Part shown: positions 1 through 64,000 of the stretch, piece after piece
Numbering within the stretch: position 1 is the stretch's first letter
Layout: each line of letters starts with the position of its first letter
Origin: Caulifigura coniformis
GTDB lineage: Bacteria; Planctomycetota; Planctomycetia; Planctomycetales; Planctomycetaceae
Length of the DNA: 64,000 bases
Assembly (NCBI RefSeq): GCF_007745175.1
Contig: NZ_CP036271.1
Location: 2,004,154-2,068,153 of the forward strand
Reading direction: 5' to 3'
Program-made: the position numbers and the translations under genes
The notes under the pieces: generated by a model
What the model saw: the letters and a program-made list of their open reading frames with translations, nothing else
What the model was told of the DNA's origin: nothing
The model's database searches: none

Positions 1-351
1 GGCCAGCGCGGCCTGAAGCGCCCAGCGCACGGACGACCGTTCGTCGATCTCGACCTCGAACCCGAGCATGAGTTCGAGTGAAGCGAACATCGCAGCGACC
101 GTTCCTTCCCGAACGGCGTTCAGTTCCGGGCAAGGCACATTCTGGCGCACCAACGCTTCCGCCGTCTCGGCCAGAATCAGCACTTTCTGTTCAGCGGTCA
201 GCCGATCGAAGACGGCGATTCCGGTCTCGGTTTCGTCGGTCTCATCATCGACATCGGCCTGAACCTGATCGAACAGGTAGTCAACACCGATGGCCAGGCA
301 GCACCATTCGGCCGGCGTCAGAACTCGGTCGCCTGATTGCATCCGCCACAT
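1..351 (-). CDS. Hypothetical protein, 3' end outside window
   Basis: An open frame of 117 codons runs leftwards from an ATG at 351 and leaves the window without a stop, so only the N-terminal part is visible. The peptide begins MWRMQSGDRVLTPAEWCCLA and is acidic in the middle (a DVDDETDETETG stretch near residues 34-45), followed by a probably helical segment (FDRLTAEQKVLILAETAEAL). I do not recognise a family. It diverges from the gene at 450 and lies in the probable island that ends at the tRNA-Lys. The start was chosen because it is the first ATG of the frame; no strong ribosome binding site is seen. Confidence 0.55.
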   Translation of the reverse strand, partial: MWRMQSGDRVLTPAEWCCLAIGVDYLFDQVQADVDDETDETETGIAVFDRLTAEQKVLILAETAEALVRQNVPCPELNAVREGTVAAMFASLELMLGFEVEIDERSSVRWALQAALA

Positions 352-449
352 GTTATCCCTCTGAGAATCGCTGGCAGTGCATGGAACGTGCTCGTTCGAT
401 AGTTTGCTGGAATGTCGTCCTTTCGTGCTGCCGTGAACAGGGCCAACTG

Positions 450-1295
450 ATGTTAGATGAGCAAGCGGGCAACCCGTCATTCTGGGCGGGACTGTGGGAT
501 CAGGCCAAAGGTATCGTCATCGGCACTGTCGGGACCGCGGCCGTTGGCGGAATCTACCTGTGGATCGTTGAGTCACGCCGTCGGATCAATTTCATCGCCG
601 AAGATGTCTATTTCGGTCCGACACTCAATTTCAATCCATTCATGGCGCGGAACTATCCTTCTGAGGATTTGGTCAGTCTGGACTGCGAAGTCAGGTTCTT
701 CAGCAACAAGACGCAAACCACCGGCCTGCACAATTTTCGGATGGAGTTCTGTCGCACGTCGTACATCGGTTCCGTCGTTGAGTTCACACTGCCCCGAGAC
801 AAGCTGCATCGAAACATCATGAAGAAAGAGGGACCGTTCTCATTGGAGACGCTGGAGCTACCACCGCGAGAATTTGTCAGCTTTAGTCTTCACACGATCA
901 TGCAGCGGGAAGACTGGCCTGCTCTGCGATCATGCGACAGCGCCCGGTTGGTTTGCGAAACACCAGAAGGAAAGACAAAGCGATTCGCGATCGGCCGCTT
1001 TCGGTTTCCCGACATGCCACCGGATGGAATCCGCGGGCTTCCTCTGATGTCCGTGGAAATCATTCCGCGTGAGCAGAATTGGATCATTCGAGCGCTTCGC
1101 CGATACGAAGGCCAGATGTTCTATGTGCCAAACCCGCCGCCGGATGACGTTCGATATTGGGCCGGACCAGCGTGGAGCAACGCGCCTCAACAGGCCGAAG
1201 TCTACAAGGATCAAGCGGATGCCCGTGCGGCTGGTGAAAAGGTGAAAATCTGGAACATCGTGCCGCCGGAATGGCTTGAGAAGGTAAAACGATGA
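450..1295 (+). CDS. Hypothetical membrane-anchored protein
   Basis: 281 aa, starting MLDEQAGNPSFWAGLWDQ. A single hydrophobic stretch near residues 20-40 (GIVIGTVGTAAVGGIYLWIV) should anchor it in the membrane, with the rest a soluble domain of mixed beta character. The frame stays open upstream to 78, but the residues before 450 are Arg/Ser/Pro-rich and overlap the divergent gene, so I chose the ATG directly before the hydrophobic part. No family is recognised. It converges on the SEFIR gene with 42 bases between the stops, and the neighbours suggest accessory cargo of the tRNA-linked island. Confidence 0.6.
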   Translation: MLDEQAGNPSFWAGLWDQAKGIVIGTVGTAAVGGIYLWIVESRRRINFIAEDVYFGPTLNFNPFMARNYPSEDLVSLDCEVRFFSNKTQTTGLHNFRMEFCRTSYIGSVVEFTLPRDKLHRNIMKKEGPFSLETLELPPREFVSFSLHTIMQREDWPALRSCDSARLVCETPEGKTKRFAIGRFRFPDMPPDGIRGLPLMSVEIIPREQNWIIRALRRYEGQMFYVPNPPPDDVRYWAGPAWSNAPQQAEVYKDQADARAAGEKVKIWNIVPPEWLEKVKR

Positions 1296-1337
1296 CTATG
1301 GCTCTGAAGTCGGTGCAGGTTGATCTTCCGCCATAGG

Positions 1338-2855
1338 TCACGGCAACTGTGGAAGGTTCTTGGACATAGCAATAAGTGAAGACGTCGGCCTGAAGATGCT
1401 CGCCTGTCGGGCGATGCTTCGTTCAATCCAGCTTGGCCACAGTGATCGGAAAGCCGCTTCTTCGACGCCAAGTTCTCGACAGAGTTCGGAGACCGCTTCT
1501 GCATCGGGCAACACGGATGAGATGATTCGGGTCATTGACCCCTTTCCACGCATGACGTCCATCAGGAAGGTTGGCGGAGCGGTGTGATTGTATCTGTCGA
1601 TCTCAGTTTTGCCGCTCTTGATGAACGCTGCCATGTCGGCCAAGGTCGCCAGTAACGAGTAGCCGGAGAGTGCGAGCTTGAATCGTTCGACGTCGGGGAA
1701 GAAATGCGTCAGCCAACTTTGTTCTTCCCACAGTGCAAACAACAACGTCCAACTTTCGGCCAGGTGGTTGTCCAGACTCTTAACCCATCCCATCAACTGC
1801 GGACTCGCGTAGACCTCCTGATAGAACGTCGATCCGGCTTCTGCGGGAACCTTCGTGTGGAGCAATCGCAGCGCGGACGCCCGATGACCGTCAGCAGTGA
1901 GCATGGCACCGGCGAAGTGGCTGTAGATGAAGGCAAGGGTCTGAGGCGACTCGATAACCCAAACCGTTCCTGCGCCCTTCCAGCCCGGTATCTCGACAAA
2001 GTCAAACAGCAATCCTCGCTGGTCTGTCAGTCGATCTTTCTCTGAGGCGATGCCGAGCATCCCCAACAACATGAGTGGGGCCGCACGAACGCAAGCGTTC
2101 TTTAGTCGAGTGAAAAGTTCCTCGTCAGACTCGCATCGCTTGTCGGCATCGGTACTCCACTGGAGCAATGACGCGAAGACATCACGACGGGTGTTCTGCT
2201 GAAGTCGCTTCCAGCCGAGCAAATCATTTACACGAAGCAACTGTTCCGCTCTCGCGAAGACGTCTTCGATGTTCGCCGATGCGCTGACGCTGACCAGGGC
2301 CGGACCGTCCGCGATGCGGATTGGGGATTCGGTCAGAAAGGGATTCGGCCCAATCGCCGGCTTGACGAGCGCCGGAGCCTTCAAAATGTCGCGGGCCAGT
2401 TCCTCAAGGCTTGTTCGGTAACTGGAGTCGTCTCGAAAATCGACATAGCGCCGGGTCCGAGCGAAGATCGGAACGGAGTCACCATCACCCGCCCGCAGCG
2501 CACAGACGAATTTGTCGGTGGCGATTTGCTTCGCGATTTCACTGGTGATGACCAGACGTTCGTAGCCAACTCCGCCTTGCCCTTCGTTCGCCTTTTGGGC
2601 ATAGGTCGGCGTGCAAATCAACAGAACACGATCCGCCTTCGTGATCCCCTGTTCCATGAACAGAGTCAATTCACTGCCGAGCGTTGTCGCCCATTGGTCG
2701 ATCTCCGCATTGATGCCGTTTTTGCGCAGGTCCACGGCAAGTTGTGCGGCCCATCGCTTATGTTCAGGCGATTCGTGGGTGTACGAAATGAAGACTGTGG
2801 GCGGCCCGTTTGGAGCTTCGGTTGCGGCGGCCGGCACATCTTGATCTTGGCTCAT
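1338..2855 (-). CDS. SEFIR (TIR-like) domain protein, candidate defence effector
   Basis: 505 aa. Residues about 17-170 look like a SEFIR domain, the bacterial TIR-like fold: PTVFISYTHESPEHKRW at the start of strand A, then AEIDQW, then ADRVLLICTPTYAQKAN and a conserved GVGYE(R) segment. The remaining 335 residues match no family that I know and are probably helical. The ATG lies inside the end of the upstream gene in an ATGA overlap at 2852-2855, so the two are almost certainly translated together. SEFIR and TIR domains act in bacterial immunity as NAD-cleaving or signalling modules; that role here is inference, supported by the nearby integrase. It could instead be a signalling protein with no defence role. 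Confidence 0.8.
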   Translation of the reverse strand: MSQDQDVPAAATEAPNGPPTVFISYTHESPEHKRWAAQLAVDLRKNGINAEIDQWATTLGSELTLFMEQGITKADRVLLICTPTYAQKANEGQGGVGYERLVITSEIAKQIATDKFVCALRAGDGDSVPIFARTRRYVDFRDDSSYRTSLEELARDILKAPALVKPAIGPNPFLTESPIRIADGPALVSVSASANIEDVFARAEQLLRVNDLLGWKRLQQNTRRDVFASLLQWSTDADKRCESDEELFTRLKNACVRAAPLMLLGMLGIASEKDRLTDQRGLLFDFVEIPGWKGAGTVWVIESPQTLAFIYSHFAGAMLTADGHRASALRLLHTKVPAEAGSTFYQEVYASPQLMGWVKSLDNHLAESWTLLFALWEEQSWLTHFFPDVERFKLALSGYSLLATLADMAAFIKSGKTEIDRYNHTAPPTFLMDVMRGKGSMTRIISSVLPDAEAVSELCRELGVEEAAFRSLWPSWIERSIARQASIFRPTSSLIAMSKNLPQLP

Positions 2856-3742
2856 TGTTCGTTACCAGAGTTGCGTTTCCTTAGCCGTCGTTGCCTTGGC
2901 GTCTCTACGATTCGTTCTTCATCTGAGTCGCCGTCGCAGATTTTCTTCAGTTGCCGCAAGAGCGTTCCCGGCGAGTAGAGAAGTTGTTGATTGTTCTCCA
3001 GGGCAATGGCCTGAGCAGCGGTCAACGTCACGCCAACGGTATTCTTTCGGCCGGCATCATCCGTTGTGACGACAACGAGGGCGGTCCCGCACTGGAAAGC
3101 GGCGTTGTCAAACTCTTTTGCCTTATCCGTCAACGTTGCAATGGCATTGGCCTGAATCTCGTTGATTTCGGCCTGCATTCGCTCCATGCCATGTAGTTCG
3201 GCGGCACGTTTCATCTTCCGGCCAACGTCCTTCATTTCTTCACTGGTCGCGATCTCCTTTGAGCGTGCGAACCATTTCTTGAACCATGATCCTTGCTGTG
3301 GCGGGAACTCATCGGCGACATCCAAGCCGAAGGCATCCAGTGTGTCATTGACGGCTCGTTCGACTTCGGCGACGGCTTCCGGGTCTTCACGATCGACATA
3401 CACACGGACCGGCAGGAACCGGTGGATACGAACTTCATCCAGGTCGATCCCCATGCTTTGGACTGCAAAGATGGCATGAGCGTCAGCCTGAAGTTGCTGA
3501 GTTGATGCCGCCAGGTTAGACAGCCGCTCATCGAGACTTCGGTACGCTTCCCTCGGATATCCAGGTCGCACCGCTGCGAGATATCGCAGGAAGCGTCCTA
3601 AACCATCACGTTCGAATAGGGGGCCAAGGTCAAACAACTCTTCAAAGACGTAGGGCGGCGCGTCGTAGTCCGACACCAACAGCGCGGCAACGATTGCTTC
3701 CAATCGTTTGATTCGAGCACGCAGTTCATCTTCTGCCGCCAC
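2852..3742 (-). CDS. Unrecognised partner of the SEFIR protein
   Basis: 296 aa from a GTG at 3742, chosen because GGGAG lies six bases upstream; the frame is open to 3862, but that extension has no such site. The N-terminus is helical (ELRARIKRLEAIVAALLVSD). The middle has a compact beta-alpha segment (RFLPVRVYVDREDPEAV) followed by DEFPPQQGSWFKKWFARSKE, then a long helix with a MERMQAEINEIQANAIATL core, and a charged tail. I cannot name the family. The stop overlaps the SEFIR start by four bases, which argues for a two-component system with this protein as sensor, adaptor or inhibitor. That role is inferred only from gene order. Confidence 0.75.
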   Translation of the reverse strand: MAAEDELRARIKRLEAIVAALLVSDYDAPPYVFEELFDLGPLFERDGLGRFLRYLAAVRPGYPREAYRSLDERLSNLAASTQQLQADAHAIFAVQSMGIDLDEVRIHRFLPVRVYVDREDPEAVAEVERAVNDTLDAFGLDVADEFPPQQGSWFKKWFARSKEIATSEEMKDVGRKMKRAAELHGMERMQAEINEIQANAIATLTDKAKEFDNAAFQCGTALVVVTTDDAGRKNTVGVTLTAAQAIALENNQQLLYSPGTLLRQLKKICDGDSDEERIVETPRQRRLRKRNSGNEQ

Positions 3743-3839
3743 GGATGGTCTCCCGCAAAGACGCCCAATTGAGCCAAAGCAACTGGTTTTCGGCCGGCTA
3801 CCAATATAGCCGGTGACGCCGTCCGATTCAGTGGATTCA

Positions 3840-3913
3840 CGGCGCAAAACGGCGCGCCGCAAATGACCGAAACCCGGCCAGGATCGACCGGGTTTCGGCG
3901 CAAAAACGGCGCG
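3840..3913. repeat. Direct repeat pair around a 10-bp hairpin
   Basis: CGGCGCAAAACGGCGCG at 3840-3856 recurs with one extra A at 3896-3913. Between them is a perfect 10-bp stem, CGAAACCCGG at 3868-3877 with CCGGGTTTCG at 3888-3897, and a 10-base loop. It lies directly behind the integrase stop and before the SEFIR operon. The stem could end integrase transcription, but no T-run follows on that strand. The repeats could also be recombinase or regulator binding sites. Confidence 0.5.
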
Positions 3914-3916
3914 GAA

Positions 3917-4897
3917 TCAAGCCTGCTTGCGTCTCGACGCCTGTTCAGCGGCAGCCCTCATGTGATCCTGCTGCATCGACAGCTTTTGGTACGTCGACCA
4001 AATCATGTTGATGTTCACATGACCGGCCAGGGTCGCGACGGTCAGCGGTTCCACACCGTTCAGCAGCGCATTCGTGATCCAGGTATGCCGAACCGCGTAA
4101 CAGCAGAACGCGAACCCGAGCTTCGCCCGGAGCTTCCGGCAGCGGCAGTTGAGCGCGAACGCCGTCCAGGCCGCGCCATCCGTGTTGCGGAACAACGGGC
4201 CTTCAGGATGCTTCACGGCCAGACGCTGGACGATGGCCAGGGCCTTGGCGTTCAGGACGATGACCCGCTGACGGCGCTTCCCCTTCGACTCGGCCCGCGG
4301 AAAGGTCAGCGTCCCGTTCTGGAAATGCCGCTTCTCGGCCGCCCGTATTTCCTGCGGACGTGCGCCGGTCTCTCGGGCGAACTCCACGAAGTCTTGGAAC
4401 TCGCGATCGGGAATGGCCTTCAAGATGGCGTCAAGCTGAGCATCGGCCAGGTAGCACTCCCGCGGGCTGGCTGACGGCCGCTCGGCACCGTGGAGCGGGT
4501 TGCGCTCGATGATGCCCTGCTTGACCGCCCATGAGAACGGCCGAGTGACGGCGCGGACGCCACAATTCCCGGTCGTGCCGGTGTAGCTCCGCTTGTCGAG
4601 CCAGCGGGAAACGTGAAACGGCTTCAGGTCCGCGACCGTCAGCCGGTCGAGCATCGGTTTGAACGTGTCCAGGAAGAACCGGTAGAACTTGGTCGTCCTC
4701 CCGGCCTGATGATCTTCCGACCACGCCAGGAACCAGTCGATGATCTCCGCCGCGATCGGTGAGTCTACCCGTGGAGCGGCGCTCAGTTCGTGCCAGCGCT
4801 TCCAGGCTTCCGTCTTGTCGTGGCCAAGAGTGACCAGCTTGCCGTCGATGCGAACGGCCCACACGCCCCGCTGTCGCCTGTAGAAAGGCTTGTTCAT
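3917..4897 (-). CDS. Tyrosine recombinase / integrase
   Basis: 326 aa from the ATG at 4897; a GTG one codon upstream is an alternative. The N-terminal part resembles an arm- and core-binding region, and the C-terminal half has the tyrosine-recombinase catalytic pattern: R180 in TGARPQEIR, K205 in ESKGKRRQ, YAVR with R270 (Tyr replaces the usual first His of HxxR), H293 in LAGH, and nucleophile Y303 in WSTYQKL. It lies 138 bases from the 3' end of tRNA-Lys and is transcribed away from it, the usual arrangement of an element inserted at a tRNA gene. It probably mobilised the SEFIR operon and the genes to its left. Confidence 0.9.
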   Translation of the reverse strand: MNKPFYRRQRGVWAVRIDGKLVTLGHDKTEAWKRWHELSAAPRVDSPIAAEIIDWFLAWSEDHQAGRTTKFYRFFLDTFKPMLDRLTVADLKPFHVSRWLDKRSYTGTTGNCGVRAVTRPFSWAVKQGIIERNPLHGAERPSASPRECYLADAQLDAILKAIPDREFQDFVEFARETGARPQEIRAAEKRHFQNGTLTFPRAESKGKRRQRVIVLNAKALAIVQRLAVKHPEGPLFRNTDGAAWTAFALNCRCRKLRAKLGFAFCCYAVRHTWITNALLNGVEPLTVATLAGHVNINMIWSTYQKLSMQQDHMRAAAEQASRRKQA

Positions 4898-4926
4898 CAC
4901 TGTCTTCCCGGTCTGGTGAACCCTGT

Positions 4927-4950
4927 TTGGTCACTAAAATTAGTGACCAA
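4927..4950. promoter_or_regulatory. Perfect 11-bp inverted repeat upstream of the integrase
   Basis: Arms TTGGTCACTAA (4927-4937) and TTAGTGACCAA (4940-4950) are separated by two A residues, 30 bases before the integrase start. A further half-like GAGTGACC follows at 4952-4959. The position fits an operator or a recombinase/excisionase site that controls integrase expression; which one is unknown. Confidence 0.55.
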
Positions 4951-4988
4951 AGAGTGACCCAACGCCGTTTTTTGGAGTCGGGTCGTCA

Positions 4989-5018
4989 GCGGGGCTTCGA
5001 CACAAGTCAAAGCCCCGC
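4989..5018 (-). terminator. Hairpin downstream of tRNA-Lys
   Basis: GCGGGGCTT (4989-4997) pairs with AAGCCCCGC (5010-5018), and an inner GAC/GTC stem closes an ACAA loop. It begins 17 bases past the tRNA 3' end in the direction of tRNA transcription. No T-run follows directly, so it may be a factor-dependent end, a processing signal, or part of the attachment region. Confidence 0.45.
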
Positions 5019-5034
5019 CACAACCTAGGAAGAG

Positions 5035-5107
5035 TGCCCCCGCAAGGATTCGAACCTTGGACCTACTGATTAAGAGTCAGTTGCTCTACCAACTGAGCTA
5101 CAGGGGC
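5035..5107 (-). tRNA. tRNA-Lys (anticodon CTT)
   Basis: On the minus strand the 73-base sequence begins GCCCCTGTAGCTCAGTTGGT and folds into a standard cloverleaf. The acceptor stem is GCCCCTG/CGGGGGC with one G-T pair, the anticodon loop is CTCTTAA with anticodon CTT, the T arm is CAAGG/CCTTG around TTCGAAT, and the discriminator is A. CCA is not encoded. It is the probable attachment site of the integrase at 3917-4897; the tRNA itself is intact. Confidence 0.96.
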
Positions 5108-5475
5108 TGCAAATTGCTCAAGAGCGTTCAATCTAACGACTTGAGGAGACGTCCCAAAGGACCGGGTTCGCGAAAATCCGGTATCGGGTCCCGATTTGAG
5201 AACTCAAAAATCCTTCGCGTCGGGGCGGACATCAAACCCGCTGGATGTCCTCACGTCAAGCGTCCGGGCCGAGAATTGAGAGCGGGCCAGCCACTGAGCA
5301 TCGGCCGTTTCGGATCGGAGGGGGGGCGCGGCGGACAGCTGTGTGGTCTGAAACGCGCCGATTGCGGTCCGGCCTGCTCGTGGCCGGACCTCGGAAACGT
5401 CGACTTCCGAGTCCAACACTTGCCGGAGGCGGCGCGTAGTGCAAGAAATTGCGCCTCTACCCAGAAAGGCTCGGC
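5108..5475. other. Intergenic, no gene seen
   Basis: 368 bases between the tRNA 5' end and the glycosidase-like gene. No convincing frame, RNA fold or repeat is seen. Promoters for the leftward tRNA and the rightward gene should lie here, but I cannot place them. AAAGG at 5466-5470 serves the start at 5476. Confidence 0.5.
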
Positions 5476-7116
5476 ATGCTCCTGCTTCGGCGATGCGTCG
5501 CGATTCTCGCGTTTCCACTCTTCGCAGCCTCGATCGTGTCCGCAGACGACGTCCTGAGACCGATCTCGCAGGTGTGGACATTTGACCTCGATACCGGCGG
5601 CGCTGGGCCTGCAGGCTTCCGGACGGCCATCGGGACCTGGGTCGTTGCGAACGACGGTCCTGGGAAGGTGCTGCAGCAGACGGCAACCAGCGCGGATTCT
5701 GTTTTCAACCTGATCCTGCGACCGGACACGCTGCTCGAGAACCTGGAGGTTTCGGTCCGGCTGAAGGCCAGCGCGGGCGTCGTCGACCAGGGAGGCGGAA
5801 TCGTCTGGCGGGCGAAGAACGCGAAGACATACTACGTGGCCCGGTTCAACCCGCTCGAAGACTCGTTCCGCGTCTACAAGGTTGTGGATGGAGTCCGCTC
5901 GCAACTCGGCAGCGTGAAAGTTCCAGGCGACAAGGAGTGGCACACTCTGCGGGTCACGATGAACGGAGCATCGATCGTTTGTACGCTCGACGGAGCACAC
6001 GAGATGGCCGTCGAGGATCAGTCGATTCGCGGGTACGGACGTGTGGGGTTGTGGTCGAAGGCGGACGCACAGTCGTCGTTCGACGATTTCAAAGCAAGCG
6101 GGACCGGATACCTCGTTCCGCCGCCGGCGCCTCCGGCCGAGACGAAAGAATTCGAGATCCGTAACCAGCGGGCGTTTCTTGGCGGACAGGAAATCGATCT
6201 GTGGGGACTCCGGTGTGGCAATGCGTTCTACAGCGACGCGGTGACGGAACGGTTCGTCCGCAACTTTGACAACATGAACGCCCACGGCATCAATATGGTG
6301 GCCGCGTTCATCCAGGGGGTGAACGCCGGCTTCCCCGATGGCGACGCAGGATTCAACGGCTACTCGCGCCATGGCAAGCTGCTGCCCGAGACTGTGCGGC
6401 GCATCGAGTTTTTCGTTCGCGAGGCCGACAAACGCGGGATGGTCGTCATGCTCGGATGCATCACGCCCCGTAAGGACCAGGATTTCTACGATGAGGCCGA
6501 CATGCAGGTGGCCCTCGAGGAGACCGCGAAGTTCCTGAAAGAAAAGAAGCTTCGGAACGTGTTCGTGAACCTGTGCGACGAGTTCAACCACGTGCAGCGG
6601 GCCGACCAGCCGCTGACTCGCGAGCCCGATGGGGCGGCGAAGAAGGCGAAGATGCAGGGGTGGTTCAAGGCGATCAACCCGGATGTCGAATGCGGAGTCG
6701 GCGCGCACTGGAAGGCCGACACGGGCGTGACCTATCCGGGGATGGACGTCTGCATCATCCAGAAAGGGGCGGCGATCCCGAAGGAAGGGTGGGTCATCAA
6801 CGCCGAGCCGATCCGCGAAGACGATTTCAACAACGACGGCATCTTCAATGCCACGCACAAAGAGGCGATCTTCCGGAACTGCCGCAACTATCTCGATGCG
6901 CCGCACGCGGTGTTCATGTTCCACTCAGGGCACGTGCAGGGAATCACGAACTACAGCGGGACGGCGCCGCATGGAGAAATGGGGGGCTACGGAACGAGTC
7001 AATACGACCGCGGAATCCGGTTCTACTACGACTGGGTCCGCGACAACGTCGGCCGCTGGGAATATCCGCGGCACCTTCCGTCCGCCGAGTTCTCGATCGA
7101 TGCGGGATCGCCGTGA
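5476..7116 (+). CDS. Secreted DUF1080/LamG-fold + glycosidase-like protein
   Basis: 546 aa. The ATG at 5476 is chosen because AAAGG lies six bases upstream and the frame then starts with a signal peptide (MLLLRRCVAILAFPLFAAS, cleavage near SIVSA-DD). Residues about 30-210 are a concanavalin-like DUF1080 domain (WHTLRVTMNG, GRVGLWSKADAQSSFDDF). From about 220 a TIM-barrel, cellulase-like domain follows (KEFEIRNQRAFLGGQEIDLW, VNLCDEFNH with a candidate acidic residue, MGGYGTSQYDRGIRFYYDW). The likely role is handling polysaccharide outside the cytoplasm. It overlaps the next gene by one base, and the next two genes repeat its two domains separately. Confidence 0.8.
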   Translation: MLLLRRCVAILAFPLFAASIVSADDVLRPISQVWTFDLDTGGAGPAGFRTAIGTWVVANDGPGKVLQQTATSADSVFNLILRPDTLLENLEVSVRLKASAGVVDQGGGIVWRAKNAKTYYVARFNPLEDSFRVYKVVDGVRSQLGSVKVPGDKEWHTLRVTMNGASIVCTLDGAHEMAVEDQSIRGYGRVGLWSKADAQSSFDDFKASGTGYLVPPPAPPAETKEFEIRNQRAFLGGQEIDLWGLRCGNAFYSDAVTERFVRNFDNMNAHGINMVAAFIQGVNAGFPDGDAGFNGYSRHGKLLPETVRRIEFFVREADKRGMVVMLGCITPRKDQDFYDEADMQVALEETAKFLKEKKLRNVFVNLCDEFNHVQRADQPLTREPDGAAKKAKMQGWFKAINPDVECGVGAHWKADTGVTYPGMDVCIIQKGAAIPKEGWVINAEPIREDDFNNDGIFNATHKEAIFRNCRNYLDAPHAVFMFHSGHVQGITNYSGTAPHGEMGGYGTSQYDRGIRFYYDWVRDNVGRWEYPRHLPSAEFSIDAGSP

Positions 7117-7766
7117 TGCCGCAGCCCTTGCGTCGACTGCGGTTCGCGCGGCCGGCCGTCCTTTCGGTTCTCCTCCTGCAGTCGGGCTTTGCTGCACCTC
7201 CGGCCCGGCTCCGGACCTGGGACTTCTCCGGCGATGAGCCGGGGGCGATGGCCCGGGGATTGAGTGTGGCGACCGGACGGTGGGAAGTCGGGACGGGCGA
7301 AGTTCTGTCGCAACGCGGCGAACGCCGGATGGATGCAAGCAACATCGCACTGGCGAATTCCACGAGCTATCGCGACGTCGAATTGACGGTCCGCCTCAAG
7401 GCCGTCACCGGCGAGACGGAGCAGGGGGGCGGCATGATCTGGAGGGCAAAAGATACGAACAACTTCTACGCCGTGCGCTACAACCCGCTGGTCCCACGGA
7501 CGGGCCCGCGCCGCCCGAATCTGAAGCTGTACAAGATGGAATCCGGAAAGCTGACGCAGCTCGACCACGCGGACATCCCGGGGGGCGACCGCGAATGGCA
7601 TACGCTGCGGGTGACGTCGATCGGCCCGCGGATCATCGGTGAACTCGATGGTGAACAACTGCTCGAAGCAGACGACGATACTTTTCTCGACGTGGGACAG
7701 GTCGGCCTGTGGACACGCGCGGACGCCGTCACCGACTTTGACGACTTCACCGTTCTCGCCCGATAG
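7116..7766 (+). CDS. Secreted DUF1080-type domain protein
   Basis: 216 aa with an N-terminal signal peptide (MPQPLRRLRFARPAVLSVLL, cleavage near SGFA-AP). The whole mature protein is one DUF1080/LamG-like domain that parallels the N-terminal half of the preceding gene: TEQGGGMIWRAKDTNNFYAV matches the corresponding DQGGGIVWRAKNAKTYYVA, and both end in a GQVGLW/GRVGLW, FDDF pattern. The start overlaps the upstream stop (TGATG at 7114-7118), so translation is probably coupled. It probably binds or processes carbohydrate; the enzyme activity of this family is not visible from the sequence. Confidence 0.8.
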   Translation: MPQPLRRLRFARPAVLSVLLLQSGFAAPPARLRTWDFSGDEPGAMARGLSVATGRWEVGTGEVLSQRGERRMDASNIALANSTSYRDVELTVRLKAVTGETEQGGGMIWRAKDTNNFYAVRYNPLVPRTGPRRPNLKLYKMESGKLTQLDHADIPGGDREWHTLRVTSIGPRIIGELDGEQLLEADDDTFLDVGQVGLWTRADAVTDFDDFTVLAR

Positions 7767-7791
7767 ACACCATTTGCCGCGAAAGGAATCG

Positions 7792-8844
7792 ATGAGCCGC
7801 CTTCTGTTTCGACTGCTGGTGCTCTGCGCCGCGTGCCGCTGTCCTACGGCGTACATCGAGGCCGGCGACCTGCTGCCACTGCCTGATCCGCCGACGCCGA
7901 CGAAGGAGTTCGAAGTCCGCGGCAACAGCGCGTTTCTCGGCGGAAAGCCGGTTCGCCTGTGGGGACTGCGGTGCGTTCATGCCCTCCGCGACCGGGCGCT
8001 GACGGAACGCCTCGTCCGTAACCTCGACAGTTACACCGAGCATGGGATCAATCTCCTCTCGGTCTACCTCCAGGCCGCGCATGGCGGGTATCCGGACATC
8101 CAGGCAGGCGCGAACCCGTTCGGCGAATTCGGACTTCTGAATCCGGACTTTGCGTGGCGACTGGAATGGCTGGCGCGGGAGGCCGACCGCCGCGGGATGG
8201 TGCTCCTGATCGGAGTCATCACGCCGATCAAGGACCAGGAGCTTCGCGATGAGGAAGCGATTCGCAGGGCGATCGAGGAGACCGCGAGGTTTCTCGAAAC
8301 ACGGATGATCCGCAATGTGATCGTCGACCTGATGTACGAGTTCGATCATCCGACACGTATCGCGCACGAGGGTTTTCGGGAGCCTGGCGGTTCGACGAAG
8401 AAATCGGTCGCGGCCAACTGGTTTCATGCGGTGGCGCCGGGCATCAAGGCGGGAGTGACCACCGAAACGCATTCGAGCTCGTCGAAGGAATTTGCAGGAA
8501 TGGACCTGCATCTCATCCAGAAAGAGGACCCGATTCCAGCGAACGGGTACGCCCTCAACATCGAGTCACTGAGGAGGGACGTGTTCGGGCAGGACGGCAT
8601 CTTCACACCCGAACAGAAAGCGTCCCTCATCGCGGAATGGGACCGCTACCGTGCCGCGCCGAATGTGGGGTACGTCCTCAACACGTCGTACACGCAGTCG
8701 ATTGGCGGGCCGAGTGGAACGGGTCCGCACTTCGAAATGGGAGGGTATGGAACCGGCCCGCACGATCGCGGAATCCGCTTCTACTTCGAATGGCTGCAGA
8801 GCCACGTGGGACGCTACGAGTACCCCGACCACATCGTGAAGTAG
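7792..8844 (+). CDS. Secreted glycosidase-like TIM-barrel protein
   Basis: 350 aa with GAAAGGA seven bases before the ATG and a signal peptide (MSRLLFRLLVLCAACRCPTA). The mature part is collinear with the C-terminal domain of the protein at 5476-7116: KEFEVRGNSAFLGGKPVRLW, READRRGMVLLIGVITPIKD, VDLMYEFDHP and a final MGGYGTGPHDRGIRFYFEW. So this gene and its upstream neighbour together repeat the fused gene. A cellulase-like hydrolase is the best guess; catalytic residues are not certain. The stop lies four bases from the convergent ferredoxin gene. Confidence 0.75.
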   Translation: MSRLLFRLLVLCAACRCPTAYIEAGDLLPLPDPPTPTKEFEVRGNSAFLGGKPVRLWGLRCVHALRDRALTERLVRNLDSYTEHGINLLSVYLQAAHGGYPDIQAGANPFGEFGLLNPDFAWRLEWLAREADRRGMVLLIGVITPIKDQELRDEEAIRRAIEETARFLETRMIRNVIVDLMYEFDHPTRIAHEGFREPGGSTKKSVAANWFHAVAPGIKAGVTTETHSSSSKEFAGMDLHLIQKEDPIPANGYALNIESLRRDVFGQDGIFTPEQKASLIAEWDRYRAAPNVGYVLNTSYTQSIGGPSGTGPHFEMGGYGTGPHDRGIRFYFEWLQSHVGRYEYPDHIVK

Positions 8845-8848
8845 CGGC

Positions 8849-9214
8849 TCAGGAGTCCGCACAGCGGGGTGACGTGTCGACGCGGTACTCTTCGACGACT
8901 TCGCCGCCGATCAGGTGCTTCTGGATGATCTGCTCAAGGACCTCGGGCGTGCAGGAGTGGTACCAGACGCCATCGGGGTAAACGACGGCGATCGGGCCCT
9001 GAAGGCAGATCTGCAGGCAGTTGGCCTTCGATCGACAGACGCCCTGATTCGCCAGCCCCAATTCCTTTAATCGCGCTTTCAGATAATCCCACGATCTGAG
9101 CCCGGCCTCCTTATCGCAGCACTTGGGCTTCGTCTGGTCGGCGCAGAGAAAGATGTGGCGTTCGATCCGATCGATCTTGAGATCGAGCACCTTCTGACGC
9201 AGTTCATCGGACAT
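8849..9214 (-). CDS. Thioredoxin-like [2Fe-2S] ferredoxin
   Basis: 121 aa. The pattern is that of the (2Fe-2S) ferredoxin family with a thioredoxin fold: C24 in [14 protein letters not shown], then C66 and C70 in [20 protein letters not shown], a close match to the usual NCL..C..GP.v.VyP.g.wY signature, then VWYHSC. It probably carries electrons in the cytoplasm. It starts nine bases after the mnmE stop, so the two may be co-transcribed, although no functional link to tRNA modification is known to me. It converges with the gene ending at 8844. Confidence 0.88.
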
Positions 9215-9223
9215 CGCTGAGCT

Positions 9224-10594
9224 TCACTTTCCAATACAGAACCGGCTGAAGATGCGGTCCAGCAGGTCGTCGGTATAAACGACTCCGGCGATCTCGCCGA
9301 GCGATTCCAGGCCGCGACGGAGTTCAAAGGCGACGAGTTCTTCTCCCCCGCGGCTTCGCGAGAATTCGGCTGCGCGCTCGAGCGCCTCGCTCGCGAGGTC
9401 CAGGCTTTCCGTACAACGGGCCAGCGTCGTGGAGAGGAGTTCGCCCCGGTCGCCGCCGGTCGCCAGCCGGGCCCTGAGTAACGTCCGCAACTGGTTGAGA
9501 CCGACTCCCCCGGCGACGCTGACGGAAAGCGCCCCGCGACCGCGCTCCGGCGCGAGATCGATCTTGGTGGTCACTTCGAGGAGTTCGCGGTGACGGGCGA
9601 CGAACGTCTGTCGGACGGCGTGGTCCTGGTGATGTTCTTCCGCGGTCGCATCGGCGGCGATGCACCAGAGAATGAGGTCCGCCTGTTCGAGTCGCTCCCG
9701 GCGGGCCCGCTGGGCATCGGAGGAGATGGCATCGGTTCCCTCTTCGGCTCCCGCGGTGTCGACCAGTTCGATGGGAACGCCGTCGAACTCGATGGGGGCG
9801 ATCAGCCAATCCCGCGTCGTCCCGGCGACCGGCGAAACGACCGCCGCACTGCGGCCGATCAGGGCGTTGAAGAGAGTGCTCTTGCCTGCGTTCGGAAGAC
9901 CGGCCAGAACCACGGACTTACGCCCTGTGGTCTGACCCCGCGCGCGGGAATGCTCCTTGAGCTGCGACAGCCATTCGACAGCCTGGTTGAGTCGCGCGGT
10001 CATCGCTTCCCGATCGACGAACTCGATGTCCTCCTCCACGAAGTCGAGGCCGGCCTCGAGGTCGGCGAGGTCAATGAGCAACTGTTCGCGGAGGGCCCGC
10101 ATATGTGCGGAAACGCCGCCGGCGAGTTGGGTGAGCGCCTGCTGCAGCTGAGTCGTCGAATCGGCGTCGATCACTCCGAGGACGGCCTCCGCCTGGACAA
10201 GATCAATCTTGCCCGCCAGGAACGCACGGAGGGTGAATTCGCCGGGGCAGGCGACACGCGCGCCCCGGTCGACGAGGTCCTGGACGATGGCGTTCAGAAT
10301 CGGTGGTGAGCCAATCGTGTGGATCTCGATGGTAGGCTGGCCGGTGTAGCTACGATGGTCGGGCCAGACACACACAGCCGCCGGCAACGGCGTCGACAGG
10401 CCGTCAACCTGAAGCAGCGCTTCAAAGCGGGTTGCCCGGCCGAAATGGAGTGCGCCGTCGGACACCGGAACCATCCCCGCGACGACAGACTGGACTCCGG
10501 GCCCGCTGGCTCGCACGATGCCTCGGCGGCCGGGACCGGGCGCGGAAGCCACGGCAGCAATCACGTCGTCCAGTAACCACATCGACTCGTTCAC
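9224..10594 (-). CDS. mnmE: tRNA uridine-5-carboxymethylaminomethyl GTPase MnmE
   Basis: 456 aa, full length for the family. MnmE with MnmG modifies U34 of certain tRNAs. The N-terminal tetrahydrofolate-binding domain has GPGRRGIVRASGP and SYTGQPTIEIH. A central helical domain follows, then an inserted G domain with P-loop GLPNAGKS near residue 232 and DTAGAEEG near 280. The protein ends in FCIGK, the conserved C-terminal Cys motif. The position in front of a ferredoxin-like gene is noted there. Confidence 0.97.
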   Translation of the reverse strand: MNESMWLLDDVIAAVASAPGPGRRGIVRASGPGVQSVVAGMVPVSDGALHFGRATRFEALLQVDGLSTPLPAAVCVWPDHRSYTGQPTIEIHTIGSPPILNAIVQDLVDRGARVACPGEFTLRAFLAGKIDLVQAEAVLGVIDADSTTQLQQALTQLAGGVSAHMRALREQLLIDLADLEAGLDFVEEDIEFVDREAMTARLNQAVEWLSQLKEHSRARGQTTGRKSVVLAGLPNAGKSTLFNALIGRSAAVVSPVAGTTRDWLIAPIEFDGVPIELVDTAGAEEGTDAISSDAQRARRERLEQADLILWCIAADATAEEHHQDHAVRQTFVARHRELLEVTTKIDLAPERGRGALSVSVAGGVGLNQLRTLLRARLATGGDRGELLSTTLARCTESLDLASEALERAAEFSRSRGGEELVAFELRRGLESLGEIAGVVYTDDLLDRIFSRFCIGK

Positions 10595-10642
10595 CCACCC
10601 GGCCGCGACCCGTCAGGGGCGCCCCCTGCACACGATTCCCTG

Positions 10643-11575
10643 ATGATCGCACAAATCATCACCTTCGTCGCGACACTCGCGACCACTTGGTTGGTCGTCG
10701 TGCTCCAGCCTGCCGTGTGTGGAACCACCCTGACAACGGCCTGGATGTGGGCAGTGACCGCCTCAGTGAGTTGGGCGGTTGCGGCAGGAGCGTCCGTGAT
10801 GATGGGCCCAGGGGCCTCGGCGGTCGGGCAGCTGTGGTATGTCGCCGCCGTGCTGACGCTGTGTCCGTGGATCGCTGTCCTCGGAGCGCGCCGGCCGACG
10901 GTCCGTGTCTGGAACGGGTTCGTAATCGTTCCGCTGATCGCGGTCCTGTTGTGGCCGGTCGCCCTCTGCTGGATGCCCCGCGGTCCCGATCGACTGATCC
11001 TGGAGACGCCTCACCTGGTCGGGTTCGGCCTGGTGCTGGTCATGGGGACGGGAAACTTCCTCGGAACGCGTTTCGTTCTGATCGCGCTCATGACGATGAT
11101 TGCCGAGATCCTGCTGATCGTCTCTCTCGGAAAAGATCCAGGTGGGGCGAATGCTGCCGCGTATCGCGTGATCGCGGTCGCACTCGTGATGCTCCCGATT
11201 GCCTCGGCGATCATGAACGTGCGTCCTCGAGCGATCGGCCCGAGGACCTGGAACGACGTGTGGAACGATTTCCGCGACCGGTTCGGGATTGTGTGGGCCA
11301 ACCGACTTGCCGATCGCGTCAACGCCGAAGCACGCAAGGAAAACTGGGACGTTCGCCTCCAGCCTCAGGGCTTTGTCTCGACCACGCCGGGAGCGGCTGT
11401 GAACTTCTCAGCCCACTGGCGACAGATTGACCACACTTTGCGGTGGCTGCTGAGGCGTTTCGTGGACGACGAGTGGATCAATTGCCGCGTTCCGTCTCAG
11501 GTAGTGCCCGGGCTGAATGACGGCGGGTCGCTCGCGGGGAAGGACTCCATCGACGCCTCGTCGACCCTGTCATAG
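10643..11575 (+). CDS. Hypothetical multi-pass membrane protein
   Basis: 310 aa. About six hydrophobic segments lie in residues 1-195 (for example MIAQIITFVATLATTWLVVV and FVLIALMTMIAEILLIVSLG), followed by a soluble C-terminal part of about 110 residues (TWNDVWNDFRDRFGIVWANR, DHTLRWLLRRFVDDEW). I do not recognise a family. It diverges from mnmE with 48 bases between the starts. Its last 26 codons overlap, on the other strand, the end of the gene at 11497-11799; both frames look genuine. Confidence 0.7.
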   Translation: MIAQIITFVATLATTWLVVVLQPAVCGTTLTTAWMWAVTASVSWAVAAGASVMMGPGASAVGQLWYVAAVLTLCPWIAVLGARRPTVRVWNGFVIVPLIAVLLWPVALCWMPRGPDRLILETPHLVGFGLVLVMGTGNFLGTRFVLIALMTMIAEILLIVSLGKDPGGANAAAYRVIAVALVMLPIASAIMNVRPRAIGPRTWNDVWNDFRDRFGIVWANRLADRVNAEARKENWDVRLQPQGFVSTTPGAAVNFSAHWRQIDHTLRWLLRRFVDDEWINCRVPSQVVPGLNDGGSLAGKDSIDASSTLS

Positions 11576-11799
11576 TCGTCGTCGGTTTTGGGAGTCGCCG
11601 TCGCCCGCATCGACTGCACCGCCCGGTAGGCGAGCCAGCAGGCGGCGACGCCTGACGCCGCGAGGATCAGCATGCCCGCCGAGCGAACAGCGCAGTCCTC
11701 GTTTTTCTCCTGAAATACGGTCCGGGAGCGGACTTGGCGAAAACGGTCCGCTGCCTCGGCGGCCGCGTTTTGGGCCTGTTCTCGAAGATCTGCGAGCAT
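11497..11799 (-). CDS. Small membrane protein with C-terminal ESFPASDPP motif
   Basis: 100 aa. An N-terminal amphipathic helix (LREQAQNAAAEAADRFRQ) is followed by one membrane segment (AGMLILAASGVAACWLAYRA) and a tail ending VDEASMESFPASDPPSFSPG. That acidic-SFPASDPP tail occurs at the end of many small bacterial proteins of unknown function, which is why I accept this frame despite the 79-base convergent overlap with the upstream membrane protein. AGGA lies about nine bases before the ATG. The function is unknown. Confidence 0.75.
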   Translation of the reverse strand: MLADLREQAQNAAAEAADRFRQVRSRTVFQEKNEDCAVRSAGMLILAASGVAACWLAYRAVQSMRATATPKTDDDYDRVDEASMESFPASDPPSFSPGTT

Positions 11800-12156
11800 G
11801 GGCGTGGTCCTGTGAAGGAGAAATCGTTCTGGTTTTCGGGTGGGTCGCGACAGTGCAGTTGGCGCGCCCGGACCAGAAAATTCCGGGAGGAGACTCTTTG
11901 ACGCCTCCGTGGCGGCGAGTTAAGGTGGCGTCCGGAATGCGGTCGAAGCAGTGCTGCCTCACCGACCTTCCAAGCCGAGAGAGTGCGCTGGCGTCAGCCA
12001 CGATCACAATTCCCTCGGCTCCGCTGTGAATTGCCACCATTCCCCCCGCGTTCCTGGAACGGACGCAACCGGTTCGAGCCATCGAATTGCCTCGCGACCG
12101 CTGTCATCTGTGAATGTTTTCGGGCATCCGCAGGTTTCATCGCTGAGGTCGTTTGA
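11800..12156. other. Intergenic region upstream of kaiC
   Basis: 357 bases between divergent genes. Promoters for the kai operon and the small membrane protein must lie here. I see no convincing -35/-10 pair, structured RNA or small gene. GAGG at 12145-12148 is the kaiC ribosome binding site. Confidence 0.5.
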
Positions 12157-13932
12157 ATGTCGCAGGCAGTTTCTGCTTCCGGTTCGATCAATGGGCATGC
12201 GCCCCACTCAAAGGGGCTTGCGAAGTCTCCCACGGGTATCGCCGGACTGGATGAAATCACCGGTGGTGGCGTTCCGCAGGGGCGTACCACGCTCGTCTGC
12301 GGCAGCGCCGGCTGCGGCAAGACACTCTTCGCGATGGAGTTCCTCGTCCGCGGCGCGACGCAGTTCGGAGAGCCGGGCGTCTGCATGACGTTCGAGGAAA
12401 CCGGCGACGACCTCACGAAGAACATCCGCTCGCTCGGCTTCGATCTCGATGACCTCGTCGCAGCCCGGAAGGTCATGGTCGACTTCGTCAAAGTTGAACG
12501 GAGCGAGATCGATGAAGCGGGGGAATACAACCTGGACGGGCTGTTCATCCGGCTCGGGCTGGCGATCGACGCGATCGGCGCCAAACGCGTCGTGCTGGAC
12601 ACTCTCGAGGCACTCTTCTCCGGCTTCAGCAATCAGTCGGTGTTGCGTTCGGAACTGCGGCGGCTGTTCGGCTGGCTGAAGGAAAAGGGGGTCACAGCTG
12701 TCATCACCGGCGAGCGCGGGGACGGCCAGCTCACGCGGCAGGGGCTCGAAGAATACGTCTCCGACTGCGTCATTCTCCTCGATCACCGGGTGAATGATCA
12801 GGTGTCGACGCGGCGTCTGCGGATCGTGAAGTACCGCGGTACCAGCCACGGCACGAACGAGTACCCATTCCTGATCGATGAAGAAGGAATCTCGGTCGTG
12901 CCGCTGTCGTCGCTCGGCATGGGAGGTCTGGCTTCGGAGGAACGGATTTCTTCCGGCATCCCGCGTCTGGACGAGATGCTCGGCGGCAAGGGCTTCTTTC
13001 GCGGCTCGAGCGTCCTGATTTCGGGAACCGCCGGCACGGGCAAGTCGAGCCTCCTGGCCTCCGCGGCGGTCGCTTCCTGCGAGCGCGGCGAGCGGGTGCT
13101 CTATTTCGCCCTGGAGGAATCCGAGCAGCAGGTCTGCCGGAACATGGCGTCGATCGGCCTGAACCTGAAGAAGTGGGTCGACAACGGCTTGCTCAAGTTC
13201 CACGCCACGCGTCCGGGCCTGCACGGGTTGGAAATGCACCTCGCCACGATGCACAAGCTCGTGCGGACGCACCAGCCGGCAATGGTCGTCGTCGACCCAA
13301 TCAGCGGCCTCATCGGCGCGGGCACGCGGGGCGAAGCGGCCGCCATGCTGGTCAGGTTGATTGATTTTCTGAAAGCAAGCGAGATCACGGCGATCTGCTC
13401 GAACCTGACTTCCGGCGACGACGTGATGGAAGGAACCGATCTCGGTCTATCATCGATCGTCGACACTTGGATCCTTTTGCGCGATATCGAGCTGGCAGGA
13501 GAGCGGAACCGCGGCCTGTATGTGCTGAAATCCCGCGGCATGGCGCATTCCAACCAGATTCGTGAATTTCTCCTGACCAGCCACGGGATCGACCTTCTCG
13601 ACGTGTACGTGGGGCAGGAGGGAGTATTGACGGGATCGATGAGGCTGGCCCAGGAAGCGCGAGAGAAGGCCAAGGCGGCAGTGGATCGGGAAGAAGCCGA
13701 GCGACTGGCTCGAGCGCGGCAGCGGAAAAAGCTGGCGATTGAAGCCCAGATCGCCGCCCTGCAGCTGGAACTGCAGCACACCTCGGAAGATGACCAGGTG
13801 CTGGCCGCAAACGAAGTGGCCCGTGTTCAGGGACTGGCGGACGACCGGAAAAGGATGTCGGCCAGCCGCCAGGCAGACGCGAAGCCCGCCGCACGCGTCA
13901 GGAAGTCGAGCGGAAAGGAACGCAAATCATGA
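12157..13932 (+). CDS. kaiC: KaiC-like double-RecA ATPase/kinase
   Basis: 591 aa. Two RecA-like domains are present: CI with Walker A GSAGCGKT and MTFEETGDD carrying the catalytic Glu pair, and CII with GTAGTGKSS and FALEESEQQ. The CII segment [12 protein letters not shown] aligns with the HISTITDT phosphorylation loop of cyanobacterial KaiC, so the phosphosite pair would be S432/S433, not Ser-Thr. A C-terminal extension from about 505 is coiled coil, rich in Ala, Arg and Lys. GAGG lies eight bases before the ATG. It overlaps kaiB by four bases and no kaiA is present, so it belongs to the KaiA-independent type whose output is probably stress or redox signalling, not a proven clock. Confidence 0.95.
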
Positions 13933-14255
13933 CTGCCATTGACGATCAAGCTGGTGAAACCATCGAGCTGGATCCAGACGTCTGGGATCTTCGGCTGTAC
14001 ATCGCCGGGCAGACCGAGAAGTCGGTCGCCGCGATCGAAAACCTGCGCCGGATCTGTGACGAGCACCTGCCAGGCAAGTATAAAGTGGAGGTCATTGACC
14101 TGCTGCAGAATCCGCAGTTGGCCAGCGGTGACCAGATCGTGGCGATCCCGACGCTTGTGAGAAAACTGCCGAATCCGGTGAAACGCATCATCGGCGACCT
14201 GTCGAACACCGAACGGACGCTGGTCGGCCTGCAGCTCCGTGCGCGTCAAAGCTGA
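13929..14255 (+). CDS. kaiB: KaiB-like protein
   Basis: 108 aa with a KaiB/thioredoxin-like fold. The core is [20 protein letters not shown], then [13 protein letters not shown] and [20 protein letters not shown], all well-conserved KaiB positions. The first 20 residues are an acidic extension. In Kai systems KaiB binds the CI ring of KaiC and displaces output kinases. The ATG overlaps the kaiC stop (ATGA at 13929-13932), so co-translation is expected; the histidine kinase follows 11 bases later. Confidence 0.96.
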
Positions 14256-14266
14256 GAATTGATGAC

Positions 14267-16339
14267 ATGCCGTCGCAGGACGTTGCCGGGGCCGCTTCCA
14301 ATAATGAGACGGCTCGACTGCGCGCCGAGGTGGCATCGCTCAGGCTGAAGCTTGCCGAAACGACCGAGCGGCTCGAGGTCGCGGAGTCGACGGTGCACGC
14401 GATCCGTGCCGGAGAAGTCGACGCCGTCGTCGTCCAGGACCAGGACCATTCCCGCGTCTTCACGCTGGCAGCCCCCGAGAAGTTCTATCTGCAGCTGGCC
14501 CAGGAATTGGCGAACGTCGGCACCTGGGATCTCGACTTTCAGACCGGCCAGATCACGCTGTCGGCCGGGCAGAAGCAGTTTTTCGGTCTCGACGAATCCG
14601 GCCCCGCGTCCATGGACGACCTCTGGCCGCGAATCGCCGAAGAGGATCGTGAGCGAATCCAGCAGAAGTTTGAAGAAGCGCGGAACTCGGGCTCACTCCA
14701 CTTCTACCAGGAGTTTCGAGTCGTTGGAGTCGACGATTCGGTCCGCTGGCTGGCGGCCAAGGGGACCGTGATCAACGGGCCGCACGGCGAGCGGGTCCGT
14801 TTGGTCGGCATCAACATCGACATCACCGAGCGAAAGGCGATTGAACAGGCGCTGTTCGAAAGCGAAAAGGCGTTCCGCGAACTGGCGGATTCGATGCCTC
14901 AGATCGTCTGGATGGCCCGGCCTGATGGAAGCGTCGAGTACTTCAACCGCCGCTGGTACGAGTTCACTGGCGAGCCCGACGCCGTCGCCTCCCGTGAACT
15001 CCGGCTGGGCGTGGTCCATCCTGACGATCGCGCGCGGGCGCAGGCCGCCTGGGACACGGCCGTTCGCACCGAAGCCCCGCTTCAGGTCGAATATCGCTTT
15101 CGTGAATCGACGACGGGCCGCTATCGCTGGCATCTCGGACGGGCGCTTCCGATCCGCGACGAGGCAGGCCGCGTCCGGCGATGGTTCGGAACGGCCACAG
15201 ACATTCACGACCAGAAAATCCTCCAGGACACGCTGCGCGAGGCCGACCATCGCAAGGACCAGTTCCTCGCCATGCTCGCGCATGAGCTGCGCAATCCACT
15301 CTCGCCGCTGATGATTGCCGCGGACCTGATCGCGGCCGAGAGCTCGATCTCGCCTCACATCCGTGAGATGGCTGAGGTCATGGCGCGGCAGACGACCCAG
15401 CTCAAACGGCTGATCGACGACCTGCTGGACGTTTCCCGGATCACCACCGGCCGACTCGAGCTCCGACGCGATCGGGTCGACCTCCGAGAAGCGATCGACG
15501 CGGCCCTGGATGTCAGCCGTCCACTGATCGATTCTTCCGGACACACCCTGAACGTCTGGTATCCCCCGGAGCCGGTGTTCATCGAAGGCGACAAGGTGCG
15601 GCTGACTCAGGTGGTCGGCAACCTGCTGATCAACGCAGCCAAGTACACTCCTGCGGCCGGCCAGATCGATCTGACCGTCGTGACGGAGAACTCCCGGGTG
15701 GTGATCACCGTTGCGGACAATGGAATCGGCATTCCCAAAGCGATGCTGTCTCATGTGTTCGACCTCTTCACGCAGGTCGACAGCTCGACGACTCGGTCGC
15801 AGAGCGGCCTCGGCATCGGCCTGACGCTCGTCCGCACGCTGGTCGAGATGCATGGCGGCGAAGTCTCGGCGCAGAGCGAAGGGCATGGGTCCGGCAGCCG
15901 CTTCGTCGTGAGTCTACCCGCGATGGACGCGGCTGGAGGTCAGCTGCGGTCCGGCCCGAGCGCTGAGGGGAAGGCCACTTCCCGCCGCCGGGTCCTCATC
16001 ATCGACGACAACCAGTCGGCCTCGTACCTCCTGGGCAAGCTGCTCTCCAAGCTGGAACAGGATGTCCGCGTCGAGCAATCCGCGACCCAGGCGCTGCAGT
16101 GCCTGGACGAGTTCCGCCCTGACATCGTCATCTCGGACATCGCAATGCCGGACGTCTCCGGGCACGAGTTGGCGCGGCGGATCCGAAACACGTCACTGGT
16201 GAGGCAACCGATCCTCGTCGCGCTGACCGGCTACGGCCAGGAGGACGACCGCCAGGCCAGCATGGCGGCAGGCTTCGACATGCACATCACCAAGCCAATC
16301 GATATCGCGACTCTGAAGGCGATCCTGCAGACGCATTGA
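14267..16339 (+). CDS. PAS-PAS hybrid histidine kinase with receiver domain (Kai output)
   Basis: 690 aa and no membrane segment. An N-terminal coiled coil ([20 protein letters not shown]) leads into an [12 protein letters not shown] segment seen in many such kinases. PAS 1 lies at about 85-195 ([13 protein letters not shown]) and PAS 2 at about 200-315 ([20 protein letters not shown]). HisKA follows with phosphoacceptor H339 in LAHELRNP, then HATPase with DNGIGIP and a glycine box GLGIGLTLV. The C-terminal receiver has D624 in VISDIAMPD. Its place directly behind kaiB suggests that it reads the KaiB/KaiC state, as SasA-like kinases do. No separate DNA-binding response regulator is nearby. 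Confidence 0.92.
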
Positions 16340-16354
16340 CGAAAGGCGGCCGCC

Positions 16355-18898
16355 TCAGGGAAGGCCGTTCAGCTTCCGGAGAATCCACTCCGTCGAGAGC
16401 AACGCGAGCAGAATCGCCAGCACGCCCCAGTGGTTCCAGACTGTCAGCTGCTGGTGCTCGCTCACCGACTCCGTCGAGCGGTCAAAGAGCTTCGGCAGCT
16501 CACGGACATCGCCCGCTTCGAACAATCTCCCGTTGCTCGCACGGGCGACTTCCGCCAGCCATTCCCTGTTGGCGCTGACGTCGGCCAGTTCGGGCGTCAG
16601 GCGCTCGGTAACCAGCAGCTCGGCCTGGATTGGAATGTCCCCCAGCGGAACCCCGTCCGCTTCGAGGCGGACCCGGTACTCGCCCGCTTTCAGCCGCGAC
16701 ACCCGGCCTTCGAAGACGATCGCGCGTCCATCGGTCGGCTTGAGTTCAATCACGGCCGCTTCTTCTTCAGCGTCGCCATTGATCCGCATGACACGGGCAC
16801 GAGCCTTCAGTTCCGGATGCTTTCGCAGGAACTTCGCGTCCCAGCGGGCCCGGACCACCGTTTCCTCGTCGGGATTGATGCTCGGCCGGTCGACACCGAA
16901 GCGAACAAATTCGTTGCCAGCCGCCGATTTGAAATCCGCGGCCCAGCGCGCGAGCTGACCCCAGAATCGATGGTGGTACGCGTCACCGACGCCATATCTC
17001 CAGCGCCAGGTGCTGTCGACGCCCAGCCACACCACCTGGCCTGCCCCGACATACTGCTGGGCGAACAAGGCGTGCTCGCGATCCCAGTTCGGTCCCGGCT
17101 GTCCGCGGGGAGGCATGGCGGAAGCCCACACCGTCGCCCCCGGCTTGGCCATGCCGACGAGCCCCCAGGAATGCCCCGGCAGGTTCTCCCACACGTCGCG
17201 GTTTTCCTCGTCCGTCTGCGCCAGCCGCAGAACGTCGAAGGCCTCTCCATCGGGAGAAACATGCCAGCGGAAGCCGCGATCGCGGGGAGCGGCGATGCCG
17301 CTCGCGGGATCGACGGTGTACGGTTCGAGATCGACGACCGGCAGCAGCGACTGCACGATTTCGGAACGATGCTTCAGCGGAAAATCTCGCTGGCCGGCGG
17401 CGAGAATCAACGTCCCGCCTTCCTCCCGGACATACCGGTCGAGCCAGCGCCACACCTCGTCCGTCACCTGCTGCGGCGGAACGTCTCCCACGATCACCAG
17501 GTCGAATCTGGCGAATGGCGACTCGGCAGCCGGCCGGACGTCCTCGGGGAGTGTCAGGGCCCTCGGGAAGAATGGCTCGGGCAGCAGACCCATGTAGGGC
17601 TGGCGGAAGACGACAGCCTCCACCTTGACTCGTTCGTCGCGGTGCAGTGCCGACTCCAGATAACGGAACTCCCACCGCGGCTCGCCATCGAGGATCAGGA
17701 TACTCGCCTGGTCGTCGACGATCTGCATGCTGAACTGCCGCTCGTTATTGTCGTCCCGCGTCTCGCCAGGCTGCACGACCGCCGCCAGCTTGTAGCGCCG
17801 ACGACCGACTTCGTCGGCATCGAGCGTGAACTCGACATCGGTCGTCGGCCCCGTCGGCCGAAGCGTCTTGCGCTGGGGCTCCATATCGGGCTTGTCGAGT
17901 CGGGTCAGCTCCACGACGACATCCGTGTCTGCAAATCCAGCCGTGCGCAACGTCGCACGAACGACCGGTTTGTCGTTGAGAAACGCCGACGGAGGGGAAT
18001 CGAGGACCGCCACGGCAAGGTCCTTCGGTTTGTGCCCTGATCCAATCAGAACAGGATAGACGGGGGTTGAGATCGCGGGAGCACTGGTAGTCTCCTGCTG
18101 AGCCCTCTGCTCCGTGCTGTTGCGTCCGTCGGTCAGCACGACGATCCCCTCCAGCTTGCCTCGGCCCGAATGGGCCGCGGCCGAAGTGATCGCCTGCACA
18201 AGGTCCGTCTCTTCGGGCTTGAGAAGCCTCGGCGGCTGCTTCAGCGTGTTGCCGAGAGTCGCTGGATCAGCATCAATCGTGTTGCCGCCGAAGACGACGA
18301 GATCGACGGCGACATTGCCTTCGAGCTGACGCAACAGCCCTTCGCGCCCGGGCCCGAGAAGTCGCTGCACCAGGTCTTTGCGGGTGAAGCCGTCCAGTTC
18401 CTTGAGCAGGCCCTCGACGTTCTGCCGGCGGGCCTCGGAGAGGAGGCGTCGCTTTTCGGCGTCGGGCTCTTCGTCGGAAGTCGCCCACTCCGGAGACTCT
18501 CCCTTGTCGTAGGCGGCGATCCATCTCTCGAGGCGCTGATCGCTGTCCGAGTTTCCGATCAGGCCGATGGCCCGGGCCCAGGCAAGCTTTTCCGCCTTCG
18601 TCGACTGCAGGTCGATCGTGTCCATGCTGACCGAACCGTCGACCGCGACCACCACCCGGCCCGATCGTTCAGCAGAGGTCATCCACGCCATCACCGGTTC
18701 GAGGAGGACGAGGAACAGGCAGGCGACGGCCGCGAGCCGCAGCGAAAGCAGGGTAACACCGAGCTTCCGCGAGATCAGCTTGCGCTCGTAGGAATGCAGC
18801 AGGACGATGAGCCCGCACGCCGCGAGGACACATACGATCAGAAATGCCATCCACCAGGGGGAATCAGCGCCTTGCCAGAAAAGTCGGCGGACGGTCAT
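16355..18898 (-). CDS. Large VWA-domain membrane protein
   Basis: 847 aa. Two N-terminal membrane segments (about 17-37 and 47-68) are followed by a von Willebrand A-like domain with MIDAS sequence VVAVDGSVSMD at about D87. A long periplasmic region follows, with a glutamine-amidotransferase-like part (ASILILDGEPRWEFRYLE, FDLVIVGDVPP) and beta-sandwich segments. One C-terminal membrane helix ends the protein (WGVLAILLALLSTEWILRKL). Proteins of this build are frequent in planctomycetes and resemble BatA/BatB-type aerotolerance genes, but the substrate is unknown. It converges on the histidine kinase with 15 bases between. Confidence 0.8.
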   Translation of the reverse strand: MTVRRLFWQGADSPWWMAFLIVCVLAACGLIVLLHSYERKLISRKLGVTLLSLRLAAVACLFLVLLEPVMAWMTSAERSGRVVVAVDGSVSMDTIDLQSTKAEKLAWARAIGLIGNSDSDQRLERWIAAYDKGESPEWATSDEEPDAEKRRLLSEARRQNVEGLLKELDGFTRKDLVQRLLGPGREGLLRQLEGNVAVDLVVFGGNTIDADPATLGNTLKQPPRLLKPEETDLVQAITSAAAHSGRGKLEGIVVLTDGRNSTEQRAQQETTSAPAISTPVYPVLIGSGHKPKDLAVAVLDSPPSAFLNDKPVVRATLRTAGFADTDVVVELTRLDKPDMEPQRKTLRPTGPTTDVEFTLDADEVGRRRYKLAAVVQPGETRDDNNERQFSMQIVDDQASILILDGEPRWEFRYLESALHRDERVKVEAVVFRQPYMGLLPEPFFPRALTLPEDVRPAAESPFARFDLVIVGDVPPQQVTDEVWRWLDRYVREEGGTLILAAGQRDFPLKHRSEIVQSLLPVVDLEPYTVDPASGIAAPRDRGFRWHVSPDGEAFDVLRLAQTDEENRDVWENLPGHSWGLVGMAKPGATVWASAMPPRGQPGPNWDREHALFAQQYVGAGQVVWLGVDSTWRWRYGVGDAYHHRFWGQLARWAADFKSAAGNEFVRFGVDRPSINPDEETVVRARWDAKFLRKHPELKARARVMRINGDAEEEAAVIELKPTDGRAIVFEGRVSRLKAGEYRVRLEADGVPLGDIPIQAELLVTERLTPELADVSANREWLAEVARASNGRLFEAGDVRELPKLFDRSTESVSEHQQLTVWNHWGVLAILLALLSTEWILRKLNGLP

Positions 18899-19117
18899 CA
18901 GGAGGACGGACGAGGGGGCCCGAAGTCGCAGTTCAGGACGAAACTCGAGGATTCACAGGGACGATTCTAGTCTTGGCTGGACCGGAACGCGCTAGTCTTC
19001 CGGCCCCGTTCCGCAGAGGGCAGGGCGGCAGTCGCCCGCGCGCGGGCGGGGCTGTGGCTTGCGGGAGCGTCTTTCCCGAAGCATAAACTCTTTGACCCCC
19101 GAGGCGGCCTGCAACGT

Positions 19118-19492
19118 TTGGATCGTATTGTGGACACCACCCCGACGAATCTTCCGCTTGCAGAAATGCTGCGCATCATGGACGTAGCGCGCACGCTGCG
19201 CCAGGAACGGGAGATCGCGCGTGAGCAGTTCAACCGCGAGGAAGCGCGGGCCCTGCTTCGTGAGCGGCTGAAAGCGTCGACCGAGATCACCGGCAGCCAC
19301 GTCACCGAGGAAGAGATCGACGCAGCCATCGAGTCGTACTTCAACAACCTGCACACCTTTCACGATCCACCGTGGGGAGTGCAGGTGTTTCTCGCCAACC
19401 TGTATGTGAGACGAGTCCAGGTGCTAATCATCGGAATCATCACCCTCGTGCTGATCACAGGCCTGTGGCTCCTTGCAGGACGGGAATCATGA
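19118..19492 (+). CDS. Small tail-anchored protein, DUF6384-like
   Basis: 124 aa. The N-terminal part (LPLAEMLRIMDVARTLRQE, then ALLRERLKASTEITG and VTEEEIDAAIESYF) resembles the helical domain that I know as DUF6384. A single C-terminal membrane segment (VLIIGIITLVLITGLWLLAG) follows. The first codon is TTG at 19118, with GAGGCGG upstream; a GTG at 19130 is an alternative. The stop overlaps the start of the next gene by four bases, so the two form an operon. The function is unknown; the family name is from memory and unverified. Confidence 0.65.
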   Translation: MDRIVDTTPTNLPLAEMLRIMDVARTLRQEREIAREQFNREEARALLRERLKASTEITGSHVTEEEIDAAIESYFNNLHTFHDPPWGVQVFLANLYVRRVQVLIIGIITLVLITGLWLLAGRES

Positions 19493-19989
19493 TCCAGCCC
19501 GCCAACGGCGATTCCGGTGCAACGTCGGCCCAACTCCGCATGCAGACGCGCACCATACAGATCGTCGTCGCCGCATTGATCACCGGCGTCGTCACATTCG
19601 CAGGATTCCTTGCAGTTTCGGGAGAATTCCAGAAACCTCCGCGAGGCCAAACCCTCAGTTATGTCGCGGTCGCCTTTGGCGCGCTGGCGGCCGTGTTGCA
19701 TGTAGTGGTCCCGGCCGCAATCGAGCGGACGTCCCTGGCCAAACAGGGCGTCGGGGCCGGACCCGAAATGTTGATGGGCACCCTTTTCACCCGCACGATT
19801 GTGGCCTGCGCCATCCTCGAAGGCGCCGCGTTCTTCTCGCTGGTCGCCTTTCAGACCGAGCACCAGCTCTGGGTGCTCGGCGTCACCGCCGTGCTGCTCC
19901 TGCTCATGATCGCGCAGTTCCCGACCGCAACTCGCATCGAGCATTGGCTGGAAACGCGAATGATGGAACAGGCGACCGACAGGCGCTGA
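19489..19989 (+). CDS. Hypothetical four-helix membrane protein
   Basis: 166 aa. Four hydrophobic segments are visible: IQIVVAALITGVVTFAGFLA, LSYVAVAFGALAAVLHVVVP, TIVACAILEGAAFFSLVAF and LWVLGVTAVLLLLMIAQF. No family is recognised. The ATG overlaps the previous stop (ATGA at 19489-19492), and the shared transcript suggests that it works with the tail-anchored protein upstream. A strong two-way terminator follows at 20056-20092. Confidence 0.75.
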   Translation: MIQPANGDSGATSAQLRMQTRTIQIVVAALITGVVTFAGFLAVSGEFQKPPRGQTLSYVAVAFGALAAVLHVVVPAAIERTSLAKQGVGAGPEMLMGTLFTRTIVACAILEGAAFFSLVAFQTEHQLWVLGVTAVLLLLMIAQFPTATRIEHWLETRMMEQATDRR

Positions 19990-20055
19990 CCCCGCATTCA
20001 GGAATGCGGCCGGACCTCCCCGCACCGCGGAAGGAAAACCGTCGACGGAAATGCA

Positions 20056-20092
20056 AACCGGGCCGGGGATCCCAAAGATCCCCGGCCCGGTT
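20056..20092. terminator. Bidirectional terminator hairpin, 16-bp stem
   Basis: A perfect 16-bp stem (20056-20071 with 20077-20092) around loop CCAAA lies between two convergent genes ending at 19989 and 20120. The stem is GC-rich and flanked by AA/TT. T-runs are short on both sides, but position and strength make termination the best reading. Confidence 0.8.
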
Positions 20093-20119
20093 CAGTTCAG
20101 TCGCTTCCGACGGGATTCT

Positions 20120-20602
20120 CTACGTGAGTTCCACCCGGCCGTCGTTGTGCCGGCGCAGGCCTGCGGCAACGCCGTCCGTCGGATTCGCCAGCACGTGCAG
20201 CTTGAGCGGTTCGCCGCAGGCGACACCTTCCAGCGTGATGCGTGAGGCATCGGGCGCCGCGTCATCCGCACCCGGCCTGGAGGTCCAGTCCATCGAGTCC
20301 ACACGGTCAAACCGCCGCATCAGCCCCAGCAGGTTGAGTTCGAAACCCGTGGGCTGCACTTTTCCGTCCAGCGCCCCGCCGACGATTTCACTCGCCCCCA
20401 GGAAGAGCGACGCCTCCCACCCCTGCTCCGTGAGCCGGCATTCGTAACCGGCCCGCGCGGTGTCGCTGGTGGGATTGAAGTCGTCGGCCGCTTCGCACAG
20501 GAGTTCTTTAAGCCACTCCGGCACATTCAGTCGGCGAGCGGGTCGGCCCTTGATCTCCAGCTCGCGGATGAGGTGCCGGACCGCCAGATGTGATTGAAAC
20601 AA
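20120..20602 (-). CDS. Hypothetical protein
   Basis: 160 aa, beginning MFQSHLAVRHLIRELEIKGR. The first 50 residues look helical (PEWLKELLCEAADDFNPTS), and the rest alternates short strands (YECRLTEQGWEASLFLGA, RITLEGVACGEPLKLHVLA). There is no signal peptide, membrane helix or motif that I recognise. It stands alone and ends at the strong terminator 20056-20092. Codon use matches the surrounding core genes, so it is probably a resident gene. Confidence 0.65.
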   Translation of the reverse strand: MFQSHLAVRHLIRELEIKGRPARRLNVPEWLKELLCEAADDFNPTSDTARAGYECRLTEQGWEASLFLGASEIVGGALDGKVQPTGFELNLLGLMRRFDRVDSMDWTSRPGADDAAPDASRITLEGVACGEPLKLHVLANPTDGVAAGLRRHNDGRVELT

Positions 20603-20990
20603 CGGAACAACTCCCAGCGATGAATGGCCCCCTGAAACCCGCTGCTCCGTTGGCGGCTCGGGGCGACTGTTAACGTCCGTCCGGAACGTCCTGATCTGTC
20701 ATACGTGCTTGATGGCGTCCGTCACATCAACCCGGCCTGCTTCGGCCGGCCCACGATCGGGACGCCCCATTTCATCGGGAGGACGACCGCCAAAACGGTG
20801 ATCGATTTCCCCGGGTCGTGGGCGCGCCTGCGAAGTTTCGCCAACGCGCAGATCTTGCCACTCGTGCGGGGGCCCGGCGGTCGCGGCGTTCCACTGGTAA
20901 CAGTTGTTCCGCCAGCGCTGCCCAGAAGCGCGCAACCCTGAACGTAATACGAACGAACCGTATCAACGAACCACAGGGACGGAGGGGCTC
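20603..20990. other. Intergenic region upstream of the peptidase cassette
   Basis: 388 bases between divergent genes. Short frames exist on both strands but have unlikely composition. No riboswitch-like conservation was recognised. GGAGGGG at 20981-20987 is a ribosome binding site for the gene at 20991. Confidence 0.45.
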
Positions 20991-21689
20991 ATGGGCAGGA
21001 TGGGGGAAATGTCGAATTCCAGACGGTTTGCGCTCAACGGCGCGGATCTCAGGAAACTGGGGACGGGTTTGATGATTGCGCTCGTCGGTGCAGTCGCAAC
21101 GTTCCTGTCGGAGGTGGCCACGTCGCTCGATTTCGGCATCTGGTCGCCGTTCGTGTCGATGGGGCTCAGCGTGCTGGTCAACGCGATCCGCAAGTGGATC
21201 ACTGACAACTCGCCTCCCCCCGCCGCCAGCGCTGCGGCGTCACGACGGAAGCGACCGCGAAAATCCGCCGGCTGGACCATCGGGTCGGTCATTCTTGTCC
21301 TGACAGTGCTGACCGTCGGACTGATCAGCCTGGTCGCCCTCGTGGGATCGTTCGACGGCGAGCCCGATCAGACGACGCCGGACAACGTTCCGGCCGCCGA
21401 TCTCGATGCCGTGACGCGGACATTCGTGCTGCAGCGGCAGTTATTCGCACGCGTCTGCCTGGAAGCGGCGAAGCGGGAGCGGGCCGGGCTGATCTCAAGC
21501 GAAGAGGAAGAGAACGCGTGGTGCGAACCGCGCTGGGCGGCGGCACGCTCGGAGGCCTTCGGCACGCTCGCCGAATCGCGCGATCGCCAACTGCGTGACG
21601 GATGGACGCCCGCCGCGTCGGCCGCCGGACTCGAGGCCTGGGCCGTCGCTGCCGATCCTTCGCTTGCCGCGGAGGTGACTGGCCGATGA
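20991..21689 (+). CDS. Holin-like membrane protein of a peptidase cassette
   Basis: 232 aa. Residues about 20-65 (LGTGLMIALVGAVATFLSEV followed by a second hydrophobic segment ending VNAIRKWITDN) resemble small phage or GTA holins. A Pro/Ala/Arg linker, a further membrane helix (TIGSVILVLTVLTVGLISLV) and a soluble tail rich in Ala and Glu follow. The ATG at 20991 has GGAGGGG just upstream; another ATG at 21000 is possible. It overlaps the papain-like gene by four bases. The holin reading rests on shape only. Confidence 0.65.
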   Translation: MGRMGEMSNSRRFALNGADLRKLGTGLMIALVGAVATFLSEVATSLDFGIWSPFVSMGLSVLVNAIRKWITDNSPPPAASAAASRRKRPRKSAGWTIGSVILVLTVLTVGLISLVALVGSFDGEPDQTTPDNVPAADLDAVTRTFVLQRQLFARVCLEAAKRERAGLISSEEEENAWCEPRWAAARSEAFGTLAESRDRQLRDGWTPAASAAGLEAWAVAADPSLAAEVTGR

Positions 21690-22543
21690 GCACTCTCAAA
21701 CACGGCTATCGCCCGGATCTGGAAGACGTGTCCCACCTCGTGGCCACTTCAAGGCCGAGGGACTGGACGCAGCTTTACTCGGCGTCATGCGACCGGCCGC
21801 TCGATGAGAAGATCCGCGAGGCGATCAAGTCGCGGATCGTCGTCGAGGGGCAGGGGCGCACCAATTCCTGTGGAGGACACGCTGGCTCGACGATCGTCGA
21901 GTTCAACCGCTGGCTGGAATGCGGCCAGCTCGACCAGCGTTCGCGCTGGGCCGCCTACATCTGGGGGCAGGAGGAATGTGGTATCGATACGGACAGCGGC
22001 GTACAGATCGACGGCCTTTGCCGGGCCCTGAGTTCAAAGGGGCTTTGCGAAGACCGCCTCTGGAAGTTCACCGGCTCCTACCATCGCACGCCGGCCGGCG
22101 GGGCCGAGGCGCTGAGGCTCTGTCTCGAGAATGCGGCCGAGTGCCGATTGTCGAGCTGGGAGGTGCTGCGCGGCGGATATGCGGGCGTCGCGCAGTGGCT
22201 GCAAACGGGGCAGGGGGGAATCGTCGCCGCGGTTCCGTGGTACTCCAACTGGTACAGCGGCGTCAGTGAACTGCTTCCGACGCCCAATGGGGCTCCAGCG
22301 GGCTATCACGCCTATCCCCTGTTGTGGCTCACGGGCCGGATGCAGGGGGCGCGCTACTACGTCGAAGGTCCCAACAGCTGGACCACGTCGTGGGGCCGCG
22401 GGGGATGGACCGAGTGGTCCCCTTCTCTGATCGACTGGCTGTCCCGGCAGCCAGGCACACTGTTCGTCGGTCTGTCGGATCTGGATGGGGCCTCGACGAA
22501 GCCACGAGAGATCAATCGGCGGCGGTCCTGGTTCGCGACGTGA
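21686..22543 (+). CDS. Papain-like (C1) cysteine peptidase
   Basis: 285 aa without a signal peptide. The C1 catalytic layout is visible: Q56 and nucleophile C62 in GQGRTNSCGGHA, H208 in GYHAYPLLW, and N230 in GPNSWTTSWGRGGW, the usual His-Asn spacing with the conserved GxNSW..WG..G. Cys-rich surroundings (C35, C80, C98, C121, C146) suggest disulfides or metal. It probably cleaves protein or cell-wall peptide. Because it overlaps the holin-like gene, release through a membrane pore is conceivable but is inference. Confidence 0.85.
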   Translation: MSTLKHGYRPDLEDVSHLVATSRPRDWTQLYSASCDRPLDEKIREAIKSRIVVEGQGRTNSCGGHAGSTIVEFNRWLECGQLDQRSRWAAYIWGQEECGIDTDSGVQIDGLCRALSSKGLCEDRLWKFTGSYHRTPAGGAEALRLCLENAAECRLSSWEVLRGGYAGVAQWLQTGQGGIVAAVPWYSNWYSGVSELLPTPNGAPAGYHAYPLLWLTGRMQGARYYVEGPNSWTTSWGRGGWTEWSPSLIDWLSRQPGTLFVGLSDLDGASTKPREINRRRSWFAT

Positions 22544-22600
22544 CGGAATCACTCCGCGCCGTTGCGGGGATAGAGCGTTCGACTCTTGGAAGGAAGCATC

Positions 22601-23617
22601 ATGAAACTGTTCGTCTGCATTGGACTCTGCCTGGCGGCGTGCATGGGATGCGACGGCGATCAGCGCAGTCGCATCTTTGAGCGCGATCCGATCCTCGATG
22701 CGCCGCCGATTCCTGACGAAGTCCTGGAGCGCGTGCTCGCCGATCCAGAAGCGGTGCCGCGACGCGAGTCGACGGGCACAACGATTGAGCAGGCCATCGG
22801 AACGCTCGGCGAGAGACTCGGGATCGCTCTCTCAGAGGCCGCGACAGAGGCGCCGGCAGCCGAAGCATCTCGGGATCAGGTGAGGGTGGTGCTGGTCACG
22901 GCCGACTGGTGCACCTGGTGCAAGCCGGCGAAGGACAAAGCGATCCCCTGGCTGACATCGATGGGGTACAAGGTCGAGATTGTCGACGTGACGCGGCAAG
23001 CTCCGGACGGTCTCTCCTTTGTGATGCCCCGTTCGCTGCCGGCCTGGGTGTTCTTTCGAAACGGACGCGAGGTCTACCGACAGGAGGGAGGCTCCCTCCC
23101 CGAGCACCTGGCCGCGGCGGTCAAAAAAGTTCCACCAGTCGTCAGCCCCCCAGCGGTCAGCGCCTGGTTCGGCCCGACGCTCCGAGTCGCCGACGCCCTG
23201 CCGCTCGTGGCCGGGGTGTCGCTGAAGCTCGGCAGCGCGGCCACGGTCTCCGTGCCGGCCAACCTGAAATGGACCGTCTCGCAGAAGCCCGGATCCGTGG
23301 TGTTGTCGTTCGATCCAGCCCCGCAGGTCACCGTTCACAAGGTCCTGAACTGGCGGGTGCGTCTGGAGGGAATCGAGATCACGCCGACGTCAGTCTCGCT
23401 GCAGATCGACAACCTGCCCGATGTCACGGTGAAGTTGGACTGGAGCTTCCCGACGCGCAGTTCTGGAACGGACATCGACGCGGCCGATGACCTGCATCGC
23501 GCTGCGGCGCCGCTCCGTCCCCGGCCCGACCGGCCAGTCCTGAGATTCATCGGTCGTTCCGTACTGTTTGCGTACCGGGTCTGCACCGTCGCGTCGTTCC
23601 TGCTGGTCGTCGTTTAG
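22601..23617 (+). CDS. Thioredoxin-fold lipoprotein
   Basis: 338 aa. The ATG at 22601 follows GGAAGGA at a good distance. The lipobox LAAC places the lipid Cys at residue 14. Residues about 93-180 form a thioredoxin-like domain with active site WCTWC (C104, C107) and the cis-Pro region RSLPAWVFFRNG. The C-terminal 150 residues are beta-rich and unrecognised, ending in a hydrophobic stretch (ASFLLVVV). As an envelope thiol oxidoreductase or reductase it could act on the Cys-rich peptidase encoded just upstream, 57 bases away. Confidence 0.82.
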   Translation: MKLFVCIGLCLAACMGCDGDQRSRIFERDPILDAPPIPDEVLERVLADPEAVPRRESTGTTIEQAIGTLGERLGIALSEAATEAPAAEASRDQVRVVLVTADWCTWCKPAKDKAIPWLTSMGYKVEIVDVTRQAPDGLSFVMPRSLPAWVFFRNGREVYRQEGGSLPEHLAAAVKKVPPVVSPPAVSAWFGPTLRVADALPLVAGVSLKLGSAATVSVPANLKWTVSQKPGSVVLSFDPAPQVTVHKVLNWRVRLEGIEITPTSVSLQIDNLPDVTVKLDWSFPTRSSGTDIDAADDLHRAAAPLRPRPDRPVLRFIGRSVLFAYRVCTVASFLLVVV

Positions 23618-23731
23618 CGAGGGAATTTCATTGGACGTGAATCTCGATCGGACAACAGGTTGCGATCATTCCCGGAGACGCCTGAGATTTTCAATGAACC
23701 GAATCTCAGACTCCGTCGTCTTCTTGTGTGC

Positions 23732-23887
23732 AGCCTAATCCCGGGCGGACTGTCCGGGAGCGGGGGACCCACGTTGGAAGCGGCCAGCCGCTTCTCGGGG
23801 CGAAGGCCTCATTAGACAGGTCAGAGCACTTTCAAGCTCCAGCCCGACAGCTCACCCCGTCGGCGGCCGGACGATGGTCGTCCGGCC
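23732..23887 (+). promoter_or_regulatory. Cyclic di-AMP riboswitch (ydaO/yuaA type) with expression-platform hairpin
   Basis: The conserved ydaO blocks occur in order and with expected spacing: GCCTAATC at 23733-23740, GAGCGGGGGACCCA at 23758-23771, CGGGGCGAAGG at 23796-23806, a GAGC/GCTC stem around an ACTTTC loop at 23824-23839, and CCCGACAGCTCACC at 23843-23856 with GTCGGCGG after it. Directly behind is a perfect 10-bp hairpin (23865-23887, GGCCGGACGA stem) that can act as terminator or anti-sequestor, although its T-run is weak. In this class ligand binding normally lowers expression. The only gene downstream before a terminator is the small membrane protein at 24038. Confidence 0.85.
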
Positions 23888-24037
23888 ATTTGAAAGGGCC
23901 CTCGCGCGCCGTGCGCATCGCCCGAAAGCGTTGACGACGGGCGCTGCAGACGCGACGCGGCTGCGACAGCCGTTCCGAGGATGAATCGAACTCATGCCGC
24001 GGACCCGGCTGCTCAGGCGCCCCGAAGGGGTGCTGCC

Positions 24038-24319
24038 ATGCTGTTAGTTCTCTCGATGTGTGGATATCCGATTGATGGTCTGACGCAGAGTACGGTGCTG
24101 GCGATCAACGAAGTGGCCAAGGCCAATCAGTCTGTCGCCCAGGGGTATCTGGCCGTTGGCCTTTCTGTGGCTTTGCTGGTGTGGATCTGTGCGATCTGTA
24201 TTCACCGCCTCAGCCGGGCAACCGCCGACAGGGACCGGTTCGATGTGGCAGCGTCCGGACGCATTCGCTCGCGTTCGGCAGAGTGTTTTCTCGCGGCAGT
24301 CAATTCGGGTGGGCGCTGA
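24038..24319 (+). CDS. Small orphan membrane protein under riboswitch control
   Basis: 93 aa from the ATG at 24038, which has GAAGGGG eight bases upstream; the frame is open to an ATG at 23981. The N-terminus is mildly hydrophobic (MLLVLSMCGYPIDGL), then a polar stretch, one clear membrane helix (GYLAVGLSVALLVWICAICI) and a basic/Ser-rich tail. No family is recognised. It is the sole gene between the c-di-AMP riboswitch and the bidirectional terminator at 24333, so it is the likely target. Its role may be in osmotic, potassium or cell-wall control by analogy with other targets, which is inference. Confidence 0.6.
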   Translation: MLLVLSMCGYPIDGLTQSTVLAINEVAKANQSVAQGYLAVGLSVALLVWICAICIHRLSRATADRDRFDVAASGRIRSRSAECFLAAVNSGGR

Positions 24320-24332
24320 CTGCTGCGACCAG

Positions 24333-24363
24333 GCCACCCGGCGAATGGGATTCGCCGGGTGGC
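24333..24363. terminator. Bidirectional terminator hairpin, 14-bp stem
   Basis: GCCACCCGGCGAAT (24333-24346) pairs perfectly with ATTCGCCGGGTGGC (24350-24363) across a GGG loop, followed by TATCTTG. It lies between convergent genes that end at 24319 and 24377. Confidence 0.85.
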
Positions 24364-24376
24364 TATCTTGCGCGTC

Positions 24377-25441
24377 TCACGCGGCTGGGACGCCGCTTGC
24401 TCTGAGGACCGATTCCTGTACCAGCAGGTCGTGCTCGGGGGTCCATTCCGGGGCCAGCTCCCCCCCGATGATCTTCGCCAGAGCGCGGAACTCTTCGTCG
24501 TAGCGACCGCCAGGCTTCGGCAACGTCACGTCCTGCCAGCCCCGCTTGTATCCGTCCCGTGGCGTCAACAGCGCAAGACGCAAGGCAGGGGGTTCGAGCG
24601 GCGCGATGGCAATCGTCCCCTCTTCACCACAGACAGTGAAGTGTCGCCGCTCGCCGCCAAAGGGCTCGAGCATCGAACTGCGGATCGTGGCCGTCGCCCC
24701 CGGATACTCGAAAACGGCCAGCTGATTGTCGGCCAGCGAGTCGCGTTCAGGATGCGTGGTGCGGCTAAATGGAGCAATGCGGTCCGGCCGGCCCATCACG
24801 GTTGTCAGCGAGTCGATGAGATGGCATCCGAGTTCGAACATCGATCCGCCAGGATATTCGGCGAGCCCTCTGCGCTCCGCAGGCCCGATCTGCTTGCTCA
24901 TCACAGCGTGAACTTCGAACACCTGCCCAAGCCAGCCTTCGCGAACCGCCTGATAGAGAAACCGGAAGGCGGGGTTGTAGCGGAACATGTAGCCCATCTG
25001 GACGACGACCTTCTTCATCCGGGCCGCATCGAGAAGCGCCCTGAACTGGGCTAGGGATTCGCCAGCCGGCTTATCGAGGTGAACATGCAGTCCCGCGTCG
25101 ACGCACCGCCGGGCCGTGGGGACGAGGTTGCGGACCTCCGTTTCAATGGCAACCGCCTTGAGTCCAGGCGTGGCGAGAAGTTCCGCTTCCTCAAGCCAGC
25201 GCACTCCCACATAGGCCTTTTCGCGTTCGGCCCGGGCCCGGCGTTCCCTGTCCGGCTCGACGATGCCAACGACCTCGAACTGGTCGGACAGCTTGCGCAT
25301 CGTGGAAAACTTGCCCGAGGCGTGTCCGTGGCCCGTCCCGATCTGGCCGACCTTGATCCGGGGCGGGGACGGCTCGTCCGCGAAAGCCAGCGGAGCCCAT
25401 GCGGCCAGGGCGGATGCAGCGAGAAAGTCGCGACGAAGCAT
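24377..25441 (-). CDS. Tat-exported Gfo/Idh/MocA family oxidoreductase
   Basis: 354 aa from the ATG at 25441, which gives a twin-arginine signal (MLRRDFLAASALAAWAPLAF). The NAD(P)-binding Rossmann part follows (IKVGQIGTGHGHA, VVGIVEPDRE), then the family motif HVHLDKPAGES containing the catalytic Lys, and the C-terminal alpha/beta domain (MFELGCHLIDSLTTVMG). Such exported oxidoreductases are abundant in planctomycetes and act on sugars or sugar-derived compounds; the substrate here is unknown. It is transcribed alone and ends at the shared terminator 24333-24363. Confidence 0.88.
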   Translation of the reverse strand: MLRRDFLAASALAAWAPLAFADEPSPPRIKVGQIGTGHGHASGKFSTMRKLSDQFEVVGIVEPDRERRARAEREKAYVGVRWLEEAELLATPGLKAVAIETEVRNLVPTARRCVDAGLHVHLDKPAGESLAQFRALLDAARMKKVVVQMGYMFRYNPAFRFLYQAVREGWLGQVFEVHAVMSKQIGPAERRGLAEYPGGSMFELGCHLIDSLTTVMGRPDRIAPFSRTTHPERDSLADNQLAVFEYPGATATIRSSMLEPFGGERRHFTVCGEEGTIAIAPLEPPALRLALLTPRDGYKRGWQDVTLPKPGGRYDEEFRALAKIIGGELAPEWTPEHDLLVQESVLRASGVPAA

Positions 25442-25751
25442 AACAATCCTTCTCAAGGTGCGGATCAGGGCCCACTATCGTCTCCCGTCGCGACAGGTTC
25501 CGTCAAATCTCACGAACGAGGACGCCCCACAATCGCCCAACACAGCTCACTGCAACATCTGTCTCCACAGACAGTTAAAGCCACAAAACCACATCGTTTC
25601 CAGTGGCGATTCCGGTCGGCAGGCCGTTCCGCAGTGGCCGTGCGTTGCCATTTCCCGGGCTCTGTGATATTTCTTGCGGTTTCGACCTCGGCGAGAGTGC
25701 CCAGGTCTCTGATGCCGAGTGGCGAAGAGGGTGTTTCTTCGTCCGGCATGC

Positions 25752-25773
25752 CCGGCAGCCATCAGGCTGCCGG
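25752..25773 (+). promoter_or_regulatory. Leader hairpin upstream of rplY
   Basis: CCGGCAGCC (25752-25760) pairs with GGCTGCCGG (25765-25773) over an ATCA tetraloop, 33 bases before the L25 start. No T-run follows. It may be a leader regulatory stem, such as an autoregulatory mimic of L25's RNA target, or simply the end of an upstream transcript. The evidence is only the fold and position. Confidence 0.4.
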
Positions 25774-25806
25774 TTCAATCTGCGAATCATCGAAGCGTGT
25801 TTTGTC

Positions 25807-26436
25807 ATGTCGACCGCCACGAAGGTTTCCGCCCAGAAGCGTGAAAAGTCAGGCTCCGCTCACTGCAACCGGTTGCGGCTGCAGGGGATCGTTCCGGCCA
25901 ACGTCTATGGCCACGGTCAGGAGCCGGTGAAAATCTCCGTCTCGGCTGACACCGCCCGTCCGCTGATCCTGAGCGGCCACAAGGTCGTTGATCTCGAGAT
26001 CGACGGCGCCACGGAGAAGGCACTGGTTCGCGACGTCCAGTGGGACACCTTCAGCAAGCACCTGATCCACATCGATTTCCTGCGGATCGACGCGGAACAG
26101 CGCATCCTCGTCGATGTTCCGATTCACCTGAAGGGCACTGCTCCCGGCACGCTGACCGGCGGCATCCTCGAGCAGCCGCTGCACTCTCTGCACTGCGAGT
26201 GCCTCGCCATCGAAGTGCCGGACGAAATCGCGGTTCGGCTGGCCACGCTCGAAGTGGGTCAGTCCATCCACGTCCGCGATCTCACTGATCTGCCGGCTTC
26301 GCTGAAGGTGAAGAACGCGGCCGACTCGGTCATCGTTCACTGCGTCATGCCGCAGCAGGAAGAAGCTGCCCCGGCTTCCGCTGCGATCGAGCCGGAAGTC
26401 GTCGGCAAGAAGACGGACGACGCGGCGGGGAAGTAA
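25807..26436 (+). CDS. rplY: 50S ribosomal protein L25, CTC/TL5 type
   Basis: 209 aa, the long form with two domains. The N-terminal 5S-rRNA-binding domain (GSAHCNRLRLQGIVPANVYG) is followed by the C-terminal beta domain (IDFLRIDAEQRILVDVPIHL, EVPDEIAVRLATLEVGQSIH) and an Ala/Glu tail. The pth gene that usually follows rplY is absent here; hemB comes instead. The frame is open upstream to 25603, but only the ATG at 25807 gives a normal L25 N-terminus. A strong terminator follows. Confidence 0.95.
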   Translation: MSTATKVSAQKREKSGSAHCNRLRLQGIVPANVYGHGQEPVKISVSADTARPLILSGHKVVDLEIDGATEKALVRDVQWDTFSKHLIHIDFLRIDAEQRILVDVPIHLKGTAPGTLTGGILEQPLHSLHCECLAIEVPDEIAVRLATLEVGQSIHVRDLTDLPASLKVKNAADSVIVHCVMPQQEEAAPASAAIEPEVVGKKTDDAAGK

Positions 26437-26465
26437 TTTCCGCCCGGTTCCCCTCGAACTGATTC

Positions 26466-26502
26466 AAGCACCCCGCTGGCATCGCCAGCGGGGTGCTTTT
26501 TT
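26466..26502 (+). terminator. Rho-independent terminator of rplY
   Basis: AAGCACCCCGCTGGC (26466-26480) pairs with GCCAGCGGGGTGCTT (26484-26498) across loop ATC, followed by six T residues (26497-26502). This is a textbook intrinsic terminator, 30 bases past the L25 stop. Confidence 0.95.
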
Positions 26503-26604
26503 GTGTCGGCAGCGTGCTTTGGATACGGCCGGATGCCTCGAAAGCGGTATGATCTGCTCGCCCCCTGATGCCCATCCGATGCGGACTCGAATTCCAGGCC
26601 ATTG

Positions 26605-27591
26605 ATGTTTCCCCAGACGCGACTTCGCCGCCTTCGCATGCATCCGCGTCTGCGGGATCTCGTCCGTGAGACCCGGCTGGCGCCGTCCGACTTCATCCTG
26701 CCGCTCTTCGTGCGAACAGGATCCAATCAGCGGATCCCCATCCGCTCGATGCCCGGGCAGTTCCAGCTCTCCGTCGACCAGCTTCCGGCCGAGATCCAGG
26801 AAATCGAATCGCTGGGAATCCCGGCCATCATCCTGTTCGGGATTCCCGACCATAAGGACGCCCGAGGAACGGGCGCCTACTCCGACGACGGGATTGTTCA
26901 GCAGGCACTGAGGACGATCAAAGAGACTGGATCGCAGACGCTGCTGATGGCGGATGTCTGCCTGTGTGAGTTTACGGATCACGGCCACTGCGGCGTCATC
27001 AACGAGTCGGCCGGCAGGCCTGATGTCGACAACGACGCCACGCTGCCGCTGCTTGTGAAGGAAGCCGTCAGCGTCGCACGGGCTGGAGCCGATCTGATCG
27101 CCCCCAGCGGCATGATGGACGGCATGATCCAGGCGCTTCGCAGCGGTCTGGACGAGGCACAGCTCACGCACGTGCCGATCATGAGCTACGCCGCGAAGTA
27201 CGCTTCCGGCTTCTATGGTCCGTTCCGCGAAGCAGCCGAGAGCGCCCCGCAGTTTGGCGATCGACGGTCGTACCAGATGGACCCGGCCAACGGCGCCGAG
27301 GCACTCCGCGAAGTCGCACTGGATGTCGCGGAGGGGGCCGACATGCTGATGGTGAAACCGGCTCTCAGCTATCTCGACGTGATCCGACGCGTGAAAGACG
27401 CCCATCCGGAGGTCCCCCTCGCGGCCTACAACGTGAGCGGCGAGTATGCGATGTTGAAAGCAGCCGCCGCAAACGGCTGGATTGACGAACAGCGGGTGAC
27501 GCTGGAGATCCTGACCAGCATCCGCCGGGCGGGGGCCGACATGATCCTGACGTATCACGCCAAAGAAGCGTGCCGCTGGCTGAACGGGTGA
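26605..27591 (+). CDS. hemB: Delta-aminolevulinic acid dehydratase (porphobilinogen synthase)
   Basis: 328 aa. It condenses two 5-aminolevulinate molecules to porphobilinogen in tetrapyrrole synthesis. The metal-binding Cys cluster is [16 protein letters not shown] near residue 118-130. The two active-site lysines lie in [15 protein letters not shown] and [12 protein letters not shown], and GEYAM lies near the C-terminus. The ATG at 26605 is chosen over a TTG one codon before it. The presence of the Cys triad indicates the zinc-dependent type. Confidence 0.97.
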
Positions 27592-27651
27592 AGCGGGACA
27601 AGTCTGGCGACTGAGGCCACAACCGGCATCCAGACCATAGGGAGAGACTTC

Positions 27652-28374
27652 TTGCGAGGCCTGACCGGACTACTGATCGCCGCGGGGCTCGGCCTGGCCG
27701 GGGCGCTCTGCAACTGGATGTATCTCGAAAGCCTGGCGACCAGTGAAGTGCGACTGGGCTTCATCGGCGTGAAGCCCGATGTGCGGCTCAACGTGGGAGA
27801 CATCTTCAAAGCCGACCACTTCGAACCGGTCGAGATTCCACGCAGCCGCGTCGGAAACCTGCAGGACGCCGCTCCACTCTGGTCCGCCCGTGAAGCCGTC
27901 ATCGGCCTCCGTGCGAACAAGCCGTATGCCGGCGGGGAGATCGTCCTGCGGCAGGACCTCGCGACGCCCACGCAGCAGGACCTGGCCTCCATGCTGGCCG
28001 AGGACGAAATCGCGCGGTGGGTCCCCATCGATCCCCGCGCCGTCATTCCTGAGCAGATCAACCCCGGCGATCTCGTCTCGTTCGAGACTCCGCAACCGAT
28101 TGCCGTGCCGGCGTCGCCGATGGGAGAAACGCCGTCGCCAGCCGCCCGGGAAGTGATCGGACCGTTCCGGGTCCTCGCCGTTGGTGCGCGGCGGGAACGT
28201 CCCAATATCCAGCAGGCCCGTGGCCGAAGCAGCGGCCCCGAGAACACGATCACCATCGCGGTCCGAATGCCCGATGGAAAGATGGAACAGCGGGCCGTAA
28301 AGCTGTTTGATGCCGTTCGTGCCGCGGGTTCGCAGGGGGTTTATGTCCTGCTGCACTCGGCGAAGGAGAGCTGA
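27652..28374 (+). CDS. CpaB/RcpC-like SAF-domain protein
   Basis: 240 aa from a TTG at 27652 with GGGAGA seven bases upstream. An N-terminal membrane anchor (TGLLIAAGLGLAGALCNWMY) is followed by a SAF-like domain (VKPDVRLNVGDIFKADHFEP, IVLRQDLATP) and an RcpC-like part (WVPIDPRAVIPEQINPGDLV). CpaB belongs to Flp/Tad pilus assembly, but no other pilus gene is visible nearby, so this may be a solitary copy or have another role. It lies 60 bases behind hemB. Confidence 0.7.
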   Translation: MRGLTGLLIAAGLGLAGALCNWMYLESLATSEVRLGFIGVKPDVRLNVGDIFKADHFEPVEIPRSRVGNLQDAAPLWSAREAVIGLRANKPYAGGEIVLRQDLATPTQQDLASMLAEDEIARWVPIDPRAVIPEQINPGDLVSFETPQPIAVPASPMGETPSPAAREVIGPFRVLAVGARRERPNIQQARGRSSGPENTITIAVRMPDGKMEQRAVKLFDAVRAAGSQGVYVLLHSAKES

Positions 28375-28377
28375 GAA

Positions 28378-29130
28378 CTACTTCCCGGCCGGGGCCGCGT
28401 TCCAAACCTTCAGGTCGTCGAAGCTGCCGCTCGTCCCAGCCACGCCCAGCTCGATCTTCGACTTTGTGGGATGGGCGATTCCGGACGACTTCAGATAACC
28501 GGCCGGCTTGCCGTCAATCGTCACGCGCATTTCGTCGCCGACGGTCTCCACGACCAGCGTGTACCACTTCCCGGGTTCGAGCCTGGCCGGGAACGTGGCG
28601 CTGCGTCCGACGAGCAGCTTCTTCACTTCTTCCTTCTTTGCGGGATCCTTCTTCATCTCGTAGATATCGTTCCGCATGTTGCCGTCCCGCTCGTCGATCA
28701 GGGTGACGCCGTTCAGGCGCACCTGTGCGCGGCAGAGGTGGCCGTAGTGCGCGTCTTTGTACTGGCGATCGTCGAACTCGACGTCAATCATCGTCGCGCC
28801 ATCGAACCTGATCTTCGCTTCGACGACACTGTCGCGCGTCGGAATCTCAAGGCCATGCACGGCCGCGTGCGCCTTGATAACCCGCTTGCCATCGGCCGAT
28901 GTTTCGTCCTTGGCCCGCGTCTGAGTTCCTTTCAGAACGCCCCCTTCAAACTCAAACGTCGGCACCACGCGATGCCAGGGCTTCGCCGGTTGCGACGCCT
29001 CGAAGTCGTCCTCAAACAGAAGTTCCTTCTTCCGGGCGATCGACTCGGTCGGGACGGTCGAAACGTCGGCAGCCAGTCCAGTGGCGCACAGGGACGTCAA
29101 GAAAGTGAACTTGAGGGCTTGAGAGAGCAC
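28378..29130 (-). CDS. Secreted LamG/DUF1080-like protein
   Basis: 250 aa with a signal peptide (MLSQALKFTFLTSLCATGLA-AD). The mature protein is a single beta-sandwich domain: LLFEDDFEASQPAKPWHRV at the start, YGHLCRAQVRLNGVTLIDE in the middle, and EPGKWYTLVVETVGDEMRVT, then GSFDDLKVWNA at the end. This is the same general fold as the DUF1080 proteins at 5476-7766. It probably binds or degrades carbohydrate in the periplasm. It ends three bases from the convergent CpaB-like gene. Confidence 0.75.
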   Translation of the reverse strand: MLSQALKFTFLTSLCATGLAADVSTVPTESIARKKELLFEDDFEASQPAKPWHRVVPTFEFEGGVLKGTQTRAKDETSADGKRVIKAHAAVHGLEIPTRDSVVEAKIRFDGATMIDVEFDDRQYKDAHYGHLCRAQVRLNGVTLIDERDGNMRNDIYEMKKDPAKKEEVKKLLVGRSATFPARLEPGKWYTLVVETVGDEMRVTIDGKPAGYLKSSGIAHPTKSKIELGVAGTSGSFDDLKVWNAAPAGK

Positions 29131-29306
29131 AGTCGACCTCGACGAATGTTACAGGATCGCATCAGCAGACATGGTATCCGCGGAAGGGACTGACTGGCTG
29201 CGCCGGGAGACGTCCGGTTTCTTGAAAGCGATCGTGCCGATCGCCACGAATGCCGGCGCTGCGAACTCAGGAAGGAACCTGGGGGCTCGCTTTCGACGAC
29301 AGGTTC

Positions 29307-30677
29307 TTAATCGTTCTGCGGCGGACAGGCGGGGCCGAGCACGGGCTGGACCCACGCCTGCTGAAAATCGCCAACCTCGGAGGGGTTGGGATGCAGGGCG
29401 CTCGACGTGATGGTGGCGCGGACGTAGATCTCGTCTCCTTTGAAGTCGTAGCGGGCCGAGTTCCCTTCGACCTTCGCGAGCGAAGTCCCGATTTCGTCGC
29501 TGTAGCGGTGGGTGGTGTTCAACGGCTTGCCATCCTTGCCCATCACGGGCGTCCCGACAGGGTTGTACCCCTTCCGCGTGCCGATGAACTCGATCGTGTA
29601 GGTCTCGCCGGCCACAGGGTCGATCTCGATCGACAGGCCCCGATCGGAGCTTTCCACCTTCTTCAGCGACACGCCGCTCGAGGCGTAGAACTGCCCGGCC
29701 TCGAGCGCGAGAATCAGCGACGTCGCCGTCAACTTCGGCGCGAGCACCATCACCCACCCACGGCCCGGCTCGCTCTTGCGGCTGGGGATGTTGTGGTAGT
29801 CGTGGCCATCATCCACGGCGAGGCCGTACATCACGGGCAAGCGGAGTTCGGCCAGCCGCTTGGTGAGAACGATGTCCCAGATCTTCTCGGTCGACGCGCG
29901 TTCCGCGTTCCCCTTGTTGTTCACGCCGGGATGGCCGTTGTAGACCTCGAAGAACCGCTCACCGATGATGCGCATCAGGTCTTCCGCCCGCACCGCCCAG
30001 CCGAAGTTCGGATGGTTCAGGTGGACCATCATCACCTGGCCAGTCCGCTCGCGCTGTTTATTCACCGAGTCGACGTTGTTCTGGATCACTTCGGCCACGC
30101 TGCTTCCGCCAGCCGGCGCGAGTTTTTCATAGATATTGCCGGCGTTGATATGGAGCGGGAGCTTGCCGTAGTCGGGGCTGGCGAAAAAGTCGCTGAGTTC
30201 TTCCCCCTGAATCAGCAGGAACTCCCGCTCGACGTTCAACTTCGCGGAGACTTCGTCGAACCGCCTGAGTCGCACCTGTTCCTTGCCATCTTCGGTTCGC
30301 GTTTCGACCCAGTCGGGGAACTTCGCTTTCAGCTTGTCGAAGGCCACGCGGCCCCCTTTGGTCTTGTCGATCTCGACCCAGCGGTCGACGTTCGCGAGCA
30401 CGTTGTGGTCGGTGAACGTCAGGAAGTTGTAGCCGCGGTCGCGATACCAGAGGGCGATCGTTTCGAGGTAATCGTTGCCATCGCTCCAATGGGAGTGAGT
30501 GTGAACGTTCCCTTTGAACCAGCGCAGTTCGGTATCCGATTCCAGCGTCGCTGCCGGTTGGCGCTGGGCGGGGATCACCGACTTCAGCCCGAGAACGAGC
30601 GTCGCCAGGACGACAGGGACGACAAGGACGGCCTTGAGACCGGAAGGAGACGAAGCCTGTGCGGGTTGGCTGGACAT
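29307..30677 (-). CDS. Membrane-anchored PHP-domain phosphoesterase
   Basis: 456 aa. The ATG at 30677 is chosen because GAGG lies upstream and it gives an N-terminal membrane segment (LKAVLVVPVVLATLVLGLKS). The PHP metal-binding motifs are visible: NVHTHSHWSDGND, TFTDHNVLAN, then LLIQGEELSD, VMMVHLNHPNFGW and YGLAVDDGHDY. It should hydrolyse a phosphoester outside or at the cytoplasmic membrane; the substrate is unknown. It diverges from the Nramp-like gene with 227 bases between. Confidence 0.85.
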   Translation of the reverse strand: MSSQPAQASSPSGLKAVLVVPVVLATLVLGLKSVIPAQRQPAATLESDTELRWFKGNVHTHSHWSDGNDYLETIALWYRDRGYNFLTFTDHNVLANVDRWVEIDKTKGGRVAFDKLKAKFPDWVETRTEDGKEQVRLRRFDEVSAKLNVEREFLLIQGEELSDFFASPDYGKLPLHINAGNIYEKLAPAGGSSVAEVIQNNVDSVNKQRERTGQVMMVHLNHPNFGWAVRAEDLMRIIGERFFEVYNGHPGVNNKGNAERASTEKIWDIVLTKRLAELRLPVMYGLAVDDGHDYHNIPSRKSEPGRGWVMVLAPKLTATSLILALEAGQFYASSGVSLKKVESSDRGLSIEIDPVAGETYTIEFIGTRKGYNPVGTPVMGKDGKPLNTTHRYSDEIGTSLAKVEGNSARYDFKGDEIYVRATITSSALHPNPSEVGDFQQAWVQPVLGPACPPQND

Positions 30678-30904
30678 GCAGAGCCTCACGGAGCATGGTC
30701 GGAGATTCCGCCTGAGTACCCGGAAATGGCCCGGGCGTCCACCGTCGGCGATCACAGGTCGGGCTGGACGAACGGAACCTCCCGGTTCCGATGAACCGCA
30801 AACAGACAGGCTTGTGACCGATCGGACGGCTTGCATTCCGGACGGTCTGTCCGCACTCTGCACGGTTCACACTGATCGACCTCCTGCCGTGAGAAGCGCC
30901 CTCC

Positions 30905-32386
30905 ATGGCCAGTTCCGTCGCCAGCTCGGATCGCGTTGCGTTCGATCCTTATGCGCTTCCTCCGGAAGCGATCGAGGATCCGCCGGCGTCGACGTGGGCC
31001 GCCCTTCGCAAAATTGGTCCCGGCATCATCCTCGCCGGAACGATTGTCGGCTCCGGGGAATTGATCCTGACGACGAGCCTGGGCGCGAAGAACGGGTTCA
31101 TTTTCCTGTGGCTGATCCTGTTCAGCTGTGTCGTGAAGGTGTTCGTTCAGATCGAACTGGGCCGCTGCGCGATTTCGACCGGCAAGCCGACGCTGGGGCT
31201 GCTGAATGACCTGCCGGGCCGGACCCGTTCGGGCCACCCGCTCGTGTGGTGGTGGTTCCTGATGATGCTCTGCACGGTGTTCCAGCTGGGAGCGATGACT
31301 GGCGGAACGGCCCAGGCGCTGAACCTCGCATTTCCAGCAGTCGCCCACGACATCGCGGACCGGCTGGCGGCGACGGCCCCCGACCTGGCGCAGGAAATCA
31401 AGGCTCACCCCGAGATCCCGTGGACCTTCCCGATCTGCCTGCTGACGATCGCGCTCATCTATCGCGGGTCGTACCGGCGCATCGAATGGCTGACGACGTT
31501 CATCGTCGTCTCGGTGACGCTGGCAACCGTCACGGCCGCGGTCGCCCTCGGGTGGACGAAGTATCCGGTCGATCCCCACCAGCTGGCCGACGGCCTGAAG
31601 TTCCGCCTTCCAGGCGAGGATTCCAGGGCGGCCGTCGCGGCGGCCTTCGCCGTTTTCGGCATCACCGGCGTCGGCGCAACGGAACTCTTCTATTACCCCT
31701 ACTGGTGCCTCGAGAAGGGCTATGCCCGGTCGACGGGGCGATCCGACGGAAGCGACGCCTGGGCCGCGCGTGCCAAAGGCTGGATCCGCGTCATGCATCT
31801 CGACGCCTGGGTCAGCATGGTCGTGTTCACGATTTCGACGGTGTCGTTCTACGTGATGGGGGCAGCGGTCCTGCATCCACAGGGTCTCGATCCCAGGAAG
31901 GAAGATCTGATCGCGACGCTGGCGGAGATGTTCGTCGGACCATTCGGAATGTGGACGCGCACGTTGTTCCTCGTCGGGGCCGGCGCCGTTCTGTTCAAGA
32001 CCCTCTACCTCTCGTGCGCCGCAAACAGCCGGCTGACGACCGACTGCTTCGACCTGTGCGGCCTTGTGAATGTCGACACGGCGGAGGATCGCGCCCGCTG
32101 GATCCGACGGCTGTCGATCGTCTTCCCGATTCTGGCGCTGCTTCTCTATCTGAGCATCAGTGATCCGAAGTTCATGGTCACGATCGGCGGTATTGCGCAG
32201 GGGGCCACCCTGCCGATGATCTGCCTGGCCGCGTGGTATTTCCGATTCAAGCTGATCGACAGGCGGCTGACGCCCTGGCCGACGACCGATCTCATGCTGG
32301 CGATCGCGGTGCTGTCGGTATTCGTCGTCGCGGCCTACGCCGTGCCGATGCAGCTGACCGACCTGTGGAAATTCCTGGCGGGGTGA
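30905..32386 (+). CDS. Nramp-like membrane transporter lacking the usual metal ligands
   Basis: 493 aa with about 11 membrane segments. The first segment reads IGPGIILAGTIVGSGELILT, which is the Nramp position, but the usual DPGN metal-binding motif is GPGI. In the sixth segment the MPH-type motif is replaced by ITGVGATELFYYPYWCLEKG. Such Nramp-related proteins are common in planctomycetes; without the Asp, Asn and Met ligands, transition-metal transport is not assured. No Mn or Mg riboswitch is seen upstream. The function is left open. Confidence 0.8.
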   Translation: MASSVASSDRVAFDPYALPPEAIEDPPASTWAALRKIGPGIILAGTIVGSGELILTTSLGAKNGFIFLWLILFSCVVKVFVQIELGRCAISTGKPTLGLLNDLPGRTRSGHPLVWWWFLMMLCTVFQLGAMTGGTAQALNLAFPAVAHDIADRLAATAPDLAQEIKAHPEIPWTFPICLLTIALIYRGSYRRIEWLTTFIVVSVTLATVTAAVALGWTKYPVDPHQLADGLKFRLPGEDSRAAVAAAFAVFGITGVGATELFYYPYWCLEKGYARSTGRSDGSDAWAARAKGWIRVMHLDAWVSMVVFTISTVSFYVMGAAVLHPQGLDPRKEDLIATLAEMFVGPFGMWTRTLFLVGAGAVLFKTLYLSCAANSRLTTDCFDLCGLVNVDTAEDRARWIRRLSIVFPILALLLYLSISDPKFMVTIGGIAQGATLPMICLAAWYFRFKLIDRRLTPWPTTDLMLAIAVLSVFVVAAYAVPMQLTDLWKFLAG

Positions 32387-32396
32387 CGGAGTGCCG

Positions 32397-32999
32397 TCAG
32401 CCGGCGTCGGTCAGTTTTTCCTGAAGCTTCTGGACGGACCGCGTGAGGAGCACGCGGATCGCGCCGTCGGTTTTCCCGAGGCGTTCGGCAATCTCTTTCG
32501 TCTGCAGGCCGTCAACATATCTGAGGCGCAGGACTTCGCGAGTTTCCTCAGGGAGTTCCTGCAGGGCGACCTGCAACTGGAATTCTTTCTGATTGCGGGA
32601 CAGCGCCTGGCTGGCGGTGGTCATGCTGACGGCCAGCAGGTCGGCGAACTTTCCACCGTCGTCGGCGCGATCGGCGTCGATCGACATCTCGCGTTCTCCC
32701 GCCCGCTTCTGCGACTGGAAGAATCGTCGGTGGGCGTCAATGAGGCGATGCTCGGCGATCTGGCATAGCCAGCCGAACGGCTCACGCTGGAGCTGCTCGA
32801 ATTCGGCGACGCGGCGGACGGCATCAATCGTCGCTTCCTGCAGGATGTCTTCGGCTTCCACCTTCTGTTTCAGGCGCGATCCGAGCTGCCGGTTGATGTA
32901 GGCAAGCAGTTGTGGCTGCTTCTCTTTCAGGAGCTCGACGAGCCTCTGTTCGGCGGGAGAGGGGACAGGTTGAGCGCCGTCCGTCGACGAATCCGACAT
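32397..32999 (-). CDS. ECF-type RNA polymerase sigma factor
   Basis: 200 aa from the ATG at 32999, with GGAAGG eight bases upstream. Region 2 (EAEDILQEATIDAVRRVAEF, FGWLCQIAEHRLIDAHRRFF) and region 4 (LPEETREVLRLRYVDGLQTK, EIAERLGKTDGAIRVLLTRS) are both complete. It is of the planctomycete ECF type that lacks an obvious adjacent anti-sigma gene. Targets are unknown. It converges with the Nramp-like gene, with ten bases between the stops. Confidence 0.92.
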   Translation of the reverse strand: MSDSSTDGAQPVPSPAEQRLVELLKEKQPQLLAYINRQLGSRLKQKVEAEDILQEATIDAVRRVAEFEQLQREPFGWLCQIAEHRLIDAHRRFFQSQKRAGEREMSIDADRADDGGKFADLLAVSMTTASQALSRNQKEFQLQVALQELPEETREVLRLRYVDGLQTKEIAERLGKTDGAIRVLLTRSVQKLQEKLTDAG

Positions 33000-33142
33000 C
33001 GCAAGACCTTCCCACAAGGCAACCCGCAGTGGACGACCTTCCGCACGACAGCCAGCTTAGAGGAACGCGGCACAAACGGCGATTGCCGGGAGTTTTATGA
33101 AACGGGATGATGGAACGGGAATTCCCCCGGAGGTTGAGAAGC

Positions 33143-33748
33143 ATGACCGCTGCGCCCAAGCTGATGTCCGTCGACGACTATCTCGCGATGGAACGCCGCT
33201 CGGACATCAAACATGAGTACTTCGCAGGCCAGATCTTCGCGATGGCCGGTGCGAGCTATGCTCACTCGACCATCACGGCAAACGTCTCAGGCGAATTGAG
33301 AGATGCGCTTCGCAACACCGACTGTAACGTCGTCTCCAGCGACATGCGGGTGAGGACGGTCAGCACCCTGTATGCCTACCCGGATGTCGCCGTCCTCTGT
33401 GGGAAGCCTGAGTTCGATGATGAGGAGCGGGACACGCTGACCAATCCCATCGTCTTGATCGAAGTCCTTTCCGATTCCACCGAGGGCTACGACCGCGGGC
33501 AGAAGTTCTTCAATTATCGTTCGATCCCTTCCCTCAAGGAATATGTCCTCATCTCCCAGCGTCAGAGGCTGGTCGAGCACTTTGCCCGCCAGCCCAACGG
33601 GCAGTGGCTACTGACGACCTACAGTTCCTCCGATCAAGTCGTGCAGTTTCCCACTCTCGACGTTTCGATTCCGCTCGCCAGCTTCTACCTGAAAGTCGAA
33701 CTGTCCAGCACGCCTGCCTTACGCGACGAGGAAGAGTCCGCGACCTGA
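33143..33748 (+). CDS. Uma2/DUF820 family putative endonuclease
   Basis: 201 aa from the ATG at 33143, with GGAGG about nine bases before it. The family layout is seen: MSVDDYLAMERRSDIKHEYF at the N-terminus, AYPDVAVLCGKPEF with the catalytic Asp, and PIVLIEVLSDSTEGYDRGQK, then SLKEYVLI, a PD-(D/E)xK nuclease-like core. These genes are multicopy in cyanobacteria and planctomycetes, and a true biological role has not been settled. It converges with the methyltransferase at 33753. Confidence 0.88.
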   Translation: MTAAPKLMSVDDYLAMERRSDIKHEYFAGQIFAMAGASYAHSTITANVSGELRDALRNTDCNVVSSDMRVRTVSTLYAYPDVAVLCGKPEFDDEERDTLTNPIVLIEVLSDSTEGYDRGQKFFNYRSIPSLKEYVLISQRQRLVEHFARQPNGQWLLTTYSSSDQVVQFPTLDVSIPLASFYLKVELSSTPALRDEEESAT

Positions 33749-33752
33749 AGTC

Positions 33753-34958
33753 CTACACGACTCGGCAGATGTAGCACTTCAGGTACAGCGACTCATCGCA
33801 GTAGGGTGACACCGGGTGATCGGGCGCCTGAATGCGTGCTTCCAGGATCTGCAGACCGCGCTTCGATTGCAGCCCGACCTGGCGGAGCATGTCTTCAAAG
33901 TCTCCGCGGCCGACCAACCCCGAGCAGCTGCAGGTCACGAGGATTCCACCCGGCGGAAGCAGATCGACGGCCAGGCGGTTGAGGCTGAAATAGCCACGAA
34001 TCGCTTTTTCGACGCCTCCCTGGTTCCGGGCCATCTTCGGCGGATCGAGGATGATGAGATCGAACTTCGTTCCGGCCTGCTGCAGTTCTTCCAGCTTGCG
34101 GTAGGCGTTCGAGTTCTCGAACCGCATGCGATCGGCGACGCCGTTCCGCTCGGCGTTGGCGCGGGCGATGTCGAGGGCCGCCTGGGACGAATCGACGCAC
34201 AGAACTTCGCGTGCCCCGCCCAGCGCGGCCGCGGCGATTCCGAATCCGCCGGAGTAGCAGAACATGTCGAGCACGGACGCGTTCCGGGCGTAGTCTGCGG
34301 CGGCTTTCCGGTTTTCTCGCTGGTCGAAGAAGTAGCCGGTCTTCTGGCCTTCGACGACGTCGACGGCGAACTGCAGTCCGTTCTCTTCAAAGACGATGGG
34401 GCGCGGCGGCGGCTCGCCGTCCAGAAGACCGTCACGGATCTCCAGCCCCTCCATGTCGCCGATTCCCTTCTCGGTCCTCAGCCAGATCCCTTTCGGATTG
34501 AGGGACTGCTTGAGTGCTTCGAGGATGACCGCCTGTCTTTGGGCCAGTGCGAAGCTGGTCCACTGGATCATCAGGTGGTCGCCGTAGCGATCGGCCGTCA
34601 TTCCCGAGAGGCCGTCGGCTTCGCTGAAGACCATCCGGCAGGCGCGTTCGGCTGGCGTTCCGCCGTACATCCGCAGGCGGAGTTCGATCGCCCGTTCAAT
34701 GCGCGTGCGCCAGAAATCGTCGTCGAGAGATTCGGATTCGTCCCAGGTGTAGAGCCGGGCCCGGATGCGGCTGACCGGGTTGTAGAGTCCGCGGGCGACG
34801 AAATTGCCGACGTTGGAGACGACATCAATGACGTCGCCGGCAACGGGGTCCCCTTCCACGCGATCAATCGCGCCTGCGAAGACCCAGGGATGGCGTTTGA
34901 AAAACGGCCCGGCGCGGCGAGGCTTCAGAACGATGCGGGGAAGTTGAGCGGCGGTCAT
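33753..34958 (-). CDS. RlmI-like rRNA (cytosine-5) methyltransferase, PUA + SAM domains
   Basis: 401 aa from the ATG at 34958. An N-terminal PUA-like domain (IVLKPRRAGPFFKRHPWVFA, GDVIDVVSNVGNFVARG) precedes a class I SAM-binding domain (VLDMFCYSGGFGIAAAALGG, EVLCVDSSQAALDIARANAE). The catalytic motifs are FDLIILDPPK and LVTCSCSG. This build is that of the RlmI/RlmK-type 23S rRNA m5C methyltransferases. A second paralogue lies at 58275-59702. The upstream extension of the frame lacks PUA similarity and was not used. Confidence 0.9.
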   Translation of the reverse strand: MTAAQLPRIVLKPRRAGPFFKRHPWVFAGAIDRVEGDPVAGDVIDVVSNVGNFVARGLYNPVSRIRARLYTWDESESLDDDFWRTRIERAIELRLRMYGGTPAERACRMVFSEADGLSGMTADRYGDHLMIQWTSFALAQRQAVILEALKQSLNPKGIWLRTEKGIGDMEGLEIRDGLLDGEPPPRPIVFEENGLQFAVDVVEGQKTGYFFDQRENRKAAADYARNASVLDMFCYSGGFGIAAAALGGAREVLCVDSSQAALDIARANAERNGVADRMRFENSNAYRKLEELQQAGTKFDLIILDPPKMARNQGGVEKAIRGYFSLNRLAVDLLPPGGILVTCSCSGLVGRGDFEDMLRQVGLQSKRGLQILEARIQAPDHPVSPYCDESLYLKCYICRVV

Positions 34959-35376
34959 GGCGGAAAGCTGAGAATGCGAAACGCGGACCGTAGGACAGAG
35001 CGGCCCGAAGCGAAAGCCGGGAGGGGCCAATCACCTGGAATTGGTCCTCTTCCCGGAATGGCGACGAGTGTTTCGGGGGCCTGAGGGCTGGTGTGCGCGG
35101 GCAACACGACCAAGAAGAACGGGGCCAGGGGGCGGGTGGCTCCTGTTGCCCTCTTTGCCCGCGACCGCTGGCCGGCTGGCGGTTCTGCAACGGTCGGCGA
35201 GTTGCGGAATTCGAGTGTATGGCGGGTTCCGGGTGATCATGTTTGTCGTCCCCTCCAGTATTGCGTGCAGGGTTGCGCGCAAAGTGGGGGAAGGCCGCCC
35301 GGGCAAGAGTTTTCTGCTGGAACGGGCCCTGACCATTGGCCTTTCGCCGCCGGGGCGATCTTTTCAGACTTTCCCG
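34959..35376. other. Intergenic region between divergent genes
   Basis: 418 bases. The frame of the downstream gene is open through most of it, but the encoded residues are Arg/Gly/Pro-rich and without domain similarity. No structured RNA or clear promoter was recognised. Confidence 0.45.
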
Positions 35377-36351
35377 ATGCCGAATGAATCCGCAGCAACC
35401 AGGCGTTCCTGGTGGAGAAGAATCCCCGGGATCGCGGGGAAGTGCGCCGTCGCATTGTTCGTCCTGGGGCTGGCCGTACGGCTGACCGTCCGGGACCGCT
35501 GGGTGGTCGCCAACACTCTCTACTATGCGACCCCGTGGTCGATTCTTTTCGTTCTGGGATGCCTCTCGGCGGTCTGGCTGAGGAGGCGTCGAGCCGCCCG
35601 CCCGCTGGCGTGGGTGACGGGGCTGGTGGCAGTCGCCTGCGCGGGGATCTGGTTTTCCACATCGTGGAGAACCGGTCCATCAGCGCGGGGAGCGGGGGAC
35701 GTGCGGGCGATGACCTGGAATCTCGCGCACGGGCGCTGGGGACTGGAGGGGCTGGCGAAGGCGGCCGCGATGCACGAACCGGACATCGCACTTTTCGTGG
35801 AGGCGGACCCCAGCCGGATTGATGTGCGGGCCATCTTCAAGTCAGCGTTCCCGGAGCATCATGTGTTCCTGCTGGGGGGCGGGATCGTCCTGGTGTCGCG
35901 CTGGCCGGGCGGGGACGCACGGGCGTACCAGTTCGGATCGGAGAAGACTGAAAGCCGGATCCGGGAGATCGACCTGGCGACTCCGTGGGGGACGTGGACG
36001 GTGTTCGGCTGCGACATGGCTTCAAACACCCTCTATCAGCGAGAGCCGCATTTCCGCGAACTGGCCGAGCGGATCGCAGGCTGTCCGCATCCAGTGATCT
36101 GCACGGGAGATTTCAATACGCCGTTGGACTCGCTGCATGTCGAGAAACTGCGGGCCGGAGGGCTCACCGAGGCCTTTGAAGCGGCCGGCGAGGGTTACCT
36201 GCCGACGTGGCCCGTTCCGGCGCCAGTCCTGTCGCTCGACCAGATGTGGATCAGCAAGGGACTGAAGCCTGTCGGCTGCGTGCGCCGCTGGAACTGGCGG
36301 AGCGACCACGCGGCGGTCATCACAGAGATCGGCATTGAGCCTGCGCCGTGA
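35377..36351 (+). CDS. Membrane-anchored endonuclease/exonuclease/phosphatase-fold protein
   Basis: 324 aa from the ATG at 35377. Two or three N-terminal hydrophobic segments (CAVALFVLGLAVRLTV, WSILFVLGCLSAVWL, WVTGLVAVACAGIWF) are followed by an EEP catalytic domain: RAMTWNLAHG, ALFVEAD with the metal-binding Glu, VICTGDFNTPLDS, and a final WNWRSDHAAVITEI with the catalytic Asp-His. The build matches the VanX-less VanZ-type and DUF-fused EEP proteins, which hydrolyse nucleic acid or lipid phosphodiesters outside the membrane. The substrate is unknown. Confidence 0.8.
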   Translation: MPNESAATRRSWWRRIPGIAGKCAVALFVLGLAVRLTVRDRWVVANTLYYATPWSILFVLGCLSAVWLRRRRAARPLAWVTGLVAVACAGIWFSTSWRTGPSARGAGDVRAMTWNLAHGRWGLEGLAKAAAMHEPDIALFVEADPSRIDVRAIFKSAFPEHHVFLLGGGIVLVSRWPGGDARAYQFGSEKTESRIREIDLATPWGTWTVFGCDMASNTLYQREPHFRELAERIAGCPHPVICTGDFNTPLDSLHVEKLRAGGLTEAFEAAGEGYLPTWPVPAPVLSLDQMWISKGLKPVGCVRRWNWRSDHAAVITEIGIEPAP

Positions 36352-36538
36352 CTCGCTTCATGTCGAATCTGATTCAGATGAACGCCACACGCGTCCGCAG
36401 AGGACGTTGACGTTCATCGTTGAGGAATGGCGATCGTCGGCGGTGATGGGCAATGGGACCGGCGGCGAGCGCCGTCCGCTCACGAACTTTGCAGACGAGA
36501 TCGGAACTTCGGAGGAGTCCGCTTCAGGGTGGGCCGGA

Positions 36539-39500
36539 TCAATTCCCAGGCTTGGCCTCGGGGGGCGGAGGCGGGGGTTCGGCCGGATTGCCCTCGGGGT
36601 TCGGCACGGGCTTCTTGACTTCCTCGGCGGGTGCAGGAGCACTGCGAGGAGTGACCTGCAGACCGACTCCGCCGACCTTGAGGTTGACGGCGCCGCTCAC
36701 CGGATCGATCTTCCAGCCGCGCTGGGAACCGCCGGTCGGCGGGAGTTCCGCGGCGTGGAGCGTCTTTCCGGTCGCGCGATCGAGGAGATAGGCCCACGTC
36801 GGTGAGGGAGTTCGTTCTTCGTTGGCCTCATCCTGTTCGCCGGCGGCGGTCGCCAGAAGGAATGGCCACTGCCCGGGCTGCATGGGATCGAGAACCATGC
36901 GATCGAAGTCCCGTGCCCACAGCGTTCTGCCATCCTCGCGCTGCACCGCGATGAGCCGGGCCGAGATCGGTCGCTGCGGCCCCCGCGGAATGCTCGAGAG
37001 GATGCTGACGCCACCGAAGCGGACGGCGACGACATAGATCCGTGCGCCGTCCTGGAAGATTTCCATCGCCTGAAGATCGGCCGGCGCCTCGAGTCGCGTG
37101 TTCACAATTTCATGTCCGTCCTCCGCAAGGATGACGAACCCACCACCGGGCTCGAGCGCGCAGAGGGATCGTCCGTCGAGGACGTCAAACCGCGTCTCGT
37201 TCGGAAACTTCCTCTGCCAGGTCCACGTTTCCGTCGCCGGGTGGAACAGGCCGACCTGCACGGCGTCTTTCTCCTGCAATCGGATCAGGCGCTGGACGTC
37301 GTGCCGGTAGTCGGGGTACAGCATGCCGCCGGGCGGGAGCGTCGCCTCGCGCACGCGCCGCCCGTCACTGGCGCGATAGACCTGGATACGTCCGCGCGCA
37401 TCCTGGGTGGCGATGTAATCGGCGTCTGAGCTGATATCGAGGTTGGGTTCGACGGTCCGCGCCCAGTGTTCGCGTCCGGTCAGGGGATCGACGACCAGCA
37501 GCTGAGCTCCTTTGATGTAGGCCAGATGCTCCGGACGCAGGGGGGCGACCGGGCGAGTGCTGCCGCCGCGACGTCCATTGACCGGCACGCGGCCGGCAAT
37601 ATTCCCGCCGAAGAACGGCTCGAACGGTTCGGAGCTGAGCGTTGCACTGATGACGGTCTCGTTGGCGACGACGTTCAGGATGCGGAAGCCGTCCGCCGTC
37701 TCGGCGAGGGCCAGCCGACCACTGGTGCTGACGCGGGGCGTCAGGCCGGTCATCGCGTGATTGATCCGCTCCTGCATCATGATCGCCCCGCGGGCGTCGG
37801 TCACCGTGAGCTGCGCCTGCATGGCATCCGAAGCGAACGACCACCCCTGGAGGATCGGTGAGCGCTGACCGAATTCGCCTAGCGAGGCCGGGAGATCGAA
37901 AATGCCCGACGTATCATCGAGCCCCGTCGCGACCAGTTCGCCGGAGAGCGTTCTCGCGTTTTCCTGCCGTTTGAGGAAGTCGGGCTGATTCAGGAGCGAC
38001 TGGGCCAACTCGCCAGCCGTCTTCCCGTCGTCCAGAAGAACATCTTTCAGCCGGCCCGTCAGGTCTCCGACGATCAATGCCGACGGGCGCATACGGGGCT
38101 CCTGCGTGGCGATGCGCAGAAGTTCGAGGTTCGCCCGGGCCGCCACCCGGGCGTCTTCCGACTGACGAAGACGCAGAAGTCGTTGCTCCAGGAGGGCGAC
38201 GTGGAGCGTCTTTCGAAGCAGGTAGTCGAGTTCGAGATCGTCCGGCAGGATGCTGTCGGTCAACATCTCATGCAGACGGAAGTACTCCGGCGCGGCGGAG
38301 TCGAGCTGACGGACACGCTCGCGCACGCGATCGATCGATTCACCGCGCTGCTCGGGCGACATACTGGCCCAGAGGTCATCGAGTCGTCCGCGAACCAGGC
38401 GGTTTTCGCGGACGCGCAGGGAGTCGTCGCGATCGAGAAGTCGATCGGCAAGCGGGTTGATTCCTTCGCCTCCGCGGAGAGCGGCGAGGAGAGCGCCGGG
38501 CAGGTCGTTCCGCGCCTGCAAACCCTTCGAGACGGCCGCCCACGCCTGTGCGCGGAGGCCGGCATCGGCGGGCAGGTCATCCAGTTTCAGTTCGGGCGTG
38601 TAGTACAGCCCGAAGTCGCGTTCGAGACCGTTCACCAGCGTCCATGCCAGCACCTGTTTGATGCGGGGGGGCGGATCGTTGATCGCTTTCAGATCCTGCT
38701 CGCCGCCGGTGATGTCGCCGGCATGCAGCTTGACCTCGCCGCGGAGCGCGAGCGCGACGGGATCACCCGGGTTCTGCGCCAGTCGCTGTTTGATGTCATT
38801 CGTGATCTCCCCCGAGGAGCGGAAGACGCGGAATCCGGAGCCGGTCTGGGTGACGAGCGTTCCGCCGGCCGCAGCGAGGTTACCGGCCGGTTCGCCAGAG
38901 GCGAGTGGCGAGCGGGCGCAGGGCGCTCCCGAGGTGATGTCGACGGTCAGGACTTCGGCCGTCGACAGTGGCAGCACGTAACGGCCCCCCATGCGAATGC
39001 CGCGGCCGCTCGCGGGGGGAATCGACGTCGTCCAGAGCGTCTCGCCGTTCTTCAGGCTGAGCCCTCGAATGTCCGATTTCCCGACCAGCAGAATGACCTC
39101 GTCGTGCACGCCCCCCAGTGACATGGCCTGCTCGCGGGGCCGCGTCCAGAGGGGCTTGCCCGATTCACGATCCAGGCAGAGGAGCCGCGAATCGTCCGCG
39201 GGGGTCACAAGCACATTGCGGCCTGCGAAAAGCGTTCTCGTGTCGGACCATTCCTTCACATCCAGCGTGACGTCGAGGTTGACGTTGTCATTGACGGAGC
39301 GGCCGATGCGATTGACCTGCAACATGCGGCGGTAGTCGACGGGCTGCGGATCGGCGTAGGTGGTCAGCCACAGCCAGCGACGGTCGGCGACATCGAATCC
39401 GATGACCGTGCCGTTGCCGAGGGCCGCGACGAGCGTGGAGCCATCGAGCGCGACGTTCACTCCCGCAAACCGGCGCTCCGAGGAGTAGACCAGGTCGAGA

Positions 39501-41158
39501 TCCGAGTTCAGCAGGGGCTGCGACCAGAGGGGCGGGGCGGTTTCAGGATTCGTCCCGGGGTCGATGGCAACGATTCGAAGCTGGCGGGACTGTTCCACGA
39601 CGCACAGCAGCTGGCCGTCCCAGGGAATCGGCGCGGAATGGAAGAAGGCGCCGTCGAAACTGAACTCGTCCTGGGGGCCATCGAAGGCAGCATCGAGTCG
39701 CCTCGGCGGGCCTCCGATCGACCAGAGGCAGCGGCCCCCCTGGAGGTCATACGCCTGCAGATGATTGTAGTTTCGCGGAAGGAGCGGGCTGGCGCCGCGA
39801 TTCGAAACCGGGAGAGCGCCGGCGTTCGGCTGCAGCCCGACCAGGCCGCTGTGTCCGACGTGATAGACCCGCTGGCCGTCCGTGCTGAGTGCGGCGTCGA
39901 CATGATCGCGGTATGCGCGCTGCCCGACGAACTGCTGCATCAATTGCGTCCGGGGCGTGCGCAGGAAGGAATCCGTTCCGGCGAGCAGGGCAGCCAGAGT
40001 CTGGTCGACGGGCTCGGACGACCACTGGAGATCGCCCGTCTTGAGGTCAAAAGCCTTGACCGTGCCAAAGCCGGCGACGATCGCGAGATTCTCCGTGACG
40101 AGCGGCGCGGCCACGGGAAGCGGATTGAGACCGTCCTTCCGGAAGCGGGCTTCGACATCGGCCGCAGCCTGGTTCACCAGCTTGATGTCGGCATCGTTCC
40201 AGGGATCGTCGTATTTACGAATGTCGTCGAACTGGTCGGCCAGGGGGGCCTTCCAGGCCGTATCGAGAAATGGAGGGGTTTGCGACGCGACGCCGTTGCG
40301 GCGTCGATCACCGTGTGCCATCGGCCACGAGGGGAGGCCCTGCGGCGGATCACTCGGTCCCATGGCGGGCAGGAGGGTTTCCAGCCAGCGTTCGCGGCCT
40401 GCATCGTCGTTGAACCAGGGGACGCGTCGGCCATCGAGCACGAGGGCTTCCGGGAAACGTTGTTTCAGGTCGTCCAGCCGGGCGCGGACGGCGTCGTTGT
40501 TCCGCATCTCGCGGTGAGCCCAGACTTCCATCAGGCTGAGTTGCGGCTCGAATTCCTGGATGGCATCTGGCGTTCGCCGCAGCCGGGAAGCGATCCGGAG
40601 CATCGTCGCCGCGTCGCCCGAGTCGCAGGCGGCCTGGGCAAGTTCCATCATGGCAGCGCGCCCGGCGGCGGTGAGCGCATACCTGCGGACGACTTCGCGC
40701 CGGGCCGCAAGACCTTCCTGGCGACGGGCCTTTTCGAGCAGGCCGCTGGCTGCGGACTCGAAGCGCCGTTCGTAAGCTTTGAGGAGCGTTTCCGGGTCGG
40801 CGAGCAACACGGCCTCGGCCGCATCCTTCACGCTGCAACCCGTTGGCGTTTCGTAATACGAATCCTCCGGGGCGTCGAAGATACTCTGCAGGATGTCGAG
40901 CGCGAGATCGGGGTTCGATTTCTGGACCGCGTTCGCCTGGAGCAGCGCGTTCTCGATCCGCGGCGAGTGGGCTTCGCGACGCTGACGTCTCGCTTCCAGG
41001 TCGTCATCGACGAAGACCTGGCCTGAAGCGGGGTGCGGCCCCCAGACGGCCAGCGCCGTCAGCAGCCCCATCAGCCAGCGGCATGCCATCCGTGTTGCAC
41101 GACCATCGCAGGCGCCGCCCACGCGTTCGCGTTTTGAAGCTGGAGTTGGAACACGCAC
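36539..41158 (-). CDS. Giant secreted PQQ-type beta-propeller protein
   Basis: 1539 aa. The GTG at 41158 is preferred because AAAAGGAG lies at ideal distance upstream; it gives a signal peptide with a long basic n-region (hydrophobic core MGLLTALAVWGPHPASG). An ATG at 41089 would give a standard one. A helical N-terminal part of about 250 residues precedes PQQ/WD-like repeats (KTGDLQWSSEPVDQTLA, ESGKPLWTRPREQ, NGETLWTTSIPP). A second helical region of about 300 residues follows, then a second set of repeats (LTGREHWARTV, DGRTLWARDF). The C-terminus is Pro/Glu-rich. It probably acts as a periplasmic scaffold; no enzyme residue is evident. Confidence 0.85.
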   Translation of the reverse strand: MRVPTPASKRERVGGACDGRATRMACRWLMGLLTALAVWGPHPASGQVFVDDDLEARRQRREAHSPRIENALLQANAVQKSNPDLALDILQSIFDAPEDSYYETPTGCSVKDAAEAVLLADPETLLKAYERRFESAASGLLEKARRQEGLAARREVVRRYALTAAGRAAMMELAQAACDSGDAATMLRIASRLRRTPDAIQEFEPQLSLMEVWAHREMRNNDAVRARLDDLKQRFPEALVLDGRRVPWFNDDAGRERWLETLLPAMGPSDPPQGLPSWPMAHGDRRRNGVASQTPPFLDTAWKAPLADQFDDIRKYDDPWNDADIKLVNQAAADVEARFRKDGLNPLPVAAPLVTENLAIVAGFGTVKAFDLKTGDLQWSSEPVDQTLAALLAGTDSFLRTPRTQLMQQFVGQRAYRDHVDAALSTDGQRVYHVGHSGLVGLQPNAGALPVSNRGASPLLPRNYNHLQAYDLQGGRCLWSIGGPPRRLDAAFDGPQDEFSFDGAFFHSAPIPWDGQLLCVVEQSRQLRIVAIDPGTNPETAPPLWSQPLLNSDLDLVYSSERRFAGVNVALDGSTLVAALGNGTVIGFDVADRRWLWLTTYADPQPVDYRRMLQVNRIGRSVNDNVNLDVTLDVKEWSDTRTLFAGRNVLVTPADDSRLLCLDRESGKPLWTRPREQAMSLGGVHDEVILLVGKSDIRGLSLKNGETLWTTSIPPASGRGIRMGGRYVLPLSTAEVLTVDITSGAPCARSPLASGEPAGNLAAAGGTLVTQTGSGFRVFRSSGEITNDIKQRLAQNPGDPVALALRGEVKLHAGDITGGEQDLKAINDPPPRIKQVLAWTLVNGLERDFGLYYTPELKLDDLPADAGLRAQAWAAVSKGLQARNDLPGALLAALRGGEGINPLADRLLDRDDSLRVRENRLVRGRLDDLWASMSPEQRGESIDRVRERVRQLDSAAPEYFRLHEMLTDSILPDDLELDYLLRKTLHVALLEQRLLRLRQSEDARVAARANLELLRIATQEPRMRPSALIVGDLTGRLKDVLLDDGKTAGELAQSLLNQPDFLKRQENARTLSGELVATGLDDTSGIFDLPASLGEFGQRSPILQGWSFASDAMQAQLTVTDARGAIMMQERINHAMTGLTPRVSTSGRLALAETADGFRILNVVANETVISATLSSEPFEPFFGGNIAGRVPVNGRRGGSTRPVAPLRPEHLAYIKGAQLLVVDPLTGREHWARTVEPNLDISSDADYIATQDARGRIQVYRASDGRRVREATLPPGGMLYPDYRHDVQRLIRLQEKDAVQVGLFHPATETWTWQRKFPNETRFDVLDGRSLCALEPGGGFVILAEDGHEIVNTRLEAPADLQAMEIFQDGARIYVVAVRFGGVSILSSIPRGPQRPISARLIAVQREDGRTLWARDFDRMVLDPMQPGQWPFLLATAAGEQDEANEERTPSPTWAYLLDRATGKTLHAAELPPTGGSQRGWKIDPVSGAVNLKVGGVGLQVTPRSAPAPAEEVKKPVPNPEGNPAEPPPPPPEAKPGN

Positions 41159-41321
41159 GAAGGAGACTCCTTTTCGGTCGTCCCATCATACGTTTCACAG
41201 GGGGAGATGGTCAGCAGCAGAGTCTGACGGGGCCACCCAGGGCCGGGAATTCCCCTTCACGGTGCACCGTCGAGTCGCGGTACGCCGTCGAAAGGTATCG
41301 ACGAATCCGCGTCGCTTGTGC

Positions 41322-41924
41322 TCAGCACTCGCGGATCACGCCCACCAGCACGCCGAGGATCTGGACATCGGTGGCATAGATCGGTTTGAGCCGGGCATTG
41401 GCCGGTTCGAGGCGGACGCGGTTCCGTTCCTTGTAGAAGGTTTTGAGGGTGGCATCCTGTCCGTCGACGAGGGCAACCACGATTTCGCCATCGTGGGCGG
41501 TGTTCTGCTGGCGGATGATGACGTAGTCGCCGTCGGCGATATGGGCCTCGATCATCGAGTCCCCCTTCACCTTCAGGCAGTACTGCCCTTCATCGCGAAA
41601 GAGGTCGGCGAAATCGATCCGTTCCTGGTTCTCGACGGCGAGGACGGGGGAGCCGGCGGCGACCTGTCCCGCGAGCGGAAGGCTGGTGCGCTTCTTCTGG
41701 GGCTGGTCGACAAGCTGGATCGCCCGCGACATGTGATGTTCGCGGGTGATGAGGCGTTTCTTCTCGAGCGCCTTGAGGTGGCACATCACCCCGTTGGGAG
41801 AGCGGATGTCGAAGTGCAGGCCGATTTCACGAACCGTCGGGCCGTAGCCGCGATTCATGATCTTGTCCTTGATGAACTCGTAGATTTCGCGCTGCCGTGT
41901 CGTGAGTGTCGGGCGGTCGTTCAT
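41322..41924 (-). CDS. lexA: SOS repressor LexA
   Basis: 200 aa from the ATG at 41924. A winged-helix DNA-binding domain (LTTRQREIYEFIKDKIMNRG, PTVREIGLHFDIRSPNGVMC, HLKALEKKRLI) is joined to the S24 self-cleaving domain. The Ala-Gly cleavage site lies in QVAAGSPVL, the Ser nucleophile in KVKGDSMIEAHI, and the Lys base in DATLKTFYK. RecA-stimulated self-cleavage should relieve repression of DNA repair genes. A GAACA-N11-TGTTC dyad lies upstream at 41967-41987, a possible autoregulatory site. Confidence 0.96.
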   Translation of the reverse strand: MNDRPTLTTRQREIYEFIKDKIMNRGYGPTVREIGLHFDIRSPNGVMCHLKALEKKRLITREHHMSRAIQLVDQPQKKRTSLPLAGQVAAGSPVLAVENQERIDFADLFRDEGQYCLKVKGDSMIEAHIADGDYVIIRQQNTAHDGEIVVALVDGQDATLKTFYKERNRVRLEPANARLKPIYATDVQILGVLVGVIREC

Positions 41925-42351
41925 GGGTGGTTCTCGCTCCTTCGGACAGTGGCCCTGCGATCTACTGAACATAGTCCACTGCTGTTCTAATTTACCGTAT
42001 CGGCATCGGCAAGGTGAAATGGACCGGAAATCCAGCTGCTCGTTGAGGTTCCGGAAGAAGAAGGGTTCTTTGGGACCGGGGAAAGGCGCGCCGCGACGCC
42101 GCGATCGGGCTGCGGAGTCGCCGCCACGCGCCGGGATCGCCTTGCACGGCCAACCGTCAAACTGCCCCTGACTGGTACAGAGCGCGCCGACTTTGCGGCT
42201 TGACCTCTACAACCGGAACACCCGGCACGTCCGGCAGAAGATTCTTTTCGCGAGCAATCGTGCTGTTCCTCACCCGGAGTTGCGCGGCGGCGCGGTCCGA
42301 TACGAACGTCGGAGTCATTCCGGGCGTTCGCAAATTAGGACTTGTGCCGAA
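41925..42351. other. Divergent promoter region of lexA and the DUF1207 gene, with a dyad
   Basis: 427 bases. GAACA (41967-41971) and TGTTC (41983-41987) form an inverted dyad with an 11-base centre, 43 bases upstream of the LexA start. It could be a LexA operator, but the order and spacing differ from the known TGTTC-N4-GAACA and CTGT-N8-ACAG types, so this is weak. No other structure is recognised towards the DUF1207 start. Confidence 0.35.
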
Positions 42352-43380
42352 ATGGATGGCCTCACGGCAATTAAACACTGGATCGGCCCCCTCGTGGTGC
42401 TCACGGCCTCGCTGGCCAGTCACCCCGCGGCACGCGCCGAATTTCCGCAGCCTGCGTCGGGCCGTGATGCCGCCGCCCAGCAGCGCGACTGGACGACCAC
42501 GGCAGCCGGATTCTCCACCTTCCAGTCGGAAGATGTGGCCACGGCGGACGCCTCGATCCCGGCCCGGAGTTACGAATCGAGCCGGATTGAACTCGCGCAG
42601 GCGGTTGCGGGGAACTCCGATGACCACTGGCAGCTCGCCCCGGTGGGGCTGCTGTACAAGTCGTACCTGGCAGGGGCCAAAGAAGCCCGTATCTCAACCG
42701 TCTGGATGCAGGACAGCAAACGCGGTTTGATCTGGGAGAACGCGCTTGGCGGAAGGGTCGGCGTGGTGCGCTACGGCACGGAAGACGTGCTGCACCCGGA
42801 AGGCTGGCAGTTCGATATTGAAGGAGCGGCGCTCCCCCGCGTGATCCCGCAGGATCCGTCGTCACCGCTCGAGGCCGTCGATTTCCGCGTCGGGCTGCTG
42901 AGCACCTGGCGGTATGGCGACACCGCCGTGAAAGCCGGCTACTACCACCTGTCGTCCCACGCCGGCGACGAGTTCCTGATCAACAATCCGGCGTTCGTCC
43001 GCATCAACTACGTGCGGGACGCGGGCATCATCGGCATCACGCAGTATTTCCTCGAGGACTTCTCCGTCTACGGCGAACTTGCTTATGCATTCAACGCCGA
43101 GGACGGGGCGGAGCCTCTCGAGTTCCAATACGGCGTGCAGTACAGCCCGATGACGACCGGCTGGCCCGGAGCGCCGTTCGCGGCGATCAACGGACACACC
43201 CGCGAAGATTACAACTGGGCAACGAGCCTCACCGTCCAGAGTGGATGGCAGTGGCGAAGCGCCAAGACGAACCACACATTCCGAGTCGGTATGCAGTACT
43301 ACCGCGGCCCGTCGCTGCAGTGGGAGCTGGGGGACCGCAAAGAGAACATGCTCGGCGGTGGTATCTGGTACGACTTCTGA
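42352..43380 (+). CDS. DUF1207 family outer-membrane-like protein
   Basis: 342 aa from the ATG at 42352, which gives a signal peptide (HWIGPLVVLTASLASHPAARA-EF). The mature part matches the DUF1207 layout as I remember it: QLAPVGLLYKSYLAGAKEAR, GGRVGVVRYGT, WQFDIEGAALPRV, AGYYHLSSHAGDEFLINN, and a C-terminal QWELGDRKENMLGGGIWYDF with a terminal Phe and alternating residues typical of outer-membrane beta barrels. The function of the family is unknown. No partner gene is adjacent. Confidence 0.8.
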   Translation: MDGLTAIKHWIGPLVVLTASLASHPAARAEFPQPASGRDAAAQQRDWTTTAAGFSTFQSEDVATADASIPARSYESSRIELAQAVAGNSDDHWQLAPVGLLYKSYLAGAKEARISTVWMQDSKRGLIWENALGGRVGVVRYGTEDVLHPEGWQFDIEGAALPRVIPQDPSSPLEAVDFRVGLLSTWRYGDTAVKAGYYHLSSHAGDEFLINNPAFVRINYVRDAGIIGITQYFLEDFSVYGELAYAFNAEDGAEPLEFQYGVQYSPMTTGWPGAPFAAINGHTREDYNWATSLTVQSGWQWRSAKTNHTFRVGMQYYRGPSLQWELGDRKENMLGGGIWYDF

Positions 43381-43433
43381 CGCGAGGTCCCTCGCAGGCA
43401 GCGTCGCGGGCGTTGACGCGAAGGGCGGCGCAT

Positions 43434-43467
43434 AAAAAAAGCGCCACCTGGCGAAACCAGGTGACGC
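43434..43467 (-). terminator. Rho-independent terminator facing left
   Basis: On the minus strand an 11-bp stem (43457-43467 with 43441-43451, one mismatch) around loop TTTCG is followed by seven T residues (43440-43434). It therefore ends a leftward transcript, but the nearest leftward gene starts 2.5 kb away and ends at 44008, 540 bases upstream. Confidence 0.85.
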
Positions 43468-43759
43468 CTCCGCGCAGAGCAAGTGCGGGCCGATGTCCTG
43501 CTACTGCAGCGACCACTTTCTCAAGCACCTGCTGTGCCGATCGGCAATCCTGCCCGCTGGGAGGGGTTTTCCGCCTGCCAGTCGACCGATTCGCAGCAGC
43601 GCGCGAGCGATGATTCCGCAGAATGAAGCAGCCTTCAGAAGCTGGTGTCCGGAATTGACACAGAATGCCTCGGGAACAGGGAACGGCCCCGAATTTGCCT
43701 GAGGAGAGGACAGCGGCCAACTCCGATTTTCCGGGAATCGCGAAAAGGCAGGATTTCAC

Positions 43760-43787
43760 TTGGCAATCAGCGTTGGGCCGCTACTAT
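43760..43787 (+). promoter_or_regulatory. Candidate sigma-70 promoter
   Basis: TTGGCA (43760-43765) and TACTAT (43782-43787) are spaced by 16 bases. Transcription would begin near 43794 and run into the terminator at 43890-43917. The evidence is sequence similarity only. Confidence 0.35.
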
Positions 43788-43793
43788 CCCAGC

Positions 43794-43917
43794 ATTCGAG
43801 GCTTTCACGTCATATTTTTTTACCGTGTCGGTACTGGGGCGCTGTCCCTTTCGCGTAAGGATTTTCATTCAACCCTGAGACACGGTCGACCCGCCGGCGC
43901 AAGCCGGCGGGTTTTTT
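43794..43917 (+). ncRNA. Candidate small RNA of about 124 bases
   Basis: A promoter-like pair lies just before and a strong intrinsic terminator lies at the end. In between there is no convincing coding frame; the segment contains a T-run and a possible GGGGCGC stem-loop. It matches no RNA family that I recognise. It could also be the leader or tail of an unseen peptide gene. Confidence 0.3.
43890..43917 (+). terminator. Rho-independent terminator facing right
   Basis: CCCGCCGGC (43890-43898) pairs with GCCGGCGGG (43903-43911) over a GCAA tetraloop, followed by six T residues (43912-43917). No rightward gene precedes it within 500 bases, which suggests an RNA gene upstream. Confidence 0.9.
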
Positions 43918-44007
43918 GTTGCGCCGAGGTCTCGTTTTGGGCCGACAGGGCAGTTCCAGCGGTCGAGCCACATCCGCGGTCAGGGGCGAGTCGCAGCATC
44001 GCTCGCG

Positions 44008-45978
44008 TTACCCGCGTTTTCCGAGCTTGATCCTGGCGAGGCGGCTGTAGCGGGCACTGCCGCCCGCGGGAGGCATGAGCCTGAGCGTCATCGGCATCCA
44101 GGCCGGCCGGTCGAGCTTCTCGGCTGGCAGGTTCTGCAGCACCGGCAGGTCGAGCGTCCTGAGCTGATACGCATCGGGCCGGGCAGGGTTCAAGTAGAGG
44201 CGTTTCCCCGCCACGAAGGTCGCCAGCTGGTCGGCCATTTCGCGGCTCATCCGCGTCCAGACGACCGCCTTGGTGTCGGCGTTGAGCACGAGGCCGAACT
44301 CTCCACTGCTCTCGAAGCAGGCGCCGAGGTCCGTCACCAGACGGTCGAGCGGCACATGGTCGTGGAACCGCACGTACTCGATGATCGCGGGGCCGAACTG
44401 GCCGTACTCCGCCAGTTCGAGCCATTTGAGCTTCGGGGCGCGGCCGTCGCCCACGTTGTCTTCGCCCCGCCGTTCCTCCTCATCCATCATCTGGGCCAGC
44501 CTGCTGTCGAGCGTGGCCGGTCGACAACGCGACCGGGCCCACTCGCGGAGGGAGAAGATCTGGTCCTCCATCGTCACGGAAAGAGGAACCGTCCGGTCCC
44601 GCGACTGCTCGAGATCGTCATCCGTCAGCATCCGGCTCTGGCTGTACGACTCGATGATCGCCGAGTTCACGACCTGTTCGATCTCCGCCCCGCTGTAGCC
44701 GTCGGTGCGGTTTGACAGCGCATCCGTGTCGAACATCTCGGGCTTCCAGCCCCGCCGCTTCAGATGGATCTCAAAGATCGCCTTGCGTTCGTAGTAGTTC
44801 GGCAGGTCGACGAAGAACAGCTCGTCGAAGCGTCCCCGTCGCAGGAGTTCGGGCGGGAGCCGGGAGACATTGTTCGCCGTCGCCACGACGAAGACCGGGG
44901 CCGTGTGTTCCTGAAGCCAGGTCAGGAACCGGCCGACGATACGGGCGATCGTAGCGTCGGTTGTCGCTTCGGCGTCAAAGCCGGCGAACGCCTTGTCGAT
45001 TTCTTCCAGCCAGAGCACCGAGGGGGCAATCGTCTCCATCGTGTGCAGGACTTCGCGGAGGTTCTGCTCCGACGAGCCGCGGGCCGATTCGAGCAGACTG
45101 GAAAGATCCATGCGGACGAGCGGAAAGCCCAACAGCCGGGCGATAGCCTTGGCGCTGAGGCTTTTTCCGCAGCCCTGCACGCCCGCGAGCAGCACCCCCT
45201 TCGGATTGGAAATGCCGCGGGACCGCGCATCGACGCTGAACGCCTCCGCCCGCTCGGCGATCCATGCCTTGAGACCTTCCAGGCCACCGATGTCATCGAC
45301 CCCTTCATCAAGGTCGAAGAATTCGAGCAGATCGGATCCCTGGACCATGTTCCGCTTCTCGGCCACGAGGCCGGCGTAAACACTGTCGTCGATGTCTTCC
45401 CGATTCTGCAGCGCCCGGGCGTAGGCCTTTCGCGCCTCTTCGGCCGTCAATCCGAGCACCGCTTTCAGCAGATGCTCCTCCTGATCGGGTTCCATCCTGA
45501 CCGGATTGAGCAGCGATTCCCGCACGCCACCCAGCACCTCGCGCATTTCCTCGAGCCCCGGAAGCGGGAGCTCCATGACGAAGAGATCCTTCATCAATTC
45601 GACCGGCACGTCGTCGACCGGCGAGATCAGGAGGATCGACTGCCGCCGCTCGCGCAGCCCGGGGATCAGGTCCCGCAGCTGCCGCACGACGGCAGAATCC
45701 TTCAGATGCGGGTGCAGGTCCTTGAGGACGAAAACGTGGTCCTCAGGGTAGTCGGCTGTCTGTCGTAGGAATTCCAGAGGCTCACAGACGAGTTCGAGCA
45801 GGGGAGGCTCAGCCCCAGACGTCGCCGACCAGGCGACCAGCCCTTTCTCCATTTCGCCGCACAGTTCGCCGAGTTCCCGGATCCAGCGTTCTTCTTCGTA
45901 GGTCCGCAGCAGGAGCAGCGGATAGCCGGCGAGAATCCGCAGGCGAAGATCTTCCAGCGCCAGGGCCGTCGTCAACAT
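44008..45978 (-). CDS. Ycf46-like AAA family ATPase
   Basis: 656 aa. An N-terminal domain of about 230 residues (RILAGYPLLLLRTYEEERWI, VFVLKDLHPHLKDSAVVRQL) is followed by one AAA module. Walker A is GVQGCGKSLSAKAIA near residue 270, Walker B is VLWLEEIDKAFAGF, the arginine fingers are in LLRRGRFDELF, and sensor 2 is in GYSGAEIEQVV. A C-terminal domain of about 180 residues follows. It resembles cyanobacterial Ycf46, linked to inorganic carbon use, but carries an extra C-terminal region, so the role is unclear. It lies downstream of larC with a repeat element between. Confidence 0.88.
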   Translation of the reverse strand: MLTTALALEDLRLRILAGYPLLLLRTYEEERWIRELGELCGEMEKGLVAWSATSGAEPPLLELVCEPLEFLRQTADYPEDHVFVLKDLHPHLKDSAVVRQLRDLIPGLRERRQSILLISPVDDVPVELMKDLFVMELPLPGLEEMREVLGGVRESLLNPVRMEPDQEEHLLKAVLGLTAEEARKAYARALQNREDIDDSVYAGLVAEKRNMVQGSDLLEFFDLDEGVDDIGGLEGLKAWIAERAEAFSVDARSRGISNPKGVLLAGVQGCGKSLSAKAIARLLGFPLVRMDLSSLLESARGSSEQNLREVLHTMETIAPSVLWLEEIDKAFAGFDAEATTDATIARIVGRFLTWLQEHTAPVFVVATANNVSRLPPELLRRGRFDELFFVDLPNYYERKAIFEIHLKRRGWKPEMFDTDALSNRTDGYSGAEIEQVVNSAIIESYSQSRMLTDDDLEQSRDRTVPLSVTMEDQIFSLREWARSRCRPATLDSRLAQMMDEEERRGEDNVGDGRAPKLKWLELAEYGQFGPAIIEYVRFHDHVPLDRLVTDLGACFESSGEFGLVLNADTKAVVWTRMSREMADQLATFVAGKRLYLNPARPDAYQLRTLDLPVLQNLPAEKLDRPAWMPMTLRLMPPAGGSARYSRLARIKLGKRG

Positions 45979-46010
45979 GGAGAGTCACCCGGCAGTGAAG
46001 ACAGAAGGGG

Positions 46011-46160
46011 TTGAACAGAAGGCAAGGAAGGGAAGAAAGGTCTTCAATTCGAACTCAACCCGCAATTCGAGACCACATCGTCCGGGCAGCCTTGAGGGCT
46101 GTCGAACGACTCTGGCAGGCGCCCGTCCCCACTTCCTTTCCTTCCTTACCTTCTGTTCCA
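46011..46160. repeat. Terminal-inverted-repeat element, copy 1 (150 bp)
   Basis: It begins TTGAACAGAAGG (46011-46022) and ends with the near-inverse CCTTCTGTTCCA (46149-46160). Both arms continue as purine-rich GAAGGNAAGGAAGG runs of about 24 bases, so the whole can fold into a long hairpin. It lies between the larC stop and the AAA gene. A second copy with the same ends lies upstream of larC at 47569-47694. There is no gene inside. Confidence 0.75.
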
Positions 46161-46166
46161 GTCTAT

Positions 46167-47516
46167 TCAGTGATCGTGCGAATGGCCGCCGTGATCGTGA
46201 GAGTGCCCATGGTCGTGGCTGTGCCCATGATCATGCGAGTGGTCATGCGAATGATCATGGCTGTGACTGTGATCATGCGAGTGGGAGTGATCCCGGCCGC
46301 TCTTCTGAGTCTTTGGCGCTGGTTCCTCGACGAGTGTCGCCGGATCGACGGGAATGGCGGCGTACACCGCGAGCGCGGCGCGGTAGACCTTGTCGAGCGG
46401 GACATGCTGTTGCCGTGCGATCAGTGCGCAGGCTTCGTACTCGGGAGTGAACCGCGGCGTCGACGAGCCGCGCCACGCGAGTTTTCCCGCGACTTCGCCC
46501 CAGGGGGTTGTCACCGAATGTGCCTTGCGGAACTGCTTGACTCGCTGGATCGACTGCTTCCGGATGCCGAGCGTCCCCGTTTCGTCAAACAGGATCGCCT
46601 CGCATTCCCCTGCCTGATGCGGTGAGCACAGGATGCTCAACATCACGCCCGGCCGCTGCTTCTTCATGGCGACGGGCGTGGAGTAGACGTCGAGGGCGCC
46701 GGCCGCGAGGAGGCGCTCGGTCGTGTAGCCGATGACTTCGGCCGGGATGTCATCGAGGTTGGTTTCGAGAAGAGTGACGATGTCGCCGTCGGCGCTGAGC
46801 GACGATTGGCCGATGAAGACGCGCAGGATATTGGGATAGTCCTTGAAGTCCTTCGTTCCGGCGCCGCATCCGATGGCGGCGACCGTCATCTCGGGCTGTG
46901 CTCCGAATCCCTTTCCGAGAGCTTTAACGATCGCCGCTCCGGTGGGCGTCGTCAGCTCGGCCTGAAGCGGCACATCCGCCAGCGGAACACCGAGAAGCAG
47001 TTCGGCCGTGGCGGGCGTTGGAACGGCGCAAACGCCGTGGTCGATCGTCACCGATCCCCGGCCGGTGGGGATGGCGTTGAACCACGCCTGTTCGATGCCG
47101 AGGTCACAGAACGCAATCGCGACGCCGACGATGTCGACGATCGAATCGATCGCGCCGACTTCGTGAAAGTGGACATGCTCGAGCGGCATGCCGTGCACCT
47201 TCGCTTCCGCTTCTGCGATCGCCCGGAAGAGACGATGCGCGACCTGACGCGGTTTGGCCGCGAGCCCGCTGTTGTCGAGCAGATCGACGATCTCGCTGTA
47301 GTGGCGATGGGCGTGCTGCTCGGGGTGCTCGACAACGAGGTGCTTCGCGCGAAATCCACAGCGATGCACTTCATTGAGCCGGAGCGAGACTCCCGGCAGG
47401 CCGAGCGCTGCGATGCCCGACGTGACCGCCTCCCACGAAGCGCCCGCGTCGACGAGGGCTGAGAGGGTCATGTCGCCGGCGATGCCGGTCGCACATTCAA
47501 AGTAAGCAATCTTCAT
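46167..47516 (-). CDS. larC: LarC, nickel insertion protein for the nickel-pincer cofactor
   Basis: 449 aa in a single frame, from the ATG at 47516. LarC inserts nickel into the pincer nucleotide cofactor using CTP. The N-terminal signature KIAYFECATGIAGDM, the HVHFHEVGAIDSIVDIVG stretch and TLLETNLDDIPAEVIGYTTE are typical. The C-terminal 42 residues are a His/Asp/Ser tail (repeats of HSHDH) that should bind nickel or similar metals. larB and larE are not in the window. The gene is bracketed by two copies of a repeat element. Confidence 0.93.
   Translation of the reverse strand: MKIAYFECATGIAGDMTLSALVDAGASWEAVTSGIAALGLPGVSLRLNEVHRCGFRAKHLVVEHPEQHAHRHYSEIVDLLDNSGLAAKPRQVAHRLFRAIAEAEAKVHGMPLEHVHFHEVGAIDSIVDIVGVAIAFCDLGIEQAWFNAIPTGRGSVTIDHGVCAVPTPATAELLLGVPLADVPLQAELTTPTGAAIVKALGKGFGAQPEMTVAAIGCGAGTKDFKDYPNILRVFIGQSSLSADGDIVTLLETNLDDIPAEVIGYTTERLLAAGALDVYSTPVAMKKQRPGVMLSILCSPHQAGECEAILFDETGTLGIRKQSIQRVKQFRKAHSVTTPWGEVAGKLAWRGSSTPRFTPEYEACALIARQQHVPLDKVYRAALAVYAAIPVDPATLVEEPAPKTQKSGRDHSHSHDHSHSHDHSHDHSHDHGHSHDHGHSHDHGGHSHDH
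46170..46292 (-). repeat. Degenerate tandem repeat encoding the LarC His/Asp tail
   Basis: Repeated units of the kind CATGAT/CACGGC encode HSHDH steps over about 120 bases at the end of larC. The repeat is imperfect in DNA but regular in protein, so length changes by slippage are likely between strains. Confidence 0.75.
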
Positions 47517-47568
47517 TCCGTGATCCGTTCGTCGCTGCAGACGACCAAGAGAGCTTGAACAAAAGACT

Positions 47569-47694
47569 TTGAACAGAAGGCAGGGAAGGAAATGAAGGGG
47601 GTAACGAAGCGGCGTCGTTGGGAGGATCGAGGTGCTGGTGAACGCAGGCACGCACTGAGTCGCTTCTTCCCTCTCTTCCTTTCCTTCTGTTCAA
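47569..47694. repeat. Terminal-inverted-repeat element, copy 2 (126 bp)
   Basis: It begins TTGAACAGAAGG (47569-47580) and ends CCTTCTGTTCAA (47683-47694), a perfect 12-bp inverse. Purine-rich runs extend both arms. It lies 53 bases upstream of the larC start, where it could affect its expression. The inner parts of the two copies differ, but the ends are the same. Confidence 0.75.
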
Positions 47695-47802
47695 TCTTTT
47701 GCCACTCCTGATCCTCCACGATGTTCACGCGGACCACCGGGGAATGCAAACTGATCCCCGCAGATGGGGCTCCGCGTGCAACTCCACTGTCCCGATGCGC
47801 GC

Positions 47803-47824
47803 AAAAAAACGGGAGCGCACTCCC
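47803..47824 (-). terminator. Intrinsic terminator of the kelch operon
   Basis: On the minus strand GGGAG (47824-47820) and CTCCC (47815-47811) pair around loop TGCG, followed by G and seven T residues (47809-47803). It lies 54 bases past the kelch gene stop. The stem is short, but the T-run is strong. Confidence 0.65.
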
Positions 47825-47877
47825 CCTGCGGAGCACGCCCCCGGAACGCAGACTTGGGAGTCTGACGTTGGTTCCGC

Positions 47878-49503
47878 CTATTCCGTGACGGACACGATCT
47901 CAACCTGCTCGAACTTCCCGCTGTCCATGTTGGCCCCGCCAACCATCACGAAGCGCGAGTCGTCAACCGGCAGCATGCGGTGGAAGAACCGGGCCGTCGG
48001 CAGTTCGCGGGCGATCTCCCACTTCTTGCCGTCGGCGCTCAACCGCTGCAGGTTGCCCTTGCTGGTGCTGACGTACAGCTTGCCGCCGGTGGCGAACGCG
48101 GATGCGCCAAAGCCGGTCATGCCGTCATCGCCCACGAGAGCCGGGCCTTCGTACCAGGCGTTGGTTTCCGGGTCGAAGATCGAGGACTTCGTCGTCGGAC
48201 CACCTTCCTTCTGCATCCCGCCGATGGCATACAGCTTGCCGTCGTAGGCGGCGACCGCGAGGGCCCGACGTTCAAAAGGAGGCTTCGCAACCGCTTTCCA
48301 TTCCGGCTTCTTGGCGGTCAGGTCGAGCGACCAGGCGGTGTTGTGCCAGCCGCGCTGCGTGTCGCCTTCGCCGCCGCCGAGCTTCCAGCCTCCGATGACG
48401 TACAGCGTGTCGCCGAGGACCGCCGCGTCGTGCGACGAACGGGCTTCGGGGAGGGCCGGAAGATCAGTCCACTTCCCGACCGCCGGATCGAAACAGGCGA
48501 CGGAGGCCTGCGATTCGAGGTCGTTCGGCTTTCCTTCGTCGTTCTTCGCGGTGAAGCCGCCGACGCGATAGAGCTTGCCACCGTGGGCGACGACCGCGAG
48601 CCCCTGCAGGGCCGGTCCTTCTGCAACCGTTTCCCAGCCCGACTGGCCGGAGAGCGAGAGCCTGCGGAGGGTGTTGCTCTGCCCCTTGTTGGAATAGGAA
48701 TGGGCGCTGCCGAGGTTGCCCCCGTAGACGTACAGCGAGTCGCCAACGATCGCGCCACCAAGGCTGGTGACTGCCGGCGTCAGCGGAGCCAGTTCTTTCG
48801 TTCCGGAGACCGAGGCGGTCGAGAACGAAACTGTTCCGTAGTGCCGGGTGCTATCATACGGCTTGCCGCCTTCTTCCCCTTTGCCTTCCTGAATAATCCG
48901 GGCGCGGGCCGAAAACAGGCCGGGCTCACCCTTCTCGAACACGACCTTTCCCTGATCGTCCGTCTCGGCCTTCTTCGGGCCGATGCCGGGAATGACCGCC
49001 GCCACTTCCGACTTCGGAACAGGCTGGCCCTTCCACAACACGGTCAGCTCGATCTTGCCGTCCTTCGTGTCCGCGGCAATCAGGTCGACTTCGACCATCT
49101 TCGAGGTGTCGACCGCCTTCCACGCTGCGTCCCCGAGAACCGGGCCCGACTTGGCGTGGTACACCAGACGATACCTGTTCGACTCATTCCGCGCCATCAC
49201 GCCGTACTGGAAGGTCGTCGTCGTGAACGGCGTACCGGCCGGAACCTCCGACGTCAGCGAGTTCTCATCGGCCTTCAGATCGACGGCCTTGGCTTCGCCC
49301 TTGGCGGAAACTGCCTTGACCACCATTCCGTCGAGTTTCTTGAGGAGTTCCGGATTGTCCGGAGCCGCCTCTTCAGCGAAGTACACATGCACCCGGTCCT
49401 TGCCGTCATGATGCTTCTGGACCAGGAAGATGAAATGGGCTCGGGCCGCGGCCGGAGTCAGGAAGCTGGCGGCCACAGCCGCAGCAAGCAGGATGCGTTT
49501 CAT
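47878..49503 (-). CDS. Secreted DUF4198-like + kelch-repeat propeller protein
   Basis: 541 aa with a signal peptide (MKRILLAAAVAASFLTPAAARA). The N-terminal mature part (HFIFLVQKHHDGKDRVHVYF, ..., VLWKGQPVPKSEVAAVIPG) resembles DUF4198, seen near metal-uptake genes. From about residue 240, kelch repeats follow (LGGAIVGDSLYVYGG, GLAVVAHGGKLYRVGG, HDAAVLGDTLYVIGG, LAVAAYDGKLYAIGG), forming a beta-propeller. It is the last gene of an operon with a DUF1559 protein and a lipoprotein, whose promoter carries a Fur-box-like dyad. A metal-linked envelope role is inference. Confidence 0.8.
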   Translation of the reverse strand: MKRILLAAAVAASFLTPAAARAHFIFLVQKHHDGKDRVHVYFAEEAAPDNPELLKKLDGMVVKAVSAKGEAKAVDLKADENSLTSEVPAGTPFTTTTFQYGVMARNESNRYRLVYHAKSGPVLGDAAWKAVDTSKMVEVDLIAADTKDGKIELTVLWKGQPVPKSEVAAVIPGIGPKKAETDDQGKVVFEKGEPGLFSARARIIQEGKGEEGGKPYDSTRHYGTVSFSTASVSGTKELAPLTPAVTSLGGAIVGDSLYVYGGNLGSAHSYSNKGQSNTLRRLSLSGQSGWETVAEGPALQGLAVVAHGGKLYRVGGFTAKNDEGKPNDLESQASVACFDPAVGKWTDLPALPEARSSHDAAVLGDTLYVIGGWKLGGGEGDTQRGWHNTAWSLDLTAKKPEWKAVAKPPFERRALAVAAYDGKLYAIGGMQKEGGPTTKSSIFDPETNAWYEGPALVGDDGMTGFGASAFATGGKLYVSTSKGNLQRLSADGKKWEIARELPTARFFHRMLPVDDSRFVMVGGANMDSGKFEQVEIVSVTE

Positions 49504-49579
49504 AAGAGCCTCTCGTGTGCAGTACAGGGGACATCGACTCTGCGTTTCCGGCCGACCTGGGCCGGCCAGCTTCGGAAAA

Positions 49580-50041
49580 CTACTTCCTGGTCACGAGTTC
49601 GAACGTGAACTCGTTCGGCGAATCGGCGGCAATCGTTTCTTCGAGCTTGCTCCGACTGTTGTAGATGGCCGGAATCTTCACCGTCTTGGGGAGCTTCCTT
49701 TTGCCTGCGGCCATCTCGGCGAGGGCCGCCTCGTCATCCGGCGCGATCCCACCATGATCGTTGGACTCAATCTGGACGCGATGCTTTCCGGCGACCGGTC
49801 CGGCTTCCGCCGACAGCTGAAACCTTCCTTCGACAATCCCAGCTGATGCGGTCGGCCCGTTCACTTCAGGTAATGGGACGAACAGGATCACCGCGTTGTC
49901 CAACGGCTGGCCGTCCAGGGTGACCGTGCCACTCACGGCCACCCGGGCATGGCTTTTGGGGTCTGCTCCACCGCAGCCGCTGGCCAGAATCGCCAGCACC
50001 ATCCCTGCCGCCGCCATACGAAGGCGATGGCGAATCATCAT
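49580..50041 (-). CDS. Small lipoprotein, carboxypeptidase-regulatory-like fold
   Basis: 153 aa. The ATG at 50041 overlaps the preceding stop (TGATG) and has GGGAGAG six bases upstream. A lipobox (LAILASGC) anchors the protein through Cys 25. The mature part is a beta-sandwich, VSGTVTLDGQPLDNAVILFV and KHRVQIESNDHGG, as in the transthyretin-like lipoproteins common in planctomycetes. It is the middle gene of the DUF1559-kelch operon; the next gene starts 76 bases on. Confidence 0.8.
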   Translation of the reverse strand: MMIRHRLRMAAAGMVLAILASGCGGADPKSHARVAVSGTVTLDGQPLDNAVILFVPLPEVNGPTASAGIVEGRFQLSAEAGPVAGKHRVQIESNDHGGIAPDDEAALAEMAAGKRKLPKTVKIPAIYNSRSKLEETIAADSPNEFTFELVTRK

Positions 50042-50973
50042 CAGAACTCTCCCGTCACTTCGCCGCCGCTCCGGGTGGCGAGTGAAGTCAAAACGACCGA
50101 CGAGATATTGTCGGAGATGCCGCGGACCGATCCGTCCGAGAGGGCGAAATTCACCGTGCCGGTGTGTTCGCTGCGGAACGTGCCAACCCAACTGCTGGTG
50201 TAGCCGTTGCCGGGCTGGCCGTTGTCTTTCAGGTTAAAGCCGTACTGGGTGCTGATGCCGGTCGAGGTCGGGTAGGGGTTCGACCAGTAGGTAAACGAGT
50301 ACCGCGACTGCCCCGGGCAGAGAGCGTCACTTGGCAAGAACTTGTAGCTCGGCAGGTTATAGGCGGTTTCACCAATCATGATGGTATTGGAAGTTCCATC
50401 GGTGAAATCGCGGATCGCAGTCTTACCGCCGACGGCGTCCGAGTAGATGATGGCGCCGTTGAGCGGCGGCCGGGGGTTGCCCATCGACTGCCAGTACATG
50501 TCGTAAGCGATGCTGCCGACGCAGGCGGCGTACATGCCGGGGGCCCTTCCGCTGTCGCCCGAGCAGGACGGAACCGGACGGCGCATCGAGCCGGAGGGGC
50601 AGAGGTAGGCGGCGATCTGCTGCCCGACGGCTTCGCGATTGACGGGGTCAGAGTTGCCCTTGTTGAAGTCGTAGCGCGAATAGGTGTTACCCTGCTCGAG
50701 CATGGGCAAAATCGACGCGAAGAACGTCGTGCCGCTGATCGGATTGTGGGCCGCATTCACGTTCGGGAACACGCTGTAGGTGCTCTCGTAGTTGTGGAGC
50801 GCCAAGCCGATCTGCTTGAGGTTGTTCTTGCACTGCGTGCGGCGGGCCGCCTCACGAGCCTGCTGAACTGCGGGAAGCAGCAGGGCGATGAGGATCGCGA
50901 TGATCGCGATCACGACCAGAAGTTCGATGAGGGTAAATCCGCGTTGCAATCGCAGGGGTCGAGGGAGAGTCAT
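50041..50973 (-). CDS. DUF1559 pseudopilin-like protein
   Basis: 310 aa from the ATG at 50973. A type IV pilin-like leader and helix ([20 protein letters not shown]) precede the DUF1559 domain, with [20 protein letters not shown] and the C-terminal H-x9-DG block [19 protein letters not shown]. These proteins are present in dozens of copies in planctomycete genomes and usually sit with a lipoprotein gene, as here. The prepilin-type leader implies processing by a PilD-like peptidase. The function is unknown. Confidence 0.93.
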
Positions 50974-51037
50974 CTGAGGAATCCGAGCAGGGGTGGCTCG
51001 CAATCGAAGGGGCAGGGAGAGTTCTGCGTTCGCCCAA

Positions 51038-51065
51038 CCTGTAAGAAACTGAGATTCAGTCTCAA
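51038..51065 (-). promoter_or_regulatory. Candidate promoter with Fur-box-like dyad
   Basis: TGAGATTCAGTCTCA (51050-51064) is a 7-1-7 dyad with six of seven pairs, the TGAGA-N5-TCTCA form of a Fur box. On the minus strand it overlaps a possible -35 TTGAGA (51065-51060), with TACAGG (51043-51038) as -10 after 16 bases. The DUF1559-lipoprotein-kelch operon starts 65 bases downstream, so iron repression is plausible. Confidence 0.5.
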
Positions 51066-51287
51066 CAGTGAATGACATTACGCATCGGGGGGACGACCTG
51101 CAAGCGTGCGACACACGAATTCCTCGCGCTTCCCACGCCACGCGGCGTAACGACCCTCCCCGCACCGCAGTCGCGAAACCCCGCCCACCCCCAGCAACCT
51201 GCGGTCGCATCAACCCCTGCCCATGAGTTACGATTCAACTCCGGCGGAAATTGCCGGTGGAAATGCGATTCGGAAGGATCCCGACTC

Positions 51288-53822
51288 ATGCTGTCTCGTT
51301 GCCGTCACGGCCGCGCTCTTGCCGCGGCCTCCCTCGCTCTGGCTGTGCTGTCGGGCTCCCCGGCCCTGTCGATCGAGGAGCAGCCGGCCGCAACGGCGAA
51401 AGCCAACCGGCTGGCCAGGGAAACCAGTCCGTACCTGAAGCTGCACGCCCACAACCCGGTCGACTGGTACCCCTGGGGACCGGAAGCGCTGGAGAAGGCC
51501 CGGGCCGAGAACAAGCCGATCTTCCTGTCGATCGGCTACAGCAGCTGCTTCTGGTGCCACGTCATGGAGCGGAAGGTCTTCGAGAACCCGGAGATCGCCG
51601 CGTACATGAATGAGCACTTCGTGAACATCAAGGTCGACCGCGAAGAGCGGCCCGATCTCGACGACCTCTACATGCTCTCGCTGCAGGTGTACCTGCAGGC
51701 AACCGGCGCAGGAGACGGCGGCGGCTGGCCGCTGTCGATCTTCCTCACACCCGAAGGGAAGCCGATCGCGGGCGGAACCTATTTCCCGCCCGACGACCTT
51801 CCGGGGCGGCCCGGTTTCCCGGGCGTGCTCAAGCGGTTGCACGAGATCTGGGATGGGCAGGAAGCACAGGTCCGCGGTTCGGCCGATGTCATCGCGCGGG
51901 AAGTCCAGCGACTGTCCGGCCCGTCTCCGCTGAGCGTCGCCAAGGCTCCGTCCGCCGATGCGGTGCAAAAGGCGGTCGCCGACCTGGTCGCGTCGCGAGA
52001 TCCCGAGTACGGCGGATTTGGATTCAACGCCGAAGCGGCCAACAGGCCGAAGTTCCCTCAGCCGAGCAAGCTCCTGCTGCTCGCTCATCATGCCGACGAG
52101 CAGGGGGTCGGCGAAGCGCTTGATTTCACGCTCGAACACATGGCCCGTGGGGGGCTTTATGACCACCTGGCGGGCGGATTCCATCGCTACAGCACCGACC
52201 GACAGTGGCTCGTGCCCCACTTCGAGAAGATGTTGTATGACAACTCGCAGCTCGCGGAGATCTATGCGATCGAGGCCCGCCGCACGGGCCGCGACGATTT
52301 CCGGCAGGTGGCCCACGAGACGCTGCGATTCGTGCTTCGCGACCTGTGTGACGCCCGCGGTGCCTTCTATTCGGCGCTGGATGCCGAAACCGATGGAATC
52401 GAAGGGGCCTACTACGTGTGGTCGCCTGAAGAGGTCCAGAAGGCTCTCGTCAACGATGCTCCCCTGTTCGCGGCGGCCTATGGCGTCGACCAGCCGTCCC
52501 CCTTCGAGCATGGCCACGTCCTGCATCGCGTGAAGTCGGACGAGGAACTGGCGAAATCATTTGGCGGAACCGCGGCGGATGTCGCCTCGCGTCTGGCGGC
52601 CGCCCGCGAACGCCTCCTCGACGTCCGCAAGAACCGCCCGGCGTTGCTCCGTGACGACAAGATCATCGCCTCCTGGAACGGTCAGATGATCCGCTCTCTT
52701 GCGGTCTGCGGGAAGCTGCTCGATGAGCCTGGCTACATCGCCGCGGCCGACCGGGCCGCGATGTTCATCCTGACGTCCATGCGCACGTCCGAAGGAACGC
52801 TGAAGCGGACGTGGTGCGAAGGACAGGCGGCGAACGCGGCCTGCCTGGACGACTACGCTTTCCTCATCGATGGAATCGTGGCGCTTTACGAAGTGACCAG
52901 CGACGAAAAGTGGCTGAACGCCGCCCGCCGTTTGATGGATGACCAGGTCGAGCAGTACTGGGACGAACGGAATGGCGGCTTCTTCTTTACTGCCGATCAC
53001 CATGAGCCGCTCATCGCCCGGATGAAGGACGGCTACGATTCGGTGATGCCCTCGGGAAACAGCGTGAGCGTCGACGCGCTGGCCCGGCTGTTCCGGATCA
53101 CAAAGGATGTCGCCTACCAGAGCCGTGCCGAGAAGGCGCTGGCGGCCTTTGGAGCACAGATCGAGCAGTCTCCTTCAGGCTTTTCGAGAATGCTGCTCGG
53201 GGCGGACGAAGTGCTGCGTCAACCGGCGAAGGAGATTGCCGCCCCCCCGGCCGTGGAAACGCTGATCGCGGCCAACGAGCCGCCGAAGGCGCGGCCCGCT
53301 TCGCCGCCGGCTCAGGCCGCTGAGAAACTGCAGATGTTCGCCCAACCGGCGCAGGCCGAAATGGCGAAGCACCAGTACGTCAAAGGGCGGATCTTCCTGT
53401 CGACCGACAAGCTGACGCCGGGGACGACGACGAAGGTCGCCTGTGTGCTCGACATCGTCGAGGGATGGCACGTGAATGCAAACCCGGCCAAGCCCGACTT
53501 CGTCCTTCCCGCGGAACTGGAGCTGGCCTCGACGGCCGGAATCGAGCTGACCGACATCGTCTATCCCAAGGGGAAAGACCTGAAGATGGAAGACCAGGAT
53601 GAGCCCGTCTCGGTCTATGAAGGGCAGGTCATCATCATGGCGTCGATGAAGGTTCCTCAGGATGTGAAGGTCACCACGGACGAACTGAAGTTCACGCTTC
53701 GCTACCAGGCCTGCAACCACAAGGAATGTCTCACTCCGAAACGGATCAAGCTCGACGGACAGATCGCCGTCGGCGGCGGGGCGAAGCGCATCAACTCGCG
53801 GATCTTCGGGACGGAGAAGTAG
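51288..53822 (+). CDS. DUF255 thioredoxin-like protein with C-terminal DsbD-N-like domain
   Basis: 844 aa. The ATG at 51288 gives a signal peptide ([19 protein letters not shown]). The YyaL/DUF255 N-terminal domain has [20 protein letters not shown] and active-site [19 protein letters not shown]. An (alpha/alpha)6-like region follows ([33 protein letters not shown]). The last 140 residues ([39 protein letters not shown]) resemble the periplasmic N-terminal domain of DsbD. The fusion points to thiol-disulfide or copper-linked redox work in the periplasm. Confidence 0.85.
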
Positions 53823-53858
53823 AAGAAGCAAAAGAGGAGCCGGGCACCTCAAACCGGC

Positions 53859-54422
53859 TCAACCGCCCGGCCCCAGTTCGGCGGTTGCCAGCGACGTATA
53901 GCGGCTGCCGCCCGGCGTCAGCTCTGACTGGAACAGCTCAGCAACGGCCGCCGTTGCCGACCCGTAGGGCGTTTCGCGGTTGGCCTCAATGACCTCCTCC
54001 AGTCCGGCGGCGTCCCCCTTGACCCGGGCCAGCGTGAGATGCGGATGGTAAGGGCGCGTTTCGGGAACGAAGCCCAGCGGCTCGAGCAGCCGATCCAGAA
54101 TCGCCGCGAGGCGCTCGATCTCCCCGGCCGGCCGCACTCCGGCCCAGACGACCGCGGGCCGCGCGCTCTTGGGAAACGCTCCCAGCCCGACGATCTCAAT
54201 GGCATGCCTGGAGACCGACGACGACGCTTTTCGAAGGGCGGCGGCGATGTCGTCAAACTGGCTTCGACGCGTGTCGCCCAGAAACTTGAGGGTCAGGTGG
54301 AACTTGTCCGCGGGGGTGATCTTCACCGCCCGCCCCATCCGGCCCAGATCGGCGCTGACGGACCGCAAGGCATCCGTCGCCGCAATGCGAAGTCCGATGA
54401 ATGTCCGGATCGTCGCTCCCAT
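53859..54422 (-). CDS. thpR: RNA 2',3'-cyclic phosphodiesterase
   Basis: 187 aa, 2H phosphoesterase superfamily. The two HxTx-type motifs are FHLTLKFLG near residue 42 and YHPHLTLARVK near residue 125, with RTFIGLRI at the N-terminus. The enzyme opens 2',3'-cyclic phosphates at RNA ends. It starts four bases behind the giant haem protein gene, so it may share its transcript, although no functional link is known. Confidence 0.93.
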   Translation of the reverse strand: MGATIRTFIGLRIAATDALRSVSADLGRMGRAVKITPADKFHLTLKFLGDTRRSQFDDIAAALRKASSSVSRHAIEIVGLGAFPKSARPAVVWAGVRPAGEIERLAAILDRLLEPLGFVPETRPYHPHLTLARVKGDAAGLEEVIEANRETPYGSATAAVAELFQSELTPGGSRYTSLATAELGPGG

Positions 54423-54426
54423 CGAA

Positions 54427-57400
54427 CTACTTCCCAGCGGGCCTCTGCGTGAGAAGCCACGCGAGGATGTCGGCCATTTCTTCGGGCGGAATCAGTTCGC
54501 CGAAGTTGCCCGGCATGAGCGATGTCGGCGACAGCTTCATCTCGTCGATGTCGGCCGACGGAATGCGGAACTCCTTCCCTTCACTGTTGGCGAAGATCAG
54601 GTCGGCCCCGTCCTCTCCGCGTTTCAGGCCAGTGAGAATCCGTCCGTCGCTCAAGGCGATGGCAGAAGACCGGAACGCCGCATCGACGTTCCGGTTCGGG
54701 TCGAGAATGTCTTCCAGAAGCCGGTCGACTCCTCGAATGCCGACGCCATCCAGCTGCGGGCCGACCTTCGCCCCCTCGGTCCCGATCTGGTGACAGACGG
54801 CACACCGCTTCGTAAAGGCGGCCTTTCCGTTGTCCGTCGAGCATTTGCCCGGATCGAAGTCCGACTTTCGCTTCGCGATCAGCAGAGCGAGCGCGAGGTC
54901 GGGGGCCGGGAGCGACTTCGTCAGTTCTTCGGCCCGCGCGGTGAGTTCGGGCGCGTTCAGGGCGGCCAGTCGGAACTTGAGCCCCGGCTGCTGGAGCAGG
55001 ACGAGCGACAGCCGGCCTTCTTCGGCCAGCGAGAGGAGCAGATCCGCCCCCGCGCGGTCGCTCACCAGGCTCTCGGCAACTTTGCGCTGACGGTCGGTGG
55101 CCGCCCCGATGAGCAAGTCGCGAAGCGTTGCCACGACGGACGCGGCGTCCCGCGTCCGGACCGCCTCCCACAATCGCGACTGAAGGGAGGCCGGAAGGTC
55201 GGAGTCATCGGCCCAGAGGAGCAGGGTGCTGGTGCGGGCGTCGGGCTCGAGCGCGACGAGCGCCGTCGCCGCATGCGTCCGGAGTGATCGATTCTCGCTC
55301 AACAACAGGGGATCGAGGCGCGGCACAAGGCTGGCCAGCCGGAAGTCCTTGATCAGGCCGACGGCCGTCGCGCCGGAGTCCTGGGCTGGCGGGTTGAGCT
55401 GGTCGCGGGAAAACCGGCCGGCCGCGATCCAGGCGAACGCGTCGCCGGTATGCGCATCGACGATCTCGATGGCTCCAGACCGTCCGGCGAACTCGCTGAG
55501 ATCCCATTCGACCAGTTGTGCCACGTCGTTCCGCGGCGGAAACGCCTCGCGGAGGCATTCTCCGGTTCTGGCATCGACCAGCCTGACAAGGTTCTGCCGG
55601 GAGTCGGCCCCCGGCGGCCTCCCGTTGTGACCCGCCAGCCAGAAACTGAACTTCGGGAGAATCTCGAAGGGGGCCGAGCGGTTGATGCCGGTCGCCTGCT
55701 CCCCTCCCGGAAAACTCGACAACAGGGGCGTGCGGCCGCGCTTGCCCTCACGCGCCCGCGGCTGCATTCCGAACGGCGATTTTGCAGGCCGGGCGCCGGG
55801 CAGCGGAAGGTACGTCCATTGATCCCGGTAGGCGCTCGCTTCCGCGAGGAACTGCAGGGCCAGTCGTTCGGCCCAGACGGTCAATGTCGGCGGAACCGCC
55901 AGTCCGCCCGCCTGCCGGCCTGAAAGAGCGGCCCGCGCGTTCGCGAGGTGGTCTGAAAGATTGTCGCCCGACGCCTTCACGAGAGCACCCTGCAGGGTGA
56001 CGAACTCCGCCCCCTCGCTGTAGCGTGCCGCCGGCTTGATCCATTGCCGCCACTCCCCCTGCGGGCCTTCCGACTCGGAAGCGGCCGTTCGAATCACGAG
56101 ATCTCGCAGCCACTCCGCCTGCGACGCGGACATCGGGTTCACCGCCGGCGCAACACCCGCCAGCACGTACTGCCGCGGCGCGGCCATCGCAGCGAGTTCC
56201 TCGGCCGAAGTGCCGTCCTTCAGCAGCCGCGCCCGCAGGGCGACCCGGATCGCATACTGGAGATGTGAATCGCCTTCCTCGGTGCTGACGTAGGTGTCGA
56301 GAAGAAGCGGCAACGTGGTGGCGTCCGGATGAAGCGCCAAGGATTCGACCGCTGTCCGCCGGACGCGCGGATCAGAGTCCTTCAGCAACGCAGCCAGCAG
56401 CGGGCCGCGTAATTCGACCAGCTGGGGCTGTTCCGTCGCCCCGGCAATCCGGGCGACATGCGCCCGGACGATCGGTTCCTGATGCCGGGCGAGAGCCGAC
56501 AGAAGGTCCGCCGCGCCTGCACGAGACGGCGGGAGCAGACGCGCCCAGGCCCACGCCGCATGGACGACATGGTCGGCCCGGGAGGGGCCCCCCTGAAGGA
56601 CGCCTTCCAGCTCCTTGAGAACCGGCTCACGATCAACGTCCGGCCGTTCACCGGCGATCCGCGATATGGGAGGCGAGTAGCGGTCGACGAGCAGGTTGGT
56701 CGCCAGTGTGCGCAGCGCGAAATTCGGATCCCCGAGCGCCGCGGCCAGTTCCGCATCGCTGCGGGTGGTGAGGTCGGCGAGTTCGCCCGGCGCCGCCCCG
56801 CCTTTGTCGCCCGTGTAGACGACGCGCCAGATGCGGGCGTGCGTGCGGTCGCGCAATGGATGCTGCAGTGGCGCTTCGTAGTGGCCGATGATCGCGTTGT
56901 AGAAATCGGCAATGTAGAGCGCGCCATCCGGTCCGAGCTTCACATCCACCGGCCGGAACCAGCCGTCGTCGCAGGTGATGAACTCCGGCTGCGAGGAGAC
57001 CTTCGGGCTCGCCCCGGTCCACACCAGCTTGTCGCGGTGGACCTGCCCGTTCACCGGATTACAGATATACAGGCAGTCCCGGAACTCCTCGGGAAACTGC
57101 GGCGCGTCATACCACGCGACTCCGCAGATTCCGGTGGAGCCGTGGTTGTGATCGATCATGTTGGGGCCGAAGCCCAGGCCCTCGTCCGGTTTGCCGAAGC
57201 TCTGGTAGGTCGCGCCGCGAATCAGCTGCGTGACCGGCATCGAATGGCAGTCGGCGTTGTACAGGTTTCCCCAGGTGTCGAACGTCATGCCGAACGGGTT
57301 GACCTGCCCTTTCGTGAACTGCTCGAGATCGGAGCCGTCCGGCCTGAAGCGGATCGTGTTGCCGGAGTTGAGGGACAGCAGCGGATCGCCGCCGGGACGC

Positions 57401-58041
57401 GCAATGTGCGACGTGTTCCGGAATCCGTGGCAGGCATAGACCCACCCGTCGAACGCCCGCGTGAACGAATTGCACATCCCGTGCGTGTCGACGTTGCCAA
57501 ACCCGGTGAAGAGTACCTGCGACGTTTCCGCGAGGCCGGTTTCAGAGGAACGCTGATAAAGCCTGAGCGACGGAATTGAGTAGCCGAGGGCCGCCGTTTC
57601 CTGGTGGCTGTCGACCAGCGGAATCTGGCCGATGGGAATGTTGAGTCCTTCCGCGAAATGGACGAGTCCCTTCCCGCGGCCATCCGGGCCGATGGATTCG
57701 AAGTACGACAGGTGGTCGCGCGGTGCGTGGTCGGTGATCTGGTCCTGGTTCAGGTCGCGCGGCTGAACGCCTTCGCCCGCCGTGGGGAACGGATACTCGA
57801 GCGAATGCGTGACCCACAGCCTCCCGCGGGCGTCGAAGCTGAGATTCATCGGCTTGCCGATGTCGGGCTCGGACGCAACGAGCTGGATCTCGAACCCCGG
57901 CGGGAGCTTGAACTTCGTCTTCTGTTCGTCCGGCGAGAGGGCCGGCGTCTCCACGACAACAGGCGCCGGCCAGGCAACCGAGGCCGAGATGGAGACCACG
58001 ATCAGGACACCCGTGGCAGCATACCGCAGTATCGAGGGCAT
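54427..58041 (-). CDS. PVC-type giant haem-binding CxxCH protein
   Basis: 1204 aa with a signal peptide (MPSILRYAATGVLIVVSISA). The N-terminal beta-propeller, membrane-bound-dehydrogenase-like (FKLPPGFEIQLVASEPDIGK, PMNLSFDARGRLWVTHSLEY, YIADFYNAIIGHYEAPLQHP), is followed by HEAT-like repeats (DSDPRVRRTAVESLALHP) and a beta-sandwich insert. A C-terminal cytochrome-c-like domain has haem site CAVCHQ at C1080-H1084 and later SLMPGNFGELI with a candidate Met ligand. It probably transfers electrons in periplasmic carbohydrate oxidation. Such proteins are numerous in planctomycetes. Confidence 0.93.
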   Translation of the reverse strand: MPSILRYAATGVLIVVSISASVAWPAPVVVETPALSPDEQKTKFKLPPGFEIQLVASEPDIGKPMNLSFDARGRLWVTHSLEYPFPTAGEGVQPRDLNQDQITDHAPRDHLSYFESIGPDGRGKGLVHFAEGLNIPIGQIPLVDSHQETAALGYSIPSLRLYQRSSETGLAETSQVLFTGFGNVDTHGMCNSFTRAFDGWVYACHGFRNTSHIARPGGDPLLSLNSGNTIRFRPDGSDLEQFTKGQVNPFGMTFDTWGNLYNADCHSMPVTQLIRGATYQSFGKPDEGLGFGPNMIDHNHGSTGICGVAWYDAPQFPEEFRDCLYICNPVNGQVHRDKLVWTGASPKVSSQPEFITCDDGWFRPVDVKLGPDGALYIADFYNAIIGHYEAPLQHPLRDRTHARIWRVVYTGDKGGAAPGELADLTTRSDAELAAALGDPNFALRTLATNLLVDRYSPPISRIAGERPDVDREPVLKELEGVLQGGPSRADHVVHAAWAWARLLPPSRAGAADLLSALARHQEPIVRAHVARIAGATEQPQLVELRGPLLAALLKDSDPRVRRTAVESLALHPDATTLPLLLDTYVSTEEGDSHLQYAIRVALRARLLKDGTSAEELAAMAAPRQYVLAGVAPAVNPMSASQAEWLRDLVIRTAASESEGPQGEWRQWIKPAARYSEGAEFVTLQGALVKASGDNLSDHLANARAALSGRQAGGLAVPPTLTVWAERLALQFLAEASAYRDQWTYLPLPGARPAKSPFGMQPRAREGKRGRTPLLSSFPGGEQATGINRSAPFEILPKFSFWLAGHNGRPPGADSRQNLVRLVDARTGECLREAFPPRNDVAQLVEWDLSEFAGRSGAIEIVDAHTGDAFAWIAAGRFSRDQLNPPAQDSGATAVGLIKDFRLASLVPRLDPLLLSENRSLRTHAATALVALEPDARTSTLLLWADDSDLPASLQSRLWEAVRTRDAASVVATLRDLLIGAATDRQRKVAESLVSDRAGADLLLSLAEEGRLSLVLLQQPGLKFRLAALNAPELTARAEELTKSLPAPDLALALLIAKRKSDFDPGKCSTDNGKAAFTKRCAVCHQIGTEGAKVGPQLDGVGIRGVDRLLEDILDPNRNVDAAFRSSAIALSDGRILTGLKRGEDGADLIFANSEGKEFRIPSADIDEMKLSPTSLMPGNFGELIPPEEMADILAWLLTQRPAGK

Positions 58042-58274
58042 AAGGCGCGAGGCGAGTCGGAGGGCGAACTCAGGGCAGTCCGTAAAACCGCCCAAGGCAG
58101 GTCCCGCCACTGTGTCCGACACGGAGCCGGATTGCAATTCGCCCCGGCCCACCGACGGACGAGGCGTCATCCCGGAGAAAGACGCCAGGGTTCCGACATC
58201 GAAACGCCCGGCTTCGGCCCTGACTGTGCGAATGCTGGCTCCCGGTGTGACTCACAACCTCGATTCGCCGTGCG

Positions 58275-59702
58275 CTACGTGACGGGATCACCCATCCGCA
58301 CCCAGGCCGCGTGCAGGTACTCGGTGTCGAGGCAGCCGAGAGCGACCGGATGATCGGCCGCAGCCCCGGTTCGCGCGAGGAGTGAGGCACGGCGATCGGC
58401 CGGAATGGCGGTGGCCACCGTCCGCACGAAATCATCGGCCGGCATGAGGCCCGAGCAGGTGCAGGTCAGGAGCAACCCGCCGGGCGCGACGACGGCCGAG
58501 GCGAGGCGGTTCAGGTCGTAGTACTTCCTGCGTCCCGCGTCGCGCTCATCTCGGTGACGGATGAACTTCGGTGGATCGCAGACGACGATGTCGAACGTCC
58601 GTCCCGTGGCGGCCATGTCCCGCAGGTAGTGGAACACATCCGCCTGCACGAACCGCATGTCGAGCTTGTTGATCTGCGCATTGCGGCGGGCGGACTTGAT
58701 GGCATTCTCGTCCAGGTCGACGCCCGTCACTTCCGCGGCCTTGCCGAGCCTCATCGCCTGAACGCCGAAGCCGCCGGTGTAGCAGCAGATATCGAGCACG
58801 GATTTGCCCTGCGTCCACTGGGCGAGCCGGCGGCGATTCTCGCGCTGGTCACAGAAGAAGCCGGTCTTGTGGGCCGTTCTCAGGTCGATTTCGAACTTCG
58901 TGCCGAACTCCTCGATCGTCGTCTTCGGCGGACAATCGGGGGACGCGAACGATTCGCCTTCAAAGCCTTCCTGTTCGAGAGTCGCCGGGCCGGGCCTCAC
59001 GATCCAGTGATCGCATCCTGCCGCCTGCGCCGCGAGCTTCGCGATCGCTTCGGCGCGCTGATACATCCCGGGGCTGAACGCTTCGAGGCTCGCAATGGAA
59101 CCGAGTTTGTCAATTGTCACTCCCGGCAATCCGTCGGCCTCGGCATGGACGAGCCGGTAGGCCGAGGCATCCTTGTCGAGATTCAGGAACTTTCGGCGGA
59201 CGTCGACGGCCGTCTGGACACGGTCGGCCCACCACTGGCCGGTCGGGAACTCGTCTCCGCGCGTGAGCATCCGGACGGACAGTTCGGCCCGCGGATTAAA
59301 CAGCCCGTGCCCGAAGTGGGATCCGTCGATCAGTTGCAGTTCGACGAGGTCGCCATGCCGCGCATTCGAGCCGATCGAACCGAGTCGCTTGCGATAGATC
59401 CAGGGATGGGGAGACGGCGCTTTCACGACGATGACCGGCAGCGGATCAGTCGGCAGCACATCGAGGACGCGCTGTCGCAGGAGTGTCGGCGAAAGGGGGA
59501 GCTTTTCGGGGCGCTGCTCGCGATCGTGTCCGCGGTCGTCGCGGCGATCCTTGTGGCCGCGGTCATCGCGGCCGCGGGTTTCACGACTCTTGTCGTCGCG
59601 GGGGGGGCGGCGGTCGCCAGTGCGCGGAGGGCCGGCTGGCTTGGCGCCGCGTGGCGGCCGGGGGCTGCGAGGACCGCGTGAGGAATAGGGTTCAGTCGAC
59701 AT
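58275..59702 (-). CDS. RlmI-like methyltransferase with basic N-terminal tail
   Basis: 475 aa from the ATG at 59702. The first 70 residues are a low-complexity Arg/Asp/Pro/Gly tail (many DR, RD and RG steps), likely RNA-binding and disordered. A PUA-like domain follows (VIVVKAPSPHPWIYRKRLG) and then the SAM domain (VLDICCYTGGFGVQAMRLGK, VTGVDLDENAIKSARRNAQI) with FDIVVCDPPKF and LLTCTCSG. It is a paralogue of the protein at 33753-34958. The start overlaps the end of the phosphatase gene by 11 bases. Confidence 0.88.
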   Translation of the reverse strand: MSTEPYSSRGPRSPRPPRGAKPAGPPRTGDRRPPRDDKSRETRGRDDRGHKDRRDDRGHDREQRPEKLPLSPTLLRQRVLDVLPTDPLPVIVVKAPSPHPWIYRKRLGSIGSNARHGDLVELQLIDGSHFGHGLFNPRAELSVRMLTRGDEFPTGQWWADRVQTAVDVRRKFLNLDKDASAYRLVHAEADGLPGVTIDKLGSIASLEAFSPGMYQRAEAIAKLAAQAAGCDHWIVRPGPATLEQEGFEGESFASPDCPPKTTIEEFGTKFEIDLRTAHKTGFFCDQRENRRRLAQWTQGKSVLDICCYTGGFGVQAMRLGKAAEVTGVDLDENAIKSARRNAQINKLDMRFVQADVFHYLRDMAATGRTFDIVVCDPPKFIRHRDERDAGRRKYYDLNRLASAVVAPGGLLLTCTCSGLMPADDFVRTVATAIPADRRASLLARTGAAADHPVALGCLDTEYLHAAWVRMGDPVT

Positions 59703-60612
59703 ACCGCACCGGGTTCCAGTCTTTCGCAAGTTCGCACAGCGTTTTCAGCGACGACCGGTTCACGGCGCACGCCACAATCCCCGGGAGACGCAGCATGTCC
59801 GCCCGGTCGTCCATCCACATTTCGTCGAAGTTCACGGGCTGGCCGTTATGCACCCAGACGGCGTCTCCCCCCAGGACCCTCGCGATGTGCAGCGAGACAG
59901 GGAAGTCGTAGATGTTGGGGGAGTGAATCAGCGAGCCGCCGAAGTCGCCGGTCGCCAGCAGCGGATAAATGCTGCCGGGCATTTCGTCCGGCGCAAACCC
60001 CTTCAGGCCGGCTTTCGTCACGGCCCGGGCGCATTCGACGTCGCGCTTCTGGAAGCCGATCAGGTACATGGCCGGCGAATCGGGACGCGTGGCGGGCGTG
60101 ATGTTCGGCAGCGATGCCAGCAGTTCGCCCGCTGTCACCTGGAAGTTGTCGGCTCCGCATTTGACGACGCCGTCATAGGCTTCGACCCACGTTCCCTCCG
60201 GGCCCATTTCCGGAGCGTAGACGAGCGAATAGAGCACCGTTTCCCGGTTCCGCAGATGGAGCATGACGGCGTAGCCGTTGCCCGTGTGGTCGCGGAACTG
60301 CTTGGTGCCGTCGATCGGGTCGAGGGAAATCACGAGGGGCGATTCGGTCGCAAACGCGGCGAGGTCGCCCGTCGTCTCTTCCGCCTCGATCCGGCAGGAT
60401 TTCAGAACAGGGGCGGCGTCGCGCAGCCCGGCGACCAGGAGTTCCTGCACGGTCAAATCGGCCAGGGTCAGGGCGTCGGTATTGGCGTTGCCCGAGTGCT
60501 TGCCGGTCAGGGCGATGTTGAACTGGCGAAGCCGTTTGGCAATCGCACCGGCCCAGCGCATGAGCGGCGGCGCATGCTGCCGCAGCGCGGCAATCACAGG
60601 TTCAGCGGACAT
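59692..60612 (-). CDS. Inositol-monophosphatase-like phosphatase (CysQ/HisN type)
   Basis: 306 aa. The IMPase metal-binding motifs are visible: RIEAEETTGD, ISLDPIDGTKQF and, near the C-terminus, SLIHSPNIYDFPVSLHIARV where a WDxxA motif is expected but altered to YDFPV. NADTDALTLADLTVQELLV near residue 45 is also typical. Likely substrates are 3'-phosphoadenosine 5'-phosphate, inositol phosphate or histidinol phosphate. It overlaps the next gene by 11 bases. Confidence 0.85.
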   Translation of the reverse strand: MSAEPVIAALRQHAPPLMRWAGAIAKRLRQFNIALTGKHSGNANTDALTLADLTVQELLVAGLRDAAPVLKSCRIEAEETTGDLAAFATESPLVISLDPIDGTKQFRDHTGNGYAVMLHLRNRETVLYSLVYAPEMGPEGTWVEAYDGVVKCGADNFQVTAGELLASLPNITPATRPDSPAMYLIGFQKRDVECARAVTKAGLKGFAPDEMPGSIYPLLATGDFGGSLIHSPNIYDFPVSLHIARVLGGDAVWVHNGQPVNFDEMWMDDRADMLRLPGIVACAVNRSSLKTLCELAKDWNPVRYVD

Positions 60613-60930
60613 GAGAGAGCTCGAAAAAGTGTGGAACGACGCATCGTAACAGGCGGAACGGCGGGCGAGAAATCGTCTGCCAGAACCGCGACCAGGACAC
60701 GCCGTCTGATTCCCACCAATCCAGGCTGATCTCAGGGCGAACAGGCCGCCCGGCGGCGGGGAGTCGACCGCGGTCGCAAGTTCAGACGAGAAACGACTTC
60801 CATCCAATGCTTCAAGGCGCTTCGAGGCGGCACAAGAGTTTCAGCGATTTGCCGGGGAATCAACGTTGTCGGCGGACAGAAACAATCCATTACGGGGTAC
60901 TCGATCCATTTTCGAATGGCGAGGTGAGCG
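60613..60930. other. Intergenic, no gene seen
   Basis: 318 bases between the divergent phosphatase and 2TM genes. No convincing promoter, RNA fold or frame. GAGGTGAG just before 60931 serves the 2TM gene start. Confidence 0.5.
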
Positions 60931-61212
60931 ATGACGACTTCACTCTTCCATGAGCGGGCACAGCACCGCGTCTTCCTTGGGTTCTACATCCATCTGGCCG
61001 CGTTCATCCTCGTCACCGGGGGGTTGGCCGGCATGAACTTCGCCCGGAATCCCGATCGCCCGTGGTTGCTCTGGGTGGTCGCGGGATGGGGCATTGGACT
61101 GATCGTGCACGGTCTGTTGACCTACCTGCCGGAGCCGCGGGAGCGCGCGGTGCACCGCATCGCGACGCGAATGGAGCGGCGTGAAGAGCGCCGCCACATA
61201 CGGGGACACTGA
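60931..61212 (+). CDS. 2TM domain protein
   Basis: 93 aa. Two membrane helices (GFYIHLAAFILVTGGLAGMN and WLLWVVAGWGIGLIVHGLLT) are joined by a short NPDRPW loop, with basic ends (RATRMERREERRHIRGH-like tail). This matches the 2TM domain family, also found fused to histidine kinases. Its role is unknown. GAGGTGAGCG precedes the ATG, and an intrinsic terminator follows at 61249. Confidence 0.88.
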   Translation: MTTSLFHERAQHRVFLGFYIHLAAFILVTGGLAGMNFARNPDRPWLLWVVAGWGIGLIVHGLLTYLPEPRERAVHRIATRMERREERRHIRGH

Positions 61213-61248
61213 AGCAATGGCTCCGAAAGGCGGACCGCACAAGGCTGC

Positions 61249-61287
61249 GCCCTCCCTGTTGCTCATCGCAGGGAGGGCTATCTTTTT
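61249..61287 (+). terminator. Intrinsic terminator of the 2TM gene
   Basis: GCCCTCCCTG (61249-61258) pairs with CAGGGAGGGC (61269-61278) around a 10-base loop, followed by TATC and five T residues (61283-61287). Confidence 0.85.
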
Positions 61288-61373
61288 CCAGGAACGTCGA
61301 GGATAGTGGTGCATGTCATCGCCGGGAAACCGGGAGGACGGGGTTCAGCGGACGACGTTCGCCGGGCCAATGG

Positions 61374-61826
61374 TTGGACGCGGATTGCTCTCACACACCA
61401 CTTTGTGCGGAGCCGGCGTTGGATCACCATCAGAAGAACCCGGGACGTTCAGGCCGCGGCGGGGCAACCGTCGTCCTCCTCCTCGTCGGTTTGTCGTGTC
61501 TGTTCTGGGGCTACCAGGGAGTGGTGCGAAGACACCGCCACGAGTGGGCCGCCGCCGTGAAGTCGCTGGGACTCACCGCGACGATCATGCCCGCCTCCCG
61601 CTGGACGTCGCAGATGTACGTCCCCGGGCCGCAACAGCTGCTTGAACGCGATGTGGTGATCGTGATGGTCGATTCGGAGTCGCAGGGGCAGGCGCTGTTA
61701 ACTGCCCCCTCCTCCTGCCCGAACGACGTGAAGATCTATGCTTTTGATGGGCTCTCCACGGCGCGGTATGCTCAGCTCGAAGAGCGGTTTCCCACGGCGG
61801 TCGTCTTCACTCGAATCACGGATTGA
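61374..61826 (+). CDS. Hypothetical single-helix membrane protein
   Basis: 150 aa if the TTG at 61374 is used; the true start is uncertain because no ATG precedes the membrane segment. One hydrophobic helix (ATVVLLLVGLSCLFWGYQGV) near residues 31-50 is followed by a mixed alpha/beta soluble part (LERDVVIVMVDSESQG, NDVKIYAFDGLSTARYAQLE, RFPTAVVFTRI), which has the look of a small Rossmann-like domain. No family is recognised. It ends 53 bases before the RidA-like gene. Confidence 0.55.
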   Translation: MDADCSHTPLCAEPALDHHQKNPGRSGRGGATVVLLLVGLSCLFWGYQGVVRRHRHEWAAAVKSLGLTATIMPASRWTSQMYVPGPQQLLERDVVIVMVDSESQGQALLTAPSSCPNDVKIYAFDGLSTARYAQLEERFPTAVVFTRITD

Positions 61827-61879
61827 GCCCATCCGGCATCGAGGCCGCCTGAAGTCTCCAGGCCTCGTTACGGATTGTC

Positions 61880-63058
61880 ATGCGACGAATGATTCTGGCT
61901 TGTCTCGTCCTGGCCGCCGCGGATGTCTCCGGCGCCGAGTTCTCCATCCGCCGCCTTGCCCCTGAGGCCTCCCTCGCGCGGAGCGGCGCCGTCCGTGTCG
62001 ACCACGCGGACCTGCTGTACTCGACCCAGTTCGTCGCGACGGGCGAAGGCCCCCTGTCTGCGCAGCAACAGGAGCTCCTCGATCGGCTGGCGGCCACGCT
62101 CCAGTCTGCCGGCCTGAAGTTCGACGACATCATCAAGCTGAACCTGTATGTGCGGAACGAACAGGACATCGCCGATATCACGGCCGAACTGAGCCGCCGC
62201 TTCAATTCCAGCGCACTTCCGGCCGTGAGCTGGGTGGTGACGACGCTTCCGGCAGCCGATGCCCGGCTGGCGCTCGACTTCGTCGCGGCCCACAACCCTG
62301 CACAGCCGCCGCTGAAGCTGCCGGAATCGAAGGCCGGCCAGCGTTTGCTGTCGCTGATTCCTGCGGCGACCAGGGCGCGCGCATTCATCTCCGGACAGGC
62401 CGAGAAGGGGGAGGGCACGGTCGCGGATTCGACGAAGCAGACGATGGCCAGCCTGTTCCGCACGCTGAAGTTTCTCGAAATGAAGCCGGCTGACGTGGTG
62501 CAGGTGAAAGTCTTCATCGCGCCGATGACGCAGGTTCAGGACTCGCTCGGAGCGGTGCAGGCTGCATTTGCGCCGGGCGATTGTCCGCCAGTCGTATTCG
62601 TCGAATGGAAATCGCCTTCGCTGCCGGTCGAGATCGAACTGGTCGCGGCCACCAGCGAGCCGCAACCGTTCGGACGGCCTGTCGTGGAGTACCTCGCTCC
62701 GCCCGAACTGAAGCACTCGCCGGTCTACAGCCGGATCGCCCGCGTGCAGTCCCCAGCGACGATCTACTTTTCAGGTCTCTACGGAAGCCAGGCCGATCCC
62801 GACAGCGAGGCGGAACTCCGGGACCTGTTTGCGCAGACGAAAACTCTCGCCGAAGAGGCCGGCAGTGACCTCAGGCATCTCCTGAAGGCGACGTACTACG
62901 TCAGCTCGAAGGGAAGCAGCGACCAGCACAACAAGCTGCGGCCGGAGTACTACGACCCGGCCCGGCCTCCTGCGGCGTCCAAGGCGATCGTGACTGGAGT
63001 CGGCCGTCCGGGACGAACGATCACGTGGGACATGATCGCCGTGCCGAAAGGCAAATAG
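61880..63058 (+). CDS. Secreted triple RidA/YjgF-like protein
   Basis: 392 aa with a signal peptide (MILACLVLAAADVSG). Three consecutive RidA-like segments occur at about 25-145, 155-270 and 275-390: LQSAGLKFDDIIKLNLYVRN, LKFLEMKPADVVQVKVFIAP and LAEEAGSDLRHLLKATYYVS are matching helices and strands. The usual RidA arginine that binds the substrate carboxylate is not clear in all three. RidA proteins deaminate reactive imines in the cytoplasm; export makes a different role likely. Confidence 0.78.
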   Translation: MRRMILACLVLAAADVSGAEFSIRRLAPEASLARSGAVRVDHADLLYSTQFVATGEGPLSAQQQELLDRLAATLQSAGLKFDDIIKLNLYVRNEQDIADITAELSRRFNSSALPAVSWVVTTLPAADARLALDFVAAHNPAQPPLKLPESKAGQRLLSLIPAATRARAFISGQAEKGEGTVADSTKQTMASLFRTLKFLEMKPADVVQVKVFIAPMTQVQDSLGAVQAAFAPGDCPPVVFVEWKSPSLPVEIELVAATSEPQPFGRPVVEYLAPPELKHSPVYSRIARVQSPATIYFSGLYGSQADPDSEAELRDLFAQTKTLAEEAGSDLRHLLKATYYVSSKGSSDQHNKLRPEYYDPARPPAASKAIVTGVGRPGRTITWDMIAVPKGK

Positions 63059-63142
63059 GCGGGACAGCGCACGAGGCCCGTCGGGAGAACGCCCGGCGCT
63101 TGGGCATGTCTGCACTGGCATGGCCAGTGCAGACCTTTTCGC

Positions 63143-64000
63143 TCAACGGCTGGCCAGTTCGGTCCACAGGGCCTTGTAGTATTTCAGGAACTCTTCGCCG
63201 GCCGCGGGATCGGCCGGCGTCTTGCCGACTTCGATCAGCGTGTAGCGATCGTAGCCCTTCGCGCGGAACAGGCTGAACAGTTCACGATACGGATAGATGC
63301 CGGCGCCGTCCTTATAGAGATCATTGATGTGGCAGGACTTGATCCACGGCCACAGCATCTCGAACGACTCTTTGACTGAGCCGTCCTTCACGTCCGGCCC
63401 GTTCGAGTTCCAGGTCAGCCCGACGCTCTTGTGGCCGCACTGCTCCATGATCGTTTTGCAGTGGGCGGGCTGCTGCGTCGGATTGCCGTGGACTTCCATC
63501 CAGATCTCGACGCCCTGCGCCTCGGCGGCCTTCCCGCATTCAATCAACGCCTTGCCGATCTGCTCGAGTGTCTTCTCGGCGGGAACGTCCTTGCGAAGTC
63601 CGTTCGGCCGGACCTTCACTCCCTTGCCGCCGATGTCGTGCACGAGGTCGACGAACTGCTTGCACGTCTCGATGTTCTGTTTGACGACGCTCGCGTCAGC
63701 CGCGTGGAACTCGCAGGTCGATCCAGCGCCCCAGCAGACGATGCCTGAATCTTCGAACCGCTTCTTCACATCCTTCCGTTCGGCCGCCGAAAGAGTCGGT
63801 TCGACACCATGTTTGTGGGTCGTGCGCAGTTCAACGGCCGCCACGCCGGATGCTTTGCACACCTTCAGAATTGTCGGCAGGTCCCAATCCTTGGCGACGT
63901 TGTAGGTCACAAGGCCGAGGCCGAATTTCAGCGGAGTGCCGGAAGGAGTTTCCGCGCGGGCCGAGCGGACGTGCGGCCCTCCTCCGAGAGCGGCGACCGT
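63143..64000 (-). CDS. Secreted sugar phosphate isomerase/epimerase-like TIM barrel, 5' end outside window
   Basis: 286 codons are visible and the frame runs off the right edge, so the start and signal peptide are partly missing. The core has LKFGLGLVTYNVAKDW, VAAVELRTTHKHGVEP, GGKGVKVRPNGLR, VEIWMEVHGNPTQ and MLWPWIKSCHINDLY with metal-type Glu, His and Asp positions of the xylose-isomerase-like fold. The signal-like residues before it (SARAETP) suggest export. Such exported epimerases accompany Gfo/Idh/MocA oxidoreductases in planctomycete sugar metabolism. Confidence 0.85.
   Translation of the reverse strand, partial: TVAALGGGPHVRSARAETPSGTPLKFGLGLVTYNVAKDWDLPTILKVCKASGVAAVELRTTHKHGVEPTLSAAERKDVKKRFEDSGIVCWGAGSTCEFHAADASVVKQNIETCKQFVDLVHDIGGKGVKVRPNGLRKDVPAEKTLEQIGKALIECGKAAEAQGVEIWMEVHGNPTQQPAHCKTIMEQCGHKSVGLTWNSNGPDVKDGSVKESFEMLWPWIKSCHINDLYKDGAGIYPYRELFSLFRAKGYDRYTLIEVGKTPADPAAGEEFLKYYKALWTELASR

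What the first reader, a model, noticed from the sequence alone, without database searches (positions are those of the whole stretch)
23732..24319. c-di-AMP riboswitch controlling an orphan membrane protein
All conserved ydaO blocks are present in order, ending in the nearly invariant CCCGACAGCT segment. The sole downstream gene encodes a 93-aa membrane protein of no known family before a strong terminator. Known targets are potassium transporters and cell-wall enzymes, so this may be a new class of c-di-AMP target and shows that this lineage uses c-di-AMP.
Basis: partly seen in the sequence, partly recalled or inferred. Interest (0 to 1): 0.75.

Follow-up and report, generated by a model that had tools for sequence, protein, structure and literature searches.

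The report
c-di-AMP riboswitch that lost its gene
A real RNA switch for the bacterial messenger c-di-AMP sits here in front of what looks like only the first stub of a gene, and in related planctomycete bacteria the same kind of switch often stands before a large membrane-organising protein that we found linked to this messenger in no paper we could search.

Summary
The riboswitch is real: Rfam RF00379 matches window 23722-23881 (+) at 61.3 bits (cut-off 38), the only hit in the 6.76-Mb genome, which also encodes a DacZ-type c-di-AMP cyclase. Relatives bound the RNA better as 23733-23896, with a covarying hairpin inserted before the known 3' pseudoknot strand.

The 93-aa ORF is not a conserved new target: nothing in 170 family genomes resembles it beyond chance. 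In relatives the largest group of these riboswitches precedes a ~750-aa SPFH/Band_7 protein: 23 of 45 hits in the family, at least 38 of 94 in a class sample. The hairpin-inserted form goes with SPFH genes. The window has that form, lacks this SPFH family, and its ORF starts like the SPFH gene behind the most similar riboswitch (MLLVLSMCG / MLLLLQMCG). Codon usage looks coding only to about codon 50-56. Most likely the SPFH gene was truncated, leaving its membrane anchor; G166 shows a clearer truncation.

Searches showed no paper on this link. Ligand binding and expression platform are untested.

The parts
23722..23881 (+). Rfam RF00379 match (c-di-AMP riboswitch aptamer)
   Evidence: 61.3 bits, gathering 38; only hit in the genome
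23733..23864 (+). conserved aptamer core, closed by P1 (23733-23735 with 23862-23864)
   Evidence: structure counted on 14 sequences, the three P1 pairs kept in 14 of 14
23829..23835 (+). loop strand of the pseudoknot (CTTTCAA)
   Evidence: pairs with 23890-23896; 99% of cells paired over 14 sequences, one of seven pairs with changes on both sides; 3 of 200 shuffles of the downstream stretch do as well in the window
23865..23887 (+). hairpin inserted between P1 and the 3' pseudoknot strand, 8 pairs
   Evidence: 95.5% of cells paired, 6 of 8 pairs with changes on both sides
23890..23896 (+). 3' strand of the pseudoknot (TTGAAAG)
24017..24033 (+). 7-bp hairpin just before the ATG whose 3' arm holds the GGGG that could serve as ribosome-binding site
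   Evidence: seen in the sequence and in the predicted fold of the leader; the leader as a whole folds no better than shuffles, z -0.06
24038..24319 (+). 93-aa ORF with one membrane stretch near residues 37-55 (by eye, no predictor run); probable leftover 5' end of an SPFH gene
   Evidence: start-anchored match to the G036 SPFH protein, BLOSUM62 38 over 9 aa against a maximum of 17 in 349 control N-termini; codon signal gene-like to about codon 50-56, absent after; no Pfam match over cut-off, no NCBIfam match
24333..24363 (.). perfect 14-bp inverted repeat between the ORF and the convergent GFO/IDH/MocA oxidoreductase gene
   Evidence: sequence; oxidoreductase by Pfam; not called a terminator by the scan

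Best explanation
Window 23733-23896 is a c-di-AMP riboswitch of a planctomycete subtype that carries an extra hairpin before its pseudoknot strand. Its ancestral job was to control a ~750-aa SPFH/Band_7 (stomatin/flotillin-like) membrane protein. In this genome the body of that gene has been lost; about the first 50-56 codons (start plus membrane anchor) remain, read through into about 37-43 unrelated codons, giving the 93-aa ORF. Shown here: the RNA, its structure, its commonest target in relatives, the absence of this SPFH family from the genome. Inferred: truncation rather than an unrelated small gene; binding of c-di-AMP; and that binding lowers expression, as in known cases, perhaps at translation, since no terminator-like site was found between aptamer and start codon.
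For: RF00379 61.3 bits. 23 of 45 riboswitch hits in 170 family genomes precede an SPFH gene; 38 of 94 hits in 397 class genomes lie just upstream of one on the same strand; 44 of the best 80 SPFH loci from named genomes carry it. Pseudoknot strand behind the inserted hairpin, at +38 to +43, in 22 of 25 SPFH-linked aptamers, at +36 in the window, but in 1 of 17 aptamers with other targets, G130. Nearest aptamer is that of G036, 63%, and the ORF start matches the G036 SPFH start far above 349 controls. No member of this SPFH family in G000 by profile, while the same profile rang in 31 of 170 genomes. Codon signal fades near codon 50-56. G166 has a truncated SPFH start behind its riboswitch, 37 bits, E 8e-11.
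Against: A profile of SPFH N-termini does not recognise the ORF (4.1 bits, E 1.5; 1 of 379 control ORFs scores higher). DNA similarity to G036 is seen only at the very start (codons 1-9 z 4.0; codons 1-56 z -0.1; leader z 2.4). No flank of the site is shared with an SPFH-bearing locus, so the empty site was not seen. The aptamer shows no decay, odd for a switch without a gene unless the loss is recent. The tail of the ORF could still be coding: 17 of 615 48-codon stretches inside genes of the window score as low, and the whole ORF is borderline (0.145 bits per codon; 6.2% of gene windows lower, 5.6% of spurious ORFs higher). SPFH genes also occur without it: 29 of the 80 SPFH-bearing class genomes have no riboswitch hit.
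Confidence: 0.7

Rival explanations
1. The 93-aa ORF is a genuine small membrane protein, derived from the SPFH anchor or recruited from elsewhere, kept and regulated by c-di-AMP.
For: Riboswitch intact, among the highest-scoring of the SPFH form (61.3 bits); first 45 codons gene-like, 0.36 bits per codon against 0.39 in genes; start codon and a hydrophobic stretch in place.
Against: No relative in 170 family genomes including the one congener held; second half not coding-like.
Confidence: 0.2
2. One reading: an unrelated orphan membrane protein is a new class of c-di-AMP target.
For: It is the first gene-like ORF between the riboswitch and the inverted repeat; no known family.
Against: Start of the ORF matches the SPFH gene of the nearest riboswitch relative; aptamer form goes with SPFH genes; not conserved.
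Confidence: 0.07
3. The RNA has drifted to another ligand while keeping the fold.
For: Extra hairpin, and the variant CCCGACAGCTCACC shared with G036; no binding data.
Against: Core segments kept between SPFH-linked and other members; the genome has a DacZ-type cyclase gene; TrkH K+ transporters are targets in the same family.
Confidence: 0.05

Closest known systems
ydaO/yuaA (kimA-type) c-di-AMP riboswitch, RF00379
   Same: Full-length match to the Rfam model; conserved helices and a pseudoknot between terminal loop and 3' tail. The pseudoknot of the solved ydaO RNA is mentioned in passages of PMC5393176
   Different: A covarying hairpin of 23 nt lies between P1 and the pseudoknot strand; in the 108-nt solved ydaO sequence printed in PMC5393176 the pairing strand follows P1 directly (my reading of that sequence). 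Commonest target in this family is an SPFH gene
C. glutamicum nlpC c-di-AMP riboswitch (PMC9960051, passages read)
   Same: c-di-AMP riboswitch without canonical terminator, reported to act on translation; the same platform type is plausible here
   Different: Target there is a cell-wall peptidase gene; mechanism here untested
SPFH/Band_7 proteins (PF01145; stomatin, flotillin, HflK/C)
   Same: The relatives' target: N-terminal hydrophobic anchor and Band_7 domain, at 308-514 of 734 in one of three proteins scanned
   Different: About 300 residues before the Band_7 domain match no Pfam family in the three scanned; no NCBIfam family in the one scanned; no PDB relative by sequence profile; no conserved partner gene seen

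Membership tests
RF00379 c-di-AMP riboswitch | covariance-model score over the gathering cut-off | tested here: met
   61.3 bits against 38
RF00379 c-di-AMP riboswitch | conserved helices with compensatory change among relatives | tested here: met
   14 sequences, 49 pairs: 96.3% of cells paired, 24 pairs changed on both sides, 0 of 500 shuffles reach any of the five measures
RF00379 c-di-AMP riboswitch | pseudoknot from loop to 3' tail | tested here: met
   7 pairs, 99% of cells, but 5 of 7 pairs never vary; strand at a constant place in 22 of 25 SPFH-linked aptamers
RF00379 c-di-AMP riboswitch | binds c-di-AMP | not testable with these tools
   needs in-line probing or calorimetry
RF00379 c-di-AMP riboswitch | organism makes c-di-AMP | tested here: inconclusive
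   a gene with DAC domain (86.2 bits) and DacZ_P sensor domain is present; synthesis itself was not tested
RF00379 c-di-AMP riboswitch | expression platform | tested here: inconclusive
   no terminator-like site by scan of 23400-24500; hairpin at the start codon, but the leader folds no better than shuffles
SPFH/Band_7 protein (the 93-aa ORF as a member) | Band_7 domain | tested here: not met
   no Band_7 match; the one Pfam line, MTABC_N 13.7 bits, is below its cut-off of 29.1; only the start is comparable, so it is a putative remnant, not a member

The most novel reading that the evidence does not exclude
A hairpin-inserted subclass of c-di-AMP riboswitch wires c-di-AMP to an SPFH membrane protein in several families of the class, so that the messenger of turgor and potassium also sets membrane organisation; and in this species that protein has been reduced to a regulated 93-aa membrane anchor that still does something.
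Probability: 0.18. Interest if true: 0.7.

Novelty: new variant of a known kind. Interest (0 to 1): 0.52.

Why it matters
Reported c-di-AMP riboswitch targets are largely ion, osmoprotectant and amino-acid transporters in Bacillales and Clostridia and cell-wall genes in Actinobacteria (PMC9960051, passage). A stomatin/flotillin-like membrane protein as a leading target in at least six families of one planctomycete class would tie c-di-AMP to membrane organisation and makes that link directly testable. The window itself is a warning: the ORF next to an intact riboswitch can be a leftover, so a target should be named only after looking at relatives.

Tried and rejected
Synteny: four neighbours of the window ORF were not found in any of 47 other riboswitch loci. 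In 18 kb around the one shared DNA match of the congener G001, only the L25-like gene and one weak match (E 6e-7) to ORFs of window 15000-40000 were found. So the empty site could not be shown by flanks.

SPFH remains in other frames of 23600-24500: only weak tblastn matches, E 0.002 or weaker in the part of the output that I printed (first 3000 characters), on either strand; taken for noise.

N-terminal profile of SPFH: does not recognise the ORF; told as evidence against. Among its 379 control ORFs of the window is the longer form of the same ORF. Leader comparison with G036: z 2.4.

Expression platform: compared the 45 bases before the start in 44 loci and folded the window leader; no common motif could be argued. 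In some rows the start chosen by the script is clearly wrong (inside the RNA), so no count was drawn from it.

Partner genes beside SPFH: the largest cluster of similar neighbouring ORFs covers 8 of 44 loci.

Structure of the SPFH protein: AlphaFold mean pLDDT 46.3, too poor; no fold search was made. Two proteins behind other riboswitches had no PDB relative.

The hypergeometric p (51 genomes with both, 16.9 expected) is not used as proof, since related genomes are not independent.

Full report
Check of the observation. cmscan of the 64-kb window against Rfam 15 gives two hits, a tRNA and RF00379 at 23722-23881 (+), 61.3 bits, gathering score 38, E 9e-12. RF00379 in the window's whole genome (G000, 6.76 Mb, one contig, 99.9% complete) gives this place only. 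The genome has one DAC-domain match, 86.2 bits, in a 308-aa protein with an N-terminal DacZ_P domain; beside it is an ORF that I recognise from memory as an Obg-type GTPase. DAC domains are found in 155 of 170 genomes of the family and riboswitches in 41 of 170 (with filters that lose some weak matches), so the cyclase is the general feature and the riboswitch the patchy one.

Anatomy of the RNA. An alignment of 14 sequences (A2: the window, 12 SPFH-linked RNAs, and G130, which precedes a permease) was folded and a structure with pseudoknot was counted on it. 96.3% of cells form standard pairs, 24 of 49 pairs have changes on both sides, and none of 500 shuffles reaches any of the five measures; slid versions give 35-51% paired. 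The structure was drawn from this same alignment, which favours it over the slid versions. One helix (window 23865-23872 with 23880-23887) is a hairpin between P1 and the 3' pseudoknot strand, with changes on both sides in 6 of 8 pairs. In the pseudoknot (23829-23835 with 23890-23896) 5 of 7 pairs never vary and one has changes on both sides, so in A2 its support is pairing and constant place more than covariation; in the wider alignment the two strands differ together, for example in G051, G165, G185, G186 and G188. The pseudoknot is a known feature: PMC5393176 prints the 108-nt ydaO sequence and speaks of its pseudoknot (passages); in that sequence the pairing strand follows P1 directly. In the window 46 of 49 pairs form.

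What stands behind this riboswitch in the family. In 170 genomes 45 hits in 41 genomes were found. Of the 45: 23 are followed by a gene for an SPFH/Band_7 protein (tblastn; Band_7 by Pfam in three sampled proteins, one of them from outside the family), of which two run off the contig (G036, G132) and two are interrupted (G171, G185); 1 by a truncated one (G166); 3 by TrkH (G025, G026, G094); 8 by an amino-acid-permease-type protein (seven by tblastn; G130 by Pfam); 5 by a membrane-like protein that starts alike in all five (by eye), 637 and 656 aa in the two unbroken frames, without Pfam match in the one scanned (G064 twice, G066, G145, G159); 1 unclear (G113); 3 too near a contig end (G034, G103, G131); and the window. 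Several of these genomes are fragmented, so interruptions may be assembly errors.

In the class. In a sample of 397 genomes, 94 hits in 84 genomes were found, two of them below the curated cut-off, and the SPFH profile rang in 80 genomes. 38 of the 94 hits lie just upstream of an SPFH match on the same strand, 21 of the 38 outside the family. By the coordinates the distance to the nearest match is 90-466 nt; four values of 803-873 in the printout are to a second fragment. The linked genomes belong to six families (f1, f3, f4, f5, f11, f13). 51 genomes have both (16.9 expected by chance if genomes were independent, which they are not); 13 of the 51 are not linked in these lists, some because a contig ends; 33 have only the riboswitch and 29 only the SPFH gene. 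What the other 56 hits precede was looked at only within the family and for G043 and the like, so no rank of targets is claimed for the class.

Named genomes. A scan for the SPFH protein found 152 relatives and kept the best 80. A covariance model of the subtype finds the RNA in 44 of 80, always before the gene on its strand, the same 44 as a strict sequence motif. Four of the 80 have under 450 nt upstream. The model was trained on some of the same records (L098 is the G032 contig by length and coordinates), so this is not an independent count. The 44 include records named Fimbriiglobus (L137), Aeoliella (L153), Schlesneria (L136, L138, L141) and Planctomicrobium (L169); the records named Singulisphaera (L130, L134, L152) and Aquisphaera (L157) lack the RNA. 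Neighbouring ORFs are shared by at most 8 of the 44 loci.

Two forms. In each of 48 aptamers I sought the stretch that pairs with the terminal loop. It sits 38-43 nt after the AGCT segment in 22 of 25 SPFH-linked RNAs; in the other three (G051, G061b, G172) the script's best match is elsewhere, but the strand stands at the usual place in the alignment, in G172 with a mismatch. Of 17 RNAs with other targets (3 TrkH, 9 permease-type, 5 of the 637-656-aa protein) 13 have it at 12-16, three have chance-level matches elsewhere (G059, G145, G162) and one, G130, has it at 40. Single matches are weak: in many of the 13, 5-6 pairs are reached by 34-164 of 200 shuffles; the argument is the common place. 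The window has it at 36 (3 of 200 shuffles), G166 at 40. So the window's RNA is of the SPFH form.

The 93-aa ORF. Pfam gives nothing over cut-off, NCBIfam nothing. In 170 family genomes the best match besides itself is E 5.7e-4, 43% over 55 residues with two stops inside, chance level for so many genomes. No member of the SPFH family is in G000: a single-protein search was empty (no positive control) and the profile search was empty while ringing in 31 of 170 genomes. The aptamer most like the window's is that of G036, 63%. The G036 SPFH protein starts MLLLLQMCG, the window ORF MLLVLSMCG; the anchored BLOSUM62 score over 9 residues is 38, the best of 26 SPFH starts (next 11), against at most 17 in 349 ATG-started ORFs of at least 150 aa from 47 loci and the window, real and spurious, 153 of them hydrophobic at the start. 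Codon usage trained on window genes scores 0.36 bits per codon in the first 45 codons (93-codon windows of genes: 0.39, sd 0.15), -0.06 in the last 48, -0.49 in the 19 codons between the upstream ATG and 24038, and 0.145 over the whole ORF, which is borderline (6.2% of gene windows lower, 5.6% of 142 spurious ORFs higher). The cumulative maximum is at codon 50 and 20-codon windows stay positive up to 37-56, about where the hydrophobic stretch ends and where SPFH proteins go on with RYIPNN-VGVVEKLW. Against this, the SPFH N-terminal profile gives only 4.1 bits, DNA similarity fades after 9 codons, and no flanks are shared. The anchor is among the least conserved parts of the SPFH proteins themselves, so lack of similarity there is weak evidence.

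A second truncation. G166 has a 166-aa ORF with an SPFH start behind its riboswitch, 37 bits, and no SPFH body in the 3.7 kb that follow, while five congeners (G163, G165, G168, G170, G172) have the gene there. G166 is a fragmented genome and has another SPFH copy.

How it most likely works. c-di-AMP riboswitches are described as off switches, by termination in B. subtilis and by translation in C. glutamicum (PMC9960051, passages). No terminator-like site was found between aptamer and start codon. A 7-bp hairpin at 24017-24033 holds the only G run in the 20 bases before the ATG. I infer, without test, that c-di-AMP binding lowers translation of the downstream gene. For relatives this means that c-di-AMP, which elsewhere shuts K+ uptake, also sets the level of an SPFH membrane protein of unknown function. 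[quoted passage not shown]

Literature. c-di-AMP + riboswitch + planctomycet: one paper, on LytTR systems, by its listing unrelated. c-di-AMP riboswitch, SPFH, flotillin, stomatin, band 7, any two: 495 papers, none of the 20 listed holds the riboswitch term. riboswitch + flotillin: 10 papers, 9 listed, none on this by listing. riboswitch + SPFH: one, on mitochondria. riboswitch + planctomycet: 32, 20 listed, none on c-di-AMP by listing. The library holds only openly licensed papers; the original c-di-AMP riboswitch paper and a structure paper were not held, so a mention there cannot be excluded. A figure legend in PMC6741144, on c-di-AMP in Haloferax, includes sequences of Planctomycetales, I take it in a tree of cyclases (one passage).

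Verdict. The riboswitch is solid; the orphan protein as a new target class is not; a truncated SPFH gene is the best reading at about 0.7. The link of a riboswitch form to SPFH genes is well supported by counts and is the interesting part.

Noticed in passing
L068 (G166:C1534:1-5000), riboswitch 3674-3849 on -: Second, clearer case of an SPFH gene truncated behind a riboswitch; the genome has another SPFH copy elsewhere.
   Followed up: partly
L082 (G130:C517:1-2400), riboswitch 1142-1298 on -: SPFH-form aptamer in front of an amino-acid permease: looks like a swap of the target gene.
   Followed up: partly
L052:1783-3750 (+), and hits in G064 (two), G145, G159: A 637-656-aa protein, by eye with many membrane stretches, behind a usual-form c-di-AMP riboswitch; the one scanned (L052) has no Pfam family and no PDB relative.
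   Followed up: partly
L023:6736-8529 (+): Permease-type protein with a C-terminal universal stress protein domain behind a c-di-AMP riboswitch.
   Followed up: no
L002:1027-1953 and 2143-3219 (+): The genome's DacZ-type diadenylate cyclase gene stands just before what looks, from memory, like an obg GTPase gene.
   Followed up: no
window 20988-23617: Three tightly packed genes upstream of the riboswitch: two without Pfam match and a thioredoxin-like one just below its cut-off.
   Followed up: no
L130, L134, L152, L157 (records named Singulisphaera, Aquisphaera): Members of the same SPFH family without the riboswitch upstream.
   Followed up: no
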